A DNA stretch of 64,000 bases from Sulfuritalea hydrogenivorans sk43H (GTDB lineage Bacteria > Pseudomonadota > Gammaproteobacteria > Burkholderiales > Rhodocyclaceae), in assembly GCF_000828635.1 (NCBI RefSeq), contig NZ_AP012547.1, forward strand, positions 1,922,001 to 1,986,000, read 5' to 3'. Position numbers and translations under genes: made by a program. Below are positions 1 through 64,000 of the stretch, piece after piece. The notes under the pieces are model-generated. The model saw only the letters and a list, made by a program, of their open reading frames with translations, made no database searches and was not told the DNA's origin. Position 1 is the stretch's first letter. Each line of letters starts with the position of its first letter.

Positions 1-1207
1 AGGAAAGGAGCGCTGTCGCTGGGATCAGGCCGATCGACTTGAGTCCGAACTCCTGGGGTTTGCCGTCACCGTCGCTATTCAGTGCTTGAAGGGCCTGAGC
101 TGTGCCAGCATAGATCGGATAGAAACGAAGGCTGAAGTCCGTATCCTGACCACGAAAATGACCAAGCTCGTGTCCAATTACCGCTGACAACTCTGGAACA
201 GAGAGAATTCGCATTAGAGGTAGTGATAGGTAGAGCGTCGTACCTGTTTGCGACACCGGCCCCGGATATGTTTTGACTTCAGATGCCGTGACATAGAAAT
301 TTGGTTCGAGGCCGAGAACAATATTGTTTGGTGGTGTGGCGCCCAGTTTTTTGGCAATCTCCTCCACATGGTTCCAGAGCGTCTGTTGCTGATCCCGGCT
401 TACGGATTTGCCGATGATTGAGGTTGACAGGTTTTTTGAGATCGACAGACCCGCCTCAAGCATCGTGAAAGCGCCGATAAAAGCACCTACGGCGATGGCT
501 CCGATGACATACCAGTGGACTCGGTGAATAGCTGTGGCTTCGAAGATGTATGCGCCGTAGCTGGCGATAGCGCCCTGAACCAAGATCAAAATGAACAGGG
601 CAAACAACATCCCAACGCGCAGTGGTGAAAATACCCTCAGCAATAGCTGACGATCAACTGCTGCCTTCCGGGCGGCAAGGATGATGGCAATCAGGAGCAA
701 TATCCCCGCAGCCAAGGCAGCGATGCTTGCGTTTTGCAGCCAAGATATGTGTTCCAGTCTCGCGCAAATCGATTCCTGAGACGAACCGGATGCTTCACAA
801 TATGCGCGAAGCGAGTTGAGTTGCTCCAGACCTGCAGCACCGAATTGCCGATTGACGACTTTGACAAACTGCTGCTGCAGATTCAATTCGCTGAAGTATC
901 CCAGCAGCCACCCGATAATCGGGATTACTGCAACCATCAGGACGGTGAGTACTAGTTTTCCGGTTTCTTGCTGCGATACTTCTTCTGGCGATGTGTTTCT
1001 CTTTCGCTCATATGCCGCCAGTTCAGCTTCGGCCTGCGCCTTGGCCAGGACATTGGGATCGGTTGGATCGACGCCTCGCTTCTGGAATTCGGCGAGCGCG
1101 ATTTTGCGCGCCTCGTCAGTGATATTCCCTGAAAGGTACCGCTCTAGCAGTTCATACGTCTGCAGACCGGCATAGTGCTCGGCGATTTCTTGGCTCTTCT
1201 TTGACAT
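1..1207 (-). CDS. M48-family membrane metalloprotease, 3' end cut by the window
   Basis: I translated this gene from the minus strand; it runs off the left edge after 402 codons. The zinc-protease signature HELGH is at residues 346-350, in the context VIGHELGHFRGQDT. Hydrophobic stretches near residues 84-104, 160-180, 198-215 and 230-250 suggest an inner-membrane protein with the catalytic domain after the last helix, as in HtpX/Ste24-type M48 peptidases. The start ATG (1207) has a purine-rich GGGAAAAGAG just upstream. It is the last visible gene of a minus-strand run that begins with a WYL regulator near 10.8 kb and follows the preceding gene by about 10 bp. The substrate is unknown; a role in a stress or defence cluster is inference. 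Confidence 0.85.
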   Translation of the reverse strand, partial: MSKKSQEIAEHYAGLQTYELLERYLSGNITDEARKIALAEFQKRGVDPTDPNVLAKAQAEAELAAYERKRNTSPEEVSQQETGKLVLTVLMVAVIPIIGWLLGYFSELNLQQQFVKVVNRQFGAAGLEQLNSLRAYCEASGSSQESICARLEHISWLQNASIAALAAGILLLIAIILAARKAAVDRQLLLRVFSPLRVGMLFALFILILVQGAIASYGAYIFEATAIHRVHWYVIGAIAVGAFIGAFTMLEAGLSISKNLSTSIIGKSVSRDQQQTLWNHVEEIAKKLGATPPNNIVLGLEPNFYVTASEVKTYPGPVSQTGTTLYLSLPLMRILSVPELSAVIGHELGHFRGQDTDFSLRFYPIYAGTAQALQALNSDGDGKPQEFGLKSIGLIPATALLS

Positions 1208-1216
1208 CTCTTTTCC

Positions 1217-1978
1217 CTAGACGCTCTGGTCTTCCGTCTGCCACAACCCGAGATAACCTCCCGAGGACTTCCATAACTTGATCAGATGGCCATAACCTGG
1301 CCACACCACCGCACGCTGAAATTTTCGGTTTGCCCATGGCGCCCCAAGGAGCAGGTAATCCGGTTTTCCGGCTTTATTACCCATCACGGTCCGACAGAAA
1401 ATCTGTCTCGAATCGAAAAAGTGTGTCCAATTCCATCCAAATCCCTCCCCAGGTTGGATGATTGCAACTACAGACGGCTTTACGCGATTGGAATGGTACA
1501 ACGCATGATATGCCGCCACGCCATCTGCCGCCAAGTAAAGCAGGCTGAATAACTCGGGTCCATGGCTATCAGGAAAGTCAGACAATCTCTGAAAAATAGA
1601 CCAAAAGGCATAAGGCTTCACCTGCCTCTCCCTGTATCTATTTGGATTCCCGTCTAGATGCACATTGAGGTCAATGTCATTCCAGGCGTGATCTAACGGA
1701 AGTTCATCCGGCGGCAGGAGACGAGAGGATTTGATTCTGTAGCCTGCGAAAGCCCCGTCTGCCTTTAGCAGGCTCTCGATTTTGTCGGACGGGTATCCGT
1801 AGTCAGCATAGATGAAACTGTTACTGAAGCCTCCAAGGTATTGCACTGGACGACCATCAATACCGCATGCCGGGTAGTACACCGATCCATTGAGCAGGTC
1901 TGCCATTGGCAATGCATGCTCAGCGGAGATGGAGTGCAACCATCTGGGCGTGGGTTGCATGGGTAATACGGCGGGCAT
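1217..1978 (-). CDS. Hypothetical protein, about 253 aa
   Basis: I do not recognise this family. The protein is soluble-looking, rich in aromatic residues (Trp, Tyr, Phe) and has no signal peptide or membrane segment. I prefer the ATG at 1978, which has a GGAG 9 bp upstream and lies 4 bp beyond the stop of the Sel1 gene. An in-frame ATG at 2044 would overlap that gene by 62 bp and add 22 residues. Tight packing between the Sel1 gene and the M48 gene makes co-transcription and a shared function likely. Nothing catalytic can be read from the sequence. Confidence 0.7.
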   Translation of the reverse strand: MPAVLPMQPTPRWLHSISAEHALPMADLLNGSVYYPACGIDGRPVQYLGGFSNSFIYADYGYPSDKIESLLKADGAFAGYRIKSSRLLPPDELPLDHAWNDIDLNVHLDGNPNRYRERQVKPYAFWSIFQRLSDFPDSHGPELFSLLYLAADGVAAYHALYHSNRVKPSVVAIIQPGEGFGWNWTHFFDSRQIFCRTVMGNKAGKPDYLLLGAPWANRKFQRAVVWPGYGHLIKLWKSSGGYLGLWQTEDQSV

Positions 1979-1982
1979 GCGG

Positions 1983-4541
1983 TCAGGCTCCAGCCTTGTC
2001 GCCGTTGCGTGACACCAATCGAACAATTTTCTCAACTGGCTCATGGGGTCTCTGATCCCCAGCGGAAAGCTTGCGTCGATACGTGGTTAGTTTTCCATCA
2101 GCGTCCTTCGCTATCATTTCTGTAGTCGATATCGACAAAACGCTGTCATCCATATCGCCATCGAAGGGGAATGGCATGTCTGATTCCAGGACATCCCAAA
2201 GTAATTTATCGCCCTCTACCTGCCAACGACCGCTGTAGTGCCATGTGTCCAGGCCCTCACATTTGCCTTCAGCCTGAAACGTACCATCGGAATTGAAAAC
2301 CGTAGCGACATCCATTTCTGGATCGTCAGTTCTTGTCAGCCATTCACCAGCAATGAGCGTCACATCGAAATTGGGATTTTTTGCTACAGGTTCGTCAGGA
2401 GAAATTCGCCGCTTGCCGTTTGTGCCTTGGCCTGGCTGGAAGTCGACGCCGTTTTCCTTGAGGAAGTCGAGCGCGCGCTCATCACTGTTCTCAGCAGCCT
2501 TCTTTAGCCATTTGAGCGCGTGAATCCAGTCCCGCTTAACGCCCACACCCTCTGCGTGCATAACACCGAGTAACCCTTGGGCTTTCGAATTACCTTGGTC
2601 AGCCGCTGCAAGCAACCATTTCGCGCCGGCGGCTGGGTCGGGTTCGACCCCGTTCCCAAAAACAAACATCTCACCGACGATCGTTTGAGCCTCGGCGTCT
2701 CCTTGATCCGCTGCAAGGCTGGCCCAGCGGCCGGCCTCTGGATAATTGCGCTCGACGTCGAGGCCGTAGTAGTAGATCTCAGCCAATCTACGCTGACTGC
2801 GGAAATAGCCGGCTTTAGCGGATTTGACCAACCACTCGCGAGCCTTTGCTGCATCTTTCGACGTACCTCGACCCCATAGATAGCACTCGGCCAACATCCA
2901 TTGCCCACCATTGTCTTCCTGAAGGGCAGACATCTGTGACCATTTGAATGCCTCATCATCATTTTGCGGAACACCAGCGCCGGTGGTGTATAGAAACCCC
3001 ATCATTCCCTGAGCAAATGCTTGGCCTCGCTCTGCGGCTTTCATGCACCATCTCGCGGCCTCTTCCTGATTGAGTTCGACACCGTCACCCCTATATAGGA
3101 GTTCTGCCACCATCGACTCACCGTCTGCACTCCCGGCTTCAGCGGCCCGCATAAACCAACGGAACCCCTCGTCTGGATTCTTGATAACACCAATTCCATG
3201 TTGGAACGTTGTCCCGAGGCTCATCATTGCCTCAGTGCTTCCTGAATCCACTGCCGCCATCAGCCAACGAACTCCTTCAGTACCGTTGCGCGGAATGCCT
3301 TCTCCTCGGAGATAAAGCCGACCAAGCCGAACTTGTGCAACTGTATTTCCACTTTCCGCTCCGACTCGGTACCACCTCTCAGCCTCTTTGGGATTCTTGT
3401 TTGTTCCTTTGCCTGCCTCGTTCATCCATCCATAGTAAAAAATGGATTCGGGATCCCCTGCATGTGCTCCCTTGCGATACCAATCAATCGCAATTGCGTC
3501 ATCTTCAAGGACACCATCACCCTTGCGGTACATCTCACCAAGAGTTGCTGCTGCCCGGCTATCTCCTAATCGCCAGGCCTCCTCGAAAAACGATTTGCTA
3601 CGAGAGGTATTTCGACTTTCGCCGACACTTTTAAGATTCAATATGCCGAGTGCAATCATGCAGCCGGTTACATCGAGATCTACCCCTGTCTCATACCATT
3701 GGCGAGCTTTCGGTAGGCTTCTATGAATTCCAATTCCCTCCTCATACAGTCGGCCAAGCCACAAAGCTGCATATTTGTATCTGTCGCTGATCGCCTTCTC
3801 AAGCATGGCAACACCTCGCTCAGGGTCGAACTTGCCTTTCGCTCCCGTAACAAGGTGGTGGCCTAGCGTTGCGAGGTATGACGGGTCACGAGCCGCCGCC
3901 TTCTCGAACCACTCAAATCCACGGTCGATATCCTTCTCGACAAACTCCCCGCTGCAGAACACTTCGGCCAACTGGATGCCCGCATGGTCATGGCCATCAG
4001 CAAATGCAGATTCAAGTATTTGAAGTCCAAGCTTGGGATCTGCTTCGCAATCGTCACCTGTAATCTTCATCACGCCGATGTGCGCTGTAGCGAGAGGTTC
4101 GCCGGTATCCGATGCTGACTTGAGCAACTCGAACCCCCTGGACTTATCCTGTGCGACGCCTTCACCGGCGAGGTACATCAACCCCAGGTTGCAGCAAGCG
4201 CGTAGTTCGCCGGCTGCTACAGCTTTGAGATACCACTGCTCGGCTTGTTTCCTGTCCATGGCAACGCCAGTACCATTGGCCGAGAACTTCCCCATGTGAA
4301 ACATGGCAGTTGCGCTTCCGGCATCAGCCTTCAGCCTGATTTTGTCGATGCCACTCACGAATGCCGTGGTGTTGTCGAATTTGCCATCTGCCAGGACGTG
4401 GAATCGTTTCTTGGCGTCATCAATATGTGCGGCCCCCTCCGGCTTGTGCCGAAGGTAGGCAGCAAAGTCTGCAGCGGAGTCGCTGTGTTCAATTGCTGAC
4501 CACAGGATCTGGTCTATTTCGCGATCGTCGTACTTGATCAT
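1983..4541 (-). CDS. Sel1-repeat protein with lipocalin-like C-terminal domain
   Basis: The 852-residue protein is built mainly of about 17 tandem Sel1-like repeats (36-residue helical pairs with A-x-x-x-L-G-x-x-Y and G-x-G-V motifs) from about residue 60 to 700. Such TPR-like solenoids are protein-protein scaffolds, often linked to stress signalling. The last 120 residues are different: a beta-rich segment with repeated W and G that looks like the lipocalin-like or DUF-type GEW...SDG...W..G.W domain. No signal peptide is seen, so it is probably cytoplasmic. It lies 24 bp after the HD phosphohydrolase gene. I infer that it scaffolds other products of this cluster. Confidence 0.85.
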   Translation of the reverse strand: MIKYDDREIDQILWSAIEHSDSAADFAAYLRHKPEGAAHIDDAKKRFHVLADGKFDNTTAFVSGIDKIRLKADAGSATAMFHMGKFSANGTGVAMDRKQAEQWYLKAVAAGELRACCNLGLMYLAGEGVAQDKSRGFELLKSASDTGEPLATAHIGVMKITGDDCEADPKLGLQILESAFADGHDHAGIQLAEVFCSGEFVEKDIDRGFEWFEKAAARDPSYLATLGHHLVTGAKGKFDPERGVAMLEKAISDRYKYAALWLGRLYEEGIGIHRSLPKARQWYETGVDLDVTGCMIALGILNLKSVGESRNTSRSKSFFEEAWRLGDSRAAATLGEMYRKGDGVLEDDAIAIDWYRKGAHAGDPESIFYYGWMNEAGKGTNKNPKEAERWYRVGAESGNTVAQVRLGRLYLRGEGIPRNGTEGVRWLMAAVDSGSTEAMMSLGTTFQHGIGVIKNPDEGFRWFMRAAEAGSADGESMVAELLYRGDGVELNQEEAARWCMKAAERGQAFAQGMMGFLYTTGAGVPQNDDEAFKWSQMSALQEDNGGQWMLAECYLWGRGTSKDAAKAREWLVKSAKAGYFRSQRRLAEIYYYGLDVERNYPEAGRWASLAADQGDAEAQTIVGEMFVFGNGVEPDPAAGAKWLLAAADQGNSKAQGLLGVMHAEGVGVKRDWIHALKWLKKAAENSDERALDFLKENGVDFQPGQGTNGKRRISPDEPVAKNPNFDVTLIAGEWLTRTDDPEMDVATVFNSDGTFQAEGKCEGLDTWHYSGRWQVEGDKLLWDVLESDMPFPFDGDMDDSVLSISTTEMIAKDADGKLTTYRRKLSAGDQRPHEPVEKIVRLVSRNGDKAGA

Positions 4542-4565
4542 GAGGGCACCTTGCCAATATTCGGC

Positions 4566-5114
4566 TCAAATAACGCCGAGAGAGTGCGCACGCACAAGAA
4601 AATCGGCTTCTGCCGCATTCGGTGAAAGCGGTACGGAGGGAAGGCCGCTCGCCAGTTCCCGTGACGGTATCAACTGGTTTTGGATATTTGGATTCGCCGG
4701 CATGTAAGCACGTAGTTCTAAAGCCAGCATGTCGGTGTCGGCCTGATGCACCTCGTCTGGCATTGGCCACGGAAGAGAGAATCTCTCAGCGATCTTTTGC
4801 TGGATGGCATCTTCCAGTCTCACGTATTCTTGAAGCTGGCGCTTTACTGGTCGAGGAATGTCCACCATGTAGGCTTCGCTGGCATCATGCAGAAGAGCCC
4901 ACTTCGCGAGCATTCTGTCCTCCGGATTGCACTGGCGGATCAAATCAGAAGTCAAAACGCTATGTTCAGCCACACTGTAGAAGTGACGGCAGTGCCCACC
5001 GAACCGACAGAGCTTGGAAAGTGCAGCAGCAATGTCCTGAAGGTCAATCAGTTCCGGGTCAGGATTGAGGACATCGAATAACTTGCCGCTGTAGGTCAGA
5101 ATGGACGATGTCAT
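4566..5114 (-). CDS. HD-domain phosphohydrolase (YfbR-like)
   Basis: The 182-residue protein has the HD-superfamily metal-binding set: RFGGHCRHFYSVAEHSV (about residues 37-52), LLHDASEAYM with the HD doublet (about 89-98), and a later Asp in HQADTDML. This spacing matches YfbR-type 5'-deoxynucleotidases and phage relatives that dephosphorylate dNMPs. The start codon overlaps the stop of the ADP-ribosylhydrolase fusion gene (ATGA), so the two are translationally coupled. Family precedent suggests nucleotide hydrolysis; the actual substrate, possibly an ADP-ribose-derived nucleotide given the neighbours, is inference. Confidence 0.85.
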   Translation of the reverse strand: MTSSILTYSGKLFDVLNPDPELIDLQDIAAALSKLCRFGGHCRHFYSVAEHSVLTSDLIRQCNPEDRMLAKWALLHDASEAYMVDIPRPVKRQLQEYVRLEDAIQQKIAERFSLPWPMPDEVHQADTDMLALELRAYMPANPNIQNQLIPSRELASGLPSVPLSPNAAEADFLVRAHSLGVI

Positions 5115-6892
5115 TGCTGTGCGCTTTCAATAAGGTCGATGCATCTCGCCTTTCCTGCTTTCGTACATAGCCGGTCCGGATCGGGCATGATGTCAATTCG
5201 AATCAGGTCGAGCCTGTCGGCATCCCAACATGTAGCAACCGTCGGATCCCCATGGCCTGACTCATGTGTGTGGCCCTTGCATGCAATTTTCAGGAGTTCA
5301 AGTTCGCATGCATCGAGGTTGATCAAGGCACCTTGTAGTTGGGTCACCAGTTCAGCCGCCCGGCTTCCGTGAAAAGGGTCGCGGCCATCGTTCTCCCGAC
5401 AACTGTCGTGCAAGAAAGCAAATAGCTCAACTACGGTAGTGTTTGCCCCGGTGGACTTGGCCAGTGCCAGGCCATTGGCGCGAACGCGGGACCAATGTTT
5501 GACGCCATGGATTCCATTCCAGTCCAAACGGTAGTGCCCCTTGAGGAACTCAAGCAGATCAGAAGTGATTACGCGGTCGGATCCAGCATCACAGGCGTCG
5601 CCCCGAATGTGATGTTGAAATAAGTCGCGCAAGCTTTCTTGTAGAACGACGAATCGAATTTCCTCGATGTAATGAAGCCGGGGACGCATCTGACGGGCCG
5701 TTTCAACAAGAATCGGCACGGCCTCCTCAGGAGGGTATGCATATACGCCCATCGAGATTGCCGGAATGGCAAGGCGTTTCAGTTTTTCCCGGTCTGCGAC
5801 GATGAGGGTATTTCTCATGGCAAGGGCCAGGTGATGAGCCGGTTCAGGATCAAACAGATACTTGGGGCCTCGGGTGTGAATCACTTGATTCGCGCGTAAT
5901 CCAAAAGCCGGGGTGGCAACTGCATTGGCCAATGCCAGTGGCGCGTGGGCTCGACAATGCTCCTCGAGTTCTTTGCCTGCCGCTCGGTGGATAGCACCGC
6001 AAACCCCGGATCCTTCCCTGAGATTCTCGTTGGCAGAATTGACGAGGCCATCGCAATCGATCTGCTTGGTGATATCCCCAAGTACGACGGTGATGTCTGC
6101 TGGCCGTGAGACCTTTGCCCGTTGTTCAGCGATTTCATAGAGCCTGGTGAGTGCGGCTTGTATGTCTTCCGGCAATTTCAGCCAGGCCAGACGAGCCATT
6201 GATTCCGGGATCCCGAAAAGTGCTTCGGCCAGACCTCCGGCAATTGCCGCAATGGTGTCGCTGTCACCACCGATGGAAATCGAATTCCTGATGGCATCTT
6301 CGAAGTTTGTCGCCTCCAGTGCGCAGGTCAAGGCCTGGGGAACCGTATCCAGAGCACGCTCGTTATAGCGATACCAGGGACGAATCTCATCAACCGATTG
6401 ACTTAGGTCGTAACCGAATTGCTTTGTGATGTTTGCTCGGATCTCAGATGCACTCAGCCCTGTCCGCGCCCAATAGATCGCCGCTGCAGTTGCCGCAGCC
6501 CCACGCATACCTTGTGGGTGGTTGTGAGTTACCCCGGTGACGTGATCGGAGAGCCACACGGCTTCCTCAAGGGTTCTTGCCAGGAATCCTGCGGGAGAAA
6601 CCCGCATACCGGCACCATTGCCGTAGCTGTTGTAGGGACCCTCATCATCATCGCCCAACCATTGAGCAAACCGCATTCCCCAACCGCCATTCTCCCAGTA
6701 GCGTCGCCCCCATTCCCGCAGTGCGACAGCCGGATCAATGTGCCGAGTCAATGAATCGGCTACTGCTGCAGTACATACCGTGTCGTCGGTAAAGAAGCAT
6801 CCGGGTTGAAAGAACGGATCGAAGTCCTTTGCCTTGTAGTTGTTGAACTCGTAAACCGAGCCGACGATGTCACCAATGACGGCGCCTAGCAT
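5111..6892 (-). CDS. ADP-ribosylglycohydrolase-macrodomain-HD triple fusion
   Basis: This 593-residue protein joins three domains. Residues 1-255 are a DraG/ARH-type ADP-ribosylglycohydrolase: the metal-binding TDDT is at 35-38 and a second metal motif, GGDSDT, lies near residue 215. Residues about 262-430 are a macrodomain with the ADP-ribose-binding GDIT, NSANENL and GVCGAIHRAAG elements. Residues about 440-593 are an HD domain (GIHGVKHW...LHDSCRENDGRD...FHGSRAAEL). Together they could remove ADP-ribose from a target, bind it and hydrolyse a phosphate. The start overlaps the end of the sirtuin gene by 7 bp and the stop overlaps the next HD gene. All visible catalytic motifs look intact. Confidence 0.88.
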   Translation of the reverse strand: MLGAVIGDIVGSVYEFNNYKAKDFDPFFQPGCFFTDDTVCTAAVADSLTRHIDPAVALREWGRRYWENGGWGMRFAQWLGDDDEGPYNSYGNGAGMRVSPAGFLARTLEEAVWLSDHVTGVTHNHPQGMRGAAATAAAIYWARTGLSASEIRANITKQFGYDLSQSVDEIRPWYRYNERALDTVPQALTCALEATNFEDAIRNSISIGGDSDTIAAIAGGLAEALFGIPESMARLAWLKLPEDIQAALTRLYEIAEQRAKVSRPADITVVLGDITKQIDCDGLVNSANENLREGSGVCGAIHRAAGKELEEHCRAHAPLALANAVATPAFGLRANQVIHTRGPKYLFDPEPAHHLALAMRNTLIVADREKLKRLAIPAISMGVYAYPPEEAVPILVETARQMRPRLHYIEEIRFVVLQESLRDLFQHHIRGDACDAGSDRVITSDLLEFLKGHYRLDWNGIHGVKHWSRVRANGLALAKSTGANTTVVELFAFLHDSCRENDGRDPFHGSRAAELVTQLQGALINLDACELELLKIACKGHTHESGHGDPTVATCWDADRLDLIRIDIMPDPDRLCTKAGKARCIDLIESAQQ

Positions 6893-7749
6893 GACGTTTC
6901 CCCATTGTTCCAGACCACATTGACAAAGGCTGGAAGAATCTCGGCCGCCTTGCCTTGCAGAAAAACATCGGCGTGCGATGAAAGTGATGTCGGCTCGGGA
7001 TTGATCTCGATGATCGTTGCGCCAGCCAACTTGGCCCTGACTGGAATGCTGGCGGCGGGTTGCACTTCCAATGAACTACCGATGCAGATCAGAAGGTCAC
7101 AGGTATCCGCGAGCCGCGTCGCACCGTCAAGGATATCGATGTCCAGGGGCTCACCAAACCAGACGATGTCAGGGCGCAGCAATGCGCCGCACCCCGGGCA
7201 CCGTGGTACTGGCCCGGCTCGGAGTTCGATCGCTGCGAGATCTTCTTTGGATGCATAGGGGTCACATTCATCATAGGTCGCGTATCCATCGCAAATGTGG
7301 CAGATGATCGGACTGGTGTCACCGGCAAACAACTCGTCCGTATCCACAAAGGCCTTCAGCCGGAACAGGCTGCCATGCAATTCCAGAACATTGCGGGTTG
7401 CAGCCCTCTGATGCAGGTTGTCGATGTTCTGAGTAATGACTGTGAGGTCGGCTACACACGCCTGCAGCGTCGACACGGCTTTGTGGCCTGGATTGGGCTC
7501 GGCATTCCGAACGAACTCCGCCCGATGGACATACCAGTCCCACACCAACTGCGGGTTTTTGCGGAAGGCCTCGGTACTGGCGACGTCTTGAGGGTTGAAC
7601 TTCGACCACAAGCCGGTCTGGGCATCACGGAAGGTAGGGATACCGCTTTCAGCAGATATCCCCGCCCCCGTAAACACGACCACCTTCTGGCAATCGTGAA
7701 GTTTCTCGATGAGATCAGATTCAAGCATTGAGTTTCTAGTTTCTACCAT
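6886..7749 (-). CDS. SIR2-family NAD-dependent deacylase (sirtuin)
   Basis: Classic sirtuin motifs are present: GAGISAESGIPTFR (residues 28-41), QNIDNLHQ, catalytic His in LHGS, and a zinc ribbon with C-x-x-C (CHIC) and C-x-x-C (CPGC). Tyr73 and Arg76 (WYVHRAEF) match the Tyr/Arg pair that in CobB and SIRT5 favours acidic acyl groups such as succinyl. The enzyme would use NAD and release nicotinamide and O-acyl-ADP-ribose, which fits the ADP-ribose-processing gene downstream. The start is uncertain: ATG 7749 or ATG 7728, neither with a strong ribosome site. It follows the VWA gene by about 33 bp. Confidence 0.93.
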   Translation of the reverse strand: MVETRNSMLESDLIEKLHDCQKVVVFTGAGISAESGIPTFRDAQTGLWSKFNPQDVASTEAFRKNPQLVWDWYVHRAEFVRNAEPNPGHKAVSTLQACVADLTVITQNIDNLHQRAATRNVLELHGSLFRLKAFVDTDELFAGDTSPIICHICDGYATYDECDPYASKEDLAAIELRAGPVPRCPGCGALLRPDIVWFGEPLDIDILDGATRLADTCDLLICIGSSLEVQPAASIPVRAKLAGATIIEINPEPTSLSSHADVFLQGKAAEILPAFVNVVWNNGETSC

Positions 7750-7782
7750 GACTAATGGATTGTGATCTTTTCCTCGCCAAGC

Positions 7783-9141
7783 CTAGATTGTCCCATCCGG
7801 GCGGTTGTCAAACTGCGCCTTACCTTGGGCTTTCTTGCGCCGCAGGTAACTTGCCGATGACGATTCGGAGGCAAGGTTGGCCAGCATTTCTTCCTTTGCA
7901 GAAAGCCGGCGACTCATCTTTCCAGATGAATAGAGCGCCTCCTTCCGGAACCGCGCGCCGTCCATTGCCTTGGCGAGATCGGCCATCTCAGACAAGACCT
8001 CCATCACCCATGGATGATCGGCAAAGCGCTTCTGTGCCTCAGCGATCATCTTCTGGATTGCATCCCAATCACCGTACTCGGCGGCTGCCCGGGCTTGATC
8101 AAGGAATTTGCCGGCTTCCAATTCGGTAAGACGGGACCGAACAAGTGGATCGTCCAGCAACGCTTCCCAGGCTTGCGGAGAGAGGGCTTTGAGCGCCAGC
8201 GCTGCATCCTGGAACGAAATCGGCGCCCCATCAACGGTGCTGGCAGAAACGGCGGCTTGCAGAATCTGGTTACCTGACTCCAAGGCCAGGCCGGCCGGAA
8301 TTTCGAGTTCGACCAGCGCCCATGCTTCAGCACCCCACGGGATATCCGGCAAACGGATCAATGGGAAGCCGTCGCGTTCCTCAACGGGATAGTCGTTAAT
8401 CAGTGTGATCTTGACGCCTTGAGGCGCGGCCAAGGAAAGCCGAACATGCCGCGCATAAAGGTTGCTGATCAGATCGAACTCCTCGGCAAACGGCTCGAAC
8501 AGATCTGCTGCCGTATCGCCGTAGTAGTGATTCCCGGCTCCTCGTTTGCCCATCTCGACCATCAGTTGCTCGTTGAAATCCCGCCCCAGGCCATAAGTGG
8601 AAGTCGTCACCCCCTTCGTAGCCGCATCGGCGCAGTAACTGGCAATCGCGTCGGTTTCGGTGGTTTCACCTTCGTTGGCGTTACCGTCCGACAGCAGAAT
8701 CACCCGCGCCAAGGCCGCTTCCATCGCCTTGGGTTGCAAGGATTCCATGCCTGATTTCCAGCCGCCGTAGAGGTTCGTGTTTCCTCCGGGCCGGATCTGC
8801 GATAGCGCACGGTGCAGGTGCTTCCGGTCACCGACAGCAACCGCATCCACGAGGGTCCTGATGTTGTTGTCAAAGACAACCAGTGAAGCGAGATCCTTTG
8901 GATCCAGTTGGTCCACAATGTACTTGGCGCAACGGACTGCCTCGATGAGTGGGGCGCCCGACATCGACCCGGAGCGGTCGATGACCAACGACAGGTGATA
9001 CGGTTTGCGATCAACTTTGTTGACGGGGTCAGGATCAGGCGCCTGAGTGCGCACCAATACTTGAAGTTTCTGGGCCATACCTTGGATCAGGGCAGGCTTG
9101 AGCGGAGTGATGAGAAGCTGGGAAACGTTGTTGGTGGACAT
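7783..9141 (-). CDS. VWA-domain protein
   Basis: The 452-residue protein has a von Willebrand A domain from about residue 48 to 220. The MIDAS metal site is complete: DRSGSMSG (Asp55, Ser57, Ser59), a Thr in GGNTNLYGG (about 124) and Asp in LLSDGN (about 153). The C-terminal half (beta-rich to about 330, then helical) resembles secreted or cytoplasmic VWA proteins that have a VIT-like second part, but there is no signal peptide here. The start has AGGAGA 5-10 bp upstream. VWA proteins of this kind often occur with ADP-ribose or tellurite-type stress genes. A metal-dependent assembly role is inference. Confidence 0.88.
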   Translation of the reverse strand: MSTNNVSQLLITPLKPALIQGMAQKLQVLVRTQAPDPDPVNKVDRKPYHLSLVIDRSGSMSGAPLIEAVRCAKYIVDQLDPKDLASLVVFDNNIRTLVDAVAVGDRKHLHRALSQIRPGGNTNLYGGWKSGMESLQPKAMEAALARVILLSDGNANEGETTETDAIASYCADAATKGVTTSTYGLGRDFNEQLMVEMGKRGAGNHYYGDTAADLFEPFAEEFDLISNLYARHVRLSLAAPQGVKITLINDYPVEERDGFPLIRLPDIPWGAEAWALVELEIPAGLALESGNQILQAAVSASTVDGAPISFQDAALALKALSPQAWEALLDDPLVRSRLTELEAGKFLDQARAAAEYGDWDAIQKMIAEAQKRFADHPWVMEVLSEMADLAKAMDGARFRKEALYSSGKMSRRLSAKEEMLANLASESSSASYLRRKKAQGKAQFDNRPDGTI

Positions 9142-9156
9142 CTGGTCTCCTGTTCG

Positions 9157-9174
9157 CCCGACGTAAGTGTCGGG
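9157..9174 (-). promoter_or_regulatory. Small hairpin upstream of the VWA gene
   Basis: An inverted repeat with CCCGAC and GTCGGG arms and a 6-nt loop sits 5 bp upstream of the ribosome site of the VWA gene. It has no T-run, so it could be an operator or an mRNA structure. The 120-bp gap here (9142-9261) is the only sizeable break in the run of genes from 10.8 kb to 1, and may hold an internal promoter. Confidence 0.35.
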
Positions 9175-9261
9175 GCATGGGAGACAAGATACGGGGTGGC
9201 AGGCTCACCAAGTGAGCATGGCGGAAAGCCTTGCCGCACAAGGCATTGGGGATTGATATTT

Positions 9262-9783
9262 CTAAACAGCCTGAGACGGGATGTTGAAAAGATGCTCTAC
9301 CAGTTCGGCAATGGAATCTAGCTTGTCGAATTTCCCGGAATTGATGACCCGAATGTTTTTGCGTTCAGTTTTCACGCCCTTTGAATTACCTTTGGCGTGC
9401 TTTGCGATCTTAAAATCGCTTGGTTTCGATCTCTCAGTGAGCGCCGTACCAGGCCGAGCACCATGCCATCGATAAGGACCAATCGACATCGATACTGGGT
9501 CGAATCTCACCCAAATGACACAGCCACAAGGCTTTTTCCAAAGTTCCTCATGAACCTTCTGACTACTAGTGGTTGCTTGCAATGCTGATGATTTCAGTTG
9601 AATGTGACGAATAATCGAGTTGGCTTCGATCACCAAATCGTAACCACCAGCATCTGTTTCTGCCCGTAAGACGTCCACCTCATGGCATCCGAGTCTCCAT
9701 AGGTGTCGCAGCACTTCACCGATAAATACATGTTCGATCAAGTTTTCTCGGCGACTGGAATGTATGTTGTCAACCATGCTCAT
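9262..9783 (-). CDS. Small PD-(D/E)XK-like nuclease candidate
   Basis: The 173-residue protein has no confident family match by eye. The N-terminal part reads as a restriction-endonuclease-like core: helix with IGEVLRHLWR, then AETDAGGYDLVIEANSII with an Asp, and IRHIQLKSSA, giving a D...QxK catalytic pattern typical of the PD-(D/E)XK fold. The C-terminal region is basic (KIAKHAKGNSKG), consistent with nucleic-acid binding. Its start overlaps the stop of the WYL regulator (ATGA), so it is translationally coupled to it. Function as a DNA-cutting effector or housekeeping partner of the cluster is inference. Confidence 0.6.
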   Translation of the reverse strand: MSMVDNIHSSRRENLIEHVFIGEVLRHLWRLGCHEVDVLRAETDAGGYDLVIEANSIIRHIQLKSSALQATTSSQKVHEELWKKPCGCVIWVRFDPVSMSIGPYRWHGARPGTALTERSKPSDFKIAKHAKGNSKGVKTERKNIRVINSGKFDKLDSIAELVEHLFNIPSQAV

Positions 9784-10775
9784 TTGGATTCCACTGCCTT
9801 CCCAGCCCGATATGCCTCAGCTGCTACCTCTAGACGATTAATGATCATTTGGCGCAACGCCGGAGGCTCCAGCACCTCTACCTCGGGCCCGTATTTCAGA
9901 ATATCCATGACTAACTCGCCATCACCACTGTATGGAATTTCAAGGATGTAACTACCGTCAGGCTCCCAATGGCTTCGCTGGTCCACATGCCAGGTTTCCT
10001 GCGAAGTCCAGCGCGCTTGCCACGGACTAAATCTCAAAGTCGCCCATTGCACTTCGCGGCCGGCGTAAATGCCGTATCCGGCGCCCAGCACTGCATCCAG
10101 TTCCTCATCTGCGACATCAACAGCTGACTGGTCGAGCGTAGTTGCTCCGCGAATGGCATCCACGGAAAAGGTTCGAATTGCATTCCTCAGGTGACACCAC
10201 GTATCGAGGTACCAGTTTTCCTTGTAGCGAACCAGGCGCTGGGGAGAAACGTCCCGATCAACAGTGGTATCCAGGTGCCTGTCGTAGTGACTGAGACGGA
10301 GGCGTTGTCGCGACAACGTCGCTGAGGCACACTCTTCAAAATGCTCAAGGGTGAGTTTTCGTGGATTGGATGGAAGCAGAAGAATTCGCTTCCGGATCTC
10401 GTTGGGAGCGTGTTTACCTTTACTGAGTAACTGCTCCAGGCGCTTTTTGAGTGGCGCGATGTGGGGACCAAGTAGTCCCGGTTGTATCGATTCAAGAAGA
10501 CCTTCAATGGCAAGGAGTGCATTGATTTCCGTCTCGTTGAACCACAGGCCAGGCAACTCATGCATTCCATTGATAGCGGACTTCTTATCCAGAAAATAAC
10601 CGCCAAGATCGGGGTCATAGACCACGGGAGCATTCATCTGACTGCGTAGAAACTCAATATCCCGTGTGAGAGTCGCCCTAGCGACCTCGAGGGTGCTCTG
10701 CAATTCCTTGCGCGTAATGAACCGCCTGTTTTGCAACAAGTTATGCAGTTTGTAGATTCGGTCAGCCTTTTTCAT
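9780..10775 (-). CDS. WYL-domain transcriptional regulator (HTH-WYL)
   Basis: The 331-residue protein starts with a DeoR-like winged helix (KKADRIYKLHNLL, then FITRKELQSTLEVARATLTRDIEFLR) and continues with a WYL domain (RLRLSHYDRHLD, QRLVRYKENWYLDTWCHLRNAIRTFSVDAI) and a C-terminal extension. This is the YafY-like architecture that senses nucleic acid or nucleotide ligands and represses stress or defence operons. It is the first gene of the minus-strand cluster that ends with the M48 protease and overlaps its neighbour by 4 bp. It probably controls the cluster including itself. The 200 bp upstream to traI show no feature I can name. Confidence 0.88.
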   Translation of the reverse strand: MKKADRIYKLHNLLQNRRFITRKELQSTLEVARATLTRDIEFLRSQMNAPVVYDPDLGGYFLDKKSAINGMHELPGLWFNETEINALLAIEGLLESIQPGLLGPHIAPLKKRLEQLLSKGKHAPNEIRKRILLLPSNPRKLTLEHFEECASATLSRQRLRLSHYDRHLDTTVDRDVSPQRLVRYKENWYLDTWCHLRNAIRTFSVDAIRGATTLDQSAVDVADEELDAVLGAGYGIYAGREVQWATLRFSPWQARWTSQETWHVDQRSHWEPDGSYILEIPYSGDGELVMDILKYGPEVEVLEPPALRQMIINRLEVAAEAYRAGKAVESK

Positions 10776-10976
10776 CGGTTATTTGCCCGTAAGTCGCTGT
10801 TCATTCCGCCTCGAATTAAACGACATAAGACCCGATTCGGGGTGACTAGCATACCGCACGTGATCCTACCTCCGGTTCAAGAGGATTGACGGACCTGTTG
10901 TCCATCAACTTCCCCATTGCCAAGTGACCGGAATGAGCCTTTACATAGCGTCGGCGAGAATTATAGGCGGGGCGAA

Positions 10977-13040
10977 TTACGGGGTATTGGTCAGCCGAAA
11001 ATAGACGATCCTATTCCGCTCAACGGTATTGAAGCGCTGAGGATTCAGCCGTTGTAATCCGAGTATCTGAGCACGCGAGACTTTCACTCGATTTTTCAGT
11101 ATCGCCTCGACATCGCTGACGGCGATCAGCAATCCCCCCTCCTCCTCGATCGCATCAACAGATTTACCACGGACAGTTTCGATCAGGACTGAAATTACCT
11201 CGTCCAGCAGTTTCATCTTCTTTTCGATCAGTCTTTTCGCGTTCGCATCTTCCGTCTCCGCGATTTGCATGATCGCGAGCTTCGGACTGATTTCCTCAGT
11301 GACTATCGCCTTTGTTTCTGCTGCCGCCTTTTGGACACCTGGCAATTTCTTGATTGACTCTGAGGAAATCCCAAGCAACTCGCGCAGGACCGGTTGAACA
11401 CGAATGACCTTCCAGGGGGCGCCGATTCCGACACGCACTTCCGTCACCCGCCTGAATGGCTGCATGGGATCGACGACCAACCATTCGCGACTCCCGAGAT
11501 AATCCAGAACTGCCCTGCTCTCCATACCTCGGTCCTTGATGATGTCAGGCCATTTCAGGCAAAGGACACCCGTCTCATCAAGATAAGTCAGCTTTTTCCT
11601 GTCACGCCTTCCTGCCCGGAAATCCTCGGCTATCCCCTTCAGCAGTACCCCAAGTTCATCTTCCGGAAAACTCGCCCCCGTATTCATCGATGAACATTCG
11701 GTCGGGACCGATACCGCTTTAGTCACCGGTGCAACAGGATTGTTAGGAACCTGATTTGGCAACACGTTCAATTCTTCGCTGGGATTCTGATCCTGGTTTG
11801 GGATAGCGGATGCTTTATCGTCTACCAATCGACCTGCAATTGGCACCGGTAACTGATCGAGGACTGTGGATGGTTTTGATATACGGATGGCTGTCAGTCG
11901 AATGTGCGGGATTTTCTCAGTCAAGGGCGCCGGGGCGATCTGCCAATATCGCCCTTCCCCGCTGCCGTCCCCCTTGATCTCTGCCAGCTTCCGTTCTGTC
12001 AGCATGTCCAGGATGCTGTTGGGCGTCCTGGGCAGTCCGGGTAGTTTCTCCCGGTTGATGACTGCGGCCATTTCTTCGCCGGCGATCGGCCAGACCAGAT
12101 AGAGATGGCCTTCCATGAACCAGAGTCGCGACCCCGGCACATTGACCGTCCACGTACTTTCGCGCACGAGCCGTCGCATGATGTCGAGGAGCATGCGTTC
12201 GACAGGAACCCCGATGTCGTATCCCGCGAAAACGCTACCCAAGGTTTCCATATCGCGGGCAACGCTAACCTGATCGGAACGTACCACCAAGTTGTGAATC
12301 ATGTTGGTCTGGCTTGGCTGACACGCGATCGACTCCGTCATCCACAGCACCAACTCGGGATCACCGCCATAGATCCACCCCATGGTGTTGCGACCGATGA
12401 TCCTTTCGGCCAGGAGTATCGACACCGAGGTATGGTCGCGACCGCGATTGGGCCGCCAGTGCAGGAAGTAGTGGTCGACCGCATTGGCACTTGCCCAGGA
12501 ATACAGATCCTCTGCAAACGGGTTCCAGGATTTTTCGCCATCCTGGCTGGTAACTTTCAGGTCCGTTATCGGTTTGCCGATGTCGTGACACAGTGCTGAC
12601 AGGAAGACCGCCACATGCCAGCGCGGCTCAATCTCGCGACGGCGTCTTGGGGTCTGGTCGCCTGGCAGTAACACGCGATCGCCAAGTTGCAGGGACCAAA
12701 GAGCCACTTCGACAGCATGCCTAAACAAGCCACCCGCCCCCCTGTGATGATGGCTTTCGCTGGCCGGCAACAGGTGCACATAGGAAGCGAGGCTGCGTAA
12801 TGGGGAAAGGTAGTACTGATCGAAGATTTCCCTGGATGCCAACCCTGACTCCTGAATCTGACCGATCAACTCCCATTGCGTCTCCAGCAATCGATCCGGC
12901 GAAGTTGCTGGCAGACCTTTCATAAATGGCGGGTAGCGAGGTATGTCTTCTTCCACCGGATTCGAAAGCATAGGGATAGGCGACGGATCGATGACGCTCT
13001 CGTCTTCTTTGCCGATGACGCGCCTCAACATCCTGAACAC
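10977..13040 (-). CDS. traI: TraI relaxase, MobH family (TraI_2 domain)
   Basis: This 687-residue protein starts conjugation by nicking oriT. The N-terminal TraI_2 region (about residues 40-330) has the histidine-rich HD-like metal site of MobH relaxases: SHHHRGAGGLFRHAVEV, then ALCHDIGKPITDLKV and HWRPNRGRDHTSVS. A linker rich in Pro and Asn (about 400-460) precedes a C-terminal TraI_2_C-like domain (about 465-690, with LKWPDIIKDRG). The annotated start is GTG 13040; an in-frame ATG at 13031 is equally plausible. It follows the peptidase gene by 47 bp and is probably co-transcribed from the operator-bearing promoter upstream of that gene. Confidence 0.9.
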   Translation of the reverse strand: MFRMLRRVIGKEDESVIDPSPIPMLSNPVEEDIPRYPPFMKGLPATSPDRLLETQWELIGQIQESGLASREIFDQYYLSPLRSLASYVHLLPASESHHHRGAGGLFRHAVEVALWSLQLGDRVLLPGDQTPRRRREIEPRWHVAVFLSALCHDIGKPITDLKVTSQDGEKSWNPFAEDLYSWASANAVDHYFLHWRPNRGRDHTSVSILLAERIIGRNTMGWIYGGDPELVLWMTESIACQPSQTNMIHNLVVRSDQVSVARDMETLGSVFAGYDIGVPVERMLLDIMRRLVRESTWTVNVPGSRLWFMEGHLYLVWPIAGEEMAAVINREKLPGLPRTPNSILDMLTERKLAEIKGDGSGEGRYWQIAPAPLTEKIPHIRLTAIRISKPSTVLDQLPVPIAGRLVDDKASAIPNQDQNPSEELNVLPNQVPNNPVAPVTKAVSVPTECSSMNTGASFPEDELGVLLKGIAEDFRAGRRDRKKLTYLDETGVLCLKWPDIIKDRGMESRAVLDYLGSREWLVVDPMQPFRRVTEVRVGIGAPWKVIRVQPVLRELLGISSESIKKLPGVQKAAAETKAIVTEEISPKLAIMQIAETEDANAKRLIEKKMKLLDEVISVLIETVRGKSVDAIEEEGGLLIAVSDVEAILKNRVKVSRAQILGLQRLNPQRFNTVERNRIVYFRLTNTP

Positions 13041-13087
13041 GGGATCAATCTCTCGGAATGGGAAGGACTTGATACGGTTTGACCGAC

Positions 13088-13570
13088 CTAGAACAGGCGC
13101 ATGGCTTGTCCAAGAACCTGGTCATCGGCAACCCAGCCCGTTAGCGCATAGCGTGAGTCGATGCTATCGGGATGATCAGCCGATACGAAATAGTGGCCCT
13201 TTGGAATTACCCCGGTGGGTCCAGGCTTCAGCGGCACCCCGGTCTTTGAATATTCCTTGGCAAACCCCATTTCCCTGCCATCAACAAAGTAGCGCCGGTC
13301 GCTGGCCGTCACGCTAGCGCCAGGTATGCCGGTCAGACGTTTCACGAAAATACTGCCTCGTGGATAAGGCCAGTCGTTTTCCCACCGGAAGGCCACGAAC
13401 TCCCCCAGGCTAGGAAAGGTTCGCTTGTCGATGAGAAAAATCGTTCCAGGCAGGCTGTCGGTCAAATTGAGCGTCACCATGAAAACCTTGGTGAACGCGA
13501 GATAGCCAGCCATCCACCAGAGTACGACGGGTAATCGCCATAGGCGCCAGTGTGTGTGAGTCTCAGTCAT
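13088..13570 (-). CDS. S26-family conjugal peptidase (TrhF/TraF-type)
   Basis: The 160-residue protein has one N-terminal membrane segment (LPVVLWWMAGYLAFTKVFMV) followed by the S26 signal-peptidase core. The catalytic Ser is in NLTDSLPGTIFLI and the Lys in FVKRLTGIPG; the conserved SADHPDSIDSRY box follows. Plasmid and ICE relatives (TraF of RP4, TrhF of R27/SXT) process the pilin or other transfer proteins in the periplasm. It leads the traI unit. A 27-bp operator ends 38 bp upstream of its start codon, which suggests activation by the FlhDC-like regulator. Confidence 0.9.
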   Translation of the reverse strand: MTETHTHWRLWRLPVVLWWMAGYLAFTKVFMVTLNLTDSLPGTIFLIDKRTFPSLGEFVAFRWENDWPYPRGSIFVKRLTGIPGASVTASDRRYFVDGREMGFAKEYSKTGVPLKPGPTGVIPKGHYFVSADHPDSIDSRYALTGWVADDQVLGQAMRLF

Positions 13571-13608
13571 ATCCAGACTTTACGGAGGCCATGACGCTAT
13601 GGATGATC

Positions 13609-13635
13609 GAAATGCGGACTTTCCGGCTGCATTTC
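13609..13635 (-). promoter_or_regulatory. 27-bp transfer operator, copy upstream of the peptidase-traI unit
   Basis: Interrupted palindrome with arms GAAATGCGGAC and GGCTGCATTTC around TTTCC. It is one of five copies in the window with consensus arms GAAATSYGVMC and GGNYRCATTTC and a central TTTNN. It ends 38 bp before the peptidase start codon, almost the same distance as the copy in front of the T4SS operon. Confidence 0.75.
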
Positions 13636-13728
13636 AATTCCCCGAACGCTGCGAACCTTGTCAGGATCGGCCCGCTTGCAGTTTTGAGCTTGTGTGCGAA
13701 GCTGATGCGAAACCACGGAGAACACCTG

Positions 13729-14175
13729 ATGAGTACCGCCGCAGTACAAACGTCCAGCCTGATGACATGGCTTCCCCTGGCAGCCATTCTGTTGGCAGTC
13801 TCAATCCTGATCAAATGGGGACGGCAAAACCGTCATCGCGATACCATGCGCCTCAATCAACTCGACACTGCGCTAGCTTCGATCAGGGAACAGTTATTTC
13901 TGGTTTCCACGGAGTCAGTCCCTGAGCGTTCCATCGTCAAAACGATTGGTTTCGTGGAGTCGATGTCGGGCATCGAAGCAACGTCCGACGCGGACTACCT
14001 GCTTGCCGAACGGGAAGCCTTGTTAGCACTGGGAAAGCAAGCCTTGGCGATGGGGGCGAATGCCATCGTTGGCTTGCGAAAAACCAATACGCACTACGAT
14101 CAAGCGGGTTCGCAATGGCGTGTTTCTCGGGTGACCTACCTGGGAACAGCCGTGGTCGTCAAATCCAAGGTATAG
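13729..14175 (+). CDS. Membrane-anchored YbjQ-like (DUF74) protein
   Basis: From the ATG at 13729 (GGAG 9 bp upstream) this is a 148-residue protein. One membrane segment (about residues 10-30, MTWLPLAAILLAVSILIKWG) is followed by a YbjQ-like core: SIVKTIGFVESMSGIE, LLAEREALLALGKQALAMGANAIVGLR and VTYLGTAVVVK. YbjQ proteins are small pentameric proteins of unknown function, sometimes called heavy-metal-binding. It is the only plus-strand gene between 1 and 29 kb and sits divergently from the peptidase-traI unit. A longer upstream reading has no ribosome site and runs through the operator. Confidence 0.75.
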   Translation: MSTAAVQTSSLMTWLPLAAILLAVSILIKWGRQNRHRDTMRLNQLDTALASIREQLFLVSTESVPERSIVKTIGFVESMSGIEATSDADYLLAEREALLALGKQALAMGANAIVGLRKTNTHYDQAGSQWRVSRVTYLGTAVVVKSKV

Positions 14176-14348
14176 CCTCATCGGCAGTTATGACTAAACT
14201 CATTCTCAATTGCTGCGACCGCGTATGACTTGCAATCCTTAGTCGATGCCTCTTTCGGACCCAAAGTGGAATCACCACGATGGGGATTGCTGACGTTCAA
14301 TTATCAGTGATGTGATTTTTTGGGCAGAGCTGCCGAAGCAGCCTTGCA

Positions 14349-14993
14349 TCAAGCCACCGGATTTTCTTGCAAGAACTGAATCAAGGCATCGAATCTGGAC
14401 TGTGCGTTACCGCTCGGATCGACAATGCTGTGGCTAAAGAATTTCTCGATGTTGGCCGCTGTTATTTCCATCGTGAGCGGGTTGTAGGTCGTACCGTTGG
14501 CGCCTCCCGCCATGTTCCCTCCCTGTCGAATCAATGCGATCTGGCTAATACCTGCGGCGGCCTCTGTATTGCCGCTTGCCACCGCCTTGTCATACAGCGC
14601 CTTTTCCGCCGGACTGAGGTTGCCAAAGGTATTGACGAACCCTGCGGCCTTTTGCACGTAGTCCAATTCATCGGCGGTAAGTTTTTCTGGGGGCTTGCCT
14701 TGCGCAGTGATTTCAGCCAGCCTCTTGTCGTTGGCGCGCACGTAATCTTGCTCTTCCTGCGTTCTACTCATGCCATCCTTGCTTTTGATCGCAGCAAGCC
14801 TTGCTTCGACAGACTTATCCACGCTTGCAGTAGTTGAGGATGCACCCGACGATGCGAAGGCCTCCCTAGCCGCGATAGAAATATTGATAGTATCGGCAAC
14901 ATTTGCCGGCGTTGTGATCGGTGTTTGCCGAGGTGTTAGCGAACGCGCAATTCCGGCGCCAGAATAATGTGCTGAAGTGGATTGAACGATCAT
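14349..14993 (-). CDS. Transfer-linked hypothetical protein, 214 aa
   Basis: I do not recognise a named family. The first 60 residues are low-complexity (Ser, Thr, Ala, Pro) and the rest is helical and charged, with no signal peptide or membrane span. The start ATG has AGAGG 6-10 bp upstream. It lies downstream of traG on the same strand with a 217-bp gap and may be transcribed with it or from its own promoter. Position at the end of the traF-traH-traG unit suggests a transfer-related or cargo role, which is inference only. Confidence 0.65.
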   Translation of the reverse strand: MIVQSTSAHYSGAGIARSLTPRQTPITTPANVADTINISIAAREAFASSGASSTTASVDKSVEARLAAIKSKDGMSRTQEEQDYVRANDKRLAEITAQGKPPEKLTADELDYVQKAAGFVNTFGNLSPAEKALYDKAVASGNTEAAAGISQIALIRQGGNMAGGANGTTYNPLTMEITAANIEKFFSHSIVDPSGNAQSRFDALIQFLQENPVA

Positions 14994-15210
14994 TGCATGC
15001 CTCTATTAGCGAATAGTCACTTGCTCCATGCAATTGTTATGCCGAGAAATGTGCTGGATAATTTCTTCAGCGGGCAGCCTCGGAATGTCCTGAATGGCGA
15101 CTATGGGGACAGGTCCGCAAATGATCGGTTCCAGTCTGTGGATCCTCATGAATTAAGCAATGCTCGTCAGAACAAGTTTGCGAAGTCACGCCATACCCTT
15201 ACCGCAAGTT

Positions 15211-18027
15211 TCATTTCTTACCCTTCAGGGTATCCATCACATATTGACCTGGCGCATCACCCTTCAGGCCATCGACAACATTCCCTGCCGCCTCACCCAC
15301 GTTTTCGACGAGTTCCGCCCCTTTCCCGACCATGGAGGATGGCTGGAGTTTCCTGAAGTTCGATGGCGTGGAATTGTCCTGATGCACTTGAGTGGCGGCC
15401 TCCTGCCGATCCCGCACCTCATGGCTGTTTCTGGAGAACTCCTTCATCGCCGTGTGCATGGCCTGGTCGCTCGGACCGGTGCGTGGCGATACGCCGGCTG
15501 CTCCGCCAGCGCCTTTCACCTGGCCGATAAAGCCGGTCCCGTCGGCTTCAACGCTTGATTGCCCGGGTACGCCGGCGCGACCCGTGGCATGGCTAGCGCG
15601 AACAGCATCCTCTCCCTGTACCTGCCCCGCCATCTGCCCCAACATCCGGTCGTAATTCTGTGCCGTGTATTCCTCGATATAGGGACGCAGACGATGCGGA
15701 TCCCCCATGATTCCCTGGAACCGCTCGTAGTTGTATTCGAGCTTCGGCAGCAGGAAATCCTTGATGAAATGATCCTGCAACTGGAGATTCGATCCCAGCT
15801 GGCCTGAGTGGGAAAGCTCCCACATCTGGCGATGTCCTTCAGTCTCCTGGAGCGAAGTGCTCAGTGCATCGCGTGACTGACGCGCACGGTCCAGCGAGGC
15901 TCGCTGACCTTCCGAACCTGCCGTTCTTCCTTCATCGCTAGTCCGGTAACCCCGCTCCCAGCCATTGTCGATCACCGTCCCGACCTTCTTGCCGAAGCTC
16001 GAATCACGGGCAAACTGGGCCATTTCCTCCAAGGCCCGCATCGAATCGGCCGAGTTACGCAACTTGGCCGACATCTCGACGCCACCCCGCAGGCCGGCAA
16101 CCTCAAGCAGCTTGGGAGTGCTCATCCCCATTGAGGCGCCGACCATCATTTCCATCGCTACCTTCTCGCTGACGCCGAGCTTCCTGGCCCACTGATCCAC
16201 CTGCCGCAGCGATTCGTTGGCTTCCTGGCCGCGACTGGAACCCATGCCGTGCCGATAACCTGTAGTGTCACTGGAGGACTTCGCGTGAGATCGCTCGAAT
16301 CCGGCTTCCTGCTTTAGCGCCGCCAGAGCACTTTCAGCGTATTCCGAGGAATGCTGTTGTGTTGACTGCTGCGAACGCTCGTAATTTTCCTTGGCAGCCG
16401 CACCCAAGGAATCGTTGAGCGCCATGTCGGCCCGCACATCGCTCTTGGCCTGTTTGACGACAAAACCGCCCCCGGAGAAATGGTTGTAGTCAAAGCCGCC
16501 TTTGGCCTGAAACTGGGTCATGCCCTGCCGCAGGCTTGGATTCATGTCCACCGATAGCCCGCGCATCGTGTCGTGGCTTGAGTTGTTGAGCGAAGCATTG
16601 CCCATCTGCATGTTGCCCATGGCCAGACCACTGGCGATCTTTTCCGGGTCGCGGGGCGGTCCGACCAGTCCGGCGACGGCCTGTAGCCCCACCTCCCCTC
16701 CTTTTACGATGGCGGCCGCGATAGCGGGAATGGAGATCACCAGCATGCCGGCAATGGCCTGATCGCTGACGATGGCCGAATTGAGGAAGCCGATCTGCTC
16801 GATCGACATCCCGGCCCCGGCACTGCCGTTGGTGTATTGGGCGCGGGAATACATAGTGATGATGAAGTTCATCACGGCATACAGGGGCGCCCAGAGTTGA
16901 ATCCAGAACAGGCTCGCCGCATAGGACTTGATCACGCCGGTTGCCTGGTGACCGCTCAGGACGACAAACAACAGGAAGACCGGAAAGATCGCGTACTGGA
17001 TCATTTCGATGGCGTTGCGCACCTTGGGCATGGTTGATTCCGCAATTCGCGCCATCAGCTTGTAGGAGTCGCTGGTGGAGCGCAGCGATTGCGCCATCGC
17101 CAGATTGGTCTGCGCGCTGGCGGCATCGCCCAGCTGGGCTGGCAGCATGTACTGGGCGTCGATCATGAAATTCGCGACGATCGCTTGCTTGACTGTGTCC
17201 TGCGCCGATGATGAGATCCCCAGCAGGTAATTCGTGGACGTTGCCAGCGAACCGGCAACCGCCAGCCCGGCATCGGCCGTGGTCATCCGGGGATAGAGGC
17301 GCGTCCCGAGGAGATTCATCTGCCGGGTCGCCTCGGCGTTGATCTGGGTGGTCAGGGTCTGGTATCCGACATTGCAGCCCACGGTGCTCAGTAAAGTCGG
17401 ATCAGTGGTGTCCCTGATCGTGACCAGCCGAGCCGGATTGGTCTTGCCGTTCAGACTGGACCAGATATTATTGACCTCAAGGATGTCCTCCTTCATACGG
17501 ATGTAACCGGTGGCCACATCCGGCGCCACGCACTCACGATAGAACTCGAGAAGGTTGCCGGTAATGACGGGATTGCCGCTCTTGATCGCCTGTCGTTCGG
17601 CTAGCACCCGGTGTCCAAACAATGTGCCGTTCTTGCGGAACTTCACATCGTCCGGCAAAGCGAAAACAGTCTCGAAAGCACCGGTCAGCCAGTCGCCGAC
17701 CTTGCTCATGGTGTGCGCAAACGCGCCCAGCCCGATCGGCACATTGGCCACGGCCCTGGGTGGTTCGTTGCCGGTACGATCCACGATAGTGACGGTCACC
17801 TTCGGGATCAGCAGCATGGCCTGAAAAATGGCGAGGAAGAAAAGCCACTTCCACATGCCGTCCAGCCGCTCACGTCCCGTCAGCGTGGCGATCACCACGA
17901 CGATGATGCCGACGATGGCGATGGTTTGAAGCAAGCCCCGATAATCTGCGCTTCCCATCAGGGATGCGATGGCGTTAAACATCGCCTCCAGTTCGGCGAC
18001 GTTCCAGTAGGCATAGACCTCGTACAT
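15211..18027 (-). CDS. traG: TraG mating-pair stabilisation/entry-exclusion protein
   Basis: The 938-residue protein has the TraG_N domain (about residues 1-470) with several membrane helices: LLQTIAIVGIIVVVIATL, WLFFLAIFQAMLLI, IQYAIFPVFLLFVVLSG, LFWIQLWAPLYAVMNFII and AGMLVISIPAIAAAIV. The long hydrophilic C-terminal part (about 500-938) is periplasmic, rich in Gln, Ser and Glu. In F, TraG stabilises mating pairs and contacts the recipient inner membrane for exclusion. It follows traH by 3 bp, so traF, traH and traG form the end of the T4SS operon. Length is typical of the family. Confidence 0.93.
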   Translation of the reverse strand: MYEVYAYWNVAELEAMFNAIASLMGSADYRGLLQTIAIVGIIVVVIATLTGRERLDGMWKWLFFLAIFQAMLLIPKVTVTIVDRTGNEPPRAVANVPIGLGAFAHTMSKVGDWLTGAFETVFALPDDVKFRKNGTLFGHRVLAERQAIKSGNPVITGNLLEFYRECVAPDVATGYIRMKEDILEVNNIWSSLNGKTNPARLVTIRDTTDPTLLSTVGCNVGYQTLTTQINAEATRQMNLLGTRLYPRMTTADAGLAVAGSLATSTNYLLGISSSAQDTVKQAIVANFMIDAQYMLPAQLGDAASAQTNLAMAQSLRSTSDSYKLMARIAESTMPKVRNAIEMIQYAIFPVFLLFVVLSGHQATGVIKSYAASLFWIQLWAPLYAVMNFIITMYSRAQYTNGSAGAGMSIEQIGFLNSAIVSDQAIAGMLVISIPAIAAAIVKGGEVGLQAVAGLVGPPRDPEKIASGLAMGNMQMGNASLNNSSHDTMRGLSVDMNPSLRQGMTQFQAKGGFDYNHFSGGGFVVKQAKSDVRADMALNDSLGAAAKENYERSQQSTQQHSSEYAESALAALKQEAGFERSHAKSSSDTTGYRHGMGSSRGQEANESLRQVDQWARKLGVSEKVAMEMMVGASMGMSTPKLLEVAGLRGGVEMSAKLRNSADSMRALEEMAQFARDSSFGKKVGTVIDNGWERGYRTSDEGRTAGSEGQRASLDRARQSRDALSTSLQETEGHRQMWELSHSGQLGSNLQLQDHFIKDFLLPKLEYNYERFQGIMGDPHRLRPYIEEYTAQNYDRMLGQMAGQVQGEDAVRASHATGRAGVPGQSSVEADGTGFIGQVKGAGGAAGVSPRTGPSDQAMHTAMKEFSRNSHEVRDRQEAATQVHQDNSTPSNFRKLQPSSMVGKGAELVENVGEAAGNVVDGLKGDAPGQYVMDTLKGKK

Positions 18028-18030
18028 GGC

Positions 18031-19452
18031 TCAGCGGTTGAATACGGCCATGGATTGGAAAATGTTGGTTGGCATGCCTGCATTGATGCTCTGGTGGAGC
18101 AGCTGGAGCGACCGGCTCAATTCGGCGACCTGCATCCCCTTCTGATACTCGGCACGGAGCATGTCGCGCGCTTCCTGCTCGATCTCCGCCAGGCGCGTGA
18201 GAATACGTTCCGAGGCCATCACGGCATCTGGTCCGCCCTTGCCGGACTCGTTTTGCAAGGCATTGCGCAGCGTCTTGGCCAGGTTTGTGAAGTAGGCGTA
18301 GGCCACATCGACCGCGACCAGTTGGGCATAGTCTTCCGTGATCCGGTCGCCACCGGGGATGGCACTCGCCACCGAGAGCATCTTCCACACCGGCAGCGAT
18401 GAGTTGCCGATCAGCGCCGTGTCCATCGAGGTTTGCCCCCCGGCATCCCGATTGATGATCTTGTCGCGCATTGAGGCAATCCGGGTACGTACCTGCCGGG
18501 AGAATGGGGCGACGGTGAAGGCCGTTTCTGAAAACGCCGGCGAGAGGCACTCCGCCAGATCCGATCCACACTTGAGGCCGGGCAGGCTCACGGTCGTGGA
18601 TGAGCCATCGCCCACGAACTGCCGGAAGGTCAGCTTGCCTCCCGGCAGGTAAGTCCATTTGGCTTTTTCGTCAGCGTTCTCGCCTGGCGGCGTGACGATG
18701 ACGGTGCCGGTCAGACTCATCAATAGCTCACGCGTCTCGTCGGTGACGCCCGACACCCTTCCCAGTGCCCGCCAGACGACATTGCCCGGATCGAATATTT
18801 CGCGGGCACCCTGCGAGGTCGCCTTTGCCGCCGTGCGGATGTTCTTGGCCGTCGTCCGGCTTTTCTTCCACTCGTCCCAAGACTCGAAGACGTCACCGAA
18901 CATGTTGAGGCTGGCCCCTGCCGTCTTGCCCTCCTTTTCCTGTACGCGGTCGGTCACCATGCTGCCTACCGCACTGACGATGCCTTCGGCGGCCTGGCAG
19001 GAGTTGATGTTGAGATTGTTCATCTTCGTCGCCTGGTCCTGCAGGTACTTCAACAAGTCGCATAGGTCTGGCGACATCGAGCACAAGGCCATGTTGAACG
19101 CTGCGCCGATGGCGTTGTTGCCGATATTGCGCAACAGGGCGACGAACTGCTCCTTGTTGATGAAGGAAAACGATCCGGCAAAAAGATCGATCCCGCCGCA
19201 ACCGGCTGTAAATGAGGGAGGCGCAATGCTGGCGAGCTGGTAGTTGCGGACCGGGGTGCGCATGTACAGGCTGCCACCGGTATAGAGATTCATGGTTTGC
19301 CCGCGGTAGGCATTCGGTCCAGTGACATTGCCGTAGGCGCCGATGTCGTTGAACCAATCCTGCATCGACTGATTGACCGTTGCTTGCGCGGGAGTAGTCA
19401 GCAGGCCGACACAGCAAACCGCCATCCCTACGCTCCAACCTTGCTTACCCAT
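18031..19452 (-). CDS. traH: TraH conjugal pilus assembly protein
   Basis: From the ATG at 19452, which has AAGGAG 7 bp upstream, the protein is 473 residues. A signal peptide (GWSVGMAVCCVGLLTTPAQA) leads into the TraH family body: GGSLYMRTPVRNYQLASI, TAGCGGIDLFAGSFSFIN and INSCQAAEG with paired cysteines. TraH acts in the periplasm or outer membrane with TraF for pilus assembly and DsbC-dependent folding. An ATG at 19467 is in frame and overlaps the traF stop but lacks a ribosome site. Spacing to traG is 3 bp. Confidence 0.92.
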   Translation of the reverse strand: MGKQGWSVGMAVCCVGLLTTPAQATVNQSMQDWFNDIGAYGNVTGPNAYRGQTMNLYTGGSLYMRTPVRNYQLASIAPPSFTAGCGGIDLFAGSFSFINKEQFVALLRNIGNNAIGAAFNMALCSMSPDLCDLLKYLQDQATKMNNLNINSCQAAEGIVSAVGSMVTDRVQEKEGKTAGASLNMFGDVFESWDEWKKSRTTAKNIRTAAKATSQGAREIFDPGNVVWRALGRVSGVTDETRELLMSLTGTVIVTPPGENADEKAKWTYLPGGKLTFRQFVGDGSSTTVSLPGLKCGSDLAECLSPAFSETAFTVAPFSRQVRTRIASMRDKIINRDAGGQTSMDTALIGNSSLPVWKMLSVASAIPGGDRITEDYAQLVAVDVAYAYFTNLAKTLRNALQNESGKGGPDAVMASERILTRLAEIEQEARDMLRAEYQKGMQVAELSRSLQLLHQSINAGMPTNIFQSMAVFNR

Positions 19453-19463
19453 GCGACTCTCCT

Positions 19464-20246
19464 TCAATACAACTCACCCGGCTTGGTTTGCGTCAGGACG
19501 TAAATCCGTTCGACGATGTCCTGCGCGGACAGCACGCCAGATCCCACGGGGATCAGGCGACGATCTTTGACGTTGCCGAGTACCACCATGGGGACGACGC
19601 TCACGCCCAGCGCCGCCGACATGCCGTTATCCCGAGCAGGCTGTGGAAACTCTGGCAAACCGACGCCATCGAGGGAAACGGGAAACACGGTCAGGCCGAA
19701 CTGTTCCGACAGGTACTTGAGCGTCGGCGCCAGACGATGGCAATACGGACAGTCCGATCGGAAGATGAAGAACAGACCCCATTCCTTGGCGATCGCAGAC
19801 AAGGTCTGCGTTTCCTTGCGTGCCCGGTCGCTGTCCCTGACCTGTATGGCGGCGTTGTTGGAAGGATTGCGCAGCTGGTAGTTGAGATCGGGATTGGCCC
19901 AGATGACCCGCCGCCATACATCGGAAAACACCGACGCCCGGTCCATCAATGCTTCCTGAGCGACGATGTAGGACTTGAGGTTCTCCTGGGTGGGCTTGAG
20001 AATCGCCAGTGCCCTCTTCTGCTCCACCGACTCGCGAAGCTTTTTCAGATCCTCGACCGCCTGTTCGCCTTCCGTGTTTTCCTTGCTCGGTTTCGCGGGA
20101 GGAGGCTCCAGCGGTTCATCGACACTGAGGTCGCAATACCAGTGGAAGCGCGCCTCGCCACATTGCCACGACGACGGGTAGTCGAGTCCGGTTTGCCCCC
20201 AGGCCGGTAAAGTTGTCATCAGCGCCATGGCCGCGATATGTCGCAT
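19464..20246 (-). CDS. traF: TraF conjugal pilus assembly protein, thioredoxin-like
   Basis: The 260-residue protein has a signal peptide (RHIAAMALMTTLPAWG), a helical middle and a C-terminal thioredoxin fold. Unlike F-plasmid TraF, it keeps a redox motif, CPYC, in FIFRSDCPYCHRLAP (about residues 175-189), and a cis-Pro loop (SVVPMVVLG). It probably helps form disulphides in T4SS parts. It starts 6 bp after the trbI-like gene and ends next to the traH start. In F and SXT, traW, traU and traN lie between traC and traF; here they are absent. Confidence 0.9.
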   Translation of the reverse strand: MRHIAAMALMTTLPAWGQTGLDYPSSWQCGEARFHWYCDLSVDEPLEPPPAKPSKENTEGEQAVEDLKKLRESVEQKRALAILKPTQENLKSYIVAQEALMDRASVFSDVWRRVIWANPDLNYQLRNPSNNAAIQVRDSDRARKETQTLSAIAKEWGLFFIFRSDCPYCHRLAPTLKYLSEQFGLTVFPVSLDGVGLPEFPQPARDNGMSAALGVSVVPMVVLGNVKDRRLIPVGSGVLSAQDIVERIYVLTQTKPGELY

Positions 20247-20252
20247 GAAGCG

Positions 20253-20651
20253 TCATCGCCCCGAGGTCGCCGGGGTAGCCGGGGCCGGGCTGCTCGCCAG
20301 CGCTTCGACCCGATCCGTGAGATCGGGAATAGCGGCATGGGCAGCCTTCAGCAATGCCGCTGAATTCATCAGAGCACATCCGCACTCGCGACTGGCCTGT
20401 TCGAGTGCTGCATCCAGGCGATTTCCAAAGGCTTTGGCGTCCTCAAAAATCCGCCCCTGCTCCTGTGCGTCGATACCTGGCTTCACGCGTTCCACCAAGG
20501 ATTTCTGCTGTTTGGCCACAATCTGGGCAATATCGACTCGCCCCAGTCGCGGGGATCGCTCCCGTTCAACACCCCACCACAAAGCCAGTGCAATGCTTCC
20601 CGCGGCAAGTGTCAGAACGCCAGTTGCCACGTGTGCTTTCCAGGTGGTCAT
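20253..20651 (-). CDS. trbI: TrbI-like F-type transfer protein
   Basis: The 132-residue protein has one N-terminal membrane helix (VATGVLTLAAGSIALALWWGV) and a periplasmic part starting SPRLGRVDIAQIVAKQQ, which matches the layout of F-type TrbI proteins (membrane anchor, then PRIVTFDM-like segment and a coiled helix). The end is Pro/Ala-rich. In F, TrbI affects pilus retraction. It overlaps the traC stop by 4 bp (ATGA). Position directly after traC is also where trbI lies in F. Confidence 0.75.
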   Translation of the reverse strand: MTTWKAHVATGVLTLAAGSIALALWWGVERERSPRLGRVDIAQIVAKQQKSLVERVKPGIDAQEQGRIFEDAKAFGNRLDAALEQASRECGCALMNSAALLKAAHAAIPDLTDRVEALASSPAPATPATSGR

Positions 20652-23224
20652 GTGCGTGACTCCCGCTGGGCGACCAGTTGCTCGATGGCATCGGCCACGC
20701 TCACACCTTGCTCGCGTAACCGCTTGATGGCTTCATAGTCCTCGGCGCGTGTTGAGTAGGTCAGCATCGAGAAGGGATCGAGGATCAGCCGTCCCAGGCC
20801 CGAACCCATCGGCGAATGAATGTAGATTTCTGAGTAGTAGCCATGCTCGGTACTCACCGACCCGAGTTGCCGCTTGAGCCACTCGTCGAGGGACAGCTTG
20901 CCTTCCTTGCCGAGACGCTCGATGTTTTCCGGTTTCTGGCGCAGCAGAAACAGCCAGTCGGCATTGTTGATGGCCGCCTTGGTCGCCTCGTTCTTGTAGT
21001 AATCGTCGACCGACTGGGTGATCGTGCCGAACGAACCGCCGTATTTCCGTGCCCGCCGATAGCCAGCCTCGATGAATCCGCCGCTGGCGCCCGTCCCCAT
21101 CAGATCCCAACTCTCGTCGATGATGACCAGCTTGCGGCGCGAACGGTCCCGGTACATCTCCTGGGTAATGCGGTACATGATGAGCTGCATGACCACGGAT
21201 TGAAGATCCTTCTTCGACTTGAGCTCTTCCAGCTCCAGAACGACGAAATCCTTGTCGAACTGGATGTTTGACTCGCCTTCGAAGTAGCTGGCATAGACAC
21301 CATGGCGGGTATAGGGCTCCAAGGCCGTCGCCAGCCTGCTGAGATCCCGTTCATACTCGCCTACATTCGACAGGCGTCCGGTTTGCAGCAGTTCGTAAAT
21401 ATCCGTGATGGTGGCCGCCCTACCCTTGGCATCCCAGACCCGCTTGATGGCCGACCCCAAGGCGGTATAGCTGTAGTTGTCGAGCGACTCGCGCGGACTC
21501 GCCATTTGGGCCAACAAGGGCAACACCATTTCCATGTCGGCATTGATGTCGATAATCATGGAGAAGGGATTGAGACAGATGGTGTTCTGCCGCTCATCGG
21601 AGAATTCGATGAACTCGCCATCAATCAGCTCGCAGAGGTTCTTGTAGGAACGGCCGACGTCGATGATCCAGACCTTGGCTCCAGCACCCAGGTATCGGTA
21701 GGTCATTTCGTTGACGAACACCGACTTGCCTGAACCGGAGAGCGCTGCAACCGCAAAATTGAAATTACCCCCCGTGTTGTCGAACAGGTCGAAGCCGATG
21801 ATTTGCCCACGCCGACCAAACAGGGTCATCACCGGCGTTTTCGTCCCCTTCCATTCAGCGATCAGCGGCGAGGTCATCACCGCGTTGTCGGCGGTCTTGG
21901 TACTGATGCGTCCGAACTGTTTCAAATCTCCCTGGAGAGACGGTGTCAGGGTCATCGGCAAGGTCGCCGCCAGGGCCTGATGCTGGAGATAGAAGTCCTT
22001 GGTCAGATCGAAGCCACGCGCTCGCCATACGGCACGAACCGAATGCTCGCTACGCGAAGCATCCTCCACCTTCGACAGAAGGCAGACCTGGTGGTACATG
22101 CCGACGACGGTGCGGCCACTGTCAAACGCCTTCAGCACCATGTCCCAGTCACGCTTGCGCTCCTGTAGATCCGGCTGAAAATGGGCGAGGTAGGAACCGG
22201 CGCTCTGGGTAGCCCGGGCCGCTTTCATCTGTGCCCGCGTTCGCGCGGACTCGTAGTCGAGCGCTACGGCGCCCATGGTGATGAGAAATGGGCACGGCAT
22301 CGACAGGGCCAGTTGATACGGATCGCCGATCAGGTAGTTCATGCCCGAAAGTCGAAAGTAGCGCGGATACTGACGTACCGAAAACAGTTGCAGCACCGAC
22401 TCCTCGCCACCGGCCTTGCGAAACCGGATGTCGCCGTCACCGACACGCGAGGCGATCTCGAGGTTGGATAGCTGGCTACGCAATGGCAACTCGGCGTTCC
22501 ACGTCAGGGATTCGGCCTTGCCACCGCCGAACAGGCGTGAATGGTCGAAGAAATCGGCCACAAAATTGATCAAATGGTCAGGGCCCCAATCGTGCCCCGG
22601 CAGGTGCGCCGATTTGAGCGTCGCATGAATACTTTCTCGGATGCGCAAGGCCTCATCGACATCCGCCGGCAGTTCCGGATCGAGGGGCAGTACCACCGAA
22701 ATGATTGATCGGAAGTCCCGCAACAAATAGGTCTGGTGGCCGAAGATCGATTCACTGGTGCCCTTCAGGTAGTGATCGATCCGCCGACGGGCAAGATGGC
22801 GATAGATATTGTCGTGACGGCGCTGGATCGATCCCTCTTCCTCGTCCTGCGAGGAGGCCGGCAGCAGGTTGGCCTGCTCGCGTAGCGTCGGCAGAATATG
22901 GGGACTACCGTAGAGCGACACCTGGATTCCGGTACCAGGCGGACACGACACGAACAGGCTGGCCAGCACCTTTTCCATTTCGTCGTTGGCGCCGGTTTGC
23001 GGCAGGGTCTCGATACAAAAGCCGATGGCGTGTTCTTCCCGCTCACCGAAGCCACCCTGATCCAGCGCAAACAGGCGAGCATCCTCCTGCCAGGCCAGAT
23101 AAGGCAGGATTCCGGTCAGCCGCGGCATCTGGGCGATTTCCCGCAACAGTTGCCTCGGCAAACGATCCGCCTCGGCATTCCGTTCTGGCAGAAATGCTTC
23201 CCGCAGTATTTCGGCGAACCCCAT
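20648..23224 (-). CDS. traC: TraC, T4SS ATPase (VirB4 family)
   Basis: The 858-residue protein powers pilus assembly at the inner membrane. The N-terminal TraC_F_IV region is followed by a P-loop at about residues 494-501 (AALSGSGKS) and a Walker B region with LVIIDESWDLMG; a final QKPENIERL segment is typical of the family. I use the ATG at 23224, with GGAGTA just upstream and an overlap with the traV stop. A longer reading to 23500 would add 92 residues unlike TraC that overlap traV. The length agrees with TraC proteins. Confidence 0.95.
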   Translation of the reverse strand: MGFAEILREAFLPERNAEADRLPRQLLREIAQMPRLTGILPYLAWQEDARLFALDQGGFGEREEHAIGFCIETLPQTGANDEMEKVLASLFVSCPPGTGIQVSLYGSPHILPTLREQANLLPASSQDEEEGSIQRRHDNIYRHLARRRIDHYLKGTSESIFGHQTYLLRDFRSIISVVLPLDPELPADVDEALRIRESIHATLKSAHLPGHDWGPDHLINFVADFFDHSRLFGGGKAESLTWNAELPLRSQLSNLEIASRVGDGDIRFRKAGGEESVLQLFSVRQYPRYFRLSGMNYLIGDPYQLALSMPCPFLITMGAVALDYESARTRAQMKAARATQSAGSYLAHFQPDLQERKRDWDMVLKAFDSGRTVVGMYHQVCLLSKVEDASRSEHSVRAVWRARGFDLTKDFYLQHQALAATLPMTLTPSLQGDLKQFGRISTKTADNAVMTSPLIAEWKGTKTPVMTLFGRRGQIIGFDLFDNTGGNFNFAVAALSGSGKSVFVNEMTYRYLGAGAKVWIIDVGRSYKNLCELIDGEFIEFSDERQNTICLNPFSMIIDINADMEMVLPLLAQMASPRESLDNYSYTALGSAIKRVWDAKGRAATITDIYELLQTGRLSNVGEYERDLSRLATALEPYTRHGVYASYFEGESNIQFDKDFVVLELEELKSKKDLQSVVMQLIMYRITQEMYRDRSRRKLVIIDESWDLMGTGASGGFIEAGYRRARKYGGSFGTITQSVDDYYKNEATKAAINNADWLFLLRQKPENIERLGKEGKLSLDEWLKRQLGSVSTEHGYYSEIYIHSPMGSGLGRLILDPFSMLTYSTRAEDYEAIKRLREQGVSVADAIEQLVAQRESRT

Positions 23225-23805
23225 TACTCCAGCACTCCAGCCGTGCTGCCTGCCGGACGTGGCGGTGGCATGAGCAAGGGCGATGCGGACTGTGACGGCA
23301 AGACAGGGGATACCCGGTCCATCTGCAACGACTGGCGTTCCCCGGCTTCGGGTGCCTGTGGGGCAAATGCCTTTGGCGCCATGATCGGACGGTAGCGTTC
23401 TGTCGCCTGACGGCGGGAATGATCGATCTGCCAGCGGCCGGCATCGACCACCATGTAGAAATAGGACTGGTCGTGGAGCACTTCGTCCTCGTCCTCCCAT
23501 GGCGCCAGCCAGACACGACGAACCTTTTGTGCACTGCGTAGCGGATCACCGGCTTGCAGGCTGTTCTTCGTCAGCCGTGCCGATACCTGCCCGCTGTCGG
23601 CAGGCTTGCTGGCGTTGCCCTGCGGGCGTTGTCCGGGGAGGTTGTTTTGGACGGCATTGGCATAGACACCGGAAAGTGAGGCGCAGGAAATTCCATCGGG
23701 CGCTTTGCAGGAGAAGCCCCCTTGCCCGTCCAGGCCAGTCATCAGGCTGGAACAGCCAGTGAGCGCCAATGCCAGGGGCAGCAAGCGGATCATCGAGGCT
23801 TTCAT
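23224..23805 (-). CDS. traV: TraV outer-membrane lipoprotein
   Basis: From ATG 23805 (GGAGACGG upstream) the protein is 193 residues. The lipobox LALTGCSS places a lipidated Cys near residue 18. The next segment, FSCKAPDGISCASLSGVYANAV, carries the two cysteines typical of TraV. TraV forms the outer-membrane core with TraK and TraB. The start codon overlaps the stop of dsbC (ATGA), and its stop overlaps the traC start. Confidence 0.92.
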   Translation of the reverse strand: MKASMIRLLPLALALTGCSSLMTGLDGQGGFSCKAPDGISCASLSGVYANAVQNNLPGQRPQGNASKPADSGQVSARLTKNSLQAGDPLRSAQKVRRVWLAPWEDEDEVLHDQSYFYMVVDAGRWQIDHSRRQATERYRPIMAPKAFAPQAPEAGERQSLQMDRVSPVLPSQSASPLLMPPPRPAGSTAGVLE

Positions 23806-24536
23806 CGTGCCGTCTCCGCCAGCCATTGCTCGATACGCTCCCTCGGTGCCGCGCCGGGCAACAAGCGGCCGTCACTCGAAATCAGGGTCGGCGTTCCCTG
23901 AATGGACAATCGTTGGCCCAGCTGGATATTCCGTTCGACTGGATTGTCGCAGGCAGCTTTCGTTGGAATCTTGCCGGAACGCATCAACTCGCTCCATGCG
24001 CCGGCGCGATCCTTGGTGCACCAGACCGCGACCGCCTTACCTTTCGCTTCCGGGTGCAGGCCTTCCATCGGATAAAGGAAGGTGTAGAGCGTCACGTTGT
24101 CGAGCTTGTCCAGTTCGGTTTCCAGTCGACGGCAGAATGGGCAATCTGGATCTGAGAACACCGCAATCACCCGCTCACCTTTACCGCGAACCGTCTTGAT
24201 TGCATCAGCCAACGGCAGGGTATCGAATGCGATCCGGGAAGCTTTCTCGACCCTTTCCGCTGTCAGATCACGTTGCTCCTTCATGTCGAACAGGTGGCCA
24301 AAGATGAAGTAACGCCCGGTACTGTCGGTATAGGCGGCATTCCTTCCCATCACGACCTCGAAGAGCCCCGGCAGTTCGGACCGCTGCACGCGTTCAATCC
24401 TGGTGGCCGGATACAGGTCTTTCAGCTTGCTTGCCAGGGCATCAGCCGATTCATCCGCTGCGCGAGTGACGGACGTTGCAAGGCAGAGGGTCGCCAGCAG
24501 TGCAGTGGTGGCCATTGGACGGTAGGTAGCGATCAT
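23802..24536 (-). CDS. dsbC: DsbC-family thiol:disulphide isomerase
   Basis: The 244-residue protein has a signal peptide (MATTALLATLCLATSVTRA), a DsbC/G-type dimerisation region and a thioredoxin domain with the motif FSDPDCPFCRRLE (about residues 128-140) and a cis-Pro loop (IQGTPTLISSDGR). A dsbC in this position is a hallmark of SXT/IncA/C-like transfer regions, where it assists folding of cysteine-rich TraV, TraH, TraU and TraN. A 59-bp gap separates it from traB; its own promoter cannot be excluded. Confidence 0.93.
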   Translation of the reverse strand: MIATYRPMATTALLATLCLATSVTRAADESADALASKLKDLYPATRIERVQRSELPGLFEVVMGRNAAYTDSTGRYFIFGHLFDMKEQRDLTAERVEKASRIAFDTLPLADAIKTVRGKGERVIAVFSDPDCPFCRRLETELDKLDNVTLYTFLYPMEGLHPEAKGKAVAVWCTKDRAGAWSELMRSGKIPTKAACDNPVERNIQLGQRLSIQGTPTLISSDGRLLPGAAPRERIEQWLAETAR

Positions 24537-24595
24537 CGAGGACTCCTGTCTGAATTCGATAGAAATGGTGTTGGGTTGTGTTTAGCCATGTTGGA

Positions 24596-25888
24596 TCAAG
24601 GTTCCAGAGGCTTCTTCTGGACCTCGCGCCCCCGACGCCAGATGTCGGTGTAGGTATCGGGCGTTCCGCTGGCACCTTCGGTCTCCAGCGAGAAACCCTT
24701 GGTGAACACCACATCCACGGTGCGTCCGGCATCGACCTCGATAATCGGAAACATCTTCTCGGCCAGCGTGATGTAGTACTGGGACAGGCGATCAAGCGCC
24801 TTGCCTACGCCGGTACCGATACCGGCCTGCAATTGCTTGCCGGCATCGACGGTGCCGATGGTGCCGAGGGGACTCGTTGAATAGGTCGTCGCACTCTGCT
24901 GGAACGCCTGACCGATACCGGCACCGATGCCTGATACCAGTGCATTGGCCAGGACTTGTCCCTGCTTGCTGACCAAACGCCCTCTCATGCCAGCCTTGCC
25001 ATCCTCGCCAACCACATAGCCTTTGACCGGCACATCAATCGCCCGACCGTCATGCCGAACACAGGAGAGCGATTCAAGCCGGATATAGGCACGTTCAGAA
25101 CTGATATCGCCATGACTGGCCCCCAGCGCGTGACATTCCTTGATCTGAAAACGGTAGCGATTGGGCAGGAAGGCGTTGTCCTGCACCCGCATGAGCACCG
25201 GATGGGGATTGCTTTGCGCTTGACCGCCGGTCGGCGCATCGAGGCCACCGAGCAAGGCCGCACGGAAGAACGATCCCGAGGGGACATAGCTGCGTGCCTC
25301 CTTTTTTTGGTCAGCTTTTGCGATTTGAGTCGGAACGGCCAAGCGCGCATCGCTGACCTCGAACGAGGCGATACCAGGTAGCCGTGGTGGGTTTGCAGGT
25401 TCCATGGCAACGTCCAACTCCCCAGGCTTCCGAGTCGGCAGGCCGGCGGTCGATTGAGGACCACCGGGTGGAGGTGGCAAGCTCACTGACGGCATGGTGC
25501 CCGGAGCGGCCAGGGTCGGCATCGGCGCTGGCGGTAAAGGAAGAGACAGCGCTGGCGGCATCGTCGTCGCCGGCTTCTTATCCAGCGTATCAACCTGTTG
25601 CCGCAAACCCTGGATCATGTCCTCCATCTGGCGCATCTGTTCGGCGCTTTTACTCATCCAGATATCGCGTGGATCGGCCTGGGCTCCCGGCGAGGCAATC
25701 GGCATGGGTTGCGGTCGGGACTGCACGGTTCCTTGCGGCAACGGCACCGGCTTGTCCCAGATGGCTACGCCACCAAACACCAGCAGCATGAAGCTGGATA
25801 CGCCCAGACCGAGAATCAGGTACTGGCGATGCTTGGGCGACAGCCGGGCGATCGTGCCCGACACGCGTGAGGTCGCAGGTTCAGCCAT
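24596..25888 (-). CDS. traB: TraB, T4SS outer-membrane core/scaffold protein
   Basis: From ATG 25888, with GGAGGGG 7 bp upstream, this is a 430-residue VirB10-family protein. One inner-membrane helix (YLILGLGVSSFMLLVFGGVAIW) is followed by a coiled segment (SAEQMRQMEDMIQGLRQQVDTL), a Pro-rich stretch (about 110-170) and the C-terminal TrbI/VirB10 barrel (PSGSFFRAALLGGLDAPTGG onwards). TraB links inner and outer membranes and gates the channel. Its start overlaps the traK stop by 8 bp. Confidence 0.94.
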   Translation of the reverse strand: MAEPATSRVSGTIARLSPKHRQYLILGLGVSSFMLLVFGGVAIWDKPVPLPQGTVQSRPQPMPIASPGAQADPRDIWMSKSAEQMRQMEDMIQGLRQQVDTLDKKPATTMPPALSLPLPPAPMPTLAAPGTMPSVSLPPPPGGPQSTAGLPTRKPGELDVAMEPANPPRLPGIASFEVSDARLAVPTQIAKADQKKEARSYVPSGSFFRAALLGGLDAPTGGQAQSNPHPVLMRVQDNAFLPNRYRFQIKECHALGASHGDISSERAYIRLESLSCVRHDGRAIDVPVKGYVVGEDGKAGMRGRLVSKQGQVLANALVSGIGAGIGQAFQQSATTYSTSPLGTIGTVDAGKQLQAGIGTGVGKALDRLSQYYITLAEKMFPIIEVDAGRTVDVVFTKGFSLETEGASGTPDTYTDIWRRGREVQKKPLEP

Positions 25889-26636
25889 CACGCCCCTCCA
25901 GCACGACAAACACCTGGGTCGCCTCGCCGGGTTCCAGCTCCAGTGTTTCGATCATGACCGCCAACACGCCACGACGATAGAGTTCGCGTTCGTCGATGAC
26001 CATCCGGGCTTTTGAAACGTTGGTCAGCTGATACTTTTCCCCGAGCAAAGAACCATCGAGGGTGCGCACCAACACGAACCGGGCCTCATTCCACAACGGC
26101 ACGATCTCGAGACGATCACGCGCCACCATGTCTTCCGGCTCGGCATCACGCGAGAGCGCGAGCAGCACACGCCGAATGGCTGTATTGCGCGGATCATCGG
26201 CAGCATTGGCCACGGCCTCCTGACGCAAGCGGCTGCGGTCACGGATGACCACCGTTTCGGCCGGAATATCCTCGATCTTCAGGTTGAGCTTCCAATGCCG
26301 ACCGGCATCGTCGGCGACAAACAGGCTGATCATCGGCTTGTCGGTGACCGGCTTCAGGTAGGCCACGCCGGTTTCCTTGTCGGGATTGACCTGGAATTCG
26401 CCTTCAACACCCTGAATCCGGCGAATCTTGCGACCCTCGATGCGGATCAGGTTGGGCTCGCCGCGCGAGATCGTGGCGGTCAGGCCATCGTCCGGACTGC
26501 CTTCCAGATACTGACCGGCGATGACGGTGCTTGCGCTACCGAGGAATAGCAGCGCCACCAGACGCCACAGGCATTGCAGCGCTGCTGGCAGCACCGAATG
26601 GATCCTGATCGCTGGTTTCCTTGAACTCGGATACAT
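25881..26636 (-). CDS. traK: TraK, secretin-like T4SS core protein
   Basis: From ATG 26636, with GGGAGAC close upstream, the protein is 251 residues. It has a signal peptide (CLWRLVALLFLGSASTVIAG) and a VirB9-like beta-rich body with GEPNLIRIEGRKIRRIQGVEGEF. TraK forms the outer-membrane core with TraV and TraB in the periplasm. The start lies 101 bp inside the end of traE, an unusually long overlap, but the ribosome site and signal peptide support it. An ATG at 26672 has no such support. Confidence 0.9.
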   Translation of the reverse strand: MYPSSRKPAIRIHSVLPAALQCLWRLVALLFLGSASTVIAGQYLEGSPDDGLTATISRGEPNLIRIEGRKIRRIQGVEGEFQVNPDKETGVAYLKPVTDKPMISLFVADDAGRHWKLNLKIEDIPAETVVIRDRSRLRQEAVANAADDPRNTAIRRVLLALSRDAEPEDMVARDRLEIVPLWNEARFVLVRTLDGSLLGEKYQLTNVSKARMVIDERELYRRGVLAVMIETLELEPGEATQVFVVLEGRDG

Positions 26637-27162
26637 GGAGTCTCCCGTTGAGATAGCGAAAGCCGACGACATAGGCGGTCTGCTTTTCGGCAGCCTTCTT
26701 GTCGCTGACCCAGGTTTGCAGCACGCCGGAGAGCGCCACTTTCATGGCGTTCTCGTCGACCGTCATGGCCTGCGTGGAAAACTGGGTCGAGGCGTTGTTC
26801 TTGCGAATAAATTCGGCACGTACCCCGAATTCGGCCTGCAAGCGGCCGTACTCGCTGGGGGCGGCATACTTGAGAAACTGGTTCTTTTGATAGTCGGCGA
26901 TGTGGGGCGTGATGTTTAGTGCTAGTCCCGCATACCAATAGGCCATCTCCTGCAAGTATTCGGTGGAGACCTTCTGCCCGCTCACCCAGAAGGACGTGTG
27001 GATGTCAGGGGGAACCAGAATGGTCCGTTCCGAACCGGCAACGGTGAGCGCGGCCCCTGCATTGGCCAGCAAGGCGAGAACGAGACCGCCTACCGCAATC
27101 CGCATGAAGTAGATTTCGTTGCGCTGGTTATCCCGATCAGCAGTGAATCGACTGAATTTCAT
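26536..27162 (-). CDS. traE: TraE, T4SS inner-membrane protein (VirB8-like)
   Basis: The 208-residue protein has an N-terminal cytoplasmic stretch, one membrane helix (YFMRIAVGGLVLALLANAGAAL) and a periplasmic domain with ERTILVPPDIHTSFWVSG, typical of TraE/VirB8. The C-terminal 33 residues (QDPFGAASSAAMPVASGG) are low-complexity and are encoded in the overlap with traK. It starts 3 bp after traL and belongs to the traL-E-K-B block. Confidence 0.93.
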   Translation of the reverse strand: MKFSRFTADRDNQRNEIYFMRIAVGGLVLALLANAGAALTVAGSERTILVPPDIHTSFWVSGQKVSTEYLQEMAYWYAGLALNITPHIADYQKNQFLKYAAPSEYGRLQAEFGVRAEFIRKNNASTQFSTQAMTVDENAMKVALSGVLQTWVSDKKAAEKQTAYVVGFRYLNGRLHVSEFKETSDQDPFGAASSAAMPVASGGAAIPR

Positions 27163-27165
27163 GGC

Positions 27166-27456
27166 TCAGCCCAGGAAGAAGCGGCAATGGGAGGGTGGCG
27201 TGGTGCGTGCCCGGATCACGATCCAGCTCGGCAGCCACCAGTACAGGGCATGCAGTGCGAATTTGGGATGCTTGCCGGTCTTGAGACGCCCGTACTGCCA
27301 GGCCACCAGACCGCCAAAAATCATCCCGGCCATCATCGCGCCCGATACCACCCCCGTACCCATCACGAGCAGGAAGAGAATGGCCTGATCGAAATCCCAC
27401 CAAAGAAAGCGCTCCTGCGCTTCCAGTGATTTCGGGATGTAGCCGATCTCGTCCAT
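27166..27456 (-). CDS. traL: TraL pilus assembly protein
   Basis: The 96-residue protein matches TraL by size and layout: IPKSLEAQERFLWWDFDQA, then two close membrane segments (AILFLLVMGTGVVSGAMMAG and MIFGGLVAWQYGRLK) and WWLPSWIVIRA. It sits in the inner membrane and starts pilus assembly. It is 7 bp downstream of the pilin gene. Confidence 0.92.
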   Translation of the reverse strand: MDEIGYIPKSLEAQERFLWWDFDQAILFLLVMGTGVVSGAMMAGMIFGGLVAWQYGRLKTGKHPKFALHALYWWLPSWIVIRARTTPPSHCRFFLG

Positions 27457-27463
27457 CTCGTGC

Positions 27464-27757
27464 TCAGATCGTTGCCGTCAGGATGCCCGACGCGATGGTC
27501 GGCGCGTACTGAAGAAATACGGCAAAGCCGATTCCGGACAGGATGGCGATCGGGTTCAGCCGTGCCAATGAAAACAGCGCCCCCAGACCGATGGCTGCCA
27601 CAGCCGCCGCCTTGCCGAAATAACCCTGAACCAGACCAGTGAGCCAGGTGTAGAGCCCCTGGAATTCGGTACCGGTCGTACCGGCCAACGCGCCAGTGGC
27701 GGTGCCCAAAAGAACGAGCGCGAGGACCGCACGAATCCATTCACGACTGTTTTGCAT
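27464..27757 (-). CDS. traA: TraA-like pilin
   Basis: From ATG 27757, with AGGGAGC upstream, the product is 97 residues. A long signal peptide (IRAVLALVLLGTATGALA, cleavage after ALA) precedes a mature pilin of about 70 residues with two hydrophobic helices (GKAAAVAAIGLGALFSLARL and AILSGIGFAVFLQYAPTIA). This is the F-pilin plan. The S26 peptidase at 13.1-13.6 kb may mature it. It sits directly upstream of traL as in F. Confidence 0.87.
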   Translation of the reverse strand: MQNSREWIRAVLALVLLGTATGALAGTTGTEFQGLYTWLTGLVQGYFGKAAAVAAIGLGALFSLARLNPIAILSGIGFAVFLQYAPTIASGILTATI

Positions 27758-27944
27758 GACTGCTCCCTTGTAGGTCAATAAAACACTTGATCAACCAGCC
27801 CAAGCCAAGACCGACGGAAATCCCGCCCAAATGGGCTTCAAATCCGTTTTCGATCGGCGATCCCGGGGCCAGAATGCCGATGGCGATAAAGCCGCCGGCG
27901 ATGGCGATGTCGCGGATGACTCCGCGGGTATGGGGTAACTTCAC
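27741..27944 (-). CDS. Small membrane protein upstream of the pilin gene, GTG start
   Basis: The likely start is GTG at 27944, with GGGAG 9 bp upstream, giving 67 residues. Two hydrophobic stretches (IAIAGGFIAIGILAPGS and LGGISVGLGLGWLIKCFI) suggest an inner-membrane protein. A longer reading to 28061 overlaps the OmpA-like gene and adds an implausible basic N-terminus. It overlaps the pilin start by 17 bp. I do not know its family; position suggests a transfer role. Confidence 0.65.
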   Translation of the reverse strand: MKLPHTRGVIRDIAIAGGFIAIGILAPGSPIENGFEAHLGGISVGLGLGWLIKCFIDLQGSSHAKQS

Positions 27945-27945
27945 T

Positions 27946-28572
27946 TCATTGCGCTCCCTGCTTGTTGCCAACCGCATCTCGTCCCAAGACGCGATGCACC
28001 AGACGAACCTCGACGCGCCGATTGCGCTGACGTGCGCTCTCGGTCTTGTCGCTGTCCGCAAAACAGCACGCTCCCTCGGCTGACAGCACGATGGGCGCTT
28101 TCACCCCTTCCCTGAGCAGCCAGTCACGAACATGCTCGGCACGTTTTCTTGCCAGACGGTCGTTGAAGGCTTTCGATCCGATGTCGTCGGTCCGGCCATA
28201 AAGTTCAATCCTCGTCGCGGCTTTTGCGACGGCCAACAGATCGAGAATTGCTTTGAGGCCCTGCGGCGTAGGCACAGCCTTGCCAAACTGAAAATGGACG
28301 GTGCGTTTCTCAACCGCTTCTTGGGGTGGTGGAACTTTGGGGGCAGCATCAACCGCCTTGAGTGAATCCGCTGATTTCTGCGCACGGGCGGGAATATCCA
28401 CCACCGCCAGTGTCTTGCGGGTCGGTGAAGGGCACCGGGATTCAGGACACGCCAGAAACTCTCGATTGATCCAGCCGATGGCATAGCGAACCGGATCGTG
28501 ATTGGCCAATTCAGGGGCATTGGCACATCCGGACATCACCATCACCATTCCCATCGAAACAAGTGCGCGCAT
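27946..28572 (-). CDS. OmpA-family lipoprotein of the transfer operon
   Basis: From ATG 28572, which overlaps the stop of the transglycosylase gene (TGATG), the protein is 208 residues. A lipoprotein signal (MVMVMSGCANAPELA) gives a lipidated Cys near residue 14. The C-terminal third is an OmpA-like peptidoglycan-binding domain (IELYGRTDDIGSKAFNDRLA, RAEHVRDWLLREGVKAPIVL, RQRNRRVEVRLVH). It probably anchors the transfer channel to peptidoglycan. A reading extended to 28731 overlaps the upstream gene and lacks a signal. Confidence 0.85.
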   Translation of the reverse strand: MRALVSMGMVMVMSGCANAPELANHDPVRYAIGWINREFLACPESRCPSPTRKTLAVVDIPARAQKSADSLKAVDAAPKVPPPQEAVEKRTVHFQFGKAVPTPQGLKAILDLLAVAKAATRIELYGRTDDIGSKAFNDRLARKRAEHVRDWLLREGVKAPIVLSAEGACCFADSDKTESARQRNRRVEVRLVHRVLGRDAVGNKQGAQ

Positions 28573-29000
28573 CAGGATCGCCTTGCCTTCAAGGCCGCCG
28601 CCACACGATGGGCATAGACCACGCGCTTGCTTGGGCTCTTGGCGTTGTAGGCGCCGATGGCTTCCCATCCATAGCCATGCGCACGTATGCTTTCCGCCAG
28701 AATCCAGGCACCCACATGCGTGTTGAGACATGGATCGATCAGTGCCCTACGGTCAATGCCATGATTCGCCAGTACGCGCAGCCAGCGACTGTTGATCTGC
28801 ATGTGACCAATATCTTCGCTGCCGTCGCGATTCACATTTCTCGCCAGCGGATTCCCGTTGGATTCAACTTGTGAAATGGCGCTCAGTAATACCGGTGAGA
28901 CACCGTATCTTGTCCCGGCCTGCTCAAAGCAACTGGCATGTCCGGCAACGGAAAGTGACGCAAACAGGATGGCAACGGGCAAGCGATTCATGGCCCGCAT
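28572..29000 (-). CDS. Lytic transglycosylase (VirB1-like SLT)
   Basis: The 142-residue protein has a signal peptide (LPVAILFASLSVAGHA) and an SLT lysozyme-like domain: catalytic Glu in ISQVESNGNP, then EDIGHMQINSRWLR and IGAYNAKSPSKR. It cuts peptidoglycan locally to let the T4SS assemble. It is the first gene of the T4SS operon. ATGs at 29000 and 28991 are both possible; no strong ribosome site is visible. A 27-bp operator ends 30-39 bp upstream. Confidence 0.9.
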   Translation of the reverse strand: MRAMNRLPVAILFASLSVAGHASCFEQAGTRYGVSPVLLSAISQVESNGNPLARNVNRDGSEDIGHMQINSRWLRVLANHGIDRRALIDPCLNTHVGAWILAESIRAHGYGWEAIGAYNAKSPSKRVVYAHRVAAALKARRS

Positions 29001-29030
29001 GGTAGGGACCGAACGTCACCTTGCGTCGCC

Positions 29031-29057
29031 GAAATGTGACCTTTACGGGCGCATTTC
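29031..29057 (-). promoter_or_regulatory. 27-bp transfer operator, copy upstream of the T4SS operon
   Basis: Arms GAAATGTGACC and GGGCGCATTTC around TTTAC. It lies between the divergent transglycosylase (T4SS operon) and NERD genes. All five copies have TTT on the plus strand at the centre, so this one points the same way as the others, toward the minus-strand T4SS operon. Confidence 0.75.
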
Positions 29058-29151
29058 AAAGATCAACGAAAGTTGATTTCACGTAGAGCGCGGCACGTGC
29101 TTTCGATATGATGACGGTTTTCCCGTCACCAACTGCCCCAGACTGTCCCGA

Positions 29152-30219
29152 ATGATCATTAAACACGCAGACAACAAATCGCAGGACATCGAAACGCTTC
29201 AATCCCTTCTGTCCCATCCCAAGGCCATAGGCGATACCCGCAAGCGGATCGAGCAGGAAATTCGCAATATCAATGCGGGGATGCGTGGAGAGAACGAAGC
29301 CGCGCACGAGATGAAGGTTCATTACGGCGACTCGAAAAACTGGGCGATCATCCATGATTTGCGTGTCGTACACGGAGACTTGGTCGCTCAGATCGACCAT
29401 TTGGCGATCAATCGCTGGCTGGACATCTGGGTCTGCGAGAGCAAACACTTCTCCGAGGGGGTCTCCATCAATGACCACGGCGAATTCACTGCATTTTTCG
29501 CCAGCAAGCCCTATGGAGTCCCATCTCCCATTCAGCAAAACGAGAAGCACATCCTTATCCTGCAGCGCATCTTCGACGCAGGAACCGTCGAATTGCCCAA
29601 GCGCCTAGGCTTCACCATCAAACCCGACCTGAAAAGTCTGGTGCTGGTTTCCAAGGGTGCCAGGATTTCTCGACCGAAGACCAAGATTGATGGCATCGAG
29701 TGCATTATCAAGAACGACCAGTTCTTCAAGCACGTCGACAAAGCCGTCGAGGGAATCGGGATAATCTCGACCGCCGCAAAGCTCATTAGTAGCGAAACGC
29801 TGGAGAGCGTAGCTCTACAGATTGCCAAACTGCACAAGCCAATCCGTTTCGACTGGCAAGCCAAGTTCGGTCTGGGCGCGATTGAACCACCGCCTGAGCC
29901 AACGAAATCCGAGAAACCCAACCATGTCCCTCCACCGGTATCGGTGAAGCCATCCGCCCCGGTACCCGCAGCACCTGCTCCCGCCGCGTCAAATTCTGAA
30001 ACGCCGATCTGCCGTAGTTGCGGTAGCGACAGAATTTCCGTGCAGTACGGAAAGTTCGGCTACTACTTCAAGTGCTCAGCTTGCGATGGAAACACACCGA
30101 TCAAGATCGGCTGTGGTGTCGATGGTCACAAGGAGCGCATCAGGAAAGAAGGTAGGAAGTTTTTCCGGGAGTGCGCGGAATGTAAGGCGAGTACGCTTTA
30201 TTTTGAGAATCCGGAGTAG
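29152..30219 (+). CDS. NERD-domain nuclease-related protein with C-terminal zinc ribbons
   Basis: The 355-residue protein carries a NERD domain at about residues 40-165: GENEAAHEM, a D in AQIDHLAINRWLDIW and the WVCESKHF segment, which fit a PD-(D/E)XK-like nuclease site. After a Pro/Ala-rich linker (about 245-280) come two zinc-binding segments, ICRSCGS...FKCSACDG and ECAECKAS. NERD proteins are linked to DNA processing, and several are parts of defence islands. It is divergent from the T4SS operon and 175 bp upstream of a Gabija-like pair on the same strand. The ribosome site is weak. Confidence 0.82.
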   Translation: MIIKHADNKSQDIETLQSLLSHPKAIGDTRKRIEQEIRNINAGMRGENEAAHEMKVHYGDSKNWAIIHDLRVVHGDLVAQIDHLAINRWLDIWVCESKHFSEGVSINDHGEFTAFFASKPYGVPSPIQQNEKHILILQRIFDAGTVELPKRLGFTIKPDLKSLVLVSKGARISRPKTKIDGIECIIKNDQFFKHVDKAVEGIGIISTAAKLISSETLESVALQIAKLHKPIRFDWQAKFGLGAIEPPPEPTKSEKPNHVPPPVSVKPSAPVPAAPAPAASNSETPICRSCGSDRISVQYGKFGYYFKCSACDGNTPIKIGCGVDGHKERIRKEGRKFFRECAECKASTLYFENPE

Positions 30220-30394
30220 CTCTTATTGCTTCAGTTCGGCCGAAACTGGCGACGGGTTTCAGTGGAGGCAATGAACACAATGTAAAAAGCAGCCGCCATA
30301 GTCTTGGACATTGCTCTCTTTGAACAGTTACAAAAAGCAGGGGGAAACAATACGGTCCCAGACGGAAAGTGCAAAACCTAGGGAGAAATGAGCA

Positions 30395-32287
30395 ATGCAG
30401 GTCACACGTATCCATATCGAGAATTTTCGTGGTGTGAAGGACGCGACCCTCGATTTCACCAAGCATGCGGTACTTCTCGGGGACAACAATACTGGCAAAA
30501 CAACAGCGCTAGAGGCGCTCGATCTTGCCCTTGGTCCCGACCGGTTAAACAGGACACCGCCGGTCGACGAACACGACTTCTACCAGGGAAGATACGCAGC
30601 TAACTCCAAGAAATCAGTGCTAGGAGATCAAGGCGAAGTCGGACTAAAGGCACCAGACGTCGAGAACGGTGAAGCTGACGCAACGGAAAATGGTGCTGGC
30701 GCGGTGGCTCCAGCCGAAGATCAAGCGCTGAAGATAAGGGTCGACGTCACAATTGTTGATCTCTCCGAGGAGCAGCGCAATCGATTCGGCGACTACATCG
30801 AGTTCTGGGACGACGAAGCGAAGAAGCTATATCAGGAAGCAACTCCAGAAGGGGTTGATGCTGACTCGATCTCTCCTGCGTTGCGCGTTACCTTTGTCGG
30901 AGAATACAACCCAGAAGAGGATGACTTCGAGGGCAAGTCGTTTTTCACGCTAACACTCGCAGATGGCTGCGCACCCCAAGCATTTACGAAAAAGGATAAG
31001 CAAGTCTGCGGGTTCCTGTATTTGCGTTCCATCCGCACAGGCTCCCGGGCCCTGAGCCTCGAACGTGGAAGCTTGCTGGACATCATCCTGCGGCTCAAAG
31101 AAGTGCGGCCCCAGATGTGGGAAGACGCAATCGGAAAATTATCTACTTTCTCAGTCGCAGAAGACCCGAGCCTCGGCCTTTCTGGAGTTCTTCAAAGCAT
31201 CAACAATGCATTGAAGAAGTACGTGCCAAGGGAATGGGGCATCGAACCACACCTCAAGGTCTCGAACCTCACCAGGGACCATTTGCGAAAGGTGATCACT
31301 GCTTTCATTGCAACCGGCGATGGAACGCACGCTGCCCCGTTCTACCGACAGGGGACCGGCACGATCAATATGTTGGTGCTAGCAATGCTTTCGCAGATCG
31401 CCGAGGACAAGCAAAACGTCATCTTCGCAATGGAGGAGCCAGAGACTGCCATACCGCCCTACGCGCAGAAGCGCATCATCCATGAGGTCCGTAAGCTGGC
31501 ATCACAAACGCTATTCACGTCGCACTCTCCTTACGTCTTGGAAGAGTTCTCACTGGAAGAAACTGTCATCTTGTCCCGCGACTCCGCCGGAATGTTGAAG
31601 CAATTCCAGGTCTCGCTCCCGGACAGCGTCAAGCTCAAGCGCTACCGGCAGGAGTTCAGGACCAGGTTTTGTGAAGGCTTGCTGGCCCGTCGCGTCCTAA
31701 TAGCTGAGGGTGCGACCGAAGCTTCGGCATTTCCGGTTGCCTGCCGGCGCCTAGCTGAGCTTGATCCGGCGAAGTACTCCTCTATGGAATCTCTCGGTAT
31801 TTGTGTTGTCGATGCTGGCGGCGAGGGAAGCATCCCTGATATGGCGAAGCTGTATAAGGAAATCGGGAAACGGACGTTTGCCCTGTGCGACCTGCAAGAC
31901 GCTGCGGCCCTAGCCCAAATCAAGAGTCAGGTCGAACACGTCTACATGCACAACGAGAAGGGCATCGAAAACCTCATCCTGAAGAACACACCACAGGAGG
32001 CGATGGAGAGGTTTTGCGACTTACTCCAATGGCCCACAGACCTGGCGGGGAAGTTTCCGAATCCAAAAGGTGACGTCATCAACGCACTCATGGCGTACTT
32101 CGCGAAGAAGAAAGGTGACTTTGGAATTGCGGAATACCTCGCCCAATGTAATGAGGCTGAAATTCCGATATGGATCAGAGAATCTTGTGTCCATCTAAGG
32201 GAACTATGCATGCCACCACCCGTGCCTGCTGAAGCGGCCATAGTGATAGGTGATATCCCGGGCGGTGATGACGATGAAACTCTCTGA
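30395..32287 (+). CDS. gajA: GajA-like OLD-family ATPase/TOPRIM nuclease
   Basis: The 630-residue protein has an SMC/OLD-type ATPase: P-loop GDNNTGKTT (about residues 29-37), a signature region (QGTGTINMLVLAMLSQIAED) and Walker B FAMEEPETAI. The C-terminal TOPRIM nuclease starts near residue 430 (VLIAEGATEASAF) with acidic residues in VVDAGGEGS and LCDLQD (about 495-500). This is the layout of GajA of the Gabija anti-phage system, a DNA-nicking enzyme. The start has AGGGAG 10 bp upstream. It overlaps the helicase gene. About 50 residues longer than the best-known GajA because of an acidic insert near 75-110. Confidence 0.8.
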   Translation: MQVTRIHIENFRGVKDATLDFTKHAVLLGDNNTGKTTALEALDLALGPDRLNRTPPVDEHDFYQGRYAANSKKSVLGDQGEVGLKAPDVENGEADATENGAGAVAPAEDQALKIRVDVTIVDLSEEQRNRFGDYIEFWDDEAKKLYQEATPEGVDADSISPALRVTFVGEYNPEEDDFEGKSFFTLTLADGCAPQAFTKKDKQVCGFLYLRSIRTGSRALSLERGSLLDIILRLKEVRPQMWEDAIGKLSTFSVAEDPSLGLSGVLQSINNALKKYVPREWGIEPHLKVSNLTRDHLRKVITAFIATGDGTHAAPFYRQGTGTINMLVLAMLSQIAEDKQNVIFAMEEPETAIPPYAQKRIIHEVRKLASQTLFTSHSPYVLEEFSLEETVILSRDSAGMLKQFQVSLPDSVKLKRYRQEFRTRFCEGLLARRVLIAEGATEASAFPVACRRLAELDPAKYSSMESLGICVVDAGGEGSIPDMAKLYKEIGKRTFALCDLQDAAALAQIKSQVEHVYMHNEKGIENLILKNTPQEAMERFCDLLQWPTDLAGKFPNPKGDVINALMAYFAKKKGDFGIAEYLAQCNEAEIPIWIRESCVHLRELCMPPPVPAEAAIVIGDIPGGDDDETL

Positions 32288-34079
32288 TAAGCAAATCGAG
32301 GTTCTCGACACCGAGGGCCATCTCCTAGTGATCGGCGGCCCGGGAGCAGGAAAGACGACAATCTCCATCCTCAAGGCGGCTAAGGTCGCCGCATCCCTAA
32401 AGCCTAGTCAGGAAATCTTGTTCCTTAGCTTCGCGCGAGCAACCATTAGCCGAGTCATCGAGGCAATCGAAAACGAACACGACATTCCGAAAGCTATCAA
32501 GTCCCGAATCAACGTCGAGACCTATCATTCGTTCTTCTGGCGCATCCTGCAGACTCACGGATATTTGCTCGGTCTCCCGAGACCGCTATCGATCCTGACT
32601 CCCGCCAATGATGCAATTGCACTATCGGCTATACGAAGCGAGTACAAGGCCGACGGCAAGCTCAGCAATGCGGAGAAGGCCGAAAAGAAGGGCAAGCTGC
32701 ATGCCGAAAGGCTTCGGCTGGCCAGAGCCGAGGGTAGAGTGTGCTTCGACCTATTCGGCAGCCATGTCGCCGAACTTCTTGAGCGAAGCACACGACTTCG
32801 TCAACTGATTGCAGCTCGTTACCCCATTGTAATTCTGGATGAGTTCCAGGATACAAACACTGATCAATGGCGAGTCGTGCAACAGCTTGGCCTTGCGGGC
32901 ACGTTGATCGCTTTGGCGGATCCTGAACAGCGCATTTATGACTGGATCGGCGCAGATCCAGCCCGGCTCGACCAATTCCGCGCAACGTTCAAGTACAACG
33001 AAATTGTGCTGCAAGGTGAGAACCATCGCAGCGCCGGAACCGAAATTCTTCTCTTTGGAAATGATGTCTTGACGGGGAAGTTTTCGAAAAATATGTACCT
33101 CGGCATCGAGATCAAAACCTATCCCTCGAATGAGAACGAAGCATGCACTGCGCTCGTCACCCAGACGTATGCCGCTCGCAAAAGGCTCGTCGAGTTGGAG
33201 AAGAAGGAGTGGTCACTGGCCATCCTTGTTCCAACGAAGAAGATGACCCGCGCCGTTTCGGATGTCTTCAGGAATCCGCTCGCGAAGATGCAACCGATTA
33301 GGCACTCAGCCATAGTCGATCTCGACGCAGCCATACTGGGAGCCGAGCTCGTCTCATTCATGTTGCAGCCGCCGAGCCTGTTTCATCTCGATGGGGTAAT
33401 CGACCTCTTGTGCAACTACTTCCACGGTAAGGGCGGCGACTCTCCGACGAAATCAGCTCTTCAGCAGGCGGCAGGCATTCGTAAAGCGTTTGGCCTCTAC
33501 GCGGAGAAGAAAGCTGCGGGCAAGCCGCTGCCCAAAAATAGCATCATTGTGCCGCTCTTGCAGACATACGAACAACTGAGAGCAATCGCCCTCACGGGAG
33601 ATCCGGATCAAGACTGGCGATCGGTCAGAAAGATCATGGAAAACGGTCCCTGCATCCGCTTGAAAGAAGTTGCCATCGAAGTCAAGAATCTCCGCCTGTT
33701 GGAGCGTGGAACACAACTGCGCCAAGAGCTTTCGCAGGACTGGCGGACCTTCAGGCGATACGAGAATGCCCTGAACATCACAAGACAGGCTTTTGTACGC
33801 GAGCACTTCGCTACTCAGTCAAACCCCGAAATTGGCGTCATTGTCATGAACATGCACAAGGCAAAGGGAAAGCAGTTTGACGAAGTCATCATCTTTGAAG
33901 GTTGGCCCCGTTACGTAAAAAAGAAGATCGTGGCTAATCCAGACCGAATCGTGAGAGCAAATTTGAAAGACAACATCGATGATCAGGCCAGACAGAATCT
34001 TCGAGTCAGCATCACACGAGGGAAGCAGCGAACGACGATCCTGACCCCGCAAGAGGATCCTTGCGTAATTTTTATGTAG
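32268..34079 (+). CDS. gajB: GajB-like UvrD/PcrA-family helicase
   Basis: From ATG 32268 the product is 603 residues, overlapping the gajA-like stop by 20 bp, so the two are coupled. Superfamily 1 motifs are visible: GGPGAGKTT (about 22-30), FLSFARATISRV, VILDEFQDTNTDQW (about 188-201), LADPEQRIYDWIGA, and near the C-terminus MNMHKAKGKQFDEVI and LRVSITRGKQRT. In Gabija, GajB is the nucleotide- or DNA-end-sensing partner of GajA. The pair could also be another OLD-helicase class, since the helicase is somewhat longer than the type GajB. Confidence 0.8.
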   Translation: MTMKLSDKQIEVLDTEGHLLVIGGPGAGKTTISILKAAKVAASLKPSQEILFLSFARATISRVIEAIENEHDIPKAIKSRINVETYHSFFWRILQTHGYLLGLPRPLSILTPANDAIALSAIRSEYKADGKLSNAEKAEKKGKLHAERLRLARAEGRVCFDLFGSHVAELLERSTRLRQLIAARYPIVILDEFQDTNTDQWRVVQQLGLAGTLIALADPEQRIYDWIGADPARLDQFRATFKYNEIVLQGENHRSAGTEILLFGNDVLTGKFSKNMYLGIEIKTYPSNENEACTALVTQTYAARKRLVELEKKEWSLAILVPTKKMTRAVSDVFRNPLAKMQPIRHSAIVDLDAAILGAELVSFMLQPPSLFHLDGVIDLLCNYFHGKGGDSPTKSALQQAAGIRKAFGLYAEKKAAGKPLPKNSIIVPLLQTYEQLRAIALTGDPDQDWRSVRKIMENGPCIRLKEVAIEVKNLRLLERGTQLRQELSQDWRTFRRYENALNITRQAFVREHFATQSNPEIGVIVMNMHKAKGKQFDEVIIFEGWPRYVKKKIVANPDRIVRANLKDNIDDQARQNLRVSITRGKQRTTILTPQEDPCVIFM

Positions 34080-34311
34080 CTGATCCCGCCACTTGCGTCT
34101 CAGGTGACTAAATCGGGGTCGAATCGATGTGAGTGCCGTTGCCTCCGACTCCACAAATCGACTGCTCGATGGAGATGGCTGTGTCTTCACAGTGACAACA
34201 GAATTCGAGTCTGATGTTCAATCCGCGCATTGTCCATGCGGCAGGTGATGCAATGCTGACGAATGACGCGAGCCAGACGGATGGCTGATCAGGCCGAACA
34301 GCATTAGTAGA

Positions 34312-34926
34312 TTAAAGCCGCTTCTGCAAATTGCTCACCCACAACCAAAGCGAGTAACCCAGAGATACTGTCAGGAAAGGCGCAATCAAGGCTGGGACAG
34401 GAATCGGCATAAGTATCCATCCGGCCAAACCAATGATGACAATCCACATTACCCGGATTCCAAGCTTGTGTCGTATGGGGCTTTGTGCCACGAACGAGTA
34501 CTTCCGGATTTCCCGCATATAGTGTCCATCCAGATAGGCGACGATCACTAACGGAATCCCCGGCAACAGCCATCCCGACAAGACATTCAAACGGTACCTC
34601 ACCAGTCCCAGCCACAGCCAGGTGGCTTCGATCCGTGATCTTGTCCATTGGCTGAAGCCCTGATTGCCTAGCGGGCCATCCCCCATCGCATCGGCATCCT
34701 GGAGAAAAGCCCTGAAATCACGGGACATTGACTGCTGAAGTTGCCCCATGGACTCCGCAAACATCCGTTGTTCGCCCTCCCCGGCCAACGCATGCACTTC
34801 GGCCCGTTCGTGCATCCAAGCGGCACGAATGGTGGCAGGCGGAATAAAGACCCACGTCGCCGCCACCAGAATGAAAACCCCAAGCGCTACGACCATTCCT
34901 AGACCTGAATCGTTCGGCCGGCTCAT
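34312..34926 (-). CDS. DUF4400-family membrane protein linked to TraD
   Basis: The 204-residue protein has hydrophobic segments near the N-terminus (GMVVALGVFILVAATWVFI), in the middle (VLSGWLLPGIPLVIVAYL) and near the end (IRVMWIVIIGLAGWILM and ALIAPFLTVSLGYSLWLWV). It matches the DUF4400 family, which in SXT/R391-like elements is encoded directly after traD. Its start overlaps the traD stop (ATGA). A role in coupling or entry exclusion is suggested by context only. The 232 bp between it and the convergent gajB-like gene show no clear feature. Confidence 0.8.
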   Translation of the reverse strand: MSRPNDSGLGMVVALGVFILVAATWVFIPPATIRAAWMHERAEVHALAGEGEQRMFAESMGQLQQSMSRDFRAFLQDADAMGDGPLGNQGFSQWTRSRIEATWLWLGLVRYRLNVLSGWLLPGIPLVIVAYLDGHYMREIRKYSFVAQSPIRHKLGIRVMWIVIIGLAGWILMPIPVPALIAPFLTVSLGYSLWLWVSNLQKRL

Positions 34927-36749
34927 TGCTTGTCAGTCACCAATATTGGGATACGCCCCTTGAGCGTACGACCACCGGAAAGTCGCGCAATGAAATGCAA
35001 CGGCGGCAACTCGCCCAACATGGCCGCGGGAAACAGCTCCGCCTCTTCCTCAAGAATTTGTTCCTGATAGGAGGCGCTGTATTCGTCGTGAATGTGCGTA
35101 TCTACATTGTGCCCATAGCGAAGCGCCATTGACCGCACCTTGGTTTGCGGCATCCCTTCGGCGATGTATTTCTGAGTCTCGGAATCAAGCACACGCAGGG
35201 CAATCTTATTGTTGGTGTTGGCCAGCACCTGTCGCGCCTTGTTCTCATCGCCCAGTCGGCTAGCGAAGTCGGCGAATGTCTGCGTCGCAATCGTCACCCT
35301 AAAATCCGCGCCGCCGCCTTTGTTCATCAGCTGGATGGCAGGTTGGTTCAAGACCTCGGCAGCCTCGTCGATGAACAGATTGACCGGCGTCAGTGTCTGG
35401 ATGCCGTAGTTGTAGCGATCACCCGCCACGGCCGCCAGATCGGCAAGCATGATGGATCCAATGGCACTCCCCACTGTCGAGTCGGCAAGTGAATCCAATC
35501 CGATATAGACCACCTTGTTACCGCGGATGACCTTCGACATGTCGGTCACCAGCCGCTCATGGCCCGGATCAAAGTCGGGCGACAGCAACTCTTGCAGCGG
35601 ATCGCTGGTCAACATCGACAGGATGGGAATCAGGGAGGCGATCATCTTCTGGAAGTGATCACGGTTATGCTCGAAGGTCGAGATCAAGCCATCCAGATCG
35701 ACCGACTGCGCCTCGTTGATCGCCACTTCCTGATAAAACGCCACGTAAGCCTGCAAGGGCCGATCCTTGTAACGGCGCAGGTAGGACGCCACCCGCGACT
35801 CCCAGTCACGCACATTGTTGGTGAAGTGGATCTTGAGGGCCTGGAGCAGCAAGCTTTCCGGCCCTCCCTCGACATAGCGACGCAACTGGACCAGATTAGG
35901 TCGGTTGCCGGTCGCTATCATTCCGTTTGTGATGTCGTTCAATACCTTCCAGCCGAAGGCCGTAAAGGGATCGGCGCCCGTTTCTGACGGAATCAGGGCC
36001 GCTACGCGACTGGCCAGCTCCGTCTTGCGGTTCCAATTTCGCAAGGGATCGATACAGGCAGACCGATCCGGATGCGCCGGATGAAAATAGACGAATCGAT
36101 CCCCTTCCCCGTTGGCTTCGCAGACGGCACGGGCGTTTTGGGCAAGGCCGTGATCCCCCTTGGGATCGATGATGATGACCGTTTCCCCACGAAAAATCGC
36201 CTGGGCAATCAACACATCGAACAGGCGCGTCTTGCCAACACGCGTACTACCGACGATCAGCGTGTGTCCCACGAGATTGGCCACTTCGGAAAACAGATCG
36301 GTTTCAGCCGCCAGTCCATGCACCCAGTAGGCGCCCTCATGATGCTGTGCCACACGGCCAATTGTGCGTACCACGCCCATCGACATCAGCGTATGGAGCT
36401 TGGTGGCCTCAATGTCCGACCAGGGGAATCCCCGTCCCAACCAGTATTGCTTGGCCGCCGCCGCTTTACGAGCCAATACCTTCAACGCATCGAGGGTGAT
36501 GAACTCCTTTCCAAAGTGCTCCAGCCGTTTATCGACCACCATCCGCCGATAAGCCTGAACACCCCGAATCGCACCGCCGAAGGCGCAACCAATGGCCAGC
36601 ATTGCGCCAAAGCCACGAAACACAGGTGCCCAAAAGGAAATCAACAGGATTAGCAGAGCGCCGCCCGACCAAACCCACACCATGCGCGCCTCGAAGTTCG
36701 GCCGCCATGGCACTTCAAATTCATAGGGAGACGATGATCGAGACATCAA
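34923..36749 (-). CDS. traD: TraD, type IV coupling protein
   Basis: The 608-residue protein delivers the relaxase-DNA complex to the T4SS. Two N-terminal membrane helices (about residues 24-66) are followed by the P-loop in TLIVGSTRVGKTRLF (about 162-176), TVIIIDPKGDHGLA (Walker B-like) and VNLFIDEAAEVL. A TraD_N/TraG-type AAA domain fills the rest. It follows a small membrane gene by 16 bp and overlaps the DUF4400 gene. The length fits the SXT/MobH-type TraD. Confidence 0.93.
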   Translation of the reverse strand: MMSRSSSPYEFEVPWRPNFEARMVWVWSGGALLILLISFWAPVFRGFGAMLAIGCAFGGAIRGVQAYRRMVVDKRLEHFGKEFITLDALKVLARKAAAAKQYWLGRGFPWSDIEATKLHTLMSMGVVRTIGRVAQHHEGAYWVHGLAAETDLFSEVANLVGHTLIVGSTRVGKTRLFDVLIAQAIFRGETVIIIDPKGDHGLAQNARAVCEANGEGDRFVYFHPAHPDRSACIDPLRNWNRKTELASRVAALIPSETGADPFTAFGWKVLNDITNGMIATGNRPNLVQLRRYVEGGPESLLLQALKIHFTNNVRDWESRVASYLRRYKDRPLQAYVAFYQEVAINEAQSVDLDGLISTFEHNRDHFQKMIASLIPILSMLTSDPLQELLSPDFDPGHERLVTDMSKVIRGNKVVYIGLDSLADSTVGSAIGSIMLADLAAVAGDRYNYGIQTLTPVNLFIDEAAEVLNQPAIQLMNKGGGADFRVTIATQTFADFASRLGDENKARQVLANTNNKIALRVLDSETQKYIAEGMPQTKVRSMALRYGHNVDTHIHDEYSASYQEQILEEEAELFPAAMLGELPPLHFIARLSGGRTLKGRIPILVTDKQ

Positions 36750-36765
36750 GTTGCGTCATTCAGGT

Positions 36766-37182
36766 CTAGCGCAGGTTTCCTGCGCCGTCACGTACCCCCT
36801 GCGAAATCAGGTGCATCAGCGCTATCCCGGACCATATGGCGACCGGCCACTCCATGACCGGAACCCAACTGGCGATGATCAACCCAAACTGGATCACAAT
36901 CGACAACAGGGCCAACGCAGCAGCCAGACGCCGATTGATGCGCCCGCCAGGACTAGCCATCCAGAGCAGGATAGCCATCCAAGCAAGCGTGACGCCAAAT
37001 GCTACTGTGATCGACCGGCTGCGGACCCATTGTTCGGTCACACCACCGACCAGCACAAAAAACAGCAGTGAGCCAAGAAACCCCTTATCGTCCGGCATCG
37101 CTTTCCAGTCCCCGCGCATGCGGAGAAACTGCCAGCTATGCAAGGCCAGTGACGCCAGCAACCCAGGATTTCGAACTTTCAT
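36766..37182 (-). CDS. Membrane protein at the head of the traD unit
   Basis: From ATG 37182, which has GGAGGG 6-11 bp upstream, the product is 138 residues with about four hydrophobic segments (GSLLFFVLVGGVTEQWV, VAFGVTLAWMAILLWMA, AAALALLSIVIQFGLIIA and PVAIWSGIALMHLI). I do not recognise a named family, but a small membrane gene just before traD is usual in MobH ICEs. Likely co-transcribed with traD from a promoter near the 27-bp operator 217 bp upstream. Confidence 0.75.
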   Translation of the reverse strand: MKVRNPGLLASLALHSWQFLRMRGDWKAMPDDKGFLGSLLFFVLVGGVTEQWVRSRSITVAFGVTLAWMAILLWMASPGGRINRRLAAALALLSIVIQFGLIIASWVPVMEWPVAIWSGIALMHLISQGVRDGAGNLR

Positions 37183-37399
37183 TTCGCTTCCCTCCAAGAA
37201 TTCGTATGCCCCGTAACGTGGGGTAACCGATGCAATCAGTTCCAGTGGAGGCACCATTCACGCGTGCGCCGAAACCTCGCATTGCCGGTGTTGTTACGCG
37301 ACACCGCCGGCTGGTCGCGAAAGGTTGCTGATCGACAATCCACAGTGATCGAACACCTTCTGCAATTCATCTTACGGATTTCTTGAAAAATGCAACTTC

Positions 37400-37426
37400 G
37401 AAATCCGCCCTTTATGGACGCATTTC
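37400..37426 (-). promoter_or_regulatory. 27-bp transfer operator, copy upstream of the traD unit
   Basis: Arms GAAATCCGCCC and GGACGCATTTC around TTTAT. Same orientation as the other copies. It lies 217 bp upstream of the membrane gene that heads the traD unit and only 10 bp from the first DnaA box of the candidate oriV. Confidence 0.72.
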
Positions 37427-37435
37427 GGTCACCAC

Positions 37436-37474
37436 TTATCCACAGACCCGGTACGAACCGAAGAGTTATCCACG
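37436..37474 (+). promoter_or_regulatory. Two DnaA boxes
   Basis: A perfect DnaA box, TTATCCACA, is at 37436-37444, and a one-mismatch copy, TTATCCACG, is at 37466-37474. A third match to the relaxed consensus lies on the minus strand at 37713-37721 (TTTTCCACA). They flank the iterons and support a replication origin. Confidence 0.7.
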
Positions 37475-37611
37475 TGAAATCTGTCCCACGATGTCATCAG
37501 CCGTCATCGATTGCCTAGCATGGGGTTCGAGGCATAGGCCTCTTTTGCCCCATGTGACATCTGTCCCCACCCTATGTGACATCTGTCTCAGAAACACGTG
37601 ACATCTGTCCC
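37471..37611 (+). repeat. Iterons of a candidate plasmid-type origin
   Basis: Four 17-bp repeats with core YAYGTGACATCTGTCCC start at 37471, 37551, 37573 and 37595. The last three are spaced by exactly 22 bp, two helical turns, as in iteron origins. The first copy has one mismatch (GAAAT for GACAT) and overlaps the second DnaA box; the third has one mismatch (CTC for CCC). Their order with nearby DnaA boxes and a RepA gene makes Rep binding the likely role. Confidence 0.75.
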
Positions 37612-37786
37612 GGACATCTCCCGTAATCCCAATACCGGCAAGGCTTTTAGCCAGTCCACAAGTAGTTCATGTATTTTTTCAAGTAGGTGCAAGTAGTTCA
37701 CTGCCCTATCCCTGTGGAAAAAAGTAGGGATTCGCAAACCTGCTCGATGGATTGCATCGTCATGCGAAATGGCTTAATTTGACGTC
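37612..37786. other. AT-richer part of the candidate oriV
   Basis: This gene-free stretch follows the iterons. It has two direct copies of AAGTAGTTCA (37670-37679 and 37691-37700), related AAGTAGG words near 37681 and 37722, a T-run and the third DnaA-box match. Such a segment could be the strand-opening region of the origin. It ends at the start of the Lar-like gene. Confidence 0.5.
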
Positions 37787-38017
37787 ATGTCGCTGCCAGT
37801 CATCTCACCCTGTCCGTTTTGTGGATCACTTCAAGTTTCCTGCATCGAGATCGATATCGATGAATGGTCGGTGACCTGCGAGTCATGCAAGGCCAATGGT
37901 CCATCGAAACCCGAGGCGACCACTGCCATTGAGAGCTGGAATTCAGTAATCCCCAAACCCGTCAGCAAAGAAGATCACGCTGGCTTGCTGCAGCGGATCA
38001 TCCAGAAAGTCGCCTGA
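37787..38017 (+). CDS. Lar-like restriction alleviation protein
   Basis: The 76-residue protein has the small zinc-ribbon plan of Lar proteins: CPFCGSLQV, then VTCESCKANGPSK and TAIESWNS. Lar of the Rac prophage and relatives on plasmids relieve type I restriction of incoming unmodified DNA. It sits between the iterons and repA, a region that would enter a recipient with the element. Expression early after transfer would make sense but is inference. No regulatory site is evident. Confidence 0.75.
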   Translation: MSLPVISPCPFCGSLQVSCIEIDIDEWSVTCESCKANGPSKPEATTAIESWNSVIPKPVSKEDHAGLLQRIIQKVA

Positions 38018-38046
38018 AACCCCGCTCTAGAAGGATCGAGAGTGCT

Positions 38047-38943
38047 TCACAGCCTGGAGAGCTTGGCGTCTCCGGTATGACGGGTATGCAATCTGCTCGC
38101 CCCCACGAAAAGGCCGTTCTCCTTGGCGGTCACGTTGGCTTCGGGATAGAACAACTGAGCCTCTTTGAGCCTCTGCAAAAATCGCTTCTTGAAATCAATC
38201 AGACCACGCGGGCTATCGCCATAGTCCGCCCCGAACTGTAGTTTCAGGGAATGCCAAGGTATGACCACGCCCGGGCGATTTTTGACACGCAGCAGGAAAA
38301 TTCGATAGACCAGCCAGGCATAGATGTCCATGGCCAGCGGAGACTTAGAGAGCGCACGCAAGACCCGTAGGTCGATCGGCACCGGTGAGTCGGTAATGTT
38401 CTTAAAGAAGGAAGCGGACAACCGCAATGTGCTTTCCCATAGCATCCGGTCATCTGGCCGATGGGGATCCCACAATACAAACGCCTCGTCGGCGATCGGC
38501 ATGTTCTTCAATCCGACTCGACCATCGCTTTGATAGCTGATGGAAAGCATTGATGAGAACAGTCGCAACGATTGGGTGCGCAATCGCTGGCAGTCTCGTC
38601 CGTCCGTGCGCATCCCGAGTTTTCTCAAGAATTCGTTTTGACTCCGACCGAGCCCCAACAGTGGAGTCTTGGTTCGCACGGCTTCCGTACAGATCCAGGC
38701 CAGCAGCAGCCGCGGCACCGTGCCATAGGGCAGTCCGAATTTCGGATTGGCGATGATTGACAGGGAAACCGCGCCACTGGTGCGCTCGAAGAACGGAACT
38801 CCGGGATCACTGTGTGGCAACGTAGTCTGCACCAGCGCCTGACCAAGAAAGCCAAGTGAGTCACCGTCCCCATTGCAGGCGGTCATATCCGCCGCCATAC
38901 CAATCAGCCGGTCGGTACGATTGGGCCGCACCAGGTTCGTCAT
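38047..38943 (-). CDS. repA: RepA-type plasmid replication initiator
   Basis: From ATG 38943 this is a 298-residue protein of the plasmid-encoded RepA family (PF04796-like), with the features KFGLPYGTVPRLLLAWICTE, LGLGRSQNEFLRKLG, LRVLRALSKSPLAMDIYAWL and VIPWHSLKLQFGADYGD. These proteins bind iterons and start theta replication. An ATG at 38976 is also open; neither start has a clear ribosome site. The iterons lie downstream, beyond the Lar-like gene. A 27-bp transfer operator lies 125 bp upstream, suggesting replication is switched on with transfer. Confidence 0.87.
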   Translation of the reverse strand: MTNLVRPNRTDRLIGMAADMTACNGDGDSLGFLGQALVQTTLPHSDPGVPFFERTSGAVSLSIIANPKFGLPYGTVPRLLLAWICTEAVRTKTPLLGLGRSQNEFLRKLGMRTDGRDCQRLRTQSLRLFSSMLSISYQSDGRVGLKNMPIADEAFVLWDPHRPDDRMLWESTLRLSASFFKNITDSPVPIDLRVLRALSKSPLAMDIYAWLVYRIFLLRVKNRPGVVIPWHSLKLQFGADYGDSPRGLIDFKKRFLQRLKEAQLFYPEANVTAKENGLFVGASRLHTRHTGDAKLSRL

Positions 38944-39068
38944 TGGCGACCCCGGCGATATCGAGCAATGCAGCAAAGGCGACCACGCCCTTCCGGCACA
39001 ATCCCCACGAAATTCATCTGGATCAACATGTCCAGACTTTTAGCAGTCTGGTTTGCGACCGGGCGTTT

Positions 39069-39095
39069 GAAATCCGCCCTTTCCGGGCGCATTTC
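39069..39095 (-). promoter_or_regulatory. 27-bp transfer operator, copy upstream of repA
   Basis: Arms GAAATCCGCCC and GGGCGCATTTC around TTTCC. It lies 125 bp before repA and about 285 bp before the divergent helicase gene, in the same orientation as the other four. Confidence 0.73.
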
Positions 39096-39379
39096 GACAA
39101 CCGGGAATCAGTGATGTACGATCAATTCATTCGTCGGCGTATGGCCTCAATCCTTGGGGACAACATGCCCTTGCTGTCGCGATCACTTGCCGTGCCTGTC
39201 CAGATGCTCTGAAGTACTACTCGCGGTAGCTTATGCGAATGGCGATGACCTGCAGGTACACTGGCGGACTTCTACAGAAACTCGCTTGGCTTAACCGATT
39301 TCATGCCGATTGCTCTTGTGCCGATTTCACAATACAACGCTTGCTTCCCGATTCCCTTCGCTGACCAGGACCGGGCCGG
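39096..39379. other. Gene-free stretch between repA and the helicase gene
   Basis: Besides a possible 32-codon plus-strand reading starting at 39114 that has no family match, I see nothing here. The helicase promoter should lie in this interval. Confidence 0.4.
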
Positions 39380-42160
39380 ATGATTTTTCAGCCGGGATTT
39401 TTTGGTCGCCTGTTCTCGGCATCAGGCAAATGGGTGGCCGCAATTGATGGCGACCATCTCGTCATACGCAATGGCGGCACGGATACACGAGTTGTCCTGA
39501 ATACAATCCACCACATTGAAATAGGCAACGGACTGATTTGGCCCGAACTGCAGATTAACGTGGAGTCCACGCCGATCCAGCTAGGCGGTCTGGTAAAGGA
39601 GCACGCGGATAGATTCCGGCATGTTCTCAAGAAAAGCGTTGCTGGCAGTCTGTTTCGCGCCATCAAACCGGCATCCAGTTCGATTCCGGCGCTCATGGAG
39701 CAACTTGAGTCCTTCTATCGACTTCCTGGCTATCTGGCCAATCGCGATGTAACCCTGTGGCAAAACGGCCTCGATGCTCACCAAGCAGGGTTTCGTCTCA
39801 TTCTGGACACCCTGCGCCATCCATTATTTGACACATCGCTGGTCTCTCAGGATCTGAAGACCAACATTCAGCGACTTCTGGATTTGCTGACGGGTAATCG
39901 TCAGGAACTTCAGCAGCGCAATGAACGCTTTGTACGTGCAGAAATGAATCGGTGGAAGCACTTTTTCGACACTGTGGAAAGCCGCCCACTCACCGAAGAA
40001 CAGCAGCGTGCGGCCATCGTCCTCGAAGACCGCAATCTGCTCATTGCTGCCGCCGGTTCAGGAAAGAGTTCAACGGTCGTCGCAAAAATCGGCTACGCCT
40101 TGGCCACCCGGTTTTGTCAGGCACCACAGATACTGGCCCTCGCCTTCAACCGATCCGCGGCCGAAGAACTCGACTCCCGGATTGCAGAGCGTCTGGCCGA
40201 ACAGATCGGCGAAAGGGACACGGTCTCCTCCCGCACGTTTCACCGGCTGGGGATGGACATCATCGCGGCCGTGGAAGGCAAGCAGCCTGACCTGGCACCC
40301 TGGGCAAACGAAACACGCGACAACGAAGGCAAGGTTATCGAAGAGATCATCCAGGCGCTGGCGGAGAGCGACCGGTCGTTTCTGGAGCGCTGGGTCAAGT
40401 TTCAAGCCATTTGCTTCCGCCCTAACAAGGAGCTCCCGCGCTTCGAGACGCAGCAGGACTACGATGCCTACCTGCGTCAGGTCGGCGAAGATCGCGATGG
40501 CCACAAGGGCATCCGAACCTTGAATGGCGAACTGGTGAAATCCATGGAAGAAGTGGCGATCGCCAACTGGCTTTTCATGAACGGCATCCCCTACGAGTAC
40601 GAACGATCCTATGAGTACGAGACAGCCGATCATCATCACCGTCAGTACCATCCAGACTTCTACTTCCCCGAGATCGATTGCTATCACGAGCATTTCGCCC
40701 TCGATGAACACGGGAAGGCCCCCGCCATCTTTGCTGGCGACTATGAAGAAGGCGTCCGCTGGAAGCGGATGCTTCATTCGCAAAAGCAGACCGCCCTGAT
40801 CGAAACGACCAGTGCCATGTACCGATCTGGGACGCTGTTCTCCCATCTCGAAAACGAACTCAACGCCCGCCAGCAGGCCTTCCGCCCCAGATCCCCCGAA
40901 GAAATTCTGGCTCGACTGGCAGAGCAAAAGTCACCCTCCTCGACTGGGTTTATCCGCACCTTCATTACCCTGTGCAAGTCACGCAACCAGACGCCAGACC
41001 AGCTACGTGACAAGGCAGACCTGCAACGCGACCGATTCCGAGCGCTGGCCTTTCTCGATGTCGTCGTACCCGTCTTTCAGAAGTATCAGGAAAAGCTCGC
41101 AGCACTGCGCTGTGTGGACTTCGAGGACATGATCCGCACGGCAACCCGTTATGTCCGGGAGAAGAAGTTTGTTCATCCCTACCGAATCATTCTGGTCGAC
41201 GAGTTTCAGGACATTGCCCACGGTCGGGCAGCCCTCGTCATGGCCATGCTCGAACAGAATCCGGATTGCCGACTGTTTGCCGTCGGTGACGACTGGCAGT
41301 CAATCTATCGATTCGCGGGATCGGACATCGCGATCATGTCGCGCTTCCCTCATCACTTTGGCGTAACGGCAACCAACTATCTGACCCGGACATTCCGATC
41401 CAATCAGGGCATCACCAATGTCGCAGCGGGATTCATTCAGGCGAACCCGGCGCAACTGACCAAGACCGTCCATGCCGTCGATAGCACCCAGGAGGCCACG
41501 ATCCAGATTCTGGAATATGGCAAGGATGAAGATGTCGAGTCCCTGCTGGAATCCGAACTGGTCACTCTTGCCGAGGTCGCCCGCTCCGAAAAGCGAATCC
41601 TCCGAATCTTTCTTCTCGGACGCTACAACCACCATCGACCGGCCGTGGTCACCAAGTGGAAAAAACGCTTTGAACGGGAACTGCACCTGGAGTTTCTATC
41701 CCTGCACCGATCTAAGGGTCTGGAGGCGGACTACGTTTTCATCCTGGGGGTCAATTCGGGTTCGTACTCCTTCCCGAGTGAGATCATCGACGACCCACTG
41801 CTCGATCTGGTCCTGCCCATACCGGAAGATTTCGAGAATGCCGAGGAGCGCCGCCTGTTCTACGTCGGCCTGACGCGCGCCAAGCGACGGACGTATCTGC
41901 TCACCAAGAAGTCCAGAATCTCCAAATTCATTCCCGAACTGCTGAACCCCCGATTACAAGGAACGGTGGTTTATCGCAGCAGCAAGCAGGGGGAACATTC
42001 TGCGCATGTGGAACCTTGCCCATCCTGCGGCACGGGGATCTTGCGTGTGATTACGGGGCCGTATGGCCCATTTATGGGATGCTCGAACTATCCAAGTTGC
42101 ACGACAAAGCGGAAACTGCCACCCCAAGACAATGCGAGACAGACCAGTAGGCTGCAATAA
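39380..42160 (+). CDS. Helicase IV-like UvrD helicase with internal nuclease and C4 zinc finger
   Basis: The 926-residue protein resembles HelD-type superfamily 1 helicases. Motif I is LIAAAGSGKSS (about residues 221-231), DEFQD is near 607, GDDWQSIYRFAGSD follows, and FYVGLTRAKRRTYLL is near the end. A region at about 385-480, between motifs, has HPDFYFPEIDCYHEHFALD, typical of a PD-(D/E)XK nuclease insert. The last 50 residues form a topoisomerase-type zinc finger (CPSCGTGIL...GCSNYPSCTT). It probably unwinds and cuts DNA. It heads a three-gene plus-strand unit; the next gene starts 21 bp later. A defence role is plausible but unproven. Confidence 0.85.
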   Translation: MIFQPGFFGRLFSASGKWVAAIDGDHLVIRNGGTDTRVVLNTIHHIEIGNGLIWPELQINVESTPIQLGGLVKEHADRFRHVLKKSVAGSLFRAIKPASSSIPALMEQLESFYRLPGYLANRDVTLWQNGLDAHQAGFRLILDTLRHPLFDTSLVSQDLKTNIQRLLDLLTGNRQELQQRNERFVRAEMNRWKHFFDTVESRPLTEEQQRAAIVLEDRNLLIAAAGSGKSSTVVAKIGYALATRFCQAPQILALAFNRSAAEELDSRIAERLAEQIGERDTVSSRTFHRLGMDIIAAVEGKQPDLAPWANETRDNEGKVIEEIIQALAESDRSFLERWVKFQAICFRPNKELPRFETQQDYDAYLRQVGEDRDGHKGIRTLNGELVKSMEEVAIANWLFMNGIPYEYERSYEYETADHHHRQYHPDFYFPEIDCYHEHFALDEHGKAPAIFAGDYEEGVRWKRMLHSQKQTALIETTSAMYRSGTLFSHLENELNARQQAFRPRSPEEILARLAEQKSPSSTGFIRTFITLCKSRNQTPDQLRDKADLQRDRFRALAFLDVVVPVFQKYQEKLAALRCVDFEDMIRTATRYVREKKFVHPYRIILVDEFQDIAHGRAALVMAMLEQNPDCRLFAVGDDWQSIYRFAGSDIAIMSRFPHHFGVTATNYLTRTFRSNQGITNVAAGFIQANPAQLTKTVHAVDSTQEATIQILEYGKDEDVESLLESELVTLAEVARSEKRILRIFLLGRYNHHRPAVVTKWKKRFERELHLEFLSLHRSKGLEADYVFILGVNSGSYSFPSEIIDDPLLDLVLPIPEDFENAEERRLFYVGLTRAKRRTYLLTKKSRISKFIPELLNPRLQGTVVYRSSKQGEHSAHVEPCPSCGTGILRVITGPYGPFMGCSNYPSCTTKRKLPPQDNARQTSRLQ

Positions 42161-42181
42161 CCGAATCGGAGAATCAGCGCC

Positions 42182-42781
42182 ATGAAATCCAATTTCGTCT
42201 TGATCGACTACGAAAACGTCCAACCAGAAGCCATGTCTGCACTGGTCGAGGAGCACTTCAATGTAATTGTTTTCGTTGGCGCCAACCAGGCCAAAGTGTC
42301 CTTCGAGGTCGCTTCAGCATTGCAACAGCTTGGTGATCGAGCGCAGTACATCAAGATTTCAGGGAATGGATCGAACGCACTGGACTTCCATATTGCCTTC
42401 TACATCGGTGAGCTTGCCAGCCGGCATCCGAACGCATTCTTTCATATTGTCTCGAAAGACACTGGTTTTGATCCACTCGTTCAGCATCTCAAAACAAGGA
42501 AGATTCTGGCCAGCCGATCCAAGAGCGTCGTCGATATTCCCATCGTCAAGGCAGCCTCGTCGAAAGCCCCGTCGGAACGAATCGAAATCGTCGTTGCTGA
42601 CCTCAAGCGACGTGGCGCGGCCAAACCCCGAACCGTCAAAACGCTAAGCAGCACCATTCAGGCCATTTTCCAGAAGCAACTTTCGGATGAAGAAGTCACG
42701 GGACTGGTTAACGGTCTCAACAAGAAGGGGATTGTCAAAATCTCTGGGACCAAGGTTGCGTATTCGCTCCCGGAGGACTAG
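42182..42781 (+). CDS. NYN/PIN-like ribonuclease-domain protein
   Basis: The 199-residue protein starts with FVLIDYENVQPE, has a central NALDFHIAFYIGELA and then VSKDTGFDPLVQHL. The acidic residues in these blocks are those of the PIN/NYN nuclease fold. The C-terminal 60 residues look like a small helical domain (SSTIQAIFQKQLSDEEVTGLVNGL) of the OST-HTH/LOTUS size class. It follows the helicase gene by 21 bp. RNA cleavage is the family expectation. Confidence 0.82.
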   Translation: MKSNFVLIDYENVQPEAMSALVEEHFNVIVFVGANQAKVSFEVASALQQLGDRAQYIKISGNGSNALDFHIAFYIGELASRHPNAFFHIVSKDTGFDPLVQHLKTRKILASRSKSVVDIPIVKAASSKAPSERIEIVVADLKRRGAAKPRTVKTLSSTIQAIFQKQLSDEEVTGLVNGLNKKGIVKISGTKVAYSLPED

Positions 42782-42870
42782 ACCATGACCGTGCCAAAGA
42801 GACGGAAGACCCGTTCCATGAGCTAGTGGACACGTAAAATCGCGCCTTGGATTCCGAAAATGGGGACGTC

Positions 42871-44142
42871 ATGAAGGATGCGGTTATCGTATTTTCCAGA
42901 AATGGCCTTTTCACCACCACCGTCACCGCTCGTGACATCCATAGTCATGAGCATGCACGAAAGCTCTGGCCGCTAGTTACCCCATCAATACCGCGCCAGC
43001 TGGTAACTTGGGTAAAGCCTACCTTTGTCCAGCAGGAACTCAAGCGGCGCTCACACTTCAGGACATTACCCAGCGCGAAATGTCTCAGCGTTACACAGAT
43101 TTTCGAGCAGGAAGAGGCGGCTCGTCACAAGGCTGTATGTGAAAGTCCTGAACATGCTGCCGCAAAGCGCATGGTCGCTGACGCACTTCGGCAACGTCTA
43201 CAAAAAGGCATCGCCATGCCGTGGTACTTCAAAGACCCAGATAGCTCCCAGTATCATCTCGCAGGAAATCTGCTTCTTGGCGCTGAAGCCGTTCATACCG
43301 AAGAGTCAGTCAAGACATCCTTCGGCTGCGACTACCGACTAGACATTGCTATTGTCTCAAAGCAGATCAGCAAAGATCCTATTCTTTTGGGCGGGATCGA
43401 GATCGAGTGGGAGCATCAGTTTGATGGCCGAAAGGCACTCATTGGGAAGTCCCAAGCGTTTCCCTTGATATCTATCGACATATCGGGAATGACGCTGGAG
43501 GAAATTACGCCCGAATGGGCTGATGCCGCTCTGACCGCCACAGCCTACTCCAGCGACACAGGCCAACGCAAAACTTACGTCTATCTGCATGATCTGCTGT
43601 ACCCATTGTATTTGCAGCTTCCTAGCGGATTAGTCAAGGATTCGCGCCACCAGTTCATAGTGTTTGCACCAGACAAGGATCTAACGCGTCTAGAGAAATG
43701 GGCCAAGATGCTACAAAATTTGATGGGACTACCAAAGTCGGCAATGGCTGTATCCATTGTCAATGCGAAGAGCGAGCAATCAAAAAAGATGCTTGAGAAT
43801 GCAGGACAGGTTGTCGGGGCTGATTGGCAGAGCATCAATAGCCAGCAGTGTTTGAGGCTGACCGTTGATCGGCCAAGTCCCGTCGATGTTGCCTCCCATA
43901 TGTTCCACCTGTGCTTGGCTAACTTGTTTTTGTCCCACTCGGATAGCTTGGTCGGCTACAAGTACATGACCGGTATTCTCAACGAAGATCCCGCTGAGGA
44001 TATTTGGCAACATCCAAAGTGGAATCCCGAATTACGGCAGTACGATTACCATCGGATACTACCCAAGCGATTAGCTGAACCCCGGTCACGCATCCTTGAT
44101 GTCCTGAACTCGCTCGGGCAGGCGGTACAGGAATCCTGCTGA
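42871..44142 (+). CDS. Hypothetical protein, 423 aa, nuclease-like segment
   Basis: From ATG 42871, with GGGGAC upstream, the product is 423 residues. I do not recognise its family. A segment at about residues 145-180, GCDYRLDIAIVSK then LLGGIEIEWEHQF, gives a D...ExE pattern that could be a PD-(D/E)XK-type site, but this is weak. No signal or membrane segment is seen. The gap to the NYN gene is about 90 bp and a terminator follows 52 bp downstream, so it is the last gene of the helicase unit or a single gene. A TTG start at 42847 would add 8 residues. Confidence 0.65.
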   Translation: MKDAVIVFSRNGLFTTTVTARDIHSHEHARKLWPLVTPSIPRQLVTWVKPTFVQQELKRRSHFRTLPSAKCLSVTQIFEQEEAARHKAVCESPEHAAAKRMVADALRQRLQKGIAMPWYFKDPDSSQYHLAGNLLLGAEAVHTEESVKTSFGCDYRLDIAIVSKQISKDPILLGGIEIEWEHQFDGRKALIGKSQAFPLISIDISGMTLEEITPEWADAALTATAYSSDTGQRKTYVYLHDLLYPLYLQLPSGLVKDSRHQFIVFAPDKDLTRLEKWAKMLQNLMGLPKSAMAVSIVNAKSEQSKKMLENAGQVVGADWQSINSQQCLRLTVDRPSPVDVASHMFHLCLANLFLSHSDSLVGYKYMTGILNEDPAEDIWQHPKWNPELRQYDYHRILPKRLAEPRSRILDVLNSLGQAVQESC

Positions 44143-44193
44143 GGTAAGGGAGTTCGAATACAAAAACATCACGATCACCAGAAGACACCTGAT

Positions 44194-44215
44194 GGAGACG
44201 TCAGGTCGCGTCTCC
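44194..44215 (+). terminator. Rho-independent terminator
   Basis: Stem GGAGACG/CGTCTCC with an 8-nt loop, followed by ATTTTGT on the plus strand. It lies 52 bp after the stop of the 423-residue gene and closes the 39.4-44.1 kb plus-strand unit. Confidence 0.7.
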
Positions 44216-44291
44216 ATTTTGTATCACCATCAAACAATACGACCGGAAACTACGCGCCAGATTCAGCCCCACCCCAGAATTCAATTCCCCG

Positions 44292-44780
44292 CTACGCGGA
44301 AGGATTGATCACTCGGACTAGACATTCACGAACAGATCCCGTCACCAGTACCGCGGGAACGCAGATCATCAGATTCATTGGCAGACCGAAGCTCTCTACC
44401 TTGTTCCCCTGCCGGTCCAATACATCACTTCCGTACCTGGTAGTTGGACCATCGATCCGTTCCAGACGATCAACATTGGTCTCTTCAATTTCGACGTAGC
44501 CAAAGAGACGTTTTCCTCTGGCATGGGCATATCCAAGCTCGAACGCGGTCCCGGAATCGGGCTCCGCCCCTCTGAATGGATTCAGATTTGCCACTACGAC
44601 ATCGGCACGGTCGATCAGCGTCAGATTGTCACGAAAGATCGCAGCAGGATCTGTCCCGGTCACTTCGTCTCCCGGGAAAAGTGGCTCCAATCCAAGTTCC
44701 ACACAAACAGCCACCACCATTGTCTTGAACGCACCATACGACCGACTGAAGACATCCGGTCCTGCGAAATACACCTTCAC
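44292..44780 (-). CDS. Nucleoside 2-deoxyribosyltransferase family protein
   Basis: The 162-residue protein has the family motifs MKVYFAGPDVFSR, NLTLIDRADVVVANLNPFRG and PDSGTAFELGYAHARGK, where the Glu in FELG is the expected nucleophile. These enzymes cleave or exchange the base of deoxynucleosides or nucleotides; the fold is also used in defence proteins that attack nucleotides. It is divergent from the LexA-like gene, with only 92 bp between starts. No partner gene on its strand is close, so it looks monocistronic. Confidence 0.85.
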   Translation of the reverse strand: MKVYFAGPDVFSRSYGAFKTMVVAVCVELGLEPLFPGDEVTGTDPAAIFRDNLTLIDRADVVVANLNPFRGAEPDSGTAFELGYAHARGKRLFGYVEIEETNVDRLERIDGPTTRYGSDVLDRQGNKVESFGLPMNLMICVPAVLVTGSVRECLVRVINPSA

Positions 44781-44812
44781 CCTGCTCTCCCTACGAAAAA
44801 TACAACCCTGAT

Positions 44813-44841
44813 TTGACCGGGCTACAAATGTTGCCTACACT
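44813..44841 (+). promoter_or_regulatory. Sigma70-type promoter of the lexA-like/umuDC unit
   Basis: TTGACC at 44813-44818 and TACACT at 44836-44841 are separated by 17 bp. The left operator copy fills the spacer between them, so a bound repressor would block RNA polymerase. Confidence 0.65.
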
Positions 44842-44861
44842 GCCAGGCTACAAATGTAGCC
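44820..44861 (+). promoter_or_regulatory. Paired palindromic operators of the LexA-like repressor
   Basis: A perfect 16-bp palindromic-type site GGCTACAAATGTAGCC at 44846-44861 and a near copy, GGCTACAAATGTTGCC, at 44820-44835 lie 26 bp apart. The first is in the promoter spacer and the second ends 11 bp before the ATG. The arrangement fits autoregulation by the gene that follows. The site differs from the classic SOS box. Confidence 0.75.
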
Positions 44862-44872
44862 CAACTGGCATC

Positions 44873-45463
44873 ATGAACGACTTCAATGACGATCAGCAAC
44901 ATCTAGCCAAGCTTCAAGACTACTACGCCCGCCATCGTAGCCTGCCTTCTTACGCACGATTGTCTGCGCTACTTGGGTTCTCGGCTCGATCGTCGGTAGG
45001 CAAGGTACTCAAGCGCCTGCAGGGGCAGCAGTTCATCGAGCGCACCCCTGACGACGTTTGGGTACCTGCTCGTCGGTTTTTCGAGCGCACGATATCTGAT
45101 CAGCCAGTGCAAGCGGGCATTCCGACCACCGCAATAGACATCACCGGTGGATCGCTCGTTATCGACGAGCACCTGGTCCGACATCCATCGTTGACCACGT
45201 TGATCCCGGTCAAAGGTGATTCCATGATCGACGCACATATCTGCGACGGTGATCTCGTCGTCGTGGAAAAACGTCCTACTGCGAATTCCGGCGATATTGT
45301 CGTTGCTGTCGTCGATGGCGATTTCACGGTGAAGTACCTTGCCACCGAACGCGGCCGCTACATCCTGAAGCCCGCCAACGCTAATTTCACGATCATTCGT
45401 CCAAAGGGAGAATTACAGATTTTCGGCATCGTCGTCGGGGTCGCCCGCAGTTTCCGGAGCTGA
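44873..45463 (+). CDS. LexA-like SOS repressor (S24 peptidase)
   Basis: From ATG 44873 the product is 196 residues. The N-terminus is a LexA-type winged helix (LPSYARLSALLGFSARSSVGKVLKRL). A cleavage site, VQAGIP, precedes the S24 domain with Ser in VKGDSMID and Lys in DFTVKYLA. All autocleavage parts are intact, so RecA-stimulated self-cleavage is expected. An earlier ATG at 44813 would begin inside the promoter. It overlaps the umuD-like gene (TGATG), forming a damage-induced operon. Confidence 0.87.
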   Translation: MNDFNDDQQHLAKLQDYYARHRSLPSYARLSALLGFSARSSVGKVLKRLQGQQFIERTPDDVWVPARRFFERTISDQPVQAGIPTTAIDITGGSLVIDEHLVRHPSLTTLIPVKGDSMIDAHICDGDLVVVEKRPTANSGDIVVAVVDGDFTVKYLATERGRYILKPANANFTIIRPKGELQIFGIVVGVARSFRS

Positions 45464-45897
45464 TGATGCTTACGGTTTCAGTTCTCGGCGCATGCCCACT
45501 TCACCTACCTCCCAACGCGATCCCGATAGGCGCATGCGAGGCCGGCTTTCCCTCACCCGCCCAAGATTACGTCGAGGGGCAGCTCGATCTCAATGAAAAG
45601 CTGATCCAGCACAAGGAGGCGACCTTCTTTGTTCGTGTCCAGGGTCACTCCATGACTGGTGCCGGTATTCGCGATGGCGACCTACTGGTCGTCGACCGCG
45701 CAATGCGTCCCGACCTCGGAAAGATTGTCGTCGCTGAGATCGAAGGCGGACTGGCTGTCAAAACCCTGGCCCGGGTAAATGGTGAGCCCTACCTCGTCTC
45801 GGAAAACCCCGCCTTCCGCCCGATCCCAATTGATCCGGACGCCGGTGTCACGATATGGGGCGTCGTCACCTACTGCATTCACAAAGTCGCAAACTGA
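45463..45897 (+). CDS. umuD: UmuD-like S24 protein of DNA polymerase V
   Basis: The 144-residue protein has the UmuD layout: a cleavage site in CEAGFPSPAQDYVE (Ala-Gly in place of Cys-Gly of E. coli), Ser in VQGHSMTGAGI and Lys in LAVKTLARV. After cleavage, UmuD' joins UmuC. The first two codons are both ATG, so the start may be 45463 or 45466. It lies between the LexA-like gene and umuC in one operon. Confidence 0.92.
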   Translation: MMLTVSVLGACPLHLPPNAIPIGACEAGFPSPAQDYVEGQLDLNEKLIQHKEATFFVRVQGHSMTGAGIRDGDLLVVDRAMRPDLGKIVVAEIEGGLAVKTLARVNGEPYLVSENPAFRPIPIDPDAGVTIWGVVTYCIHKVAN

Positions 45898-45915
45898 CTC
45901 AGGCGCGGAAACACG

Positions 45916-47205
45916 ATGGAATCCAAACCGGTCGCACTGGTCGACGTCAATAATTTCTACGCTTCGTGCGAACGGGTTTTTAACCCCAGCCTGGCGGGAC
46001 GCCCCGTTGTCGTGCTGTCGAACAACGATGGCTGCGTTGTTGCTCGTTCTGCGGAAGCCAAGGCGCTGGGCATCCCCATGGGGATACCGCTATTCAAGAT
46101 CGAGAAGGAGGTCAGGCAACATCGGATCGCCGTGTTCTCGAGCAACTACGAGCTGTACGCCGACATGTCGAACCGGGTTATGACCATCCTCACGGAGTTC
46201 GCGCCAGGTATCGAAATTTACTCGATCGATGAATGTTTTCTCGATCTCCGCGGATTGGAGCACATCAACCGAATAGCCTACGGACAAGAAATTCGTTCCC
46301 GCATCCGTACCTGGACAGGACTGACTGTCTGCGTGGGTATCGGCCCCAGCAAAACCTTGGCCAAATTTGCGAACCACTGCGCCAAGAAGCGGCCGGAATT
46401 CGGTGGCGTTTGCGACGTCCTGACAATGGCGACCGATACACTGGACCGCATTCAAGGAGAAATTGACGTCGGCGAGGTCTGGGGCATCGGGCCTCGTATT
46501 TCGAAGCGATTGCGGGAAATGGGGATTACGACCGTCAAGGCATTGAGGGACGCCGACCCCAATCGAATCCGGAAAGAATTCTCGGTCGTGGCGGAACGGA
46601 CGGTATTGGAGTTACGCGGCACATCCTGCCTCGATCTGGAACAAGTAGCACCAGCCAAGCAGCAGATCATGTCCAGCCGATCATTCGGTCAGCCGGTCCA
46701 TACGCTCGAAGAACTGGAGCAGGCGGTCGTAACCTATACCTCGCGCGCTGCTGAAAAACTTCGCCAGCAGCGATCATCTGCAGGTGCTCTGGGGGTGTTC
46801 ATCCAGACCAACCCGTTCAAGCTCAATGATCCCCAGTATCACCCCAGTACCACTGTAGGACTTCCCTACTCATCCGACGATAGCCGAGCACTCGTCCAAG
46901 CAGCGCTGCATGGATTGCGACGAATTTTTGAACCGGGATTTGCGTACAAGAAGGCCGGCATTGTCCTCACTGAGATCGAGGCACGTTCGGATGCGCCTCA
47001 GGATCTATTTGCGCCACCTGCCGAAAACCAGCAGCGGTCACGGGCACTCATGGATGTCTTGGATGAGATCAACCTACGTCACGGCCGGGGGAGCATTCGT
47101 CTCGCCGGCGAAGGTAGGCCGGGCGATGGGTGGCGAATGAAGCGGGAGCGCAAGTCGCCTTGCTATACGACGCGATGGGACGAGATTCCTTGTGCTCGAA
47201 GTTAA
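45916..47205 (+). CDS. umuC: UmuC-like translesion DNA polymerase
   Basis: The 429-residue Y-family polymerase has the expected active-site blocks: [16 protein letters not shown] (first Asp), [14 protein letters not shown] and [10 protein letters not shown] (catalytic Asp-Glu), with [13 protein letters not shown] and the little-finger domain after about residue 240. The C-terminal [14 protein letters not shown] tail is typical of UmuC. With the upstream LexA-like and UmuD genes it forms a mobile SOS-mutagenesis module like rumAB of R391. Confidence 0.95.
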
Positions 47206-47255
47206 TCGTATCGCTCACTAGGAGACGATATGTGCCGTGAAGTCCGATATACAGA

Positions 47256-47783
47256 TCAGGTCAGACTATTCTCAAGAATCTGGGCGATTTCCTCGGAAAC
47301 ACGCTGGTTCATTTCCTCCGGCAGCCCCAGCCGCTCATAGAGGGTATTTTGATGATTGAACAACACCTGCATGGTGCCAGACAGTTGCTGGAGATCCTCG
47401 AAGCGCCAGCCTACCACCCCGTCATTCACGCACTCGACGTGGCCGGTGCATAACAACCGGAACACATGGGCGACGGTATCCCCTTCCTTTTCGCAAACAT
47501 GAAACCAGTAGGGGAAGGCACGGCTCAGTCGACCGAACCATTGCCGCAGTTCCGGAATCTCGGCGGTTTCCCGCGGGTCGTCATCCCAACCAGAAAAGAA
47601 GAACGTGGCGCACCCTTCCCACTTGTCCGCCGCCTCCTTGTCATCGACCAGGACTTGCAGCCTAGCCAGCGCCGTATCGAGGTAATTCGCCTCAATGTCC
47701 GTTCGAGAAAACTCGATCACCACCAGTTCCTGCTTGGCCGGTGAAAGTCGGGCTTTCGGGTATCGAATATCCATGCTTTTCAT
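47256..47783 (-). CDS. Hypothetical protein of the mobI-like unit, 175 aa
   Basis: I cannot name the family with confidence. The protein is soluble, acidic and rich in Trp and Phe (ATFFFSGWDDDPRET, LSRAFPYWFHVCEKEGD), with no signal peptide. It begins 9 bp after the thermonuclease gene, so it is the last gene of the minus-strand unit that begins with the MobI-like gene. It converges with umuC; the 50 bp between them hold a weak inverted repeat only. Confidence 0.65.
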   Translation of the reverse strand: MKSMDIRYPKARLSPAKQELVVIEFSRTDIEANYLDTALARLQVLVDDKEAADKWEGCATFFFSGWDDDPRETAEIPELRQWFGRLSRAFPYWFHVCEKEGDTVAHVFRLLCTGHVECVNDGVVGWRFEDLQQLSGTMQVLFNHQNTLYERLGLPEEMNQRVSEEIAQILENSLT

Positions 47784-47792
47784 GCCATCCAG

Positions 47793-48329
47793 TCAATGGG
47801 AATGCGCTGAACGCTGATGCCGCCGAAATTCCCAAGGGGCTTGTGGCGACATATCGGCCCAGAGACCATCGCGACGTGTTCTTGCACCCTGTTCAGTCTC
47901 CACCAGCTTCTCCGCACGTCCTGGCGCCAATTCCCTTGCATAGGGTAGGTTGTGCCAAGCCATACCAGCCGCAATCATGGTACGACAGAGGTCCAAATCT
48001 GCAAGTTCACCAATCAGACGGCCATAGCGATCATGCTTGTAGGCTTCGACCGTTACCTGATGACCATGGATGAGATCTGCCAGGGCATCCTTCGCTCGCC
48101 GGTAGAAGGGCTGGCCTTTTTCCGGGGTATCCATGCAGGACACACGAATCCGGTAGGTTTCATGCTGGCTGTCCAGAACATCGAAGGTATCGCCGTCGAC
48201 AACATGGATGACCTTGCCCTGCACGACAACCTGCTCGCTCCAGGCCGTTATCGGCATCAGAAGCATGACGAACAGGATGCTCACGACGGAGAAACGACGT
48301 TGTCTGACATTCATATTGATGGTGTTCAT
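47793..48329 (-). CDS. Exported thermonuclease-family (SNase) protein
   Basis: The 178-residue protein has a signal peptide (FSVVSILFVMLLMPITAWS) and a staphylococcal-nuclease-like domain: VIHVVDGDTFDV, YRIRVSCMDTPEKGQPF, KHDRYGRLIGELADL and GMAWHNLPYA. The catalytic Asp and Arg/Glu positions look present. Such nucleases are common near plasmid transfer and partition genes; their role is unclear. ATGs at 48329 and 48311 are possible starts. Gap to the upstream gene is 44 bp. Confidence 0.87.
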   Translation of the reverse strand: MNTINMNVRQRRFSVVSILFVMLLMPITAWSEQVVVQGKVIHVVDGDTFDVLDSQHETYRIRVSCMDTPEKGQPFYRRAKDALADLIHGHQVTVEAYKHDRYGRLIGELADLDLCRTMIAAGMAWHNLPYARELAPGRAEKLVETEQGARTRRDGLWADMSPQAPWEFRRHQRSAHSH

Positions 48330-48373
48330 CCGTAGATTCTAAATACCGGTATCGATCACCAGGTCAGCCTGAC

Positions 48374-48664
48374 TCAATCGATTACTTCGACTTGAACCCA
48401 TTTCATCATCGCTCCCTGCGCCGTTTCCGTAGTTTGGGCAACCAGCAGAATCGGACCATGCGGCGTCAGTTCGATGGGATCATGAGCACGAATCCCATCG
48501 GCCCATCCTCCATGCAAGCCCATCTTCCTTTCCAGCTCAGCCTTCTCGATCAGCGCGCACACCTGATCAAGCGATATCTCCGTCAGGGTAATGTCGCTCG
48601 TCAGGCTGGACAGCATCCCCAAGTCGAACCGATCCGTCAATACGTATCGAGGCGCCATGTTCAT
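48374..48664 (-). CDS. STIV B116-like small protein, tentative
   Basis: The 96-residue protein reads RYVLTDRFDLGMLSSLTSDI, then LTEISLDQVCALIEKAE and LTPHGPILLVAQTTET. This pattern resembles the B116/DUF1874-like family first seen in archaeal viruses and later on plasmids, but the match is from memory and tentative. It overlaps the MobI-like gene stop by 4 bp and belongs to that unit. Confidence 0.55.
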   Translation of the reverse strand: MNMAPRYVLTDRFDLGMLSSLTSDITLTEISLDQVCALIEKAELERKMGLHGGWADGIRAHDPIELTPHGPILLVAQTTETAQGAMMKWVQVEVID

Positions 48665-49146
48665 GCTTCATCCTCCTCTGACTCCTCGCCAGCGTCCAAC
48701 TGCACCAGATAGCGCTCAAGACGGCCCAGGCTCACCAGGATCGAAGAGCAGTATCGCGCCTGACGGCGCAAGGTCGCCGCCTCTGATTCCACATCGACGA
48801 CCATTTCTCGGCTCCACTCAGGGGAATACTTGAAGAGATCCTCCAAGTCGTAGACATACGTACTGCCTGCCTTCCCTTTGGTTCGCTTACGGATGTAGGT
48901 ATGTTGTGTGTCTCGTTTGCCATCTCCATCGCGTTTCCAGACGCGGCGATACCATTCGAGCATCAGGGAGTTCCCTTCCAGACGCACCCGGAATTTGAGC
49001 GTGTTCTGATCTTTCCATTTGTCCCGCCGCGAATTCTCTTTGACGGTATAGTCCTCGAATCGTATGGCGCTTTCATAGGCCTGCTTTCTGAGGGTTTCCA
49101 GATGTCCCTCAAAGATTGCCCGCACTTCCATCAACCGGTTTTGCAT
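48661..49146 (-). CDS. MobI-like mobilisation protein, tentative
   Basis: The 161-residue protein is helical and charged at both ends, with a central beta-rich part NTLKFRVRLEGNSLMLEWYR and a KRTKGKAGSTYVYDLEDLF segment. Size, the LEWYRRVW-type core and the position next to a structured gene-free region resemble MobI of SXT and IncA/C, which is needed with TraI for oriT processing. I did not verify this by alignment. It heads a four-gene minus-strand unit. The nearest transfer operator lies 308 bp upstream. Confidence 0.5.
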   Translation of the reverse strand: MQNRLMEVRAIFEGHLETLRKQAYESAIRFEDYTVKENSRRDKWKDQNTLKFRVRLEGNSLMLEWYRRVWKRDGDGKRDTQHTYIRKRTKGKAGSTYVYDLEDLFKYSPEWSREMVVDVESEAATLRRQARYCSSILVSLGRLERYLVQLDAGEESEEDEA

Positions 49147-49187
49147 GTGCGTCCCCCTTATTAATCTCTGGAAGTAACCACCCTACA

Positions 49188-49220
49188 ACCCACAGGAACG
49201 GTTCCATCCGTTATGTGGGT
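49188..49220. repeat. Inverted repeat 1 of the candidate oriT
   Basis: Arms ACCCACAGGAACGG and CCGTTATGTGGGT pair with one bulge around a 6-nt loop. It is the strongest hairpin of the region and has no T-run, so it is not a typical terminator. Confidence 0.6.
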
Positions 49221-49228
49221 TTGCAGAT

Positions 49229-49254
49229 CAGAAATCGGCTCATGGTCGTTTCTG
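49229..49254. repeat. Inverted repeat 2 of the candidate oriT
   Basis: Arms CAGAAATCG and CGTTTCTG pair with one bulged base across a 9-nt loop. A smaller repeat, CAGG/CCTG, follows at 49256-49268. Confidence 0.5.
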
Positions 49255-49380
49255 ACAGGCAGTACCTGCGATTGTTTATTCGCAAAACTCATCCCCTTCT
49301 CCTCATGTTGAAACAGCATCGAGATATTTGAGGGGGCGCTGAAGGTGGTCCCACAGGTAGATTTACCCCCCTACATTCCA

Positions 49381-49417
49381 CGTTGTTAAGGGACGATGTT
49401 TTGTTCCCGAAGCAACG
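49381..49417. repeat. Spaced palindrome in the candidate oriT
   Basis: CGTTG-n4-GGGA-n11-TCCC-n4-CAACG is symmetrical in both sequence and spacing. The two-part arms look like a binding site for a dimer or a relaxase recognition arm. Confidence 0.5.
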
Positions 49418-49454
49418 CCGCGATCGTAGGGGGCCATCGAGGGTTTGCATTTTT

Positions 49455-49481
49455 GAAATGCGCCCTTTTTGGTCACATTTC
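49455..49481 (-). promoter_or_regulatory. 27-bp transfer operator, copy beside the candidate oriT
   Basis: Arms GAAATGCGCCC and GGTCACATTTC around TTTTT. It has the same orientation as the other copies and so points to the MobI-like unit, 308 bp away, rather than to the ParM-like gene. Confidence 0.72.
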
Positions 49482-49660
49482 AAAATCCGTGATCAGGAAT
49501 GTCGCCATAGCATCAGATGCTCTGGCGGCATACTGGAGTGGCACTTCCGTGGCACGGAATCCCAAAGTAACACTCAAGTTGCTCTGCAGAACGCTTGCCA
49601 GGTCGCACAGCCCAATTTCGGGCGTGAAGATCACTGAAGTGCTACTGGAGAAGATTTCAA

Positions 49661-50635
49661 ATGAATGTGCTCGGAATTGATATTGGCTATTCCAACCTCA
49701 AACTCGCCTTTGGCAAGCGCGGTACTGAACCAAAAGTTCTGTTAAAGCCTGCCGGTGCAGCTCCGGTAGATCGCCTTGGTGAAAAGATCGCCGACAAAGG
49801 CAAGGATGACTTCCTACGCGTGGTCGTAAATGGAACGCCCTTTGCCGCCGGACTTTCGCCGGATCGCGCAGAGCTATGGAGTCGAGAGCTGCACGAGGAC
49901 TACCCTTCTACCGAGTCTTACCGCGCCCTCTTCCATGCCGGCCTGCTGTTGGCCGAACTTGAGCAGGTTGATCTTCTCGTCACGGGGCTCCCAGTCAATC
50001 AGTATCTGAATCAGGAATTGCGGACTCGTCTGCAAACCCAGATGACAGGGGAGCATCAGGTGACACCACGACGGAAAATTACCGTACAAGCGGTCAAAGT
50101 CGTCCCGCAGCCGGTGGGTGGATTTGTCGATCACGTCTGGAATCTCAAAGACGCCTCGGAATTCGAGGAGTCCCGTGTTCTTGTGGTGGATCCCGGCTTT
50201 TTCTCCGTCGATTGGGTGTTGATTAGCAATGGCGAACTTCGCCGGCAATCCTGCGGCACCAGTTTGGAAGCTTCATCTGTCATCCTAGACGAAGCGGCAA
50301 AGCAACTGGCCAACGACTTCGGTGGAAATGTCGGACGTGAGCGCCTGGAAAACGCCATCCGGCTGAATCAAACCGAGGTCCGGCTATTCGGAGAAAAGAT
50401 CGACATCGCTCCGTATCTCAATGCAGCGTCCACCAAGGTGGGACCAATCGTCGCCACTCGGTTGCGGGAATCCTTGCGGAAGGAGAACGCCGGTGCCGAC
50501 ATCGTGCTCCTCGTCGGGGGAGGTGCTGGGTTCTTCGAGGAGTCCGTGAAGGAGGCCTTTCCCCATCTCAAGGTCACTACGCCGGAATCCCCCGTATTCG
50601 CCAATGCTCGCGGCTTCTGGCGGATGGGAAGCTGA
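49661..50635 (+). CDS. ParM/StbA-like actin-type partition ATPase
   Basis: The 324-residue protein has actin-fold motifs: phosphate 1 loop VLGIDIGYSNLKLAFG, a central VLVVDPGFFSVDW (phosphate 2) and VLLVGGGAGFFEESVKEAF (adenosine). It matches the plasmid StbA/ParM/Alp7 group that builds filaments to segregate DNA. SXT-family ICEs have a similar ParM homologue (srpM). It overlaps the next small gene by only a nucleotide or two, as ParM-ParR pairs do. Confidence 0.9.
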   Translation: MNVLGIDIGYSNLKLAFGKRGTEPKVLLKPAGAAPVDRLGEKIADKGKDDFLRVVVNGTPFAAGLSPDRAELWSRELHEDYPSTESYRALFHAGLLLAELEQVDLLVTGLPVNQYLNQELRTRLQTQMTGEHQVTPRRKITVQAVKVVPQPVGGFVDHVWNLKDASEFEESRVLVVDPGFFSVDWVLISNGELRRQSCGTSLEASSVILDEAAKQLANDFGGNVGRERLENAIRLNQTEVRLFGEKIDIAPYLNAASTKVGPIVATRLRESLRKENAGADIVLLVGGGAGFFEESVKEAFPHLKVTTPESPVFANARGFWRMGS

Positions 50636-50636
50636 G

Positions 50637-50888
50637 ATGGGCTATTTGAAAATCGTCGTGAAGATCCCGGACACGATCTATCCAGAGCTGGTTACCGATC
50701 TGCAAAGAGTTCAGCTACGGGACCGGGCTGAGCGTCTTCGGCTGCTAGCCATGCTTGGACTTCGAAATATGCATTTTCCGTTTGATCGATGCCAAATGCA
50801 TCCAGAATCAACACCAACCAACCGCTCAGAATCAGAGTCAAACGGAGCGACGAACAAGCTGATAAGAAGGCTTAGCGAAAGTCTGTAA
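50637..50888 (+). CDS. Small ParR/StbB-like partner of the ParM-like gene
   Basis: From ATG 50637, with GGGAAG 9 bp upstream and 1 bp past the ParM-like stop, the product is 83 residues. The first half could be a ribbon-helix-helix or helical DNA-binding unit (ELVTDLQRVQLRDRAERLRLLAMLGL), and the end is polar. Position and size fit the adaptor of a ParM system; sequence identity was not checked. Confidence 0.7.
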   Translation: MGYLKIVVKIPDTIYPELVTDLQRVQLRDRAERLRLLAMLGLRNMHFPFDRCQMHPESTPTNRSESESNGATNKLIRRLSESL

Positions 50889-50893
50889 CTGAT

Positions 50894-50910
50894 GGGATCG
50901 ATACGATCCC
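50894..50910. terminator. Hairpin between convergent partition and activator genes
   Basis: Perfect 7-bp stem GGGATCG/CGATCCC with a 3-nt loop, lying between the stops of the ParR-like gene and the FlhC-like gene. It lacks a strong T-run on either side, so termination is a guess. Confidence 0.4.
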
Positions 50911-50919
50911 CAACCCATT

Positions 50920-51402
50920 TCAACTCAGTAGCGCACAGAATGGACACGACCGCATATGGAAGGCTGCCGGGCTATAAATGAAGCTCGTCTGGCAGCGTCC
51001 GCACCGGCGCCATTCGACGATCTTTGCTCGCACATCCCGAACCGCAAAGTAGGCCGCATTTATGTCCAGCTCGCGATGTGCTATGCGCTCATGCATTGTC
51101 ATCGCGCGTAGCAACATTCCCGGTTCGACTTGGTTTTCTGCGCCGGGAGCCAGTCGGTTGTAAATCGCCACGAAACCGGCCAATTCCGCAGCCGAGAAGC
51201 TGTCGGAGATAAACGCCCGGACCGACTCGCGCAATCGCCCATTGGGCGGGCTATTGGGATGAATTCTGTTCCACTGTCGCCTCAACGGCTTGATGTGGAT
51301 TCCGGTCAGATGATTGACCAGCGGTAGCCTGAGCTTCAGTCGAACCAGCTCATGAGCTACCCGATGATTTTCGAGGTCCTCAGGGGAAAGTAGCGCCGCC
51401 AC
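50920..51402 (-). CDS. FlhC-like transfer activator (SetC/AcaC type)
   Basis: The 160-residue protein has the FlhC plan: an N-terminal helical part with HELVRLKLRLPLVNHLTGIH, LRRQWNRIHPNSPPNGRL, and a C-terminal zinc site with C-x-x-C (CGRC) and CPFC. In SXT and IncA/C, SetCD and AcaCD are FlhDC-like complexes that activate all transfer operons. It overlaps the FlhD-like gene by 23 bp, so the two are made together. Its operators are probably the five 27-bp sites. Confidence 0.85.
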   Translation of the reverse strand: MAALLSPEDLENHRVAHELVRLKLRLPLVNHLTGIHIKPLRRQWNRIHPNSPPNGRLRESVRAFISDSFSAAELAGFVAIYNRLAPGAENQVEPGMLLRAMTMHERIAHRELDINAAYFAVRDVRAKIVEWRRCGRCQTSFIYSPAAFHMRSCPFCALLS

Positions 51403-51685
51403 GGGAATTTCCTGCTATCGCTGCCTCAGCGTAGGTACTTCGCGCTTCGCGTGGCATATCCAGTAACCGTGAGAAGGCCGGATCGCTGAACCTCAAGGTG
51501 TAGAGCGATACCCCAACGGATTCAGCCAGTTCCTCGATCTCATCCATGTCGAGCGTGGCAATCTTTTTGACCACCGACTTGGGCAAGCCAGTCATCAACT
51601 CTGCCGCCTCCATGTCCTGAGCCATCTGACGGGTCAGCAATAGCAGCTGACGGTTGATTTTGAGGATGTCTCGCTGCTCCATCAT
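51380..51685 (-). CDS. FlhD-like transfer activator (SetD/AcaD type)
   Basis: The 101-residue protein is helical like FlhD: INRQLLLLTRQMAQDMEAAELMTGLP then KIATLDMDEIEELAESVGVSLYTLRFSD. FlhD forms a hexameric complex with FlhC at promoters. It is divergent from the CI-like repressor gene, 78 bp apart, an arrangement like setCD and setR. AAAGGA lies 9 bp before the start. The repressor probably controls its promoter. Confidence 0.83.
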   Translation of the reverse strand: MMEQRDILKINRQLLLLTRQMAQDMEAAELMTGLPKSVVKKIATLDMDEIEELAESVGVSLYTLRFSDPAFSRLLDMPREARSTYAEAAIAGNSRGGATFP

Positions 51686-51763
51686 AAATATTCCTTTAAG
51701 TGGTCACGTGTGCGCATTTTATATTACAATTATCAACAAAGGAACCACAAAGGAGAATAATTT
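51686..51763. promoter_or_regulatory. Divergent control region between activator and repressor genes
   Basis: These 78 bp hold both ribosome sites and must hold the promoters and repressor operators. Mirrored words TCCTTT-AA-GTGGT (51692-51704) and ACCAC-AAAGGA (51744-51754) make the two 5' leaders similar. A TATATTACAAT box is near 51719-51729. Operator sites cannot be assigned by eye. Confidence 0.5.
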
Positions 51764-52411
51764 ATGACGTTCGATACCGAAGCCGTTTTGCAGGCACATA
51801 ACCCAGTCGCCGAGATTCTTGAGGCACTGATGGACAAGCACAGCCTGAATCAGACTGACCTCGCGCATCGTTCCGGAGTCTCCCAGCCTGCAATCAACCG
51901 CATCCTCAAGGAGCGCAGCAAGGCCAAGAAACCTCGCCGCGAAACTTTGGAGAAAATTGGCGGAGTGCTGGGCGTCACGCCCGAGCAGCTCATGGGCCAG
52001 GAGCCCATTTCGGTCAAGTTGTTCGACAAGGGAGCAGTTCCACTGGGCCGATGGGAAACGCTGACACATACACCTCATCTGGCGGATGCTCCGCTCGGTT
52101 GCGCCCTAGTCTGCCCTGTGCCTCACAGCGAAATGAGCTTCGCCCTGCCTGTCATTGGCGAAGCCATGGTGGCTGAAGACGGCTACCGTGAAGGCGAGGT
52201 AATTTTTGTGGACTCAACCGTCGAGCCTACCCACGGTCGGGATGTAGTGGCCGTCAGCCCAAAAGCTGCATATTTGCGACGCCTCATTACAACCCCTGAG
52301 GGACAATTCCTCAAGGCATTGAATCCCCACTGGCCTAACCCGATTCTGCCCCTGACAAACGACATCATCGTAATGGGGACCGTCGTATTTTCGGGGCGAG
52401 TTCGTACTTAA
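51764..52411 (+). CDS. CI/SetR-like repressor with degenerate S24 domain
   Basis: The 215-residue protein has an XRE helix-turn-helix (LNQTDLAHRSGVSQPAINRILKER) and a CI-type C-terminal domain that aligns well with lambda CI up to ALNPHWPNPILPL. The autocleavage parts look lost: the usual G-x-S-M reads GEAM, the catalytic Lys position in the TFKKL-like block reads LRRL, and no Ala-Gly cleavage site is seen in the linker (PLGRWETL). The gene has a strong AAAGGAG site. It probably represses the FlhDC-like activator but should not self-cleave. Confidence 0.87.
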   Translation: MTFDTEAVLQAHNPVAEILEALMDKHSLNQTDLAHRSGVSQPAINRILKERSKAKKPRRETLEKIGGVLGVTPEQLMGQEPISVKLFDKGAVPLGRWETLTHTPHLADAPLGCALVCPVPHSEMSFALPVIGEAMVAEDGYREGEVIFVDSTVEPTHGRDVVAVSPKAAYLRRLITTPEGQFLKALNPHWPNPILPLTNDIIVMGTVVFSGRVRT

Positions 52412-52435
52412 ACATCTCAACTCGCATATATTGTT

Positions 52436-52452
52436 TGTAATACTGAATTACA
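52436..52452. repeat. Small inverted repeat after the repressor gene
   Basis: TGTAAT-n5-ATTACA, with a further TGTAATACT at 52469-52477 and a related word (TATTACAAT) in the activator-repressor control region. It may be a repressor site or a transcription end signal for either convergent gene. Confidence 0.4.
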
Positions 52453-52506
52453 TAGCACCTTGCAGAGATGTAATACTCGATGCGCCAAGCACGGAGAATC
52501 ATCCCA

Positions 52507-53457
52507 TCACGATTGCTGCAATGCCCGCTTCAGTGACGGCGAAATCTGCCAAACCTGCGACTGCCCGCCAATATATTTCGACACCTTGATGTGGTTGTTA
52601 CTCTCCATAAGGCTCAGTACAAAATCCACGAAGCCGACCGGTCTCTGAATGCGAGACGCCAATTCTTCGTTCTGGCAGACATTCTCGTTGACGAGCAGCG
52701 CAGCAACGCGGGCAACCACGTCGGCGTAATCAGGAACGTATGCCTCCGCGAATTGCTGAAAGCCGAAATCCGTGAGCACAACGTGTGAGAGGGGCGCTCC
52801 AAGCACATAGGAGATTTTGATCAAATATTTCTGCGCGAGAATTTCGAGAGAATCAAGCAACTCTGGCTGAGGAACTTCTTCCAGTGTTTGCTCAGCGCAG
52901 ATCTGATCAAACGTCACGAGCCCATTATTCTGTTCAATTTGCAGTCGAGCTATCTCACGCAAAACCAAATCGTCGACGCGTGTCAATCCGGAAATCAGCG
53001 GCTCCGTACCCGAAAATCGCGCAGGCGGCTTGCCAATGGGGGGCTTGTCGTTGGCATCAAAGATTGCAGACAAGATGCGCTGCAAACTCTGGCTGTAGTC
53101 GTCGAGGCAATCCACCTTCTGCCATACGGTGGATCGGAGACTTTCTGGTACCTCACATCTGTCGATGACGACCGGGATCAGTTTTGTCCCTCGACTGATC
53201 CGATTTACAACAGAAGCGTTCAACTCCTCTCGTACCCATGGCTTTTGAACGCTGGTAGTCGAGAGAACAATGATCACTGCGTGGGCATCTTTCAAGCCTT
53301 CCTCGAAAATCTTGTCCACCAAGCTATCGCCTGGCTTCATTTCCCATTGGTCGAGCCATACGTCGACGCCACTCTCACGCAGTTGTCTTGCGAAACCCAC
53401 TACGAAGCGGTCTTTGTCTTCGCTGGCATGGCTAAGAAATACTTTTGGTGCGGTCAT
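52507..53457 (-). CDS. TIR-domain protein with winged-helix-like C-terminus
   Basis: The 316-residue protein has a TIR domain at about residues 1-135: KVFLSHASEDKDRFV, VDVWLDQWEMKPGDSL and KPWVREELNAS, whose Glu is the expected NADase residue. The rest (about 150-316) looks like two winged-helix units (DDLVLREIARLQIEQNNGLVT and DVVARVAALLVNENVCQNEE). Such domains could sense nucleic acid. It is the last gene of a ten-gene minus-strand operon and begins 35 bp after the previous gene. Confidence 0.87.
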   Translation of the reverse strand: MTAPKVFLSHASEDKDRFVVGFARQLRESGVDVWLDQWEMKPGDSLVDKIFEEGLKDAHAVIIVLSTTSVQKPWVREELNASVVNRISRGTKLIPVVIDRCEVPESLRSTVWQKVDCLDDYSQSLQRILSAIFDANDKPPIGKPPARFSGTEPLISGLTRVDDLVLREIARLQIEQNNGLVTFDQICAEQTLEEVPQPELLDSLEILAQKYLIKISYVLGAPLSHVVLTDFGFQQFAEAYVPDYADVVARVAALLVNENVCQNEELASRIQRPVGFVDFVLSLMESNNHIKVSKYIGGQSQVWQISPSLKRALQQS

Positions 53458-53492
53458 TGGGGAAATCCGAGATCAAAAACGGGCTGAAATGC

Positions 53493-53951
53493 TCACTGAC
53501 CGATTCTGCTTTTCAGGCTCTGGTGGAAATTATCGGCGGAGGTCACGGTTCGGGCTGCAGTGCTCTCGCTGAAAGCAACAACCTTGTCACGCTGATAGAG
53601 ATCGATGAATTGATCCAGATGTGCCTTGGTCTTCAAAACAGGCCACTTCTTCAGGTAATCCGGCAAATTCGTCGCCTCAAGCGTGTAAGTGCTGATCCTC
53701 CTGTCCTGATCAGTCGCTACTCCGATTTCAAAGGGCACCCACCAGGAGGAAATCGTGTTGGCAGAGGTGACGGCCATCAGATGGGTACATTGACGGACTC
53801 GCGTCACAATCACAGAGGTAATGTCATCGGTTGACTGCAATTGCGGATCAAGGACATCAACATACGACTGAACACCACGCGCACGCAGGTAACTGGATAT
53901 CTCAAGTGCTGCTGGCTTATCAACGCTTTTGTGTGAAATGAATACGGGCAC
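53493..53951 (-). CDS. Short TIR-domain protein, GTG start
   Basis: The 152-residue protein is almost entirely one TIR domain: PVFISHKSVDKPAALEIS, VQSYVDVLDPQLQSTDDI and SSWWVPFEIGVATDQDRRI with the catalytic-type Glu. The start is GTG 53951 with AAAGGACC upstream. It could be a nucleotide-signal synthase or a NADase, as TIR proteins in Thoeris and related systems are. It is 46 bp downstream of a gene of unknown function in the same operon. Confidence 0.85.
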   Translation of the reverse strand: MPVFISHKSVDKPAALEISSYLRARGVQSYVDVLDPQLQSTDDITSVIVTRVRQCTHLMAVTSANTISSWWVPFEIGVATDQDRRISTYTLEATNLPDYLKKWPVLKTKAHLDQFIDLYQRDKVVAFSESTAARTVTSADNFHQSLKSRIGQ

Positions 53952-53997
53952 TTATGGTCCTTTATTTGTTGATCGTCTGAACGGCTGATTCCTGCCG

Positions 53998-54561
53998 TCA
54001 AGCCAACTTAGTTACGTCGACCAGCTTGTACATGCTCACCAGCTCATCTTGAATGGCACGCATGATCGCTCGCACGTCGCTCCACTGAGAAATCATGTCG
54101 TTTAGTTTCGGATATGCCTTTTGTCGCTCGAAAGGGGGAAGCGTCTTGTCGCTAGTGTTCTCCCACCAGAAGCGATAATCGGCTTGCCACGTCTCAAGAA
54201 ATGGCCGAAGCACATCACGCATTGCACGATGAATCAACGCACCAAGGTGGTTTTCGATGCCAGCACCAGTGCGAACGCCGAGGAGTTTTCTCGGCTTCAC
54301 ATAGGTTGAGCAGACAGGAAACTGGCGCATAATTTTTCTTGCCTCGCCGAAAAACGTGTGCAATGAAGTAAGGCTTTCGGCATAGACCTCCCCTGAGAAA
54401 TCCGTGCAGTCGCGATCTTTGGATTTTCCGGTAACAGCGATTCTTGTCGCCAGTTCGGTATACAGTTCCCATGCACACTGTCGGTCACTTTCCTCAAAGT
54501 CGGCTCCCAGCTTGAGAAACCCAATATCTATCGAAAAGTTGCCCTTCTTCATTACGGCCAT
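53998..54561 (-). CDS. Unknown protein within the TIR gene group, 187 aa
   Basis: I do not recognise this protein. It is helical and charged, with GALIHRAMRDVLRPFLETWQADYRFWWEN in the middle and a C-terminal LNDMISQWSDVRAIMRAIQDEL. No membrane or signal segment is seen. GGAG lies 9 bp before the start, and it begins 9 bp after the TIR-like gene upstream. Being enclosed by TIR genes on both sides, it is probably a functional part of that module. Confidence 0.7.
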   Translation of the reverse strand: MAVMKKGNFSIDIGFLKLGADFEESDRQCAWELYTELATRIAVTGKSKDRDCTDFSGEVYAESLTSLHTFFGEARKIMRQFPVCSTYVKPRKLLGVRTGAGIENHLGALIHRAMRDVLRPFLETWQADYRFWWENTSDKTLPPFERQKAYPKLNDMISQWSDVRAIMRAIQDELVSMYKLVDVTKLA

Positions 54562-54570
54562 ATCTATCTC

Positions 54571-55119
54571 CTATCCGTTTCGTTGACGAAGCGGCCGTGA
54601 GTTGTCGATCTGCCACTGCGGCTTCGCAATGGCGGCGTTGATCAATTGGGTTAATCCTTGCGCCGTAAGTCCATTCCAGTGCGACCAGACTGCGTACCCG
54701 CTCTTGTGGTTATCAAGAAAGCGGTCGGGTACAACAATCTCCCCGCCCGAATTTTTTGCATGGGAGGGCAGTACGATACCAATGAGCCCGTGACATTTTT
54801 CTAGGGTCGCCTTGATTTCCCAGTCGAGATACTTGCGCTCATGACTCTGTGCGCCGATCAGAACAATAGTGCACGAGGTGCCGTTGATGTGCCGCTCTCG
54901 AATTTGACGCATCACATACTCGGTGTTGTCACTCTGGATAAGGCGCTCCAAAGAGTTATCTCGAATTGCTTCATACTGGTCGTGGAAAAAACGTGAAAAC
55001 TCGTCGTAATAAACTTGATCGTTCCCGTGGTGATAACTGACGAACACCTTCCGCCGTGTTGGTTTCATCAGCGCAGCCAACAGGCCGTTCATATTCTGCT
55101 CGACGTAAAAACCACCCAT
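54571..55119 (-). CDS. ThsB-like TIR-superfamily protein
   Basis: From ATG 55119 the product is 182 residues. It reads RRKVFVSYHHGNDQVYYDEFSRFF, then CTIVLIGAQSHERKYLDWEIKATLEKCHGLIGIVLP, which is the TIR-like fold of Thoeris ThsB (DUF1863 type), with Glu in DWEIKA. ThsB makes an NAD-derived signal that activates ThsA. No ThsA homologue is in this operon. It starts 1 bp after the stop of the TIR-TM gene; a TTG start at 55137 would overlap it. Confidence 0.85.
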   Translation of the reverse strand: MGGFYVEQNMNGLLAALMKPTRRKVFVSYHHGNDQVYYDEFSRFFHDQYEAIRDNSLERLIQSDNTEYVMRQIRERHINGTSCTIVLIGAQSHERKYLDWEIKATLEKCHGLIGIVLPSHAKNSGGEIVVPDRFLDNHKSGYAVWSHWNGLTAQGLTQLINAAIAKPQWQIDNSRPLRQRNG

Positions 55120-55120
55120 G

Positions 55121-55576
55121 TCATTTCCCGAAGGCAACCAATCCAGCGAAGATCAATCCAAGAATGAGCAGTCCTTTCTGCTTCTCGGCCTTGATGGCCT
55201 CCGCGACACGCCCAACGGCAACCATTGCCTCTTCCTGCCCACTACCAGCCAGATTCACAGCCTGGTATTGCTTCATCCATCCCGGTAGCGAATCAGGCGG
55301 CTGATCCCAGATGATCGGCACCAGTTTTTTGTTGCCCGCGACAGCCGCCCCCATTTCTTGCAGCACCCACGGCGACGCACAAGCAGCGCGGCTCGCGAGG
55401 CAAAGAACCCAAGTGGATCCGCGCAGGTTGTCCATGATGTGAGGCATCCAACGCTCGCCCGGCGGCATCGAAACCGAGGCCAAATACACACTCAGCCCCT
55501 CCTGCGTGAGGTGACGGTGAAGAAATTCTGCAAGGGGCAAGTCCGTTGCCGCGTGAGATATGAACACATCAGCCAT
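55121..55576 (-). CDS. TIR-domain protein with C-terminal membrane helix
   Basis: From ATG 55576, with GGAGGC upstream, the product is 151 residues. A TIR domain ([52 protein letters not shown] with the Glu) is followed by a short linker and one membrane helix at the end ([16 protein letters not shown]). This would put the TIR domain on the inner face of the membrane. It overlaps the hsdR stop by 8 bp, which ties the TIR genes to the type I restriction operon. Confidence 0.87.
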
Positions 55577-58500
55577 TGACGCCTCCGCTACCAGGTTTCG
55601 GCATGCTCCACGTTGACGACAATGCCTCGGCTTGCTGCAGTACCGTTTGCACGGCCGCGTCCTGCAGATCAGGCGGGTAGCCATACTTGCGCAGAATGCG
55701 TTTCACCAGAACCCGCATCCGCGCGCGGGCAGAATCACGATGCGCCCAATCCACCGATACGTTCTCGCGCAGACTGACCAACAACTCGTGTGCGATGAGT
55801 TTCAGTTTGTCGTCACCCATCATTTGAATCGCACTCTCGTTCTCGGCCAGCGCGTCGTAGAAAGCTATCTCATCCTCGGACAAGCCTTGCTCTTCACCCC
55901 GCTGGCGAGCTGCCCGAATATCCTTGGCGAGATCAATCAACTCCTGCAAGACCTCAGCGGTGGTGATCGCATTGGCGTGATACCGCGCGACCGCATCTTC
56001 CAAGCGCTCTGAGAAAGCCTTGGTCTGCACGACGTTGGCTTTGCTGCGGGATCGGATGCCGTCGTTGATCAATTTCCGCAACGCTTCGAGCGCGAGGTTC
56101 TTGCGCTCCATCTGCTGAACTTCGGCCAAGAACTCGTCTGACAAGATCGAGATGTCCGGGCTCTTAATCCCGGCGGCAGCGAGGATGTCGACAATCTCGG
56201 TGGAAACTACAGCACGACTCACGATCTGCTGGATTGCCATTTCGCGCTCTTGCTGAGTTACGCCCGACCCGGTACTGCTCTTCACCAGCGCCGCGCGAAT
56301 CGCCTGGAAGAAGCCCACTTCCTCTCGGATTTCGCGGGCCTCGTCGGATGCCGATGCAAGGGAGAACGCTTTGGACAGCGCCAGTACGGCATCCTGATAG
56401 CGGCGATGTGCGTCCTTCTTTCCTTCCTTTGTTTTCTCTTTCGCCGCCACCTTTTGCTGCATGTCGAGAATCCACTCGATTGCACCAGCCATCATTGCCA
56501 AGCGTTCTTGAGGTGTTCCGCCCATCGCTGAGGCGTAGTCGAAGCCGTGGTACATGTCCCGCACGACTTCGTACTTTTCCATCAGCACGGCGATGGCCTG
56601 TGACTCGTCGACGCCGGTGTTCTCCTGGTCGTTCTTCGAATACTGCTGAAGCGCAGATTTCAGGTTCTGGGCGATACCGATGTAGTCGACGATCAATCCA
56701 GCAGGCTTGTCGCGGAACACACGATTCACTCGCGCAATCGCCTGCATCAAGCCGTGCCCCTGCATCGGCTTGTCCACGTACATCGTGTGCATGCAGGGCG
56801 CATCGAATCCGGTAAGCCACATATCTCGCACGATCACCAACTTGAGCGGGTCTTTGGCATCGCGTGCGCGCTTGGCCAGCAAATCGCGGCGGGCTTTATT
56901 GCCGATGTGCTGTTGCCAGTCTTCGGGGTCGCTGGCAGCGCCCGTCATCACAATCTTGACCGCCCCCGCGTTGTCATCGGCACTGTGCCAGTTCGGACGG
57001 AGCTTCACGATTTCGTCATACAGCTTCACGCAGATGCGACGGCTCATGCACACCACCATCGCCTTTCCGTCCAGCGCGGCAACGCGATCCTCGAAGTGGG
57101 TGACCATGTCCTGCGCCACCAGCGCGAGGCGCTTATCGCTGCCCACCAAGGCTTCCACCGTCGACCATTTTCGTTTGAAGCGTTCCTGTTCAACCTCTGG
57201 ATCGTCCTCTGTGAGTTCGTTGACCTCGGCATCGATCTTCGGTTTTTCGTCCTCATCAAGCTCAATGCGAGCGAGCCGCGACTCGTAGTAGATCGGCACT
57301 GTCGCGCCGTCCTCGACTGCGCGGCTGATGTCGTAAACGTCGATGTAATTGCCGAACACCGCCGGGGTATTCACATCGTCGGCCTCAATTGGCGTGCCGG
57401 TAAAACCAATGAACGACGCGTTGGGCAGCGCGTCGCGCAAGTACTTGGCGAACCCGTAGGAAATTTCACCCGTTTTGGCATCCACCTTGGCACGAAAGCC
57501 ATATTGACTGCGGTGCGCTTCATCAGCGATTACGACCACATTGCGACGCTCAGTCAGCGCCTGACTTGTCTCGCCAAATTTTTGCAAGGTTGTAAAAATT
57601 ACGCCACCAGATGCACGCGCCAAAAGCTTCTGTAAGTCTTCGCGGCTGTCAGCCTGTACCGGTGTTTGCCGAATCAGGTCGCGGCACATCGAGAAGGTGG
57701 TGAAAAGCTGGTCGTCGAGGTCATTGCGGTCGGTTAGCACTACGAGCGTTGGATTGGCCATCGCTGGATGCTTGACCAGTTGCCCGGCATAGAACGCCAT
57801 CAGCAGGCTTTTTCCTGAGCCTTGGGTGTGCCAGATCACGCCGACACGCTGGTTGCCGCCTGGGGCGGACGCCGTTACGGTACTGTTAACAGCGTGCTGA
57901 ACCGCGTGAAATTGGTGATAGCCCGCGATGATCTTGGCCAAGCCCGATCCCGTCTCACCGAAGACCGTAAAGTGACACAACATGTCGAGCAAGCGGCGCT
58001 GCTCGAAAACGCCTTCAATTAATGTCGAGAGTTCGGGCGCACCTTTCGGTGCAACGTCTTTGCCGTCGGTCGTGCGCCAAGGCATGAACCGCTCCAGATC
58101 AGCGGACAGCGAGCCGACCCGGGCAGTGATCCCATCCGAGGTAACTAGCAGTGCGTTGGTATTGAATAGCGCCGGGATCTGTTTCTTGTAGGTCTGCAGC
58201 TGGTTGAAAGCCCCGACTAGTGTTGCGTTGCCGCTGCCCGGAGCCTTCAGTTCGATCACACCCAGCGGCAGGCCATTAACGAACACCACCACGTCTGGGC
58301 GGCGGTTGTATTGCCCGGCGATCACCACGAACTGGCTAACCACCAACCAATCGTTCTGCTCTGGCCGCTCGAAGTTGATGAGAGAGACCTTGCCGGCTGT
58401 CAGTGTGCCGTCATCGGCGTAGTACTCGACGTCGACGCCCTCGGTCATCAGCTTGTGGATACGGCGGTTTTCTTCGAGGAGCGATGGCAACTCAGACTGC

Positions 58501-58724
58501 ATCACCTTGCGGATTGCATCCTGACGCGCCTCCAGAGGCAGGCCCAAATTGAGCCGCGCGACGGCATTCTCGAATCGCTTCTTCAGCACAACCTCGTCGT
58601 GGCTCTCTCGCTCCGAACGATGGCCATCGGGTCCGATGTCCTCCTCACGCTCAATGCTGTAGTCAAGTGCACGCAGCTGATCCAATAGCGCTTGCTCTAC
58701 GGCGGCCTCCGACAAAAACGCCAT
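55569..58724 (-). CDS. hsdR: HsdR, type I restriction subunit
   Basis: The 1051-residue protein translocates and cuts unmodified DNA. The N-terminal nuclease has [19 protein letters not shown] (about residues 140-158, D...ExK). The helicase motor has [12 protein letters not shown] (about 300-311), [11 protein letters not shown] and [12 protein letters not shown] (about 400), with MWLTGFDAP and [11 protein letters not shown] further on. The start overlaps the stop of the Abi_C gene by one base. All main motifs look intact. Confidence 0.95.
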
Positions 58725-59470
58725 TATTGTTCTCCCTGTTCTCCGACTTGCTCCGCGACTGGCGCCGGTGCCCCGCGCGAAGCGTTCAACGCCTCGACAT
58801 AGGCGTCCCGATCCAGTTGGTAGAGCAACCGACTCGCTTCTACACGCAAGGGCAAGATGTCACCAAAAGGCAGAGTCACGTCCACCGTGAGAAAGCCTTC
58901 CTCATCGATCTCCGCCTGCAATGAAACGTGCGCGTCAATCAGCCCGTGCAGGTGGTCGAAACGCTCATAGGGTTCTCGCGTGCGCACCAAATCCAGTTCA
59001 GCCTCCAAATACGCTTGGTGCAGGAAGGTGACGATGGCGTCGGCCGATAACACCGCCGCGCGGTGGTGATGAGCCGATAGCCGCTGCAGAAACCCTTCCC
59101 GCCCGTGGCTCGCCGTACCCGCGTCATTGCGCAGCTCGCCCAGAGAATCGGTGAGCTTTCTGTGCTGCGACACCAGCTTCTGGAAGCCATTGTGCCTGAT
59201 GTCCCCAAGCTTCAACGCGCGAACAGCCGCACTCATCCACGCACCGAAGGTCGGCAGTGCCTCAGCAGGACGCACAGGGTTTGACGGCGAGTCCAACTCC
59301 TGCAAGATGATCTGGCAAACCACCTCGACGATGGCCTTTGCCGAATCGATGCAGGCGTCGTTGTTTTCGACCAGCGCTCTTTCGAGTTCCTCAAAGGTCT
59401 GTTGCAGCATTGGCGCGTCCCGCCAATACGAACACGCTTCTCGGATGCCAGGGCACCAGTCCAAAGTCAT
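58724..59470 (-). CDS. Abi_C-type abortive infection protein
   Basis: The 248-residue protein has the Abi_C (PF14355-like) pattern: [19 protein letters not shown], a central helix, [22 protein letters not shown] with the LRN...HG signature, and [19 protein letters not shown]. These proteins are common inside type I restriction operons and in abortive infection, with unknown mechanism. It overlaps hsdS by 4 bp (ATGA) and hsdR by 1 bp, so it is firmly part of the operon. Confidence 0.82.
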
Positions 59471-60843
59471 GCTGTGTCTCCTATCACGTGCTCGGCACCC
59501 CCGACACGAGCCTCGCCGGATAACAGCTTGGGAAGAAGCAAGTCGCGCAGCGATGCAAGCGCCGCCGCCTCATGTTTATTTGCCTCAATTGCCCTGATTA
59601 AGGGAGCAACAACACTCGAGAACGCAGTCACTACTTCTGGTTCAGGACGAACTATTGGTGATGCAAACACAGCCTCGGGTCGTACAGCAGGATATGCGCC
59701 ACCATCAGCAAGGTGAGATAAGCGCTCAATATTTTCTAGTGACGTTGCCGCGAAATAGAGGAGCTCGCGGTAGTCGTCATCTTTGGGCCGAAGGACCGCG
59801 AACCCTGTACTCCCGGTCAGACCGTCAGCACTGACGTAGCTGTACGAGCCATTGCCTGGCCTAACTGTACCCACGATGGTGTCGCCAGGTCGAAGAATGC
59901 GCTGTGCTCGGCTGGGTGCATCTGCCCATGCGAATCGCGTCGTTAATTCGATAACACCCCATTTCGTGTTGGACAGATCAACATAGTCGATTTCTGTCGG
60001 AGAATTCTTCTTTGACCACGATTCAGGATTCAAGTCTGCGATGTCGTCGAGACTGCCGTTACTCCAGCCCGCCGGCTTTCCCTCAGCATCAAGTACTTCT
60101 GGGAATAACGCGGCAATTTCTGGAGCCAACCCAGGCGGCAGGCGTCCTTCCATCTTGGCCCGTACCGGACCGAAGTCAATGAACCAGTCCTTAAACAGGG
60201 AGCGCCCCATTGTCTCTAGTTTCTCGTTCATCTTCCGGTTGAGCTCGATCTTTCTATCGAGAGCAAAAAGAACGGCAACAATTGCGTCTTGCTGCTTCCG
60301 GTCAGGAACGCAAATATGGAACGCCTTCAATTCTGGGTAGTAAATCGTTTGATGCGTCGTGCCCGTTGCGTACATGTGGAGGGTATCCCGCTCGGCCAGA
60401 AGGACGTACTTCAGAAAATGGGGATTGAGATCTTCACCACATACCCAATTCGCAAAATCCTGGCTCGTTGCCATCGGCCTACCCATTACTACGACGTAGC
60501 CGACTGATGCCGTGCGTGACAAACAAACCGTACCCTCCGGAAGAATCCGGGCAGACGAGTTGTTGATTCCAAGTTGGTTTGTATGTTGCTCGGTATCCGC
60601 CAGAACACGCCCGTGATTACCAGTGGCATCACGAATGCCAATCCACGGCACGTCGCCACCCCAGTATTCTGGACGAGTACGACTTGGGGTGTGTCCGCTT
60701 TCCAGCCGCGCCAGAAATGAAACAGGCGTCCAACTCCAACCTGGAGGAGTTGGTAAGTCTGGTTTTCCGACCGACAGTGCGAAACGGCCCGGAATTACTG
60801 CCGTGGTCGCATCCCTTCCACCGGTCGTAGTCATTCGCGCCAT
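59467..60843 (-). CDS. hsdS: HsdS, type I specificity subunit
   Basis: From ATG 60843, which overlaps the hsdM stop (TGATG), the product is 458 residues. It has two target-recognition domains separated by conserved helices: the first ends near ELNRKMNEKLETMGRSLFKDWF, which is the central coiled segment, and the second ends with AIEANKHEAAALASLRDLLLPKLLSG. It sets the sequence recognised by the methylase and nuclease. A reading from 60912 adds 23 residues overlapping hsdM. Confidence 0.93.
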   Translation of the reverse strand: MARMTTTGGRDATTAVIPGRFALSVGKPDLPTPPGWSWTPVSFLARLESGHTPSRTRPEYWGGDVPWIGIRDATGNHGRVLADTEQHTNQLGINNSSARILPEGTVCLSRTASVGYVVVMGRPMATSQDFANWVCGEDLNPHFLKYVLLAERDTLHMYATGTTHQTIYYPELKAFHICVPDRKQQDAIVAVLFALDRKIELNRKMNEKLETMGRSLFKDWFIDFGPVRAKMEGRLPPGLAPEIAALFPEVLDAEGKPAGWSNGSLDDIADLNPESWSKKNSPTEIDYVDLSNTKWGVIELTTRFAWADAPSRAQRILRPGDTIVGTVRPGNGSYSYVSADGLTGSTGFAVLRPKDDDYRELLYFAATSLENIERLSHLADGGAYPAVRPEAVFASPIVRPEPEVVTAFSSVVAPLIRAIEANKHEAAALASLRDLLLPKLLSGEARVGGAEHVIGDTA

Positions 60844-62390
60844 CAGACCACGCTCACCAATTTGAGGTTGTTGCGAATTTCGGCAGATAACATTTCTGCC
60901 TCCCGGAAACACATTTCAACTTCCTGTTGAAGCTCCCCAAACTTTTCAGTGAAGTCCCTGCCGTCGCCCTCGACTTCTTCAGCGCCGACATAACGACCCG
61001 GCGTGAGGACGTGCCCTTGCTTCCTGATTTCCTCCGCCGTAGCCGTCCGGCAAAATCCTGCGATATCGCGGTAGTCACCCGTATTTCCCTCTCCACGCCA
61101 TGCGTGATAGGTGTCGGCGATACGTTGAATGTCTGCATCTGATAGCTCGCGTCGTGTGCGATCAACGAGCATTCCCAGTTTTCGCGCGTCAATGAACAGT
61201 ACCTCACCACGGCGATCACGCCAACCGTTTCCCGGATTCTTATTGCGAGCCAGGAACCACAAGCATGCGGGAATCTGAGTCGAGTAGAAGAGCTGTCCGG
61301 GCAGGGCAACCATGCAATCCACGATCCCCTTTTCGACCATTTCACGGCGAATATCACCCTCGCCAGATTGAGTAGAGGACATTGACCCGTTGGCCAGCAC
61401 TACGCCTGCGGTGCCATTCGGCGCAAGGTGATAAACAATGTGCTGCAACCACGCATAGTTGGCATTGCCAACCGGGGGGACGCCGAATTTCCAGCGAACA
61501 TCCTCCCGCAGCCGGTCTCCACCCCAATCGGAGATGTTGAACGGCGGATTGGCGAGGATGAAGTCGGCCTTGAGATCGCGCAGCTCGTCCTTGTGGAAGC
61601 TGCCCTCGTTGTTCCAGCGAATGTCGGAGTCGATGCCACGTACCGCGAGGTTCATCTTGGCTAGCCGCCACGTCACGTAATTAGATTCCTGCCCGTAGAT
61701 GGCGATGTCACCAATGCGGCCGCCGTGCTCCTGCACGAATTTCTCGGACTGCACGAACATCCCGCCCGAGCCGCAGCACGGGTCATAGATGCGGCCCTGG
61801 TAAGGTTCCAGCATTTCTACGAGGACACGCACAACAGAACGCGGCGTATAGAACTCGCCGCCCCGCTTGCCTTCGGCACCTGCGAACTGGCCGAGGAAGT
61901 ATTCGTAGACGCGGCCGAGGATGTCGCGAGAAGCGTGTCCTTCTTCACTGAGAGCAATCCCGGAAATCAGGTCGATCAGCTCACCGAGCATTACCTTGTT
62001 GAGCGCAGGCCGGGCATAGTCCTTGGACAGCACGCCTTTGAGAGACTCGTTGTCCTTCTCGATTGCGCGCATCGCATCGTCGATAAGCGTACCGATGGTG
62101 GGGAGCTTGGCGTTGGCCTGAAGGTGCGACCAGCGAGCGTCCTTCGGTACCCAGAAGACGTTGTCGGCGAGGTATTCGTCTTTATCCTCCGCGGCCTGCG
62201 GGTCTTCGGACAGCAGGGTCTTGTGCTTCGCCTCGAAGGCATCGGAGATGTACTTAAGGAAGATGAGCCCGAGCGCGACGTGCTTGTAGTCGGACGGCTC
62301 CATATTTCCGCGCAGCTTGTCCGCCGCCTTGAACATCTCTGCCTCGAAGCCGAGATTGCCGCCGTTCTTGTTCGTGTCGTTCTGTGCCAT
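60843..62390 (-). CDS. hsdM: HsdM, type I N6-adenine methyltransferase
   Basis: The 515-residue protein has an N-terminal HsdM_N helical domain ([21 protein letters not shown]), AdoMet motif I in [17 protein letters not shown] and the catalytic NPPF in [15 protein letters not shown]. It protects host DNA together with HsdS. It begins 11 bp after the WYL regulator. Family length is typical. Confidence 0.96.
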
Positions 62391-62401
62391 CGTGTTCTGT
62401 C

Positions 62402-63346
62402 CTATTTCCGTATTGTTTTGGCTGCTGGCGCTTGGTACCCCGGTGCGAGCTTTGCGTTCTCTACCCCGTACAAGGCCAGCGGATCGCTGAGCCAGAGGCG
62501 GTACTGTTCTTCTTTCAGGCTGTGGTCAGGTGATGCATCGACGCTCCAGCGCAGCAGCATGTAGCCAGCGACTGCCGCGCGGACACGCATCCGTATCGGG
62601 CCATCCTTCATCCCGTAGTCCATCCTGATGATTTCAGGACGACTCAGACGCGGATGGGGCACGAAATCCAGTTCAACGATGCGCGTCCACTGGATATCGT
62701 TTTCCGGGCGCTCGTTCGCCTTAGGCTCCTCATCGAGCAACGTCGGCGCTTCAATGCGCGTCACGACGAAGTCGCGGAACTCGCCGCTCTTACGATCAAA
62801 GGCCCGAACGTGCCAGCGCAGCCCAGTGTCGACCAAGGCGAAGGGCACGATCACACGCTCGGACTCGCCGCTGCTCATCGAGTGGTAGCGGATGGTCACC
62901 GGACGCTTGGCGTAGATGGCCCGGCAGATCGGGGCCAACACATCCATCCGGGGACTGCTCAGAGCTGTAGGCGATTCGCAGGGTAGCAGTGACTGAGAAT
63001 CGACGTTCACGCCATCGCCAAACCCCAAGGCAATCGCTGACAGCACGCGCTGTGGTGCGTGATCAAACAACGGTACGAAGTCCTTGCCGATGCGATAAAC
63101 CTTGCTGCTGCCGTCGAACTCGATATTTTGCGACGCAATCTCCCGGTACAGAGCGAGGTCTCGTGTTGCACCCGCCGGTGCCACGCCAAAACGACCGCTC
63201 AGATCGGGCCGTCCGATCTCTCCGAAGAAATAGAGCCGAAAATCGATGTAGGCCAGCCGCTCGCGCTGTGCGTGGCTTAGGCCATCAACACGTTGGGGGT
63301 GCATTGTCAAACGTTCCTCATCCACGACAGTCGGCGGGAGAACCAT
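62402..63346 (-). CDS. WYL-domain regulator (BrxR/CapW-like)
   Basis: The protein is 314 residues from ATG 63346; ATG 63304 has a better GAGGAA site and would give 300. A winged helix ([24 protein letters not shown]...[11 protein letters not shown]) is followed by a WYL domain (ITIRYH-type segment [12 protein letters not shown], then [24 protein letters not shown]) and a C-terminal WCX part. BrxR and CapW regulators of this kind repress defence operons until a ligand binds. It is the first gene of the operon and so probably autoregulated. Confidence 0.88.
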
Positions 63347-63360
63347 AATTGGTTTTATGT

Positions 63361-63424
63361 TTGGTCATTTATATCAAGCTGATGTAATCAATATGATGAT
63401 ATTATGCGCTGCAAATTTGACCAA
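63361..63424 (-). promoter_or_regulatory. Operator-like inverted repeat upstream of the WYL gene
   Basis: TTGGTCA (63361-63367) and TGACCAA (63418-63424) form inverted arms 50 bp apart in an AT-rich stretch. Between them lie a TATAAA word (minus strand, 63369-63374 area) and the palindrome AATAT-GATG-ATATT. This is a plausible promoter and binding region for the WYL regulator. Confidence 0.5.
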
Positions 63425-63545
63425 TGCAAGACGTAATTGCGACCGCCTTGGGACTACCTGCCTGAATGAATTTCAGCAGGTAAGCCCGATGCATGTCCGC
63501 AACAAGCTGACCCCGTAAATTTCTACTCACACGGTTAACGAAATA

Positions 63546-63568
63546 CCCCGCCGATTCTGCTGGCGGGG
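63546..63568 (-). terminator. Terminator after radC
   Basis: Stem CCCCGCC/GGCGGGG with a 9-nt loop starts 5 bp after the radC stop. On the minus strand it is followed by TATTTCG, and on the plus strand by TTTGTT, so it may work both ways. It separates radC from the WYL-hsd-TIR operon. Confidence 0.65.
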
Positions 63569-63573
63569 TTTGT

Positions 63574-64000
63574 TCAGATCAGGCCCTTTTCGGCAAAGGA
63601 CAGGATCGAAGTGTCGGTCACGATAAAGTGATCCAGCACCTTGATATCGACAAGCGCTAAGGCCTGTCGCAACTGACTTGTCAGCATTTCATCGGCGCGT
63701 GACGGTTCGACACTACCACTGGGGTGGTTGTGCGCAAACAGCACGGCCGATGCATTGAGCTTCAAGCCCGTTCGAACGATTTCTCGCGGATAGACCGAAG
63801 TTTGCGTCGTCGTTCCACGGAACATCTCCATGCTGGCGATCAGCCGATTCTGCGCGTCCAACCAGATTGCAACGAAACTCTCGTACTCCTGACCACCTAG
63901 AAACAACCGCAAGTAGCTCTTGACCGCCTCGGGCGATGACAGATGCTCTCCAGGTTCTTTCAAGGTTTCCTCAAGGGCGCGTCGCAGCAACTCCCTGGCC
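63574..64000 (-). CDS. radC: RadC-family JAB-domain protein, 5' end cut by the window
   Basis: The open frame continues to the right edge ([13 protein letters not shown]), so the true start lies outside; about 142 residues are visible. The JAB/MPN metal motif is [16 protein letters not shown] and the end [20 protein letters not shown] is typical. Short RadC proteins of this size are regular members of proteobacterial integrative elements, with unproven function. It marks the return to element backbone after the defence operon. Confidence 0.93.

Follow-up and report, generated by a model that had tools for sequence, protein, structure and literature searches.

Gene content and layout of the operon

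The window, meaning the whole 64 kb stretch of DNA that was analysed, is a conjugative element with NAD/ADP-ribose genes beyond those of the operon described here. In its list of open reading frames, ten co-directional ORFs follow one another on the minus strand from 52507 to 63346, with gaps that are all 46 bp or less, and four of the ten genes encode TIR proteins (Table 1). Such a row on one strand had been put forward in the original prediction, and the ORFs and their spacing bear it out, including the regulator at the head, the restriction layer followed by the TIR genes in a tight co-directional order, and the overlap that joins g6 to hsdR. Pfam agrees with the gene identities proposed at that time for WYL, hsdM, hsdS, Abi_C, hsdR and the four TIR genes, and places g8 in no family.

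Table 1. Features of the ten-gene operon and its upstream region, listed from the head of the row
Feature	Position	Strand	Evidence	Spacing to next gene
Candidate operator TAATCAATATGATGA	63385..63399	.	38 bp upstream of the WYL start codon	
g1, WYL transcriptional regulator, BrxR/CapW family	62402..63346	-	Pfam WYL 2.5e-14	+11 bp
g2, hsdM, type I methyltransferase	60843..62390	-	N6_Mtase 9.6e-109, HsdM_N 1.9e-24	1-bp overlap
g3, hsdS, specificity subunit	59467..60843	-	Methylase_S 4e-22	4-bp overlap
g4, Abi_C protein, in the variable hsdS-hsdR slot	58724..59470	-	PF14355 5.3e-14	1-bp overlap
g5, hsdR, type I restriction subunit	55569..58724	-	TIGR00348 7.5e-180, T1RH-like_C 1.5e-127	8-bp overlap
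g6, TIR + C-terminal membrane helix	55121..55576	-	TIR_2 2.5e-21	+1 bp (ATG 55119)
g7, ThsB-type TIR protein	54571..55119	-	ThsB_TIR 4.1e-23	+9 bp
g8, TIR-associated helical protein, unnamed family	53998..54561	-	18-sequence family alignment	+46 bp
g9, short TIR protein, optional	53493..53951	-	TIR_2 1.9e-12; PADLOC ThsB 1e-14	+35 bp
g10, TIR + helix-rich C-terminal part, accessory	52507..53457	-	TIR_2 8.1e-28	

The start of hsdS was taken from its translation as the ATG at 60843; the longest ORF begins at GTG 60912. A consensus scan counted no more promoters and terminators inside the operon than in shuffled DNA. The whole genome holds three matches to TIR_2 (PF13676) at E <= 0.001, every one of them within the operon. 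About 45 kb away, at 4566-7749, lie SIR2 and Macro genes with neither a ThsA_Macro nor a SLOG match in Pfam. The ten genes are two modules, g1-g5 and a TIR cassette, apparently served by one common promoter.

Restriction module and WYL regulator

The WYL protein matches solved proteins of the BrxR/CapW group over residues 21-305 (7qfz, 7.6e-83; CapW 9c5g, 1.4e-36; BrxR 7t8k, 1.1e-22). The candidate operator pattern TMATCANNNTGATKA occurs once in the window, directly upstream of the WYL gene, where 0.01 matches were expected by chance. Two of 148 loci (L025 and L140) also carry the motif, in both cases upstream of the WYL orthologue, and because the pattern was derived from these three sites, only its absence from the other 146 loci is independent. 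The candidate operator adjoins a -10-like CATAAT, read by eye, and overlaps the second hexamer of a weak promoter match of the scanner at 63423-63396. This 15-bp site was preferred to an imperfect inverted repeat of 17 nt at 63445-63492. In the sections of PMC9122601 that were available, BrxR has an inverted-repeat site near the -10 element, ahead of the start codon, and the candidate repeat of the window is similarly placed; BrxR relatives are also reported there next to type I enzymes. The difference is that the WYL gene of the window heads a type I operon, with a candidate repeat unlike that of pEFER in length and spacing.

By Pfam and NCBIfam, hsdM, hsdS and hsdR together make up a complete type I restriction-modification gene set, whose activity is predicted from the genes, and hsdR has the HSDR_N, SWI2_SNF2 and T1RH-like_C domains. 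The module from g1 to g5 is a conventional type I restriction operon whose cargo is exchangeable. In relatives, the slot between hsdS and hsdR can also contain AAA_13 (which we take to be the Pfam family of PrrC/RloC), SIR2_2, Mrr_cat, AAA_21 or BstXI-like genes, and at L015, which has the same hsdR and the cassette, a BstXI-like gene in place of Abi_C precedes hsdR. An hsdR match is present in 86 of 399 genomes. The ten best by identity beyond the window itself were examined (70-96%, with the gene split in G020), and none of the ten fetched stretches has a TIR gene near hsdR; the contigs L139 and L143 are short, and the slot is out of view in L143.

This absence bears on a rival explanation of plain stacking, which is that a TIR cassette landed behind a restriction operon within a mobile element, the transcript being shared by chance and the modules not interacting. 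We give this reading slightly less than an even chance. The lack of the cassette in ten of ten close hsdR relatives is in its favour, as are the conjugative nature of the window and the other NAD/ADP-ribose genes that it carries.

TIR proteins of the cassette

The transmembrane part foreseen for g6 is supported by a hydrophobic C-terminal tail, the 17-residue Kyte-Doolittle peak reaching 2.07-2.48 in all eight orthologues examined; F5 and E74 are invariant in eight sequences. The g7 profile matches the solved ThsB structures 9b7d and 6lhy, with F26 and E101 invariant in 11 sequences, and F7 and E78 of g10 are invariant in seven. A conserved Glu in such alignments is not proof of enzymatic activity. 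An AlphaFold2 model of g10 (mean pLDDT 75) places two helix-rich units after the TIR domain, each closing in a strand pair. It supports the winged-helix part originally suggested, and in our reading of the order of structural elements the C-terminal part is probably a tandem winged helix. Both g6 and g10 match ThcB4 (NF058526) weakly and through the TIR domain, at 34.1 and 25.2 bits against a cut-off of 220. L153 and, at a contig end, L152 have g6 relatives (43-46%) and neither g7 nor g8, and weaker g7 relatives in three genomes lie in other TIR clusters without g8.

Recurrence of the cassette and its partner operons

Intact g7-g8, with a gap of 7-9 bp, was found at 11 loci outside the window (L013-L017, L020-L022 and L026-L028), making a set of 12 with the window. 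The count excludes L018, L023, L029/L019 and L033, which hold part of g8 or no g7, at contig ends or through rearrangement. In 10 of the 11 loci g6 lies ahead of the pair, in partial form at a contig end in L020, and in L016 it is absent. Together with the g6 relatives that occur without g7 or g8, this suggests that g6 may be less closely bound to the pair than the model set out below requires. All five g7 matches at E <= 1e-60 in the 399 genomes have an adjoining g8 gene. What recurs as a core is g6-g7-g8, and the TIR proteins g9 and g10 are optional additions: among the 11 outside loci, g9 is present in one, g10 in four and both in none. The full order occurs only in Betaproteobacteria-type genomes, genomes of the window's order and unplaced viral contigs, and these loci form two clusters at 70% g8 identity.

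The five distal genes had been proposed as one joint system, with conserved synteny elsewhere chosen beforehand as the point on which the idea would stand or fall. The outcome was split: the core of three does recur, and neither the set of five nor that of ten genes turned up at any other locus. On viral contig L023 the end of g8 is followed by g9 and g10 in the window's order, which leans towards the five-gene proposal, and the full set cannot be judged there because the contig ends before g7.

The idea that restriction and the four TIR proteins work jointly as a single system of ten genes is highly improbable. The shared strand, the tight spacing, the one candidate operator and the order g8-g9-g10 kept in L023 would suit it, against which stand the failure of g9 and g10 to occur jointly at any of the 11 outside loci, the close hsdR relatives that lack the cassette, the cassettes that lack this hsdR, and the exchange of Abi_C for a BstXI-like gene in L015 (contig ends hide upstream genes in L013, L015 and L020-L023).

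A fixed tie to hsdMSR likewise found no support, since close hsdR relatives have no TIR genes in the stretches fetched and the core also lies behind other type I-like systems or BREX. The same hsdR (about 95-96% identity) precedes the cassette in L013, L015 and L022. Other type I-like systems accompany it in L017 and L026-L028, their genes being named in part by eye or from weak similarity (hsdM at 23-26% in L026-L028). BREX genes do so in L014, where g6 starts 9 bp after brxA, and in L016, where brxC was named by eye; in L027 the cassette start overlaps a preceding 258-aa gene. With L020 and L021 set aside for want of sufficient upstream sequence, the 12 loci become ten, window included, and all ten have a type I-like or BREX neighbour, in six arrangements of which several are near-identical. 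On the viral contigs L021-L023 lysozyme-like and tail-like genes, identified by eye, lie next to the cassette.

The viral neighbours add to the case for an accidental landing behind the restriction operon. Tight co-directional junctions with partners as unrelated as hsdR, brxA and the 258-aa gene exceed what chance insertion needs, and as regards the cassette itself that reading fits alongside the one we prefer.

The constant presence of a modification system also invites the idea that the cassette watches the system that precedes it and is set off once that system has been disabled by an antirestriction protein from a phage, with g8 as the part that senses the complex, be it restriction or BREX. 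PrrC watches EcoprrI in this way. The ten of ten assessable loci and the AAA_13, SIR2_2 and AAA_21 genes in the hsdS-hsdR slot of hsdR relatives are consistent with such surveillance, which we nevertheless consider quite unlikely: the partners comprise different type I kinds and BREX, so that a single sensor surface would need to read very different complexes, and defence genes cluster regardless. Relatives of g8 also accompany TIR genes in L024, L045, L106 and L107, where no restriction system was noted, by eye or annotation, in the stretches read.

The g8 family

No match to g8 was returned by Pfam (E <= 1), PADLOC and NCBIfam (E <= 0.1) or PHROGs (E <= 0.01). The same was true of 50,697 phage records, because of which its phage link comes from IMG/VR contigs only. 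Distant relatives gave Pfam matches below cut-off only, and these fell in different families. The structure was predicted as a four-helix model (pLDDT 71), and fold searches with Foldseek and VIA-align 2 returned only common four-helix arrangements, none at Foldseek E <= 0.001, a missing match that counts as no evidence.

The family was found in three named phyla. The set examined comprises 36 distinct loci, short records and repeats of one place having been removed and two Streptomyces plasmid matches (H24 and H25) and a second Calothrix plasmid place left out. TIR genes lie within 6 kb of the g8-family member, or less at locus ends, in 29 of them (28 by profile and L042 by annotation), corresponding to 17 of 21 clusters at 70% identity. 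The TIR profiles, built in part from TIR proteins of these same loci, gave zero matches when run on 229 kb of control DNA. Around the g8 relatives of L044 (4 kb each side), L051 (contig end) and L053 the search for TIR genes came up empty. In 20 of the 36 loci g8 overlaps a TIR ORF or lies within 23 bp of it.

Such proximity, in a small and helical protein, could point to an antitoxin that neutralises a TIR NADase (g7 or g6) until infection removes it. We regard this as unlikely. A g8-like domain stands at the head of an annotated patatin-like protein in L047 and of similar proteins in L048 and L049, with the TIR genes separate nearby, which would be unusual for an antitoxin, and the relatives in L044 and L053 have no TIR gene nearby. 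As far as sequence can indicate, the fusion to patatin-like proteins suits an adaptor role. In L050 a g8 relative (51%) lies beside a TIR gene and a gene of the Pfam SLOG cluster2 type.

Two other assignments were rejected. Many g8 relatives contain R-P-F-x-x-x-W-H, presumably an HEPN-type RNase-like motif; the window protein and its close relatives have Gln in place of the His, and the assignment as an HEPN-type RNase was given up for that reason. ThcA of type III Thoeris is of similar length (NF058525, 184 positions) and has no match at E <= 0.001 in the window's genome, the control genomes of the same search also being blank. The ThcA model exceeds its cut-off in G454, immediately behind a 391-aa TIR gene; ThcA and g8 are separate proteins on different contigs in that genome, and ThcA has no meaningful similarity to the g8 family.

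Proposed mechanism and relation to known systems

The reading that we prefer, at a little better than even chance, is that of a Thoeris-like TIR module without ThsA, which rides on modification-based operons under one repressor, with g8 as adaptor and g6 as output. The gene content and spacing, the recurrence of g6-g7-g8 with several modification systems, the link of the g8 family to TIR genes in three named phyla and the lack of a ThsA gene among the ten are direct observations. Infection would be sensed by g7, and by g9 and g10 where these are present, and the Phe/Glu active site of g7 would convert NAD+ into an ADP-ribose-type signal. The small helical g8 would act as an adaptor that couples g7 to its partner. 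The most probable output is g6, which its tail would hold in the membrane and which would act through NAD+ depletion or membrane damage. The infected cell would stop through this action, giving the putative anti-phage function. We infer from the layout that the unit is read as a single transcript, which the WYL protein may repress in its entirety from the single candidate operator.

If true, this would give TIR immunity a further wiring plan, one that does without the usual Thoeris receptor and has TIR enzymes tied to several effectors through a family of small helical adaptors. It would also provide a short cassette open to testing, a new marker family with which to look for similar systems and a concrete case for suicide modules on restriction or BREX operons as possible guardians. 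A stronger version is distinctly improbable in our estimate, namely an undescribed ThsA-less TIR system, defined by the g8 family with its TIR, SLOG and patatin-like partners, that has been recruited to type I and BREX operons as a guardian firing when phages disable modification or restriction.

Text searches of the open-licence PMC literature, a scope outside which subscription papers and most preprints fall, brought up no account of the g6-g7-g8 cassette or of ThsA-less ThsB operons. The phrase 'type III Thoeris' is absent from the same literature, and the words TIR and Thoeris are absent from a BREX survey (PMC12839542) and the RptR regulator paper (PMC12255303). The effector-sensor linkers termed EADs (Kaur et al. 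2020, PMC7159879) resemble g8, in the part of that paper available, in being small, non-enzymatic, mostly helical and found alone or fused. Their systems are described there as centred on MoxR-vWA and GTPases, unlike those of g8, which was compared by Pfam sequence search, matched no Pfam family and is modelled with a common four-helix fold.

Effector genes within or behind hsd operons are shared with EcoprrI-PrrC, so far as the excerpts available on that system describe it; the window has a TIR cassette where EcoprrI has an anticodon nuclease, and its link to Hsd is one of gene position. Type III Thoeris has a parallel in the pairs of TIR and SLOG-like genes that accompany g7 or g8 relatives (L154, L155 and L050). 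Some of these are g7 relatives of 46-53%, from Mesorhizobium and Pseudomonas veronii, whose neighbours were labelled SLOG by eye. The ThcB4 scores of g6 and g10, far under the cut-off, and the blank ThcA search mark the difference. Burroughs et al. in 2015 may describe relatives of these TIR/SLOG clusters.

With Thoeris types I and II the likeness lies in g7 and g9, which match ThsB families. The layout described in the accessible part of PMC11204291 has a single ThsA accompanied by one or more ThsB genes. The operon departs from it in that none of its ten proteins has a Pfam match to SIR2, SLOG or ThsA_Macro, so that no ThsA effector of the SIR2-SLOG or TM-macro kind was found among them, and g6 with its TIR and transmembrane parts and g8 are present instead. 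A g10 relative (84%) comes after a ThsB and ThsA_Macro pair in L056; by eye, this ThsB has Tyr where g7 has Phe26, and Tyr at that position is given as a feature of TM-macro Thoeris in the available sections of PMC11204291.

Layout and genomic setting of the operon

ORF calling and Pfam recovered the ten genes with the domains originally predicted: a WYL regulator, hsdM, hsdS, Abi_C and hsdR (g1-g5, the restriction half), then TIR-TM (g6), a ThsB-like TIR (g7), a helical protein of an unnamed family (g8), a short TIR (g9) and a TIR with a winged-helix-like part (g10). The tight spacing was also confirmed, its extremes being an 8-bp overlap (hsdR-g6) and a 46-bp gap (g8-g9), with ATG 60843 taken as the hsdS start. 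Three TIR_2 matches were found in the whole genome (3.8 Mb, one contig), all within this operon, and g7 was picked up by the Pfam ThsB_TIR model. The window is included in a conjugative element, for which MobH relaxase, TraC and TraD scored above and TraG-like and TraB-like proteins below the NCBIfam cut-off; a RadC gene is located at the window end. On the same element, an HD-domain gene, an ADP_ribosyl_GH+Macro fusion and a SIR2 gene stand in a row, adjoined by an 852-aa Sel1-repeat protein, and represent a second NAD/ADP-ribose gene group.

Coordinates of the operon, of genes in the hsdS-hsdR slot and of side observations
Locus	Position	Feature	Basis
Window	52507-63346 (-)	Ten-gene operon	ORF calling, Pfam
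Window	4566-7749 (-)	NAD/ADP-ribose gene row	
L018	8870-10477	Activator-g8 fusion	
L030	9512-10117	g8 relative, extra helix	
L031	9343-12848	ThsB-like TIR/Nmad2 cluster	
L041	3280-9815	Viral contig gene row	
L103	2607-9632	ThsB-like TIR/Nmad2 cluster	
L104	6498-12131	ThsB-like TIR/Nmad2 cluster	
L142	10338-12632	AAA_13, beside Abi_C in slot	Pfam
L144	4989-6749	SIR2_2, beside Abi_C in slot	Pfam
L146		Mrr_cat, beside Abi_C in slot	

Recurrence and neighbours of the TIR core

Protein-only searches with g8 as query yielded loci (L-numbers) in which g6 is followed by g7 and then g8, the g7-g8 gap being 7-9 bp. Intact g7 and g8 were present in 12 loci, window counted, and g6 accompanied them in 11 (partial at the contig end in L020; absent from L016). 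The five distal genes had been predicted to form one set, which these loci did not support, since g9 occurred in 2 of the 12 (window, L015) and g10 in 5 (window, L014, L016, L021, L022). The same hsdR adjoins the core in L013, L015 and L022 (94.9-96% identity over the part present). In L017, and also in L026, L027 and L028, its neighbour is a type I-like system of a different kind. In L014, g6 starts 9 bp after brxA of a methylase-SNF2-PglZ-BrxA operon, while BREX brxA and brxB, with a brxC named by eye, lie on the far side in L016; the stretches of L020 and L021 are too short for the neighbour to be judged. The core therefore goes with several modification-based operons. A fixed tie of the TIR genes to this hsdMSR is supported neither by these neighbours nor by the ten hsdR relatives from outside the window that were fetched for their highest identity (70-96%), none of which has a TIR gene in the fetched stretch.

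In L153 and, where the contig ends, L152, relatives of g6 (43-46%) stand without g7-g8, which counts against a rigid core. Among 369 genomes of the class, 3 (own counted) matched the g6 profile at E <= 1e-30, and among 399 genomes of the order, 8 matched the g7 profile at E <= 1e-10; g8 stood beside g7 in all five genomes at E <= 1e-60 and did not do so in the remaining three. In L018, an RtcR-like/sigma-54 activator ORF continues in frame into the final ~164 residues of g8, a fusion that is probably the scar of a deletion. Temperate phages may carry the cassette (the core with optional g9 and g10) or g10, because IMG/VR contigs L020-L023, L056 and L057 have these beside genes that by eye look like lysozyme, tail or other phage genes; deposited phage records gave no g8 match.

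Restriction half

Pfam and NCBIfam place hsdM, hsdS and hsdR as ordinary members of a type I system, and the WYL protein belongs to the BrxR/CapW family (PDB 7qfz, 7.6e-83). hsdR was matched at E <= 1e-100 in 86 of 399 genomes of the order, window's own counted. Among the ten relatives, the gene 3' of hsdR is of GmrSD type in L140 and AAA_21 in L143, and the others have unnamed genes there. The hsdS-hsdR slot is visible in nine. Abi_C occupies it in five (L139, L142, L144, L146 and, as a fragment, L141); in L148 an AAA_21 gene lies there among others, in L140 and L145 unnamed genes, and in L147 no gene. The AAA_13 gene of L142 is presumably PrrC/RloC-like. A BstXI-like gene fills the slot in Klebsiella plasmid L025 and, 83% identical, in the cassette carrier L015. 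Since slot and 3' genes vary among hsdR relatives, g1-g5 is a backbone with two cargo positions.

The g8 family

At the thresholds applied, g8 matched nothing in Pfam, PADLOC, NCBIfam or PHROGs, and Pfam matches of its distant relatives all fell below cut-off. An alignment of 18 sequences spans Pseudomonadota, the cyanobacterium Calothrix and Streptomyces, with A36, L63, S65, F70, P101 and W106 invariant (numbered by the first row). The AlphaFold2 model (mean pLDDT 71) comprises a low-confidence N-terminal hairpin and four long helices; searching structures with it gave no informative relative. A TIR gene was located by profile within 6 kb (or to the locus end) of a g8-family member in 28 of 36 loci, with L042 added from annotation, and in 17 of 21 clusters at 70% identity. 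None was found in L018 and L029 (g8 rearranged or truncated in both), in L033 and L040 (both at contig ends), or in L044, L051 and L053; the same profiles gave zero matches in 229 kb of control DNA.

Three loci have a g8-like domain at the N-terminus of a long protein, with TIR genes close by: in L047 the protein is annotated as a patatin-like phospholipase, and those of L048 and L049 resemble it by eye. A g8 relative accompanies TIR and SLOG cluster2 genes in L050, and L049 likewise has a SLOG cluster2 match; the g8-associated TIR ORF of L052 has a C-terminal part resembling the L050 SLOG protein (by eye). The g8 relative of L030 carries an extra N-terminal hydrophobic helix, and a ThsB-like gene adjoins. 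Viral contig L041 carries, one after another, a caspase-like and a hydrolase-like gene (both by eye), a g8 relative and a TIR protein of 415 aa. L031, L103 and L104 contain clusters of ThsB-like TIR, Nmad2 and nucleotide-metabolism-like or TIR+SLOG-like genes, with g8 present in L031; for L031 and L103, Pfam confirmed Nmad2.

Relation to Thoeris

In PDB profile comparison, g7 matched solved ThsB proteins, and its Phe/Glu pair (F26, E101) is kept in 11 of 11 aligned sequences. In contrast, Thoeris with a TM-macro ThsA, its effector, has Tyr instead of Phe in ThsB, its TIR protein (PMC11204291), as does the ThsB adjoining a ThsA_Macro gene in L056 (TYVC, by eye). Directly 3' of that pair lies a g10 relative (84%). 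In L154, a plasmid of Pseudomonas veronii, the g7 relative (53%) stands between a g10-like TIR (35%) and a TIR + SLOG-like pair, followed by a g9-like TIR (32%). In L155, a Mesorhizobium plasmid, a g7-like gene (46%) is in one row with TIR and SLOG-like genes. SLOG was assigned by eye in both.

For type III Thoeris, NCBIfam holds ThcA and ThcB4 models. In another genome, G454, ThcA is directly 3' of a 391-aa TIR gene. The possibility that g8 is ThcA was rejected: the ThcA model had no match in the window genome at E <= 0.001, and g8 is unlike ThcA of G454. No ThsA was found among the ten proteins either, and by ThsA and ThcA membership the block differs from Thoeris. Because of the links of g7, g8 and g10 to ThsB, TIR+SLOG and ThsA loci, it can be read, from sequence, as a relative of Thoeris with several TIR proteins, g6 and g8 taking the place of the receptor pair, and it probably works like Thoeris while lying outside it by these tests.

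Putative mechanism and regulation

We infer a chain in which the operon would be derepressed or constantly expressed at a low level, infection would be sensed by g7 with g9/g10, an NAD-derived signal would be made, g8 would couple it, and membrane-tailed g6 would form the output. Several TIR genes per operon fit the cooperation of two Staphylococcus ThsB proteins on a phage capsid protein (PMC12578639). The cassette might also guard the restriction system that precedes it, a logic described for other guardian systems (PMC12707154).

A 15-bp candidate operator, TAATCAATATGATGA, lies 38 bp 5' of the WYL start codon. The pattern TMATCANNNTGATKA has a single match in the window, against 0.01 expected, and was also found in 2 of 148 loci, both times 5' of a WYL orthologue; it was derived from these three WYL-upstream sites themselves, and therefore its absence elsewhere alone is independent. 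Binding of BrxR to inverted repeats between its own promoter and start is reported in PMC9122601.
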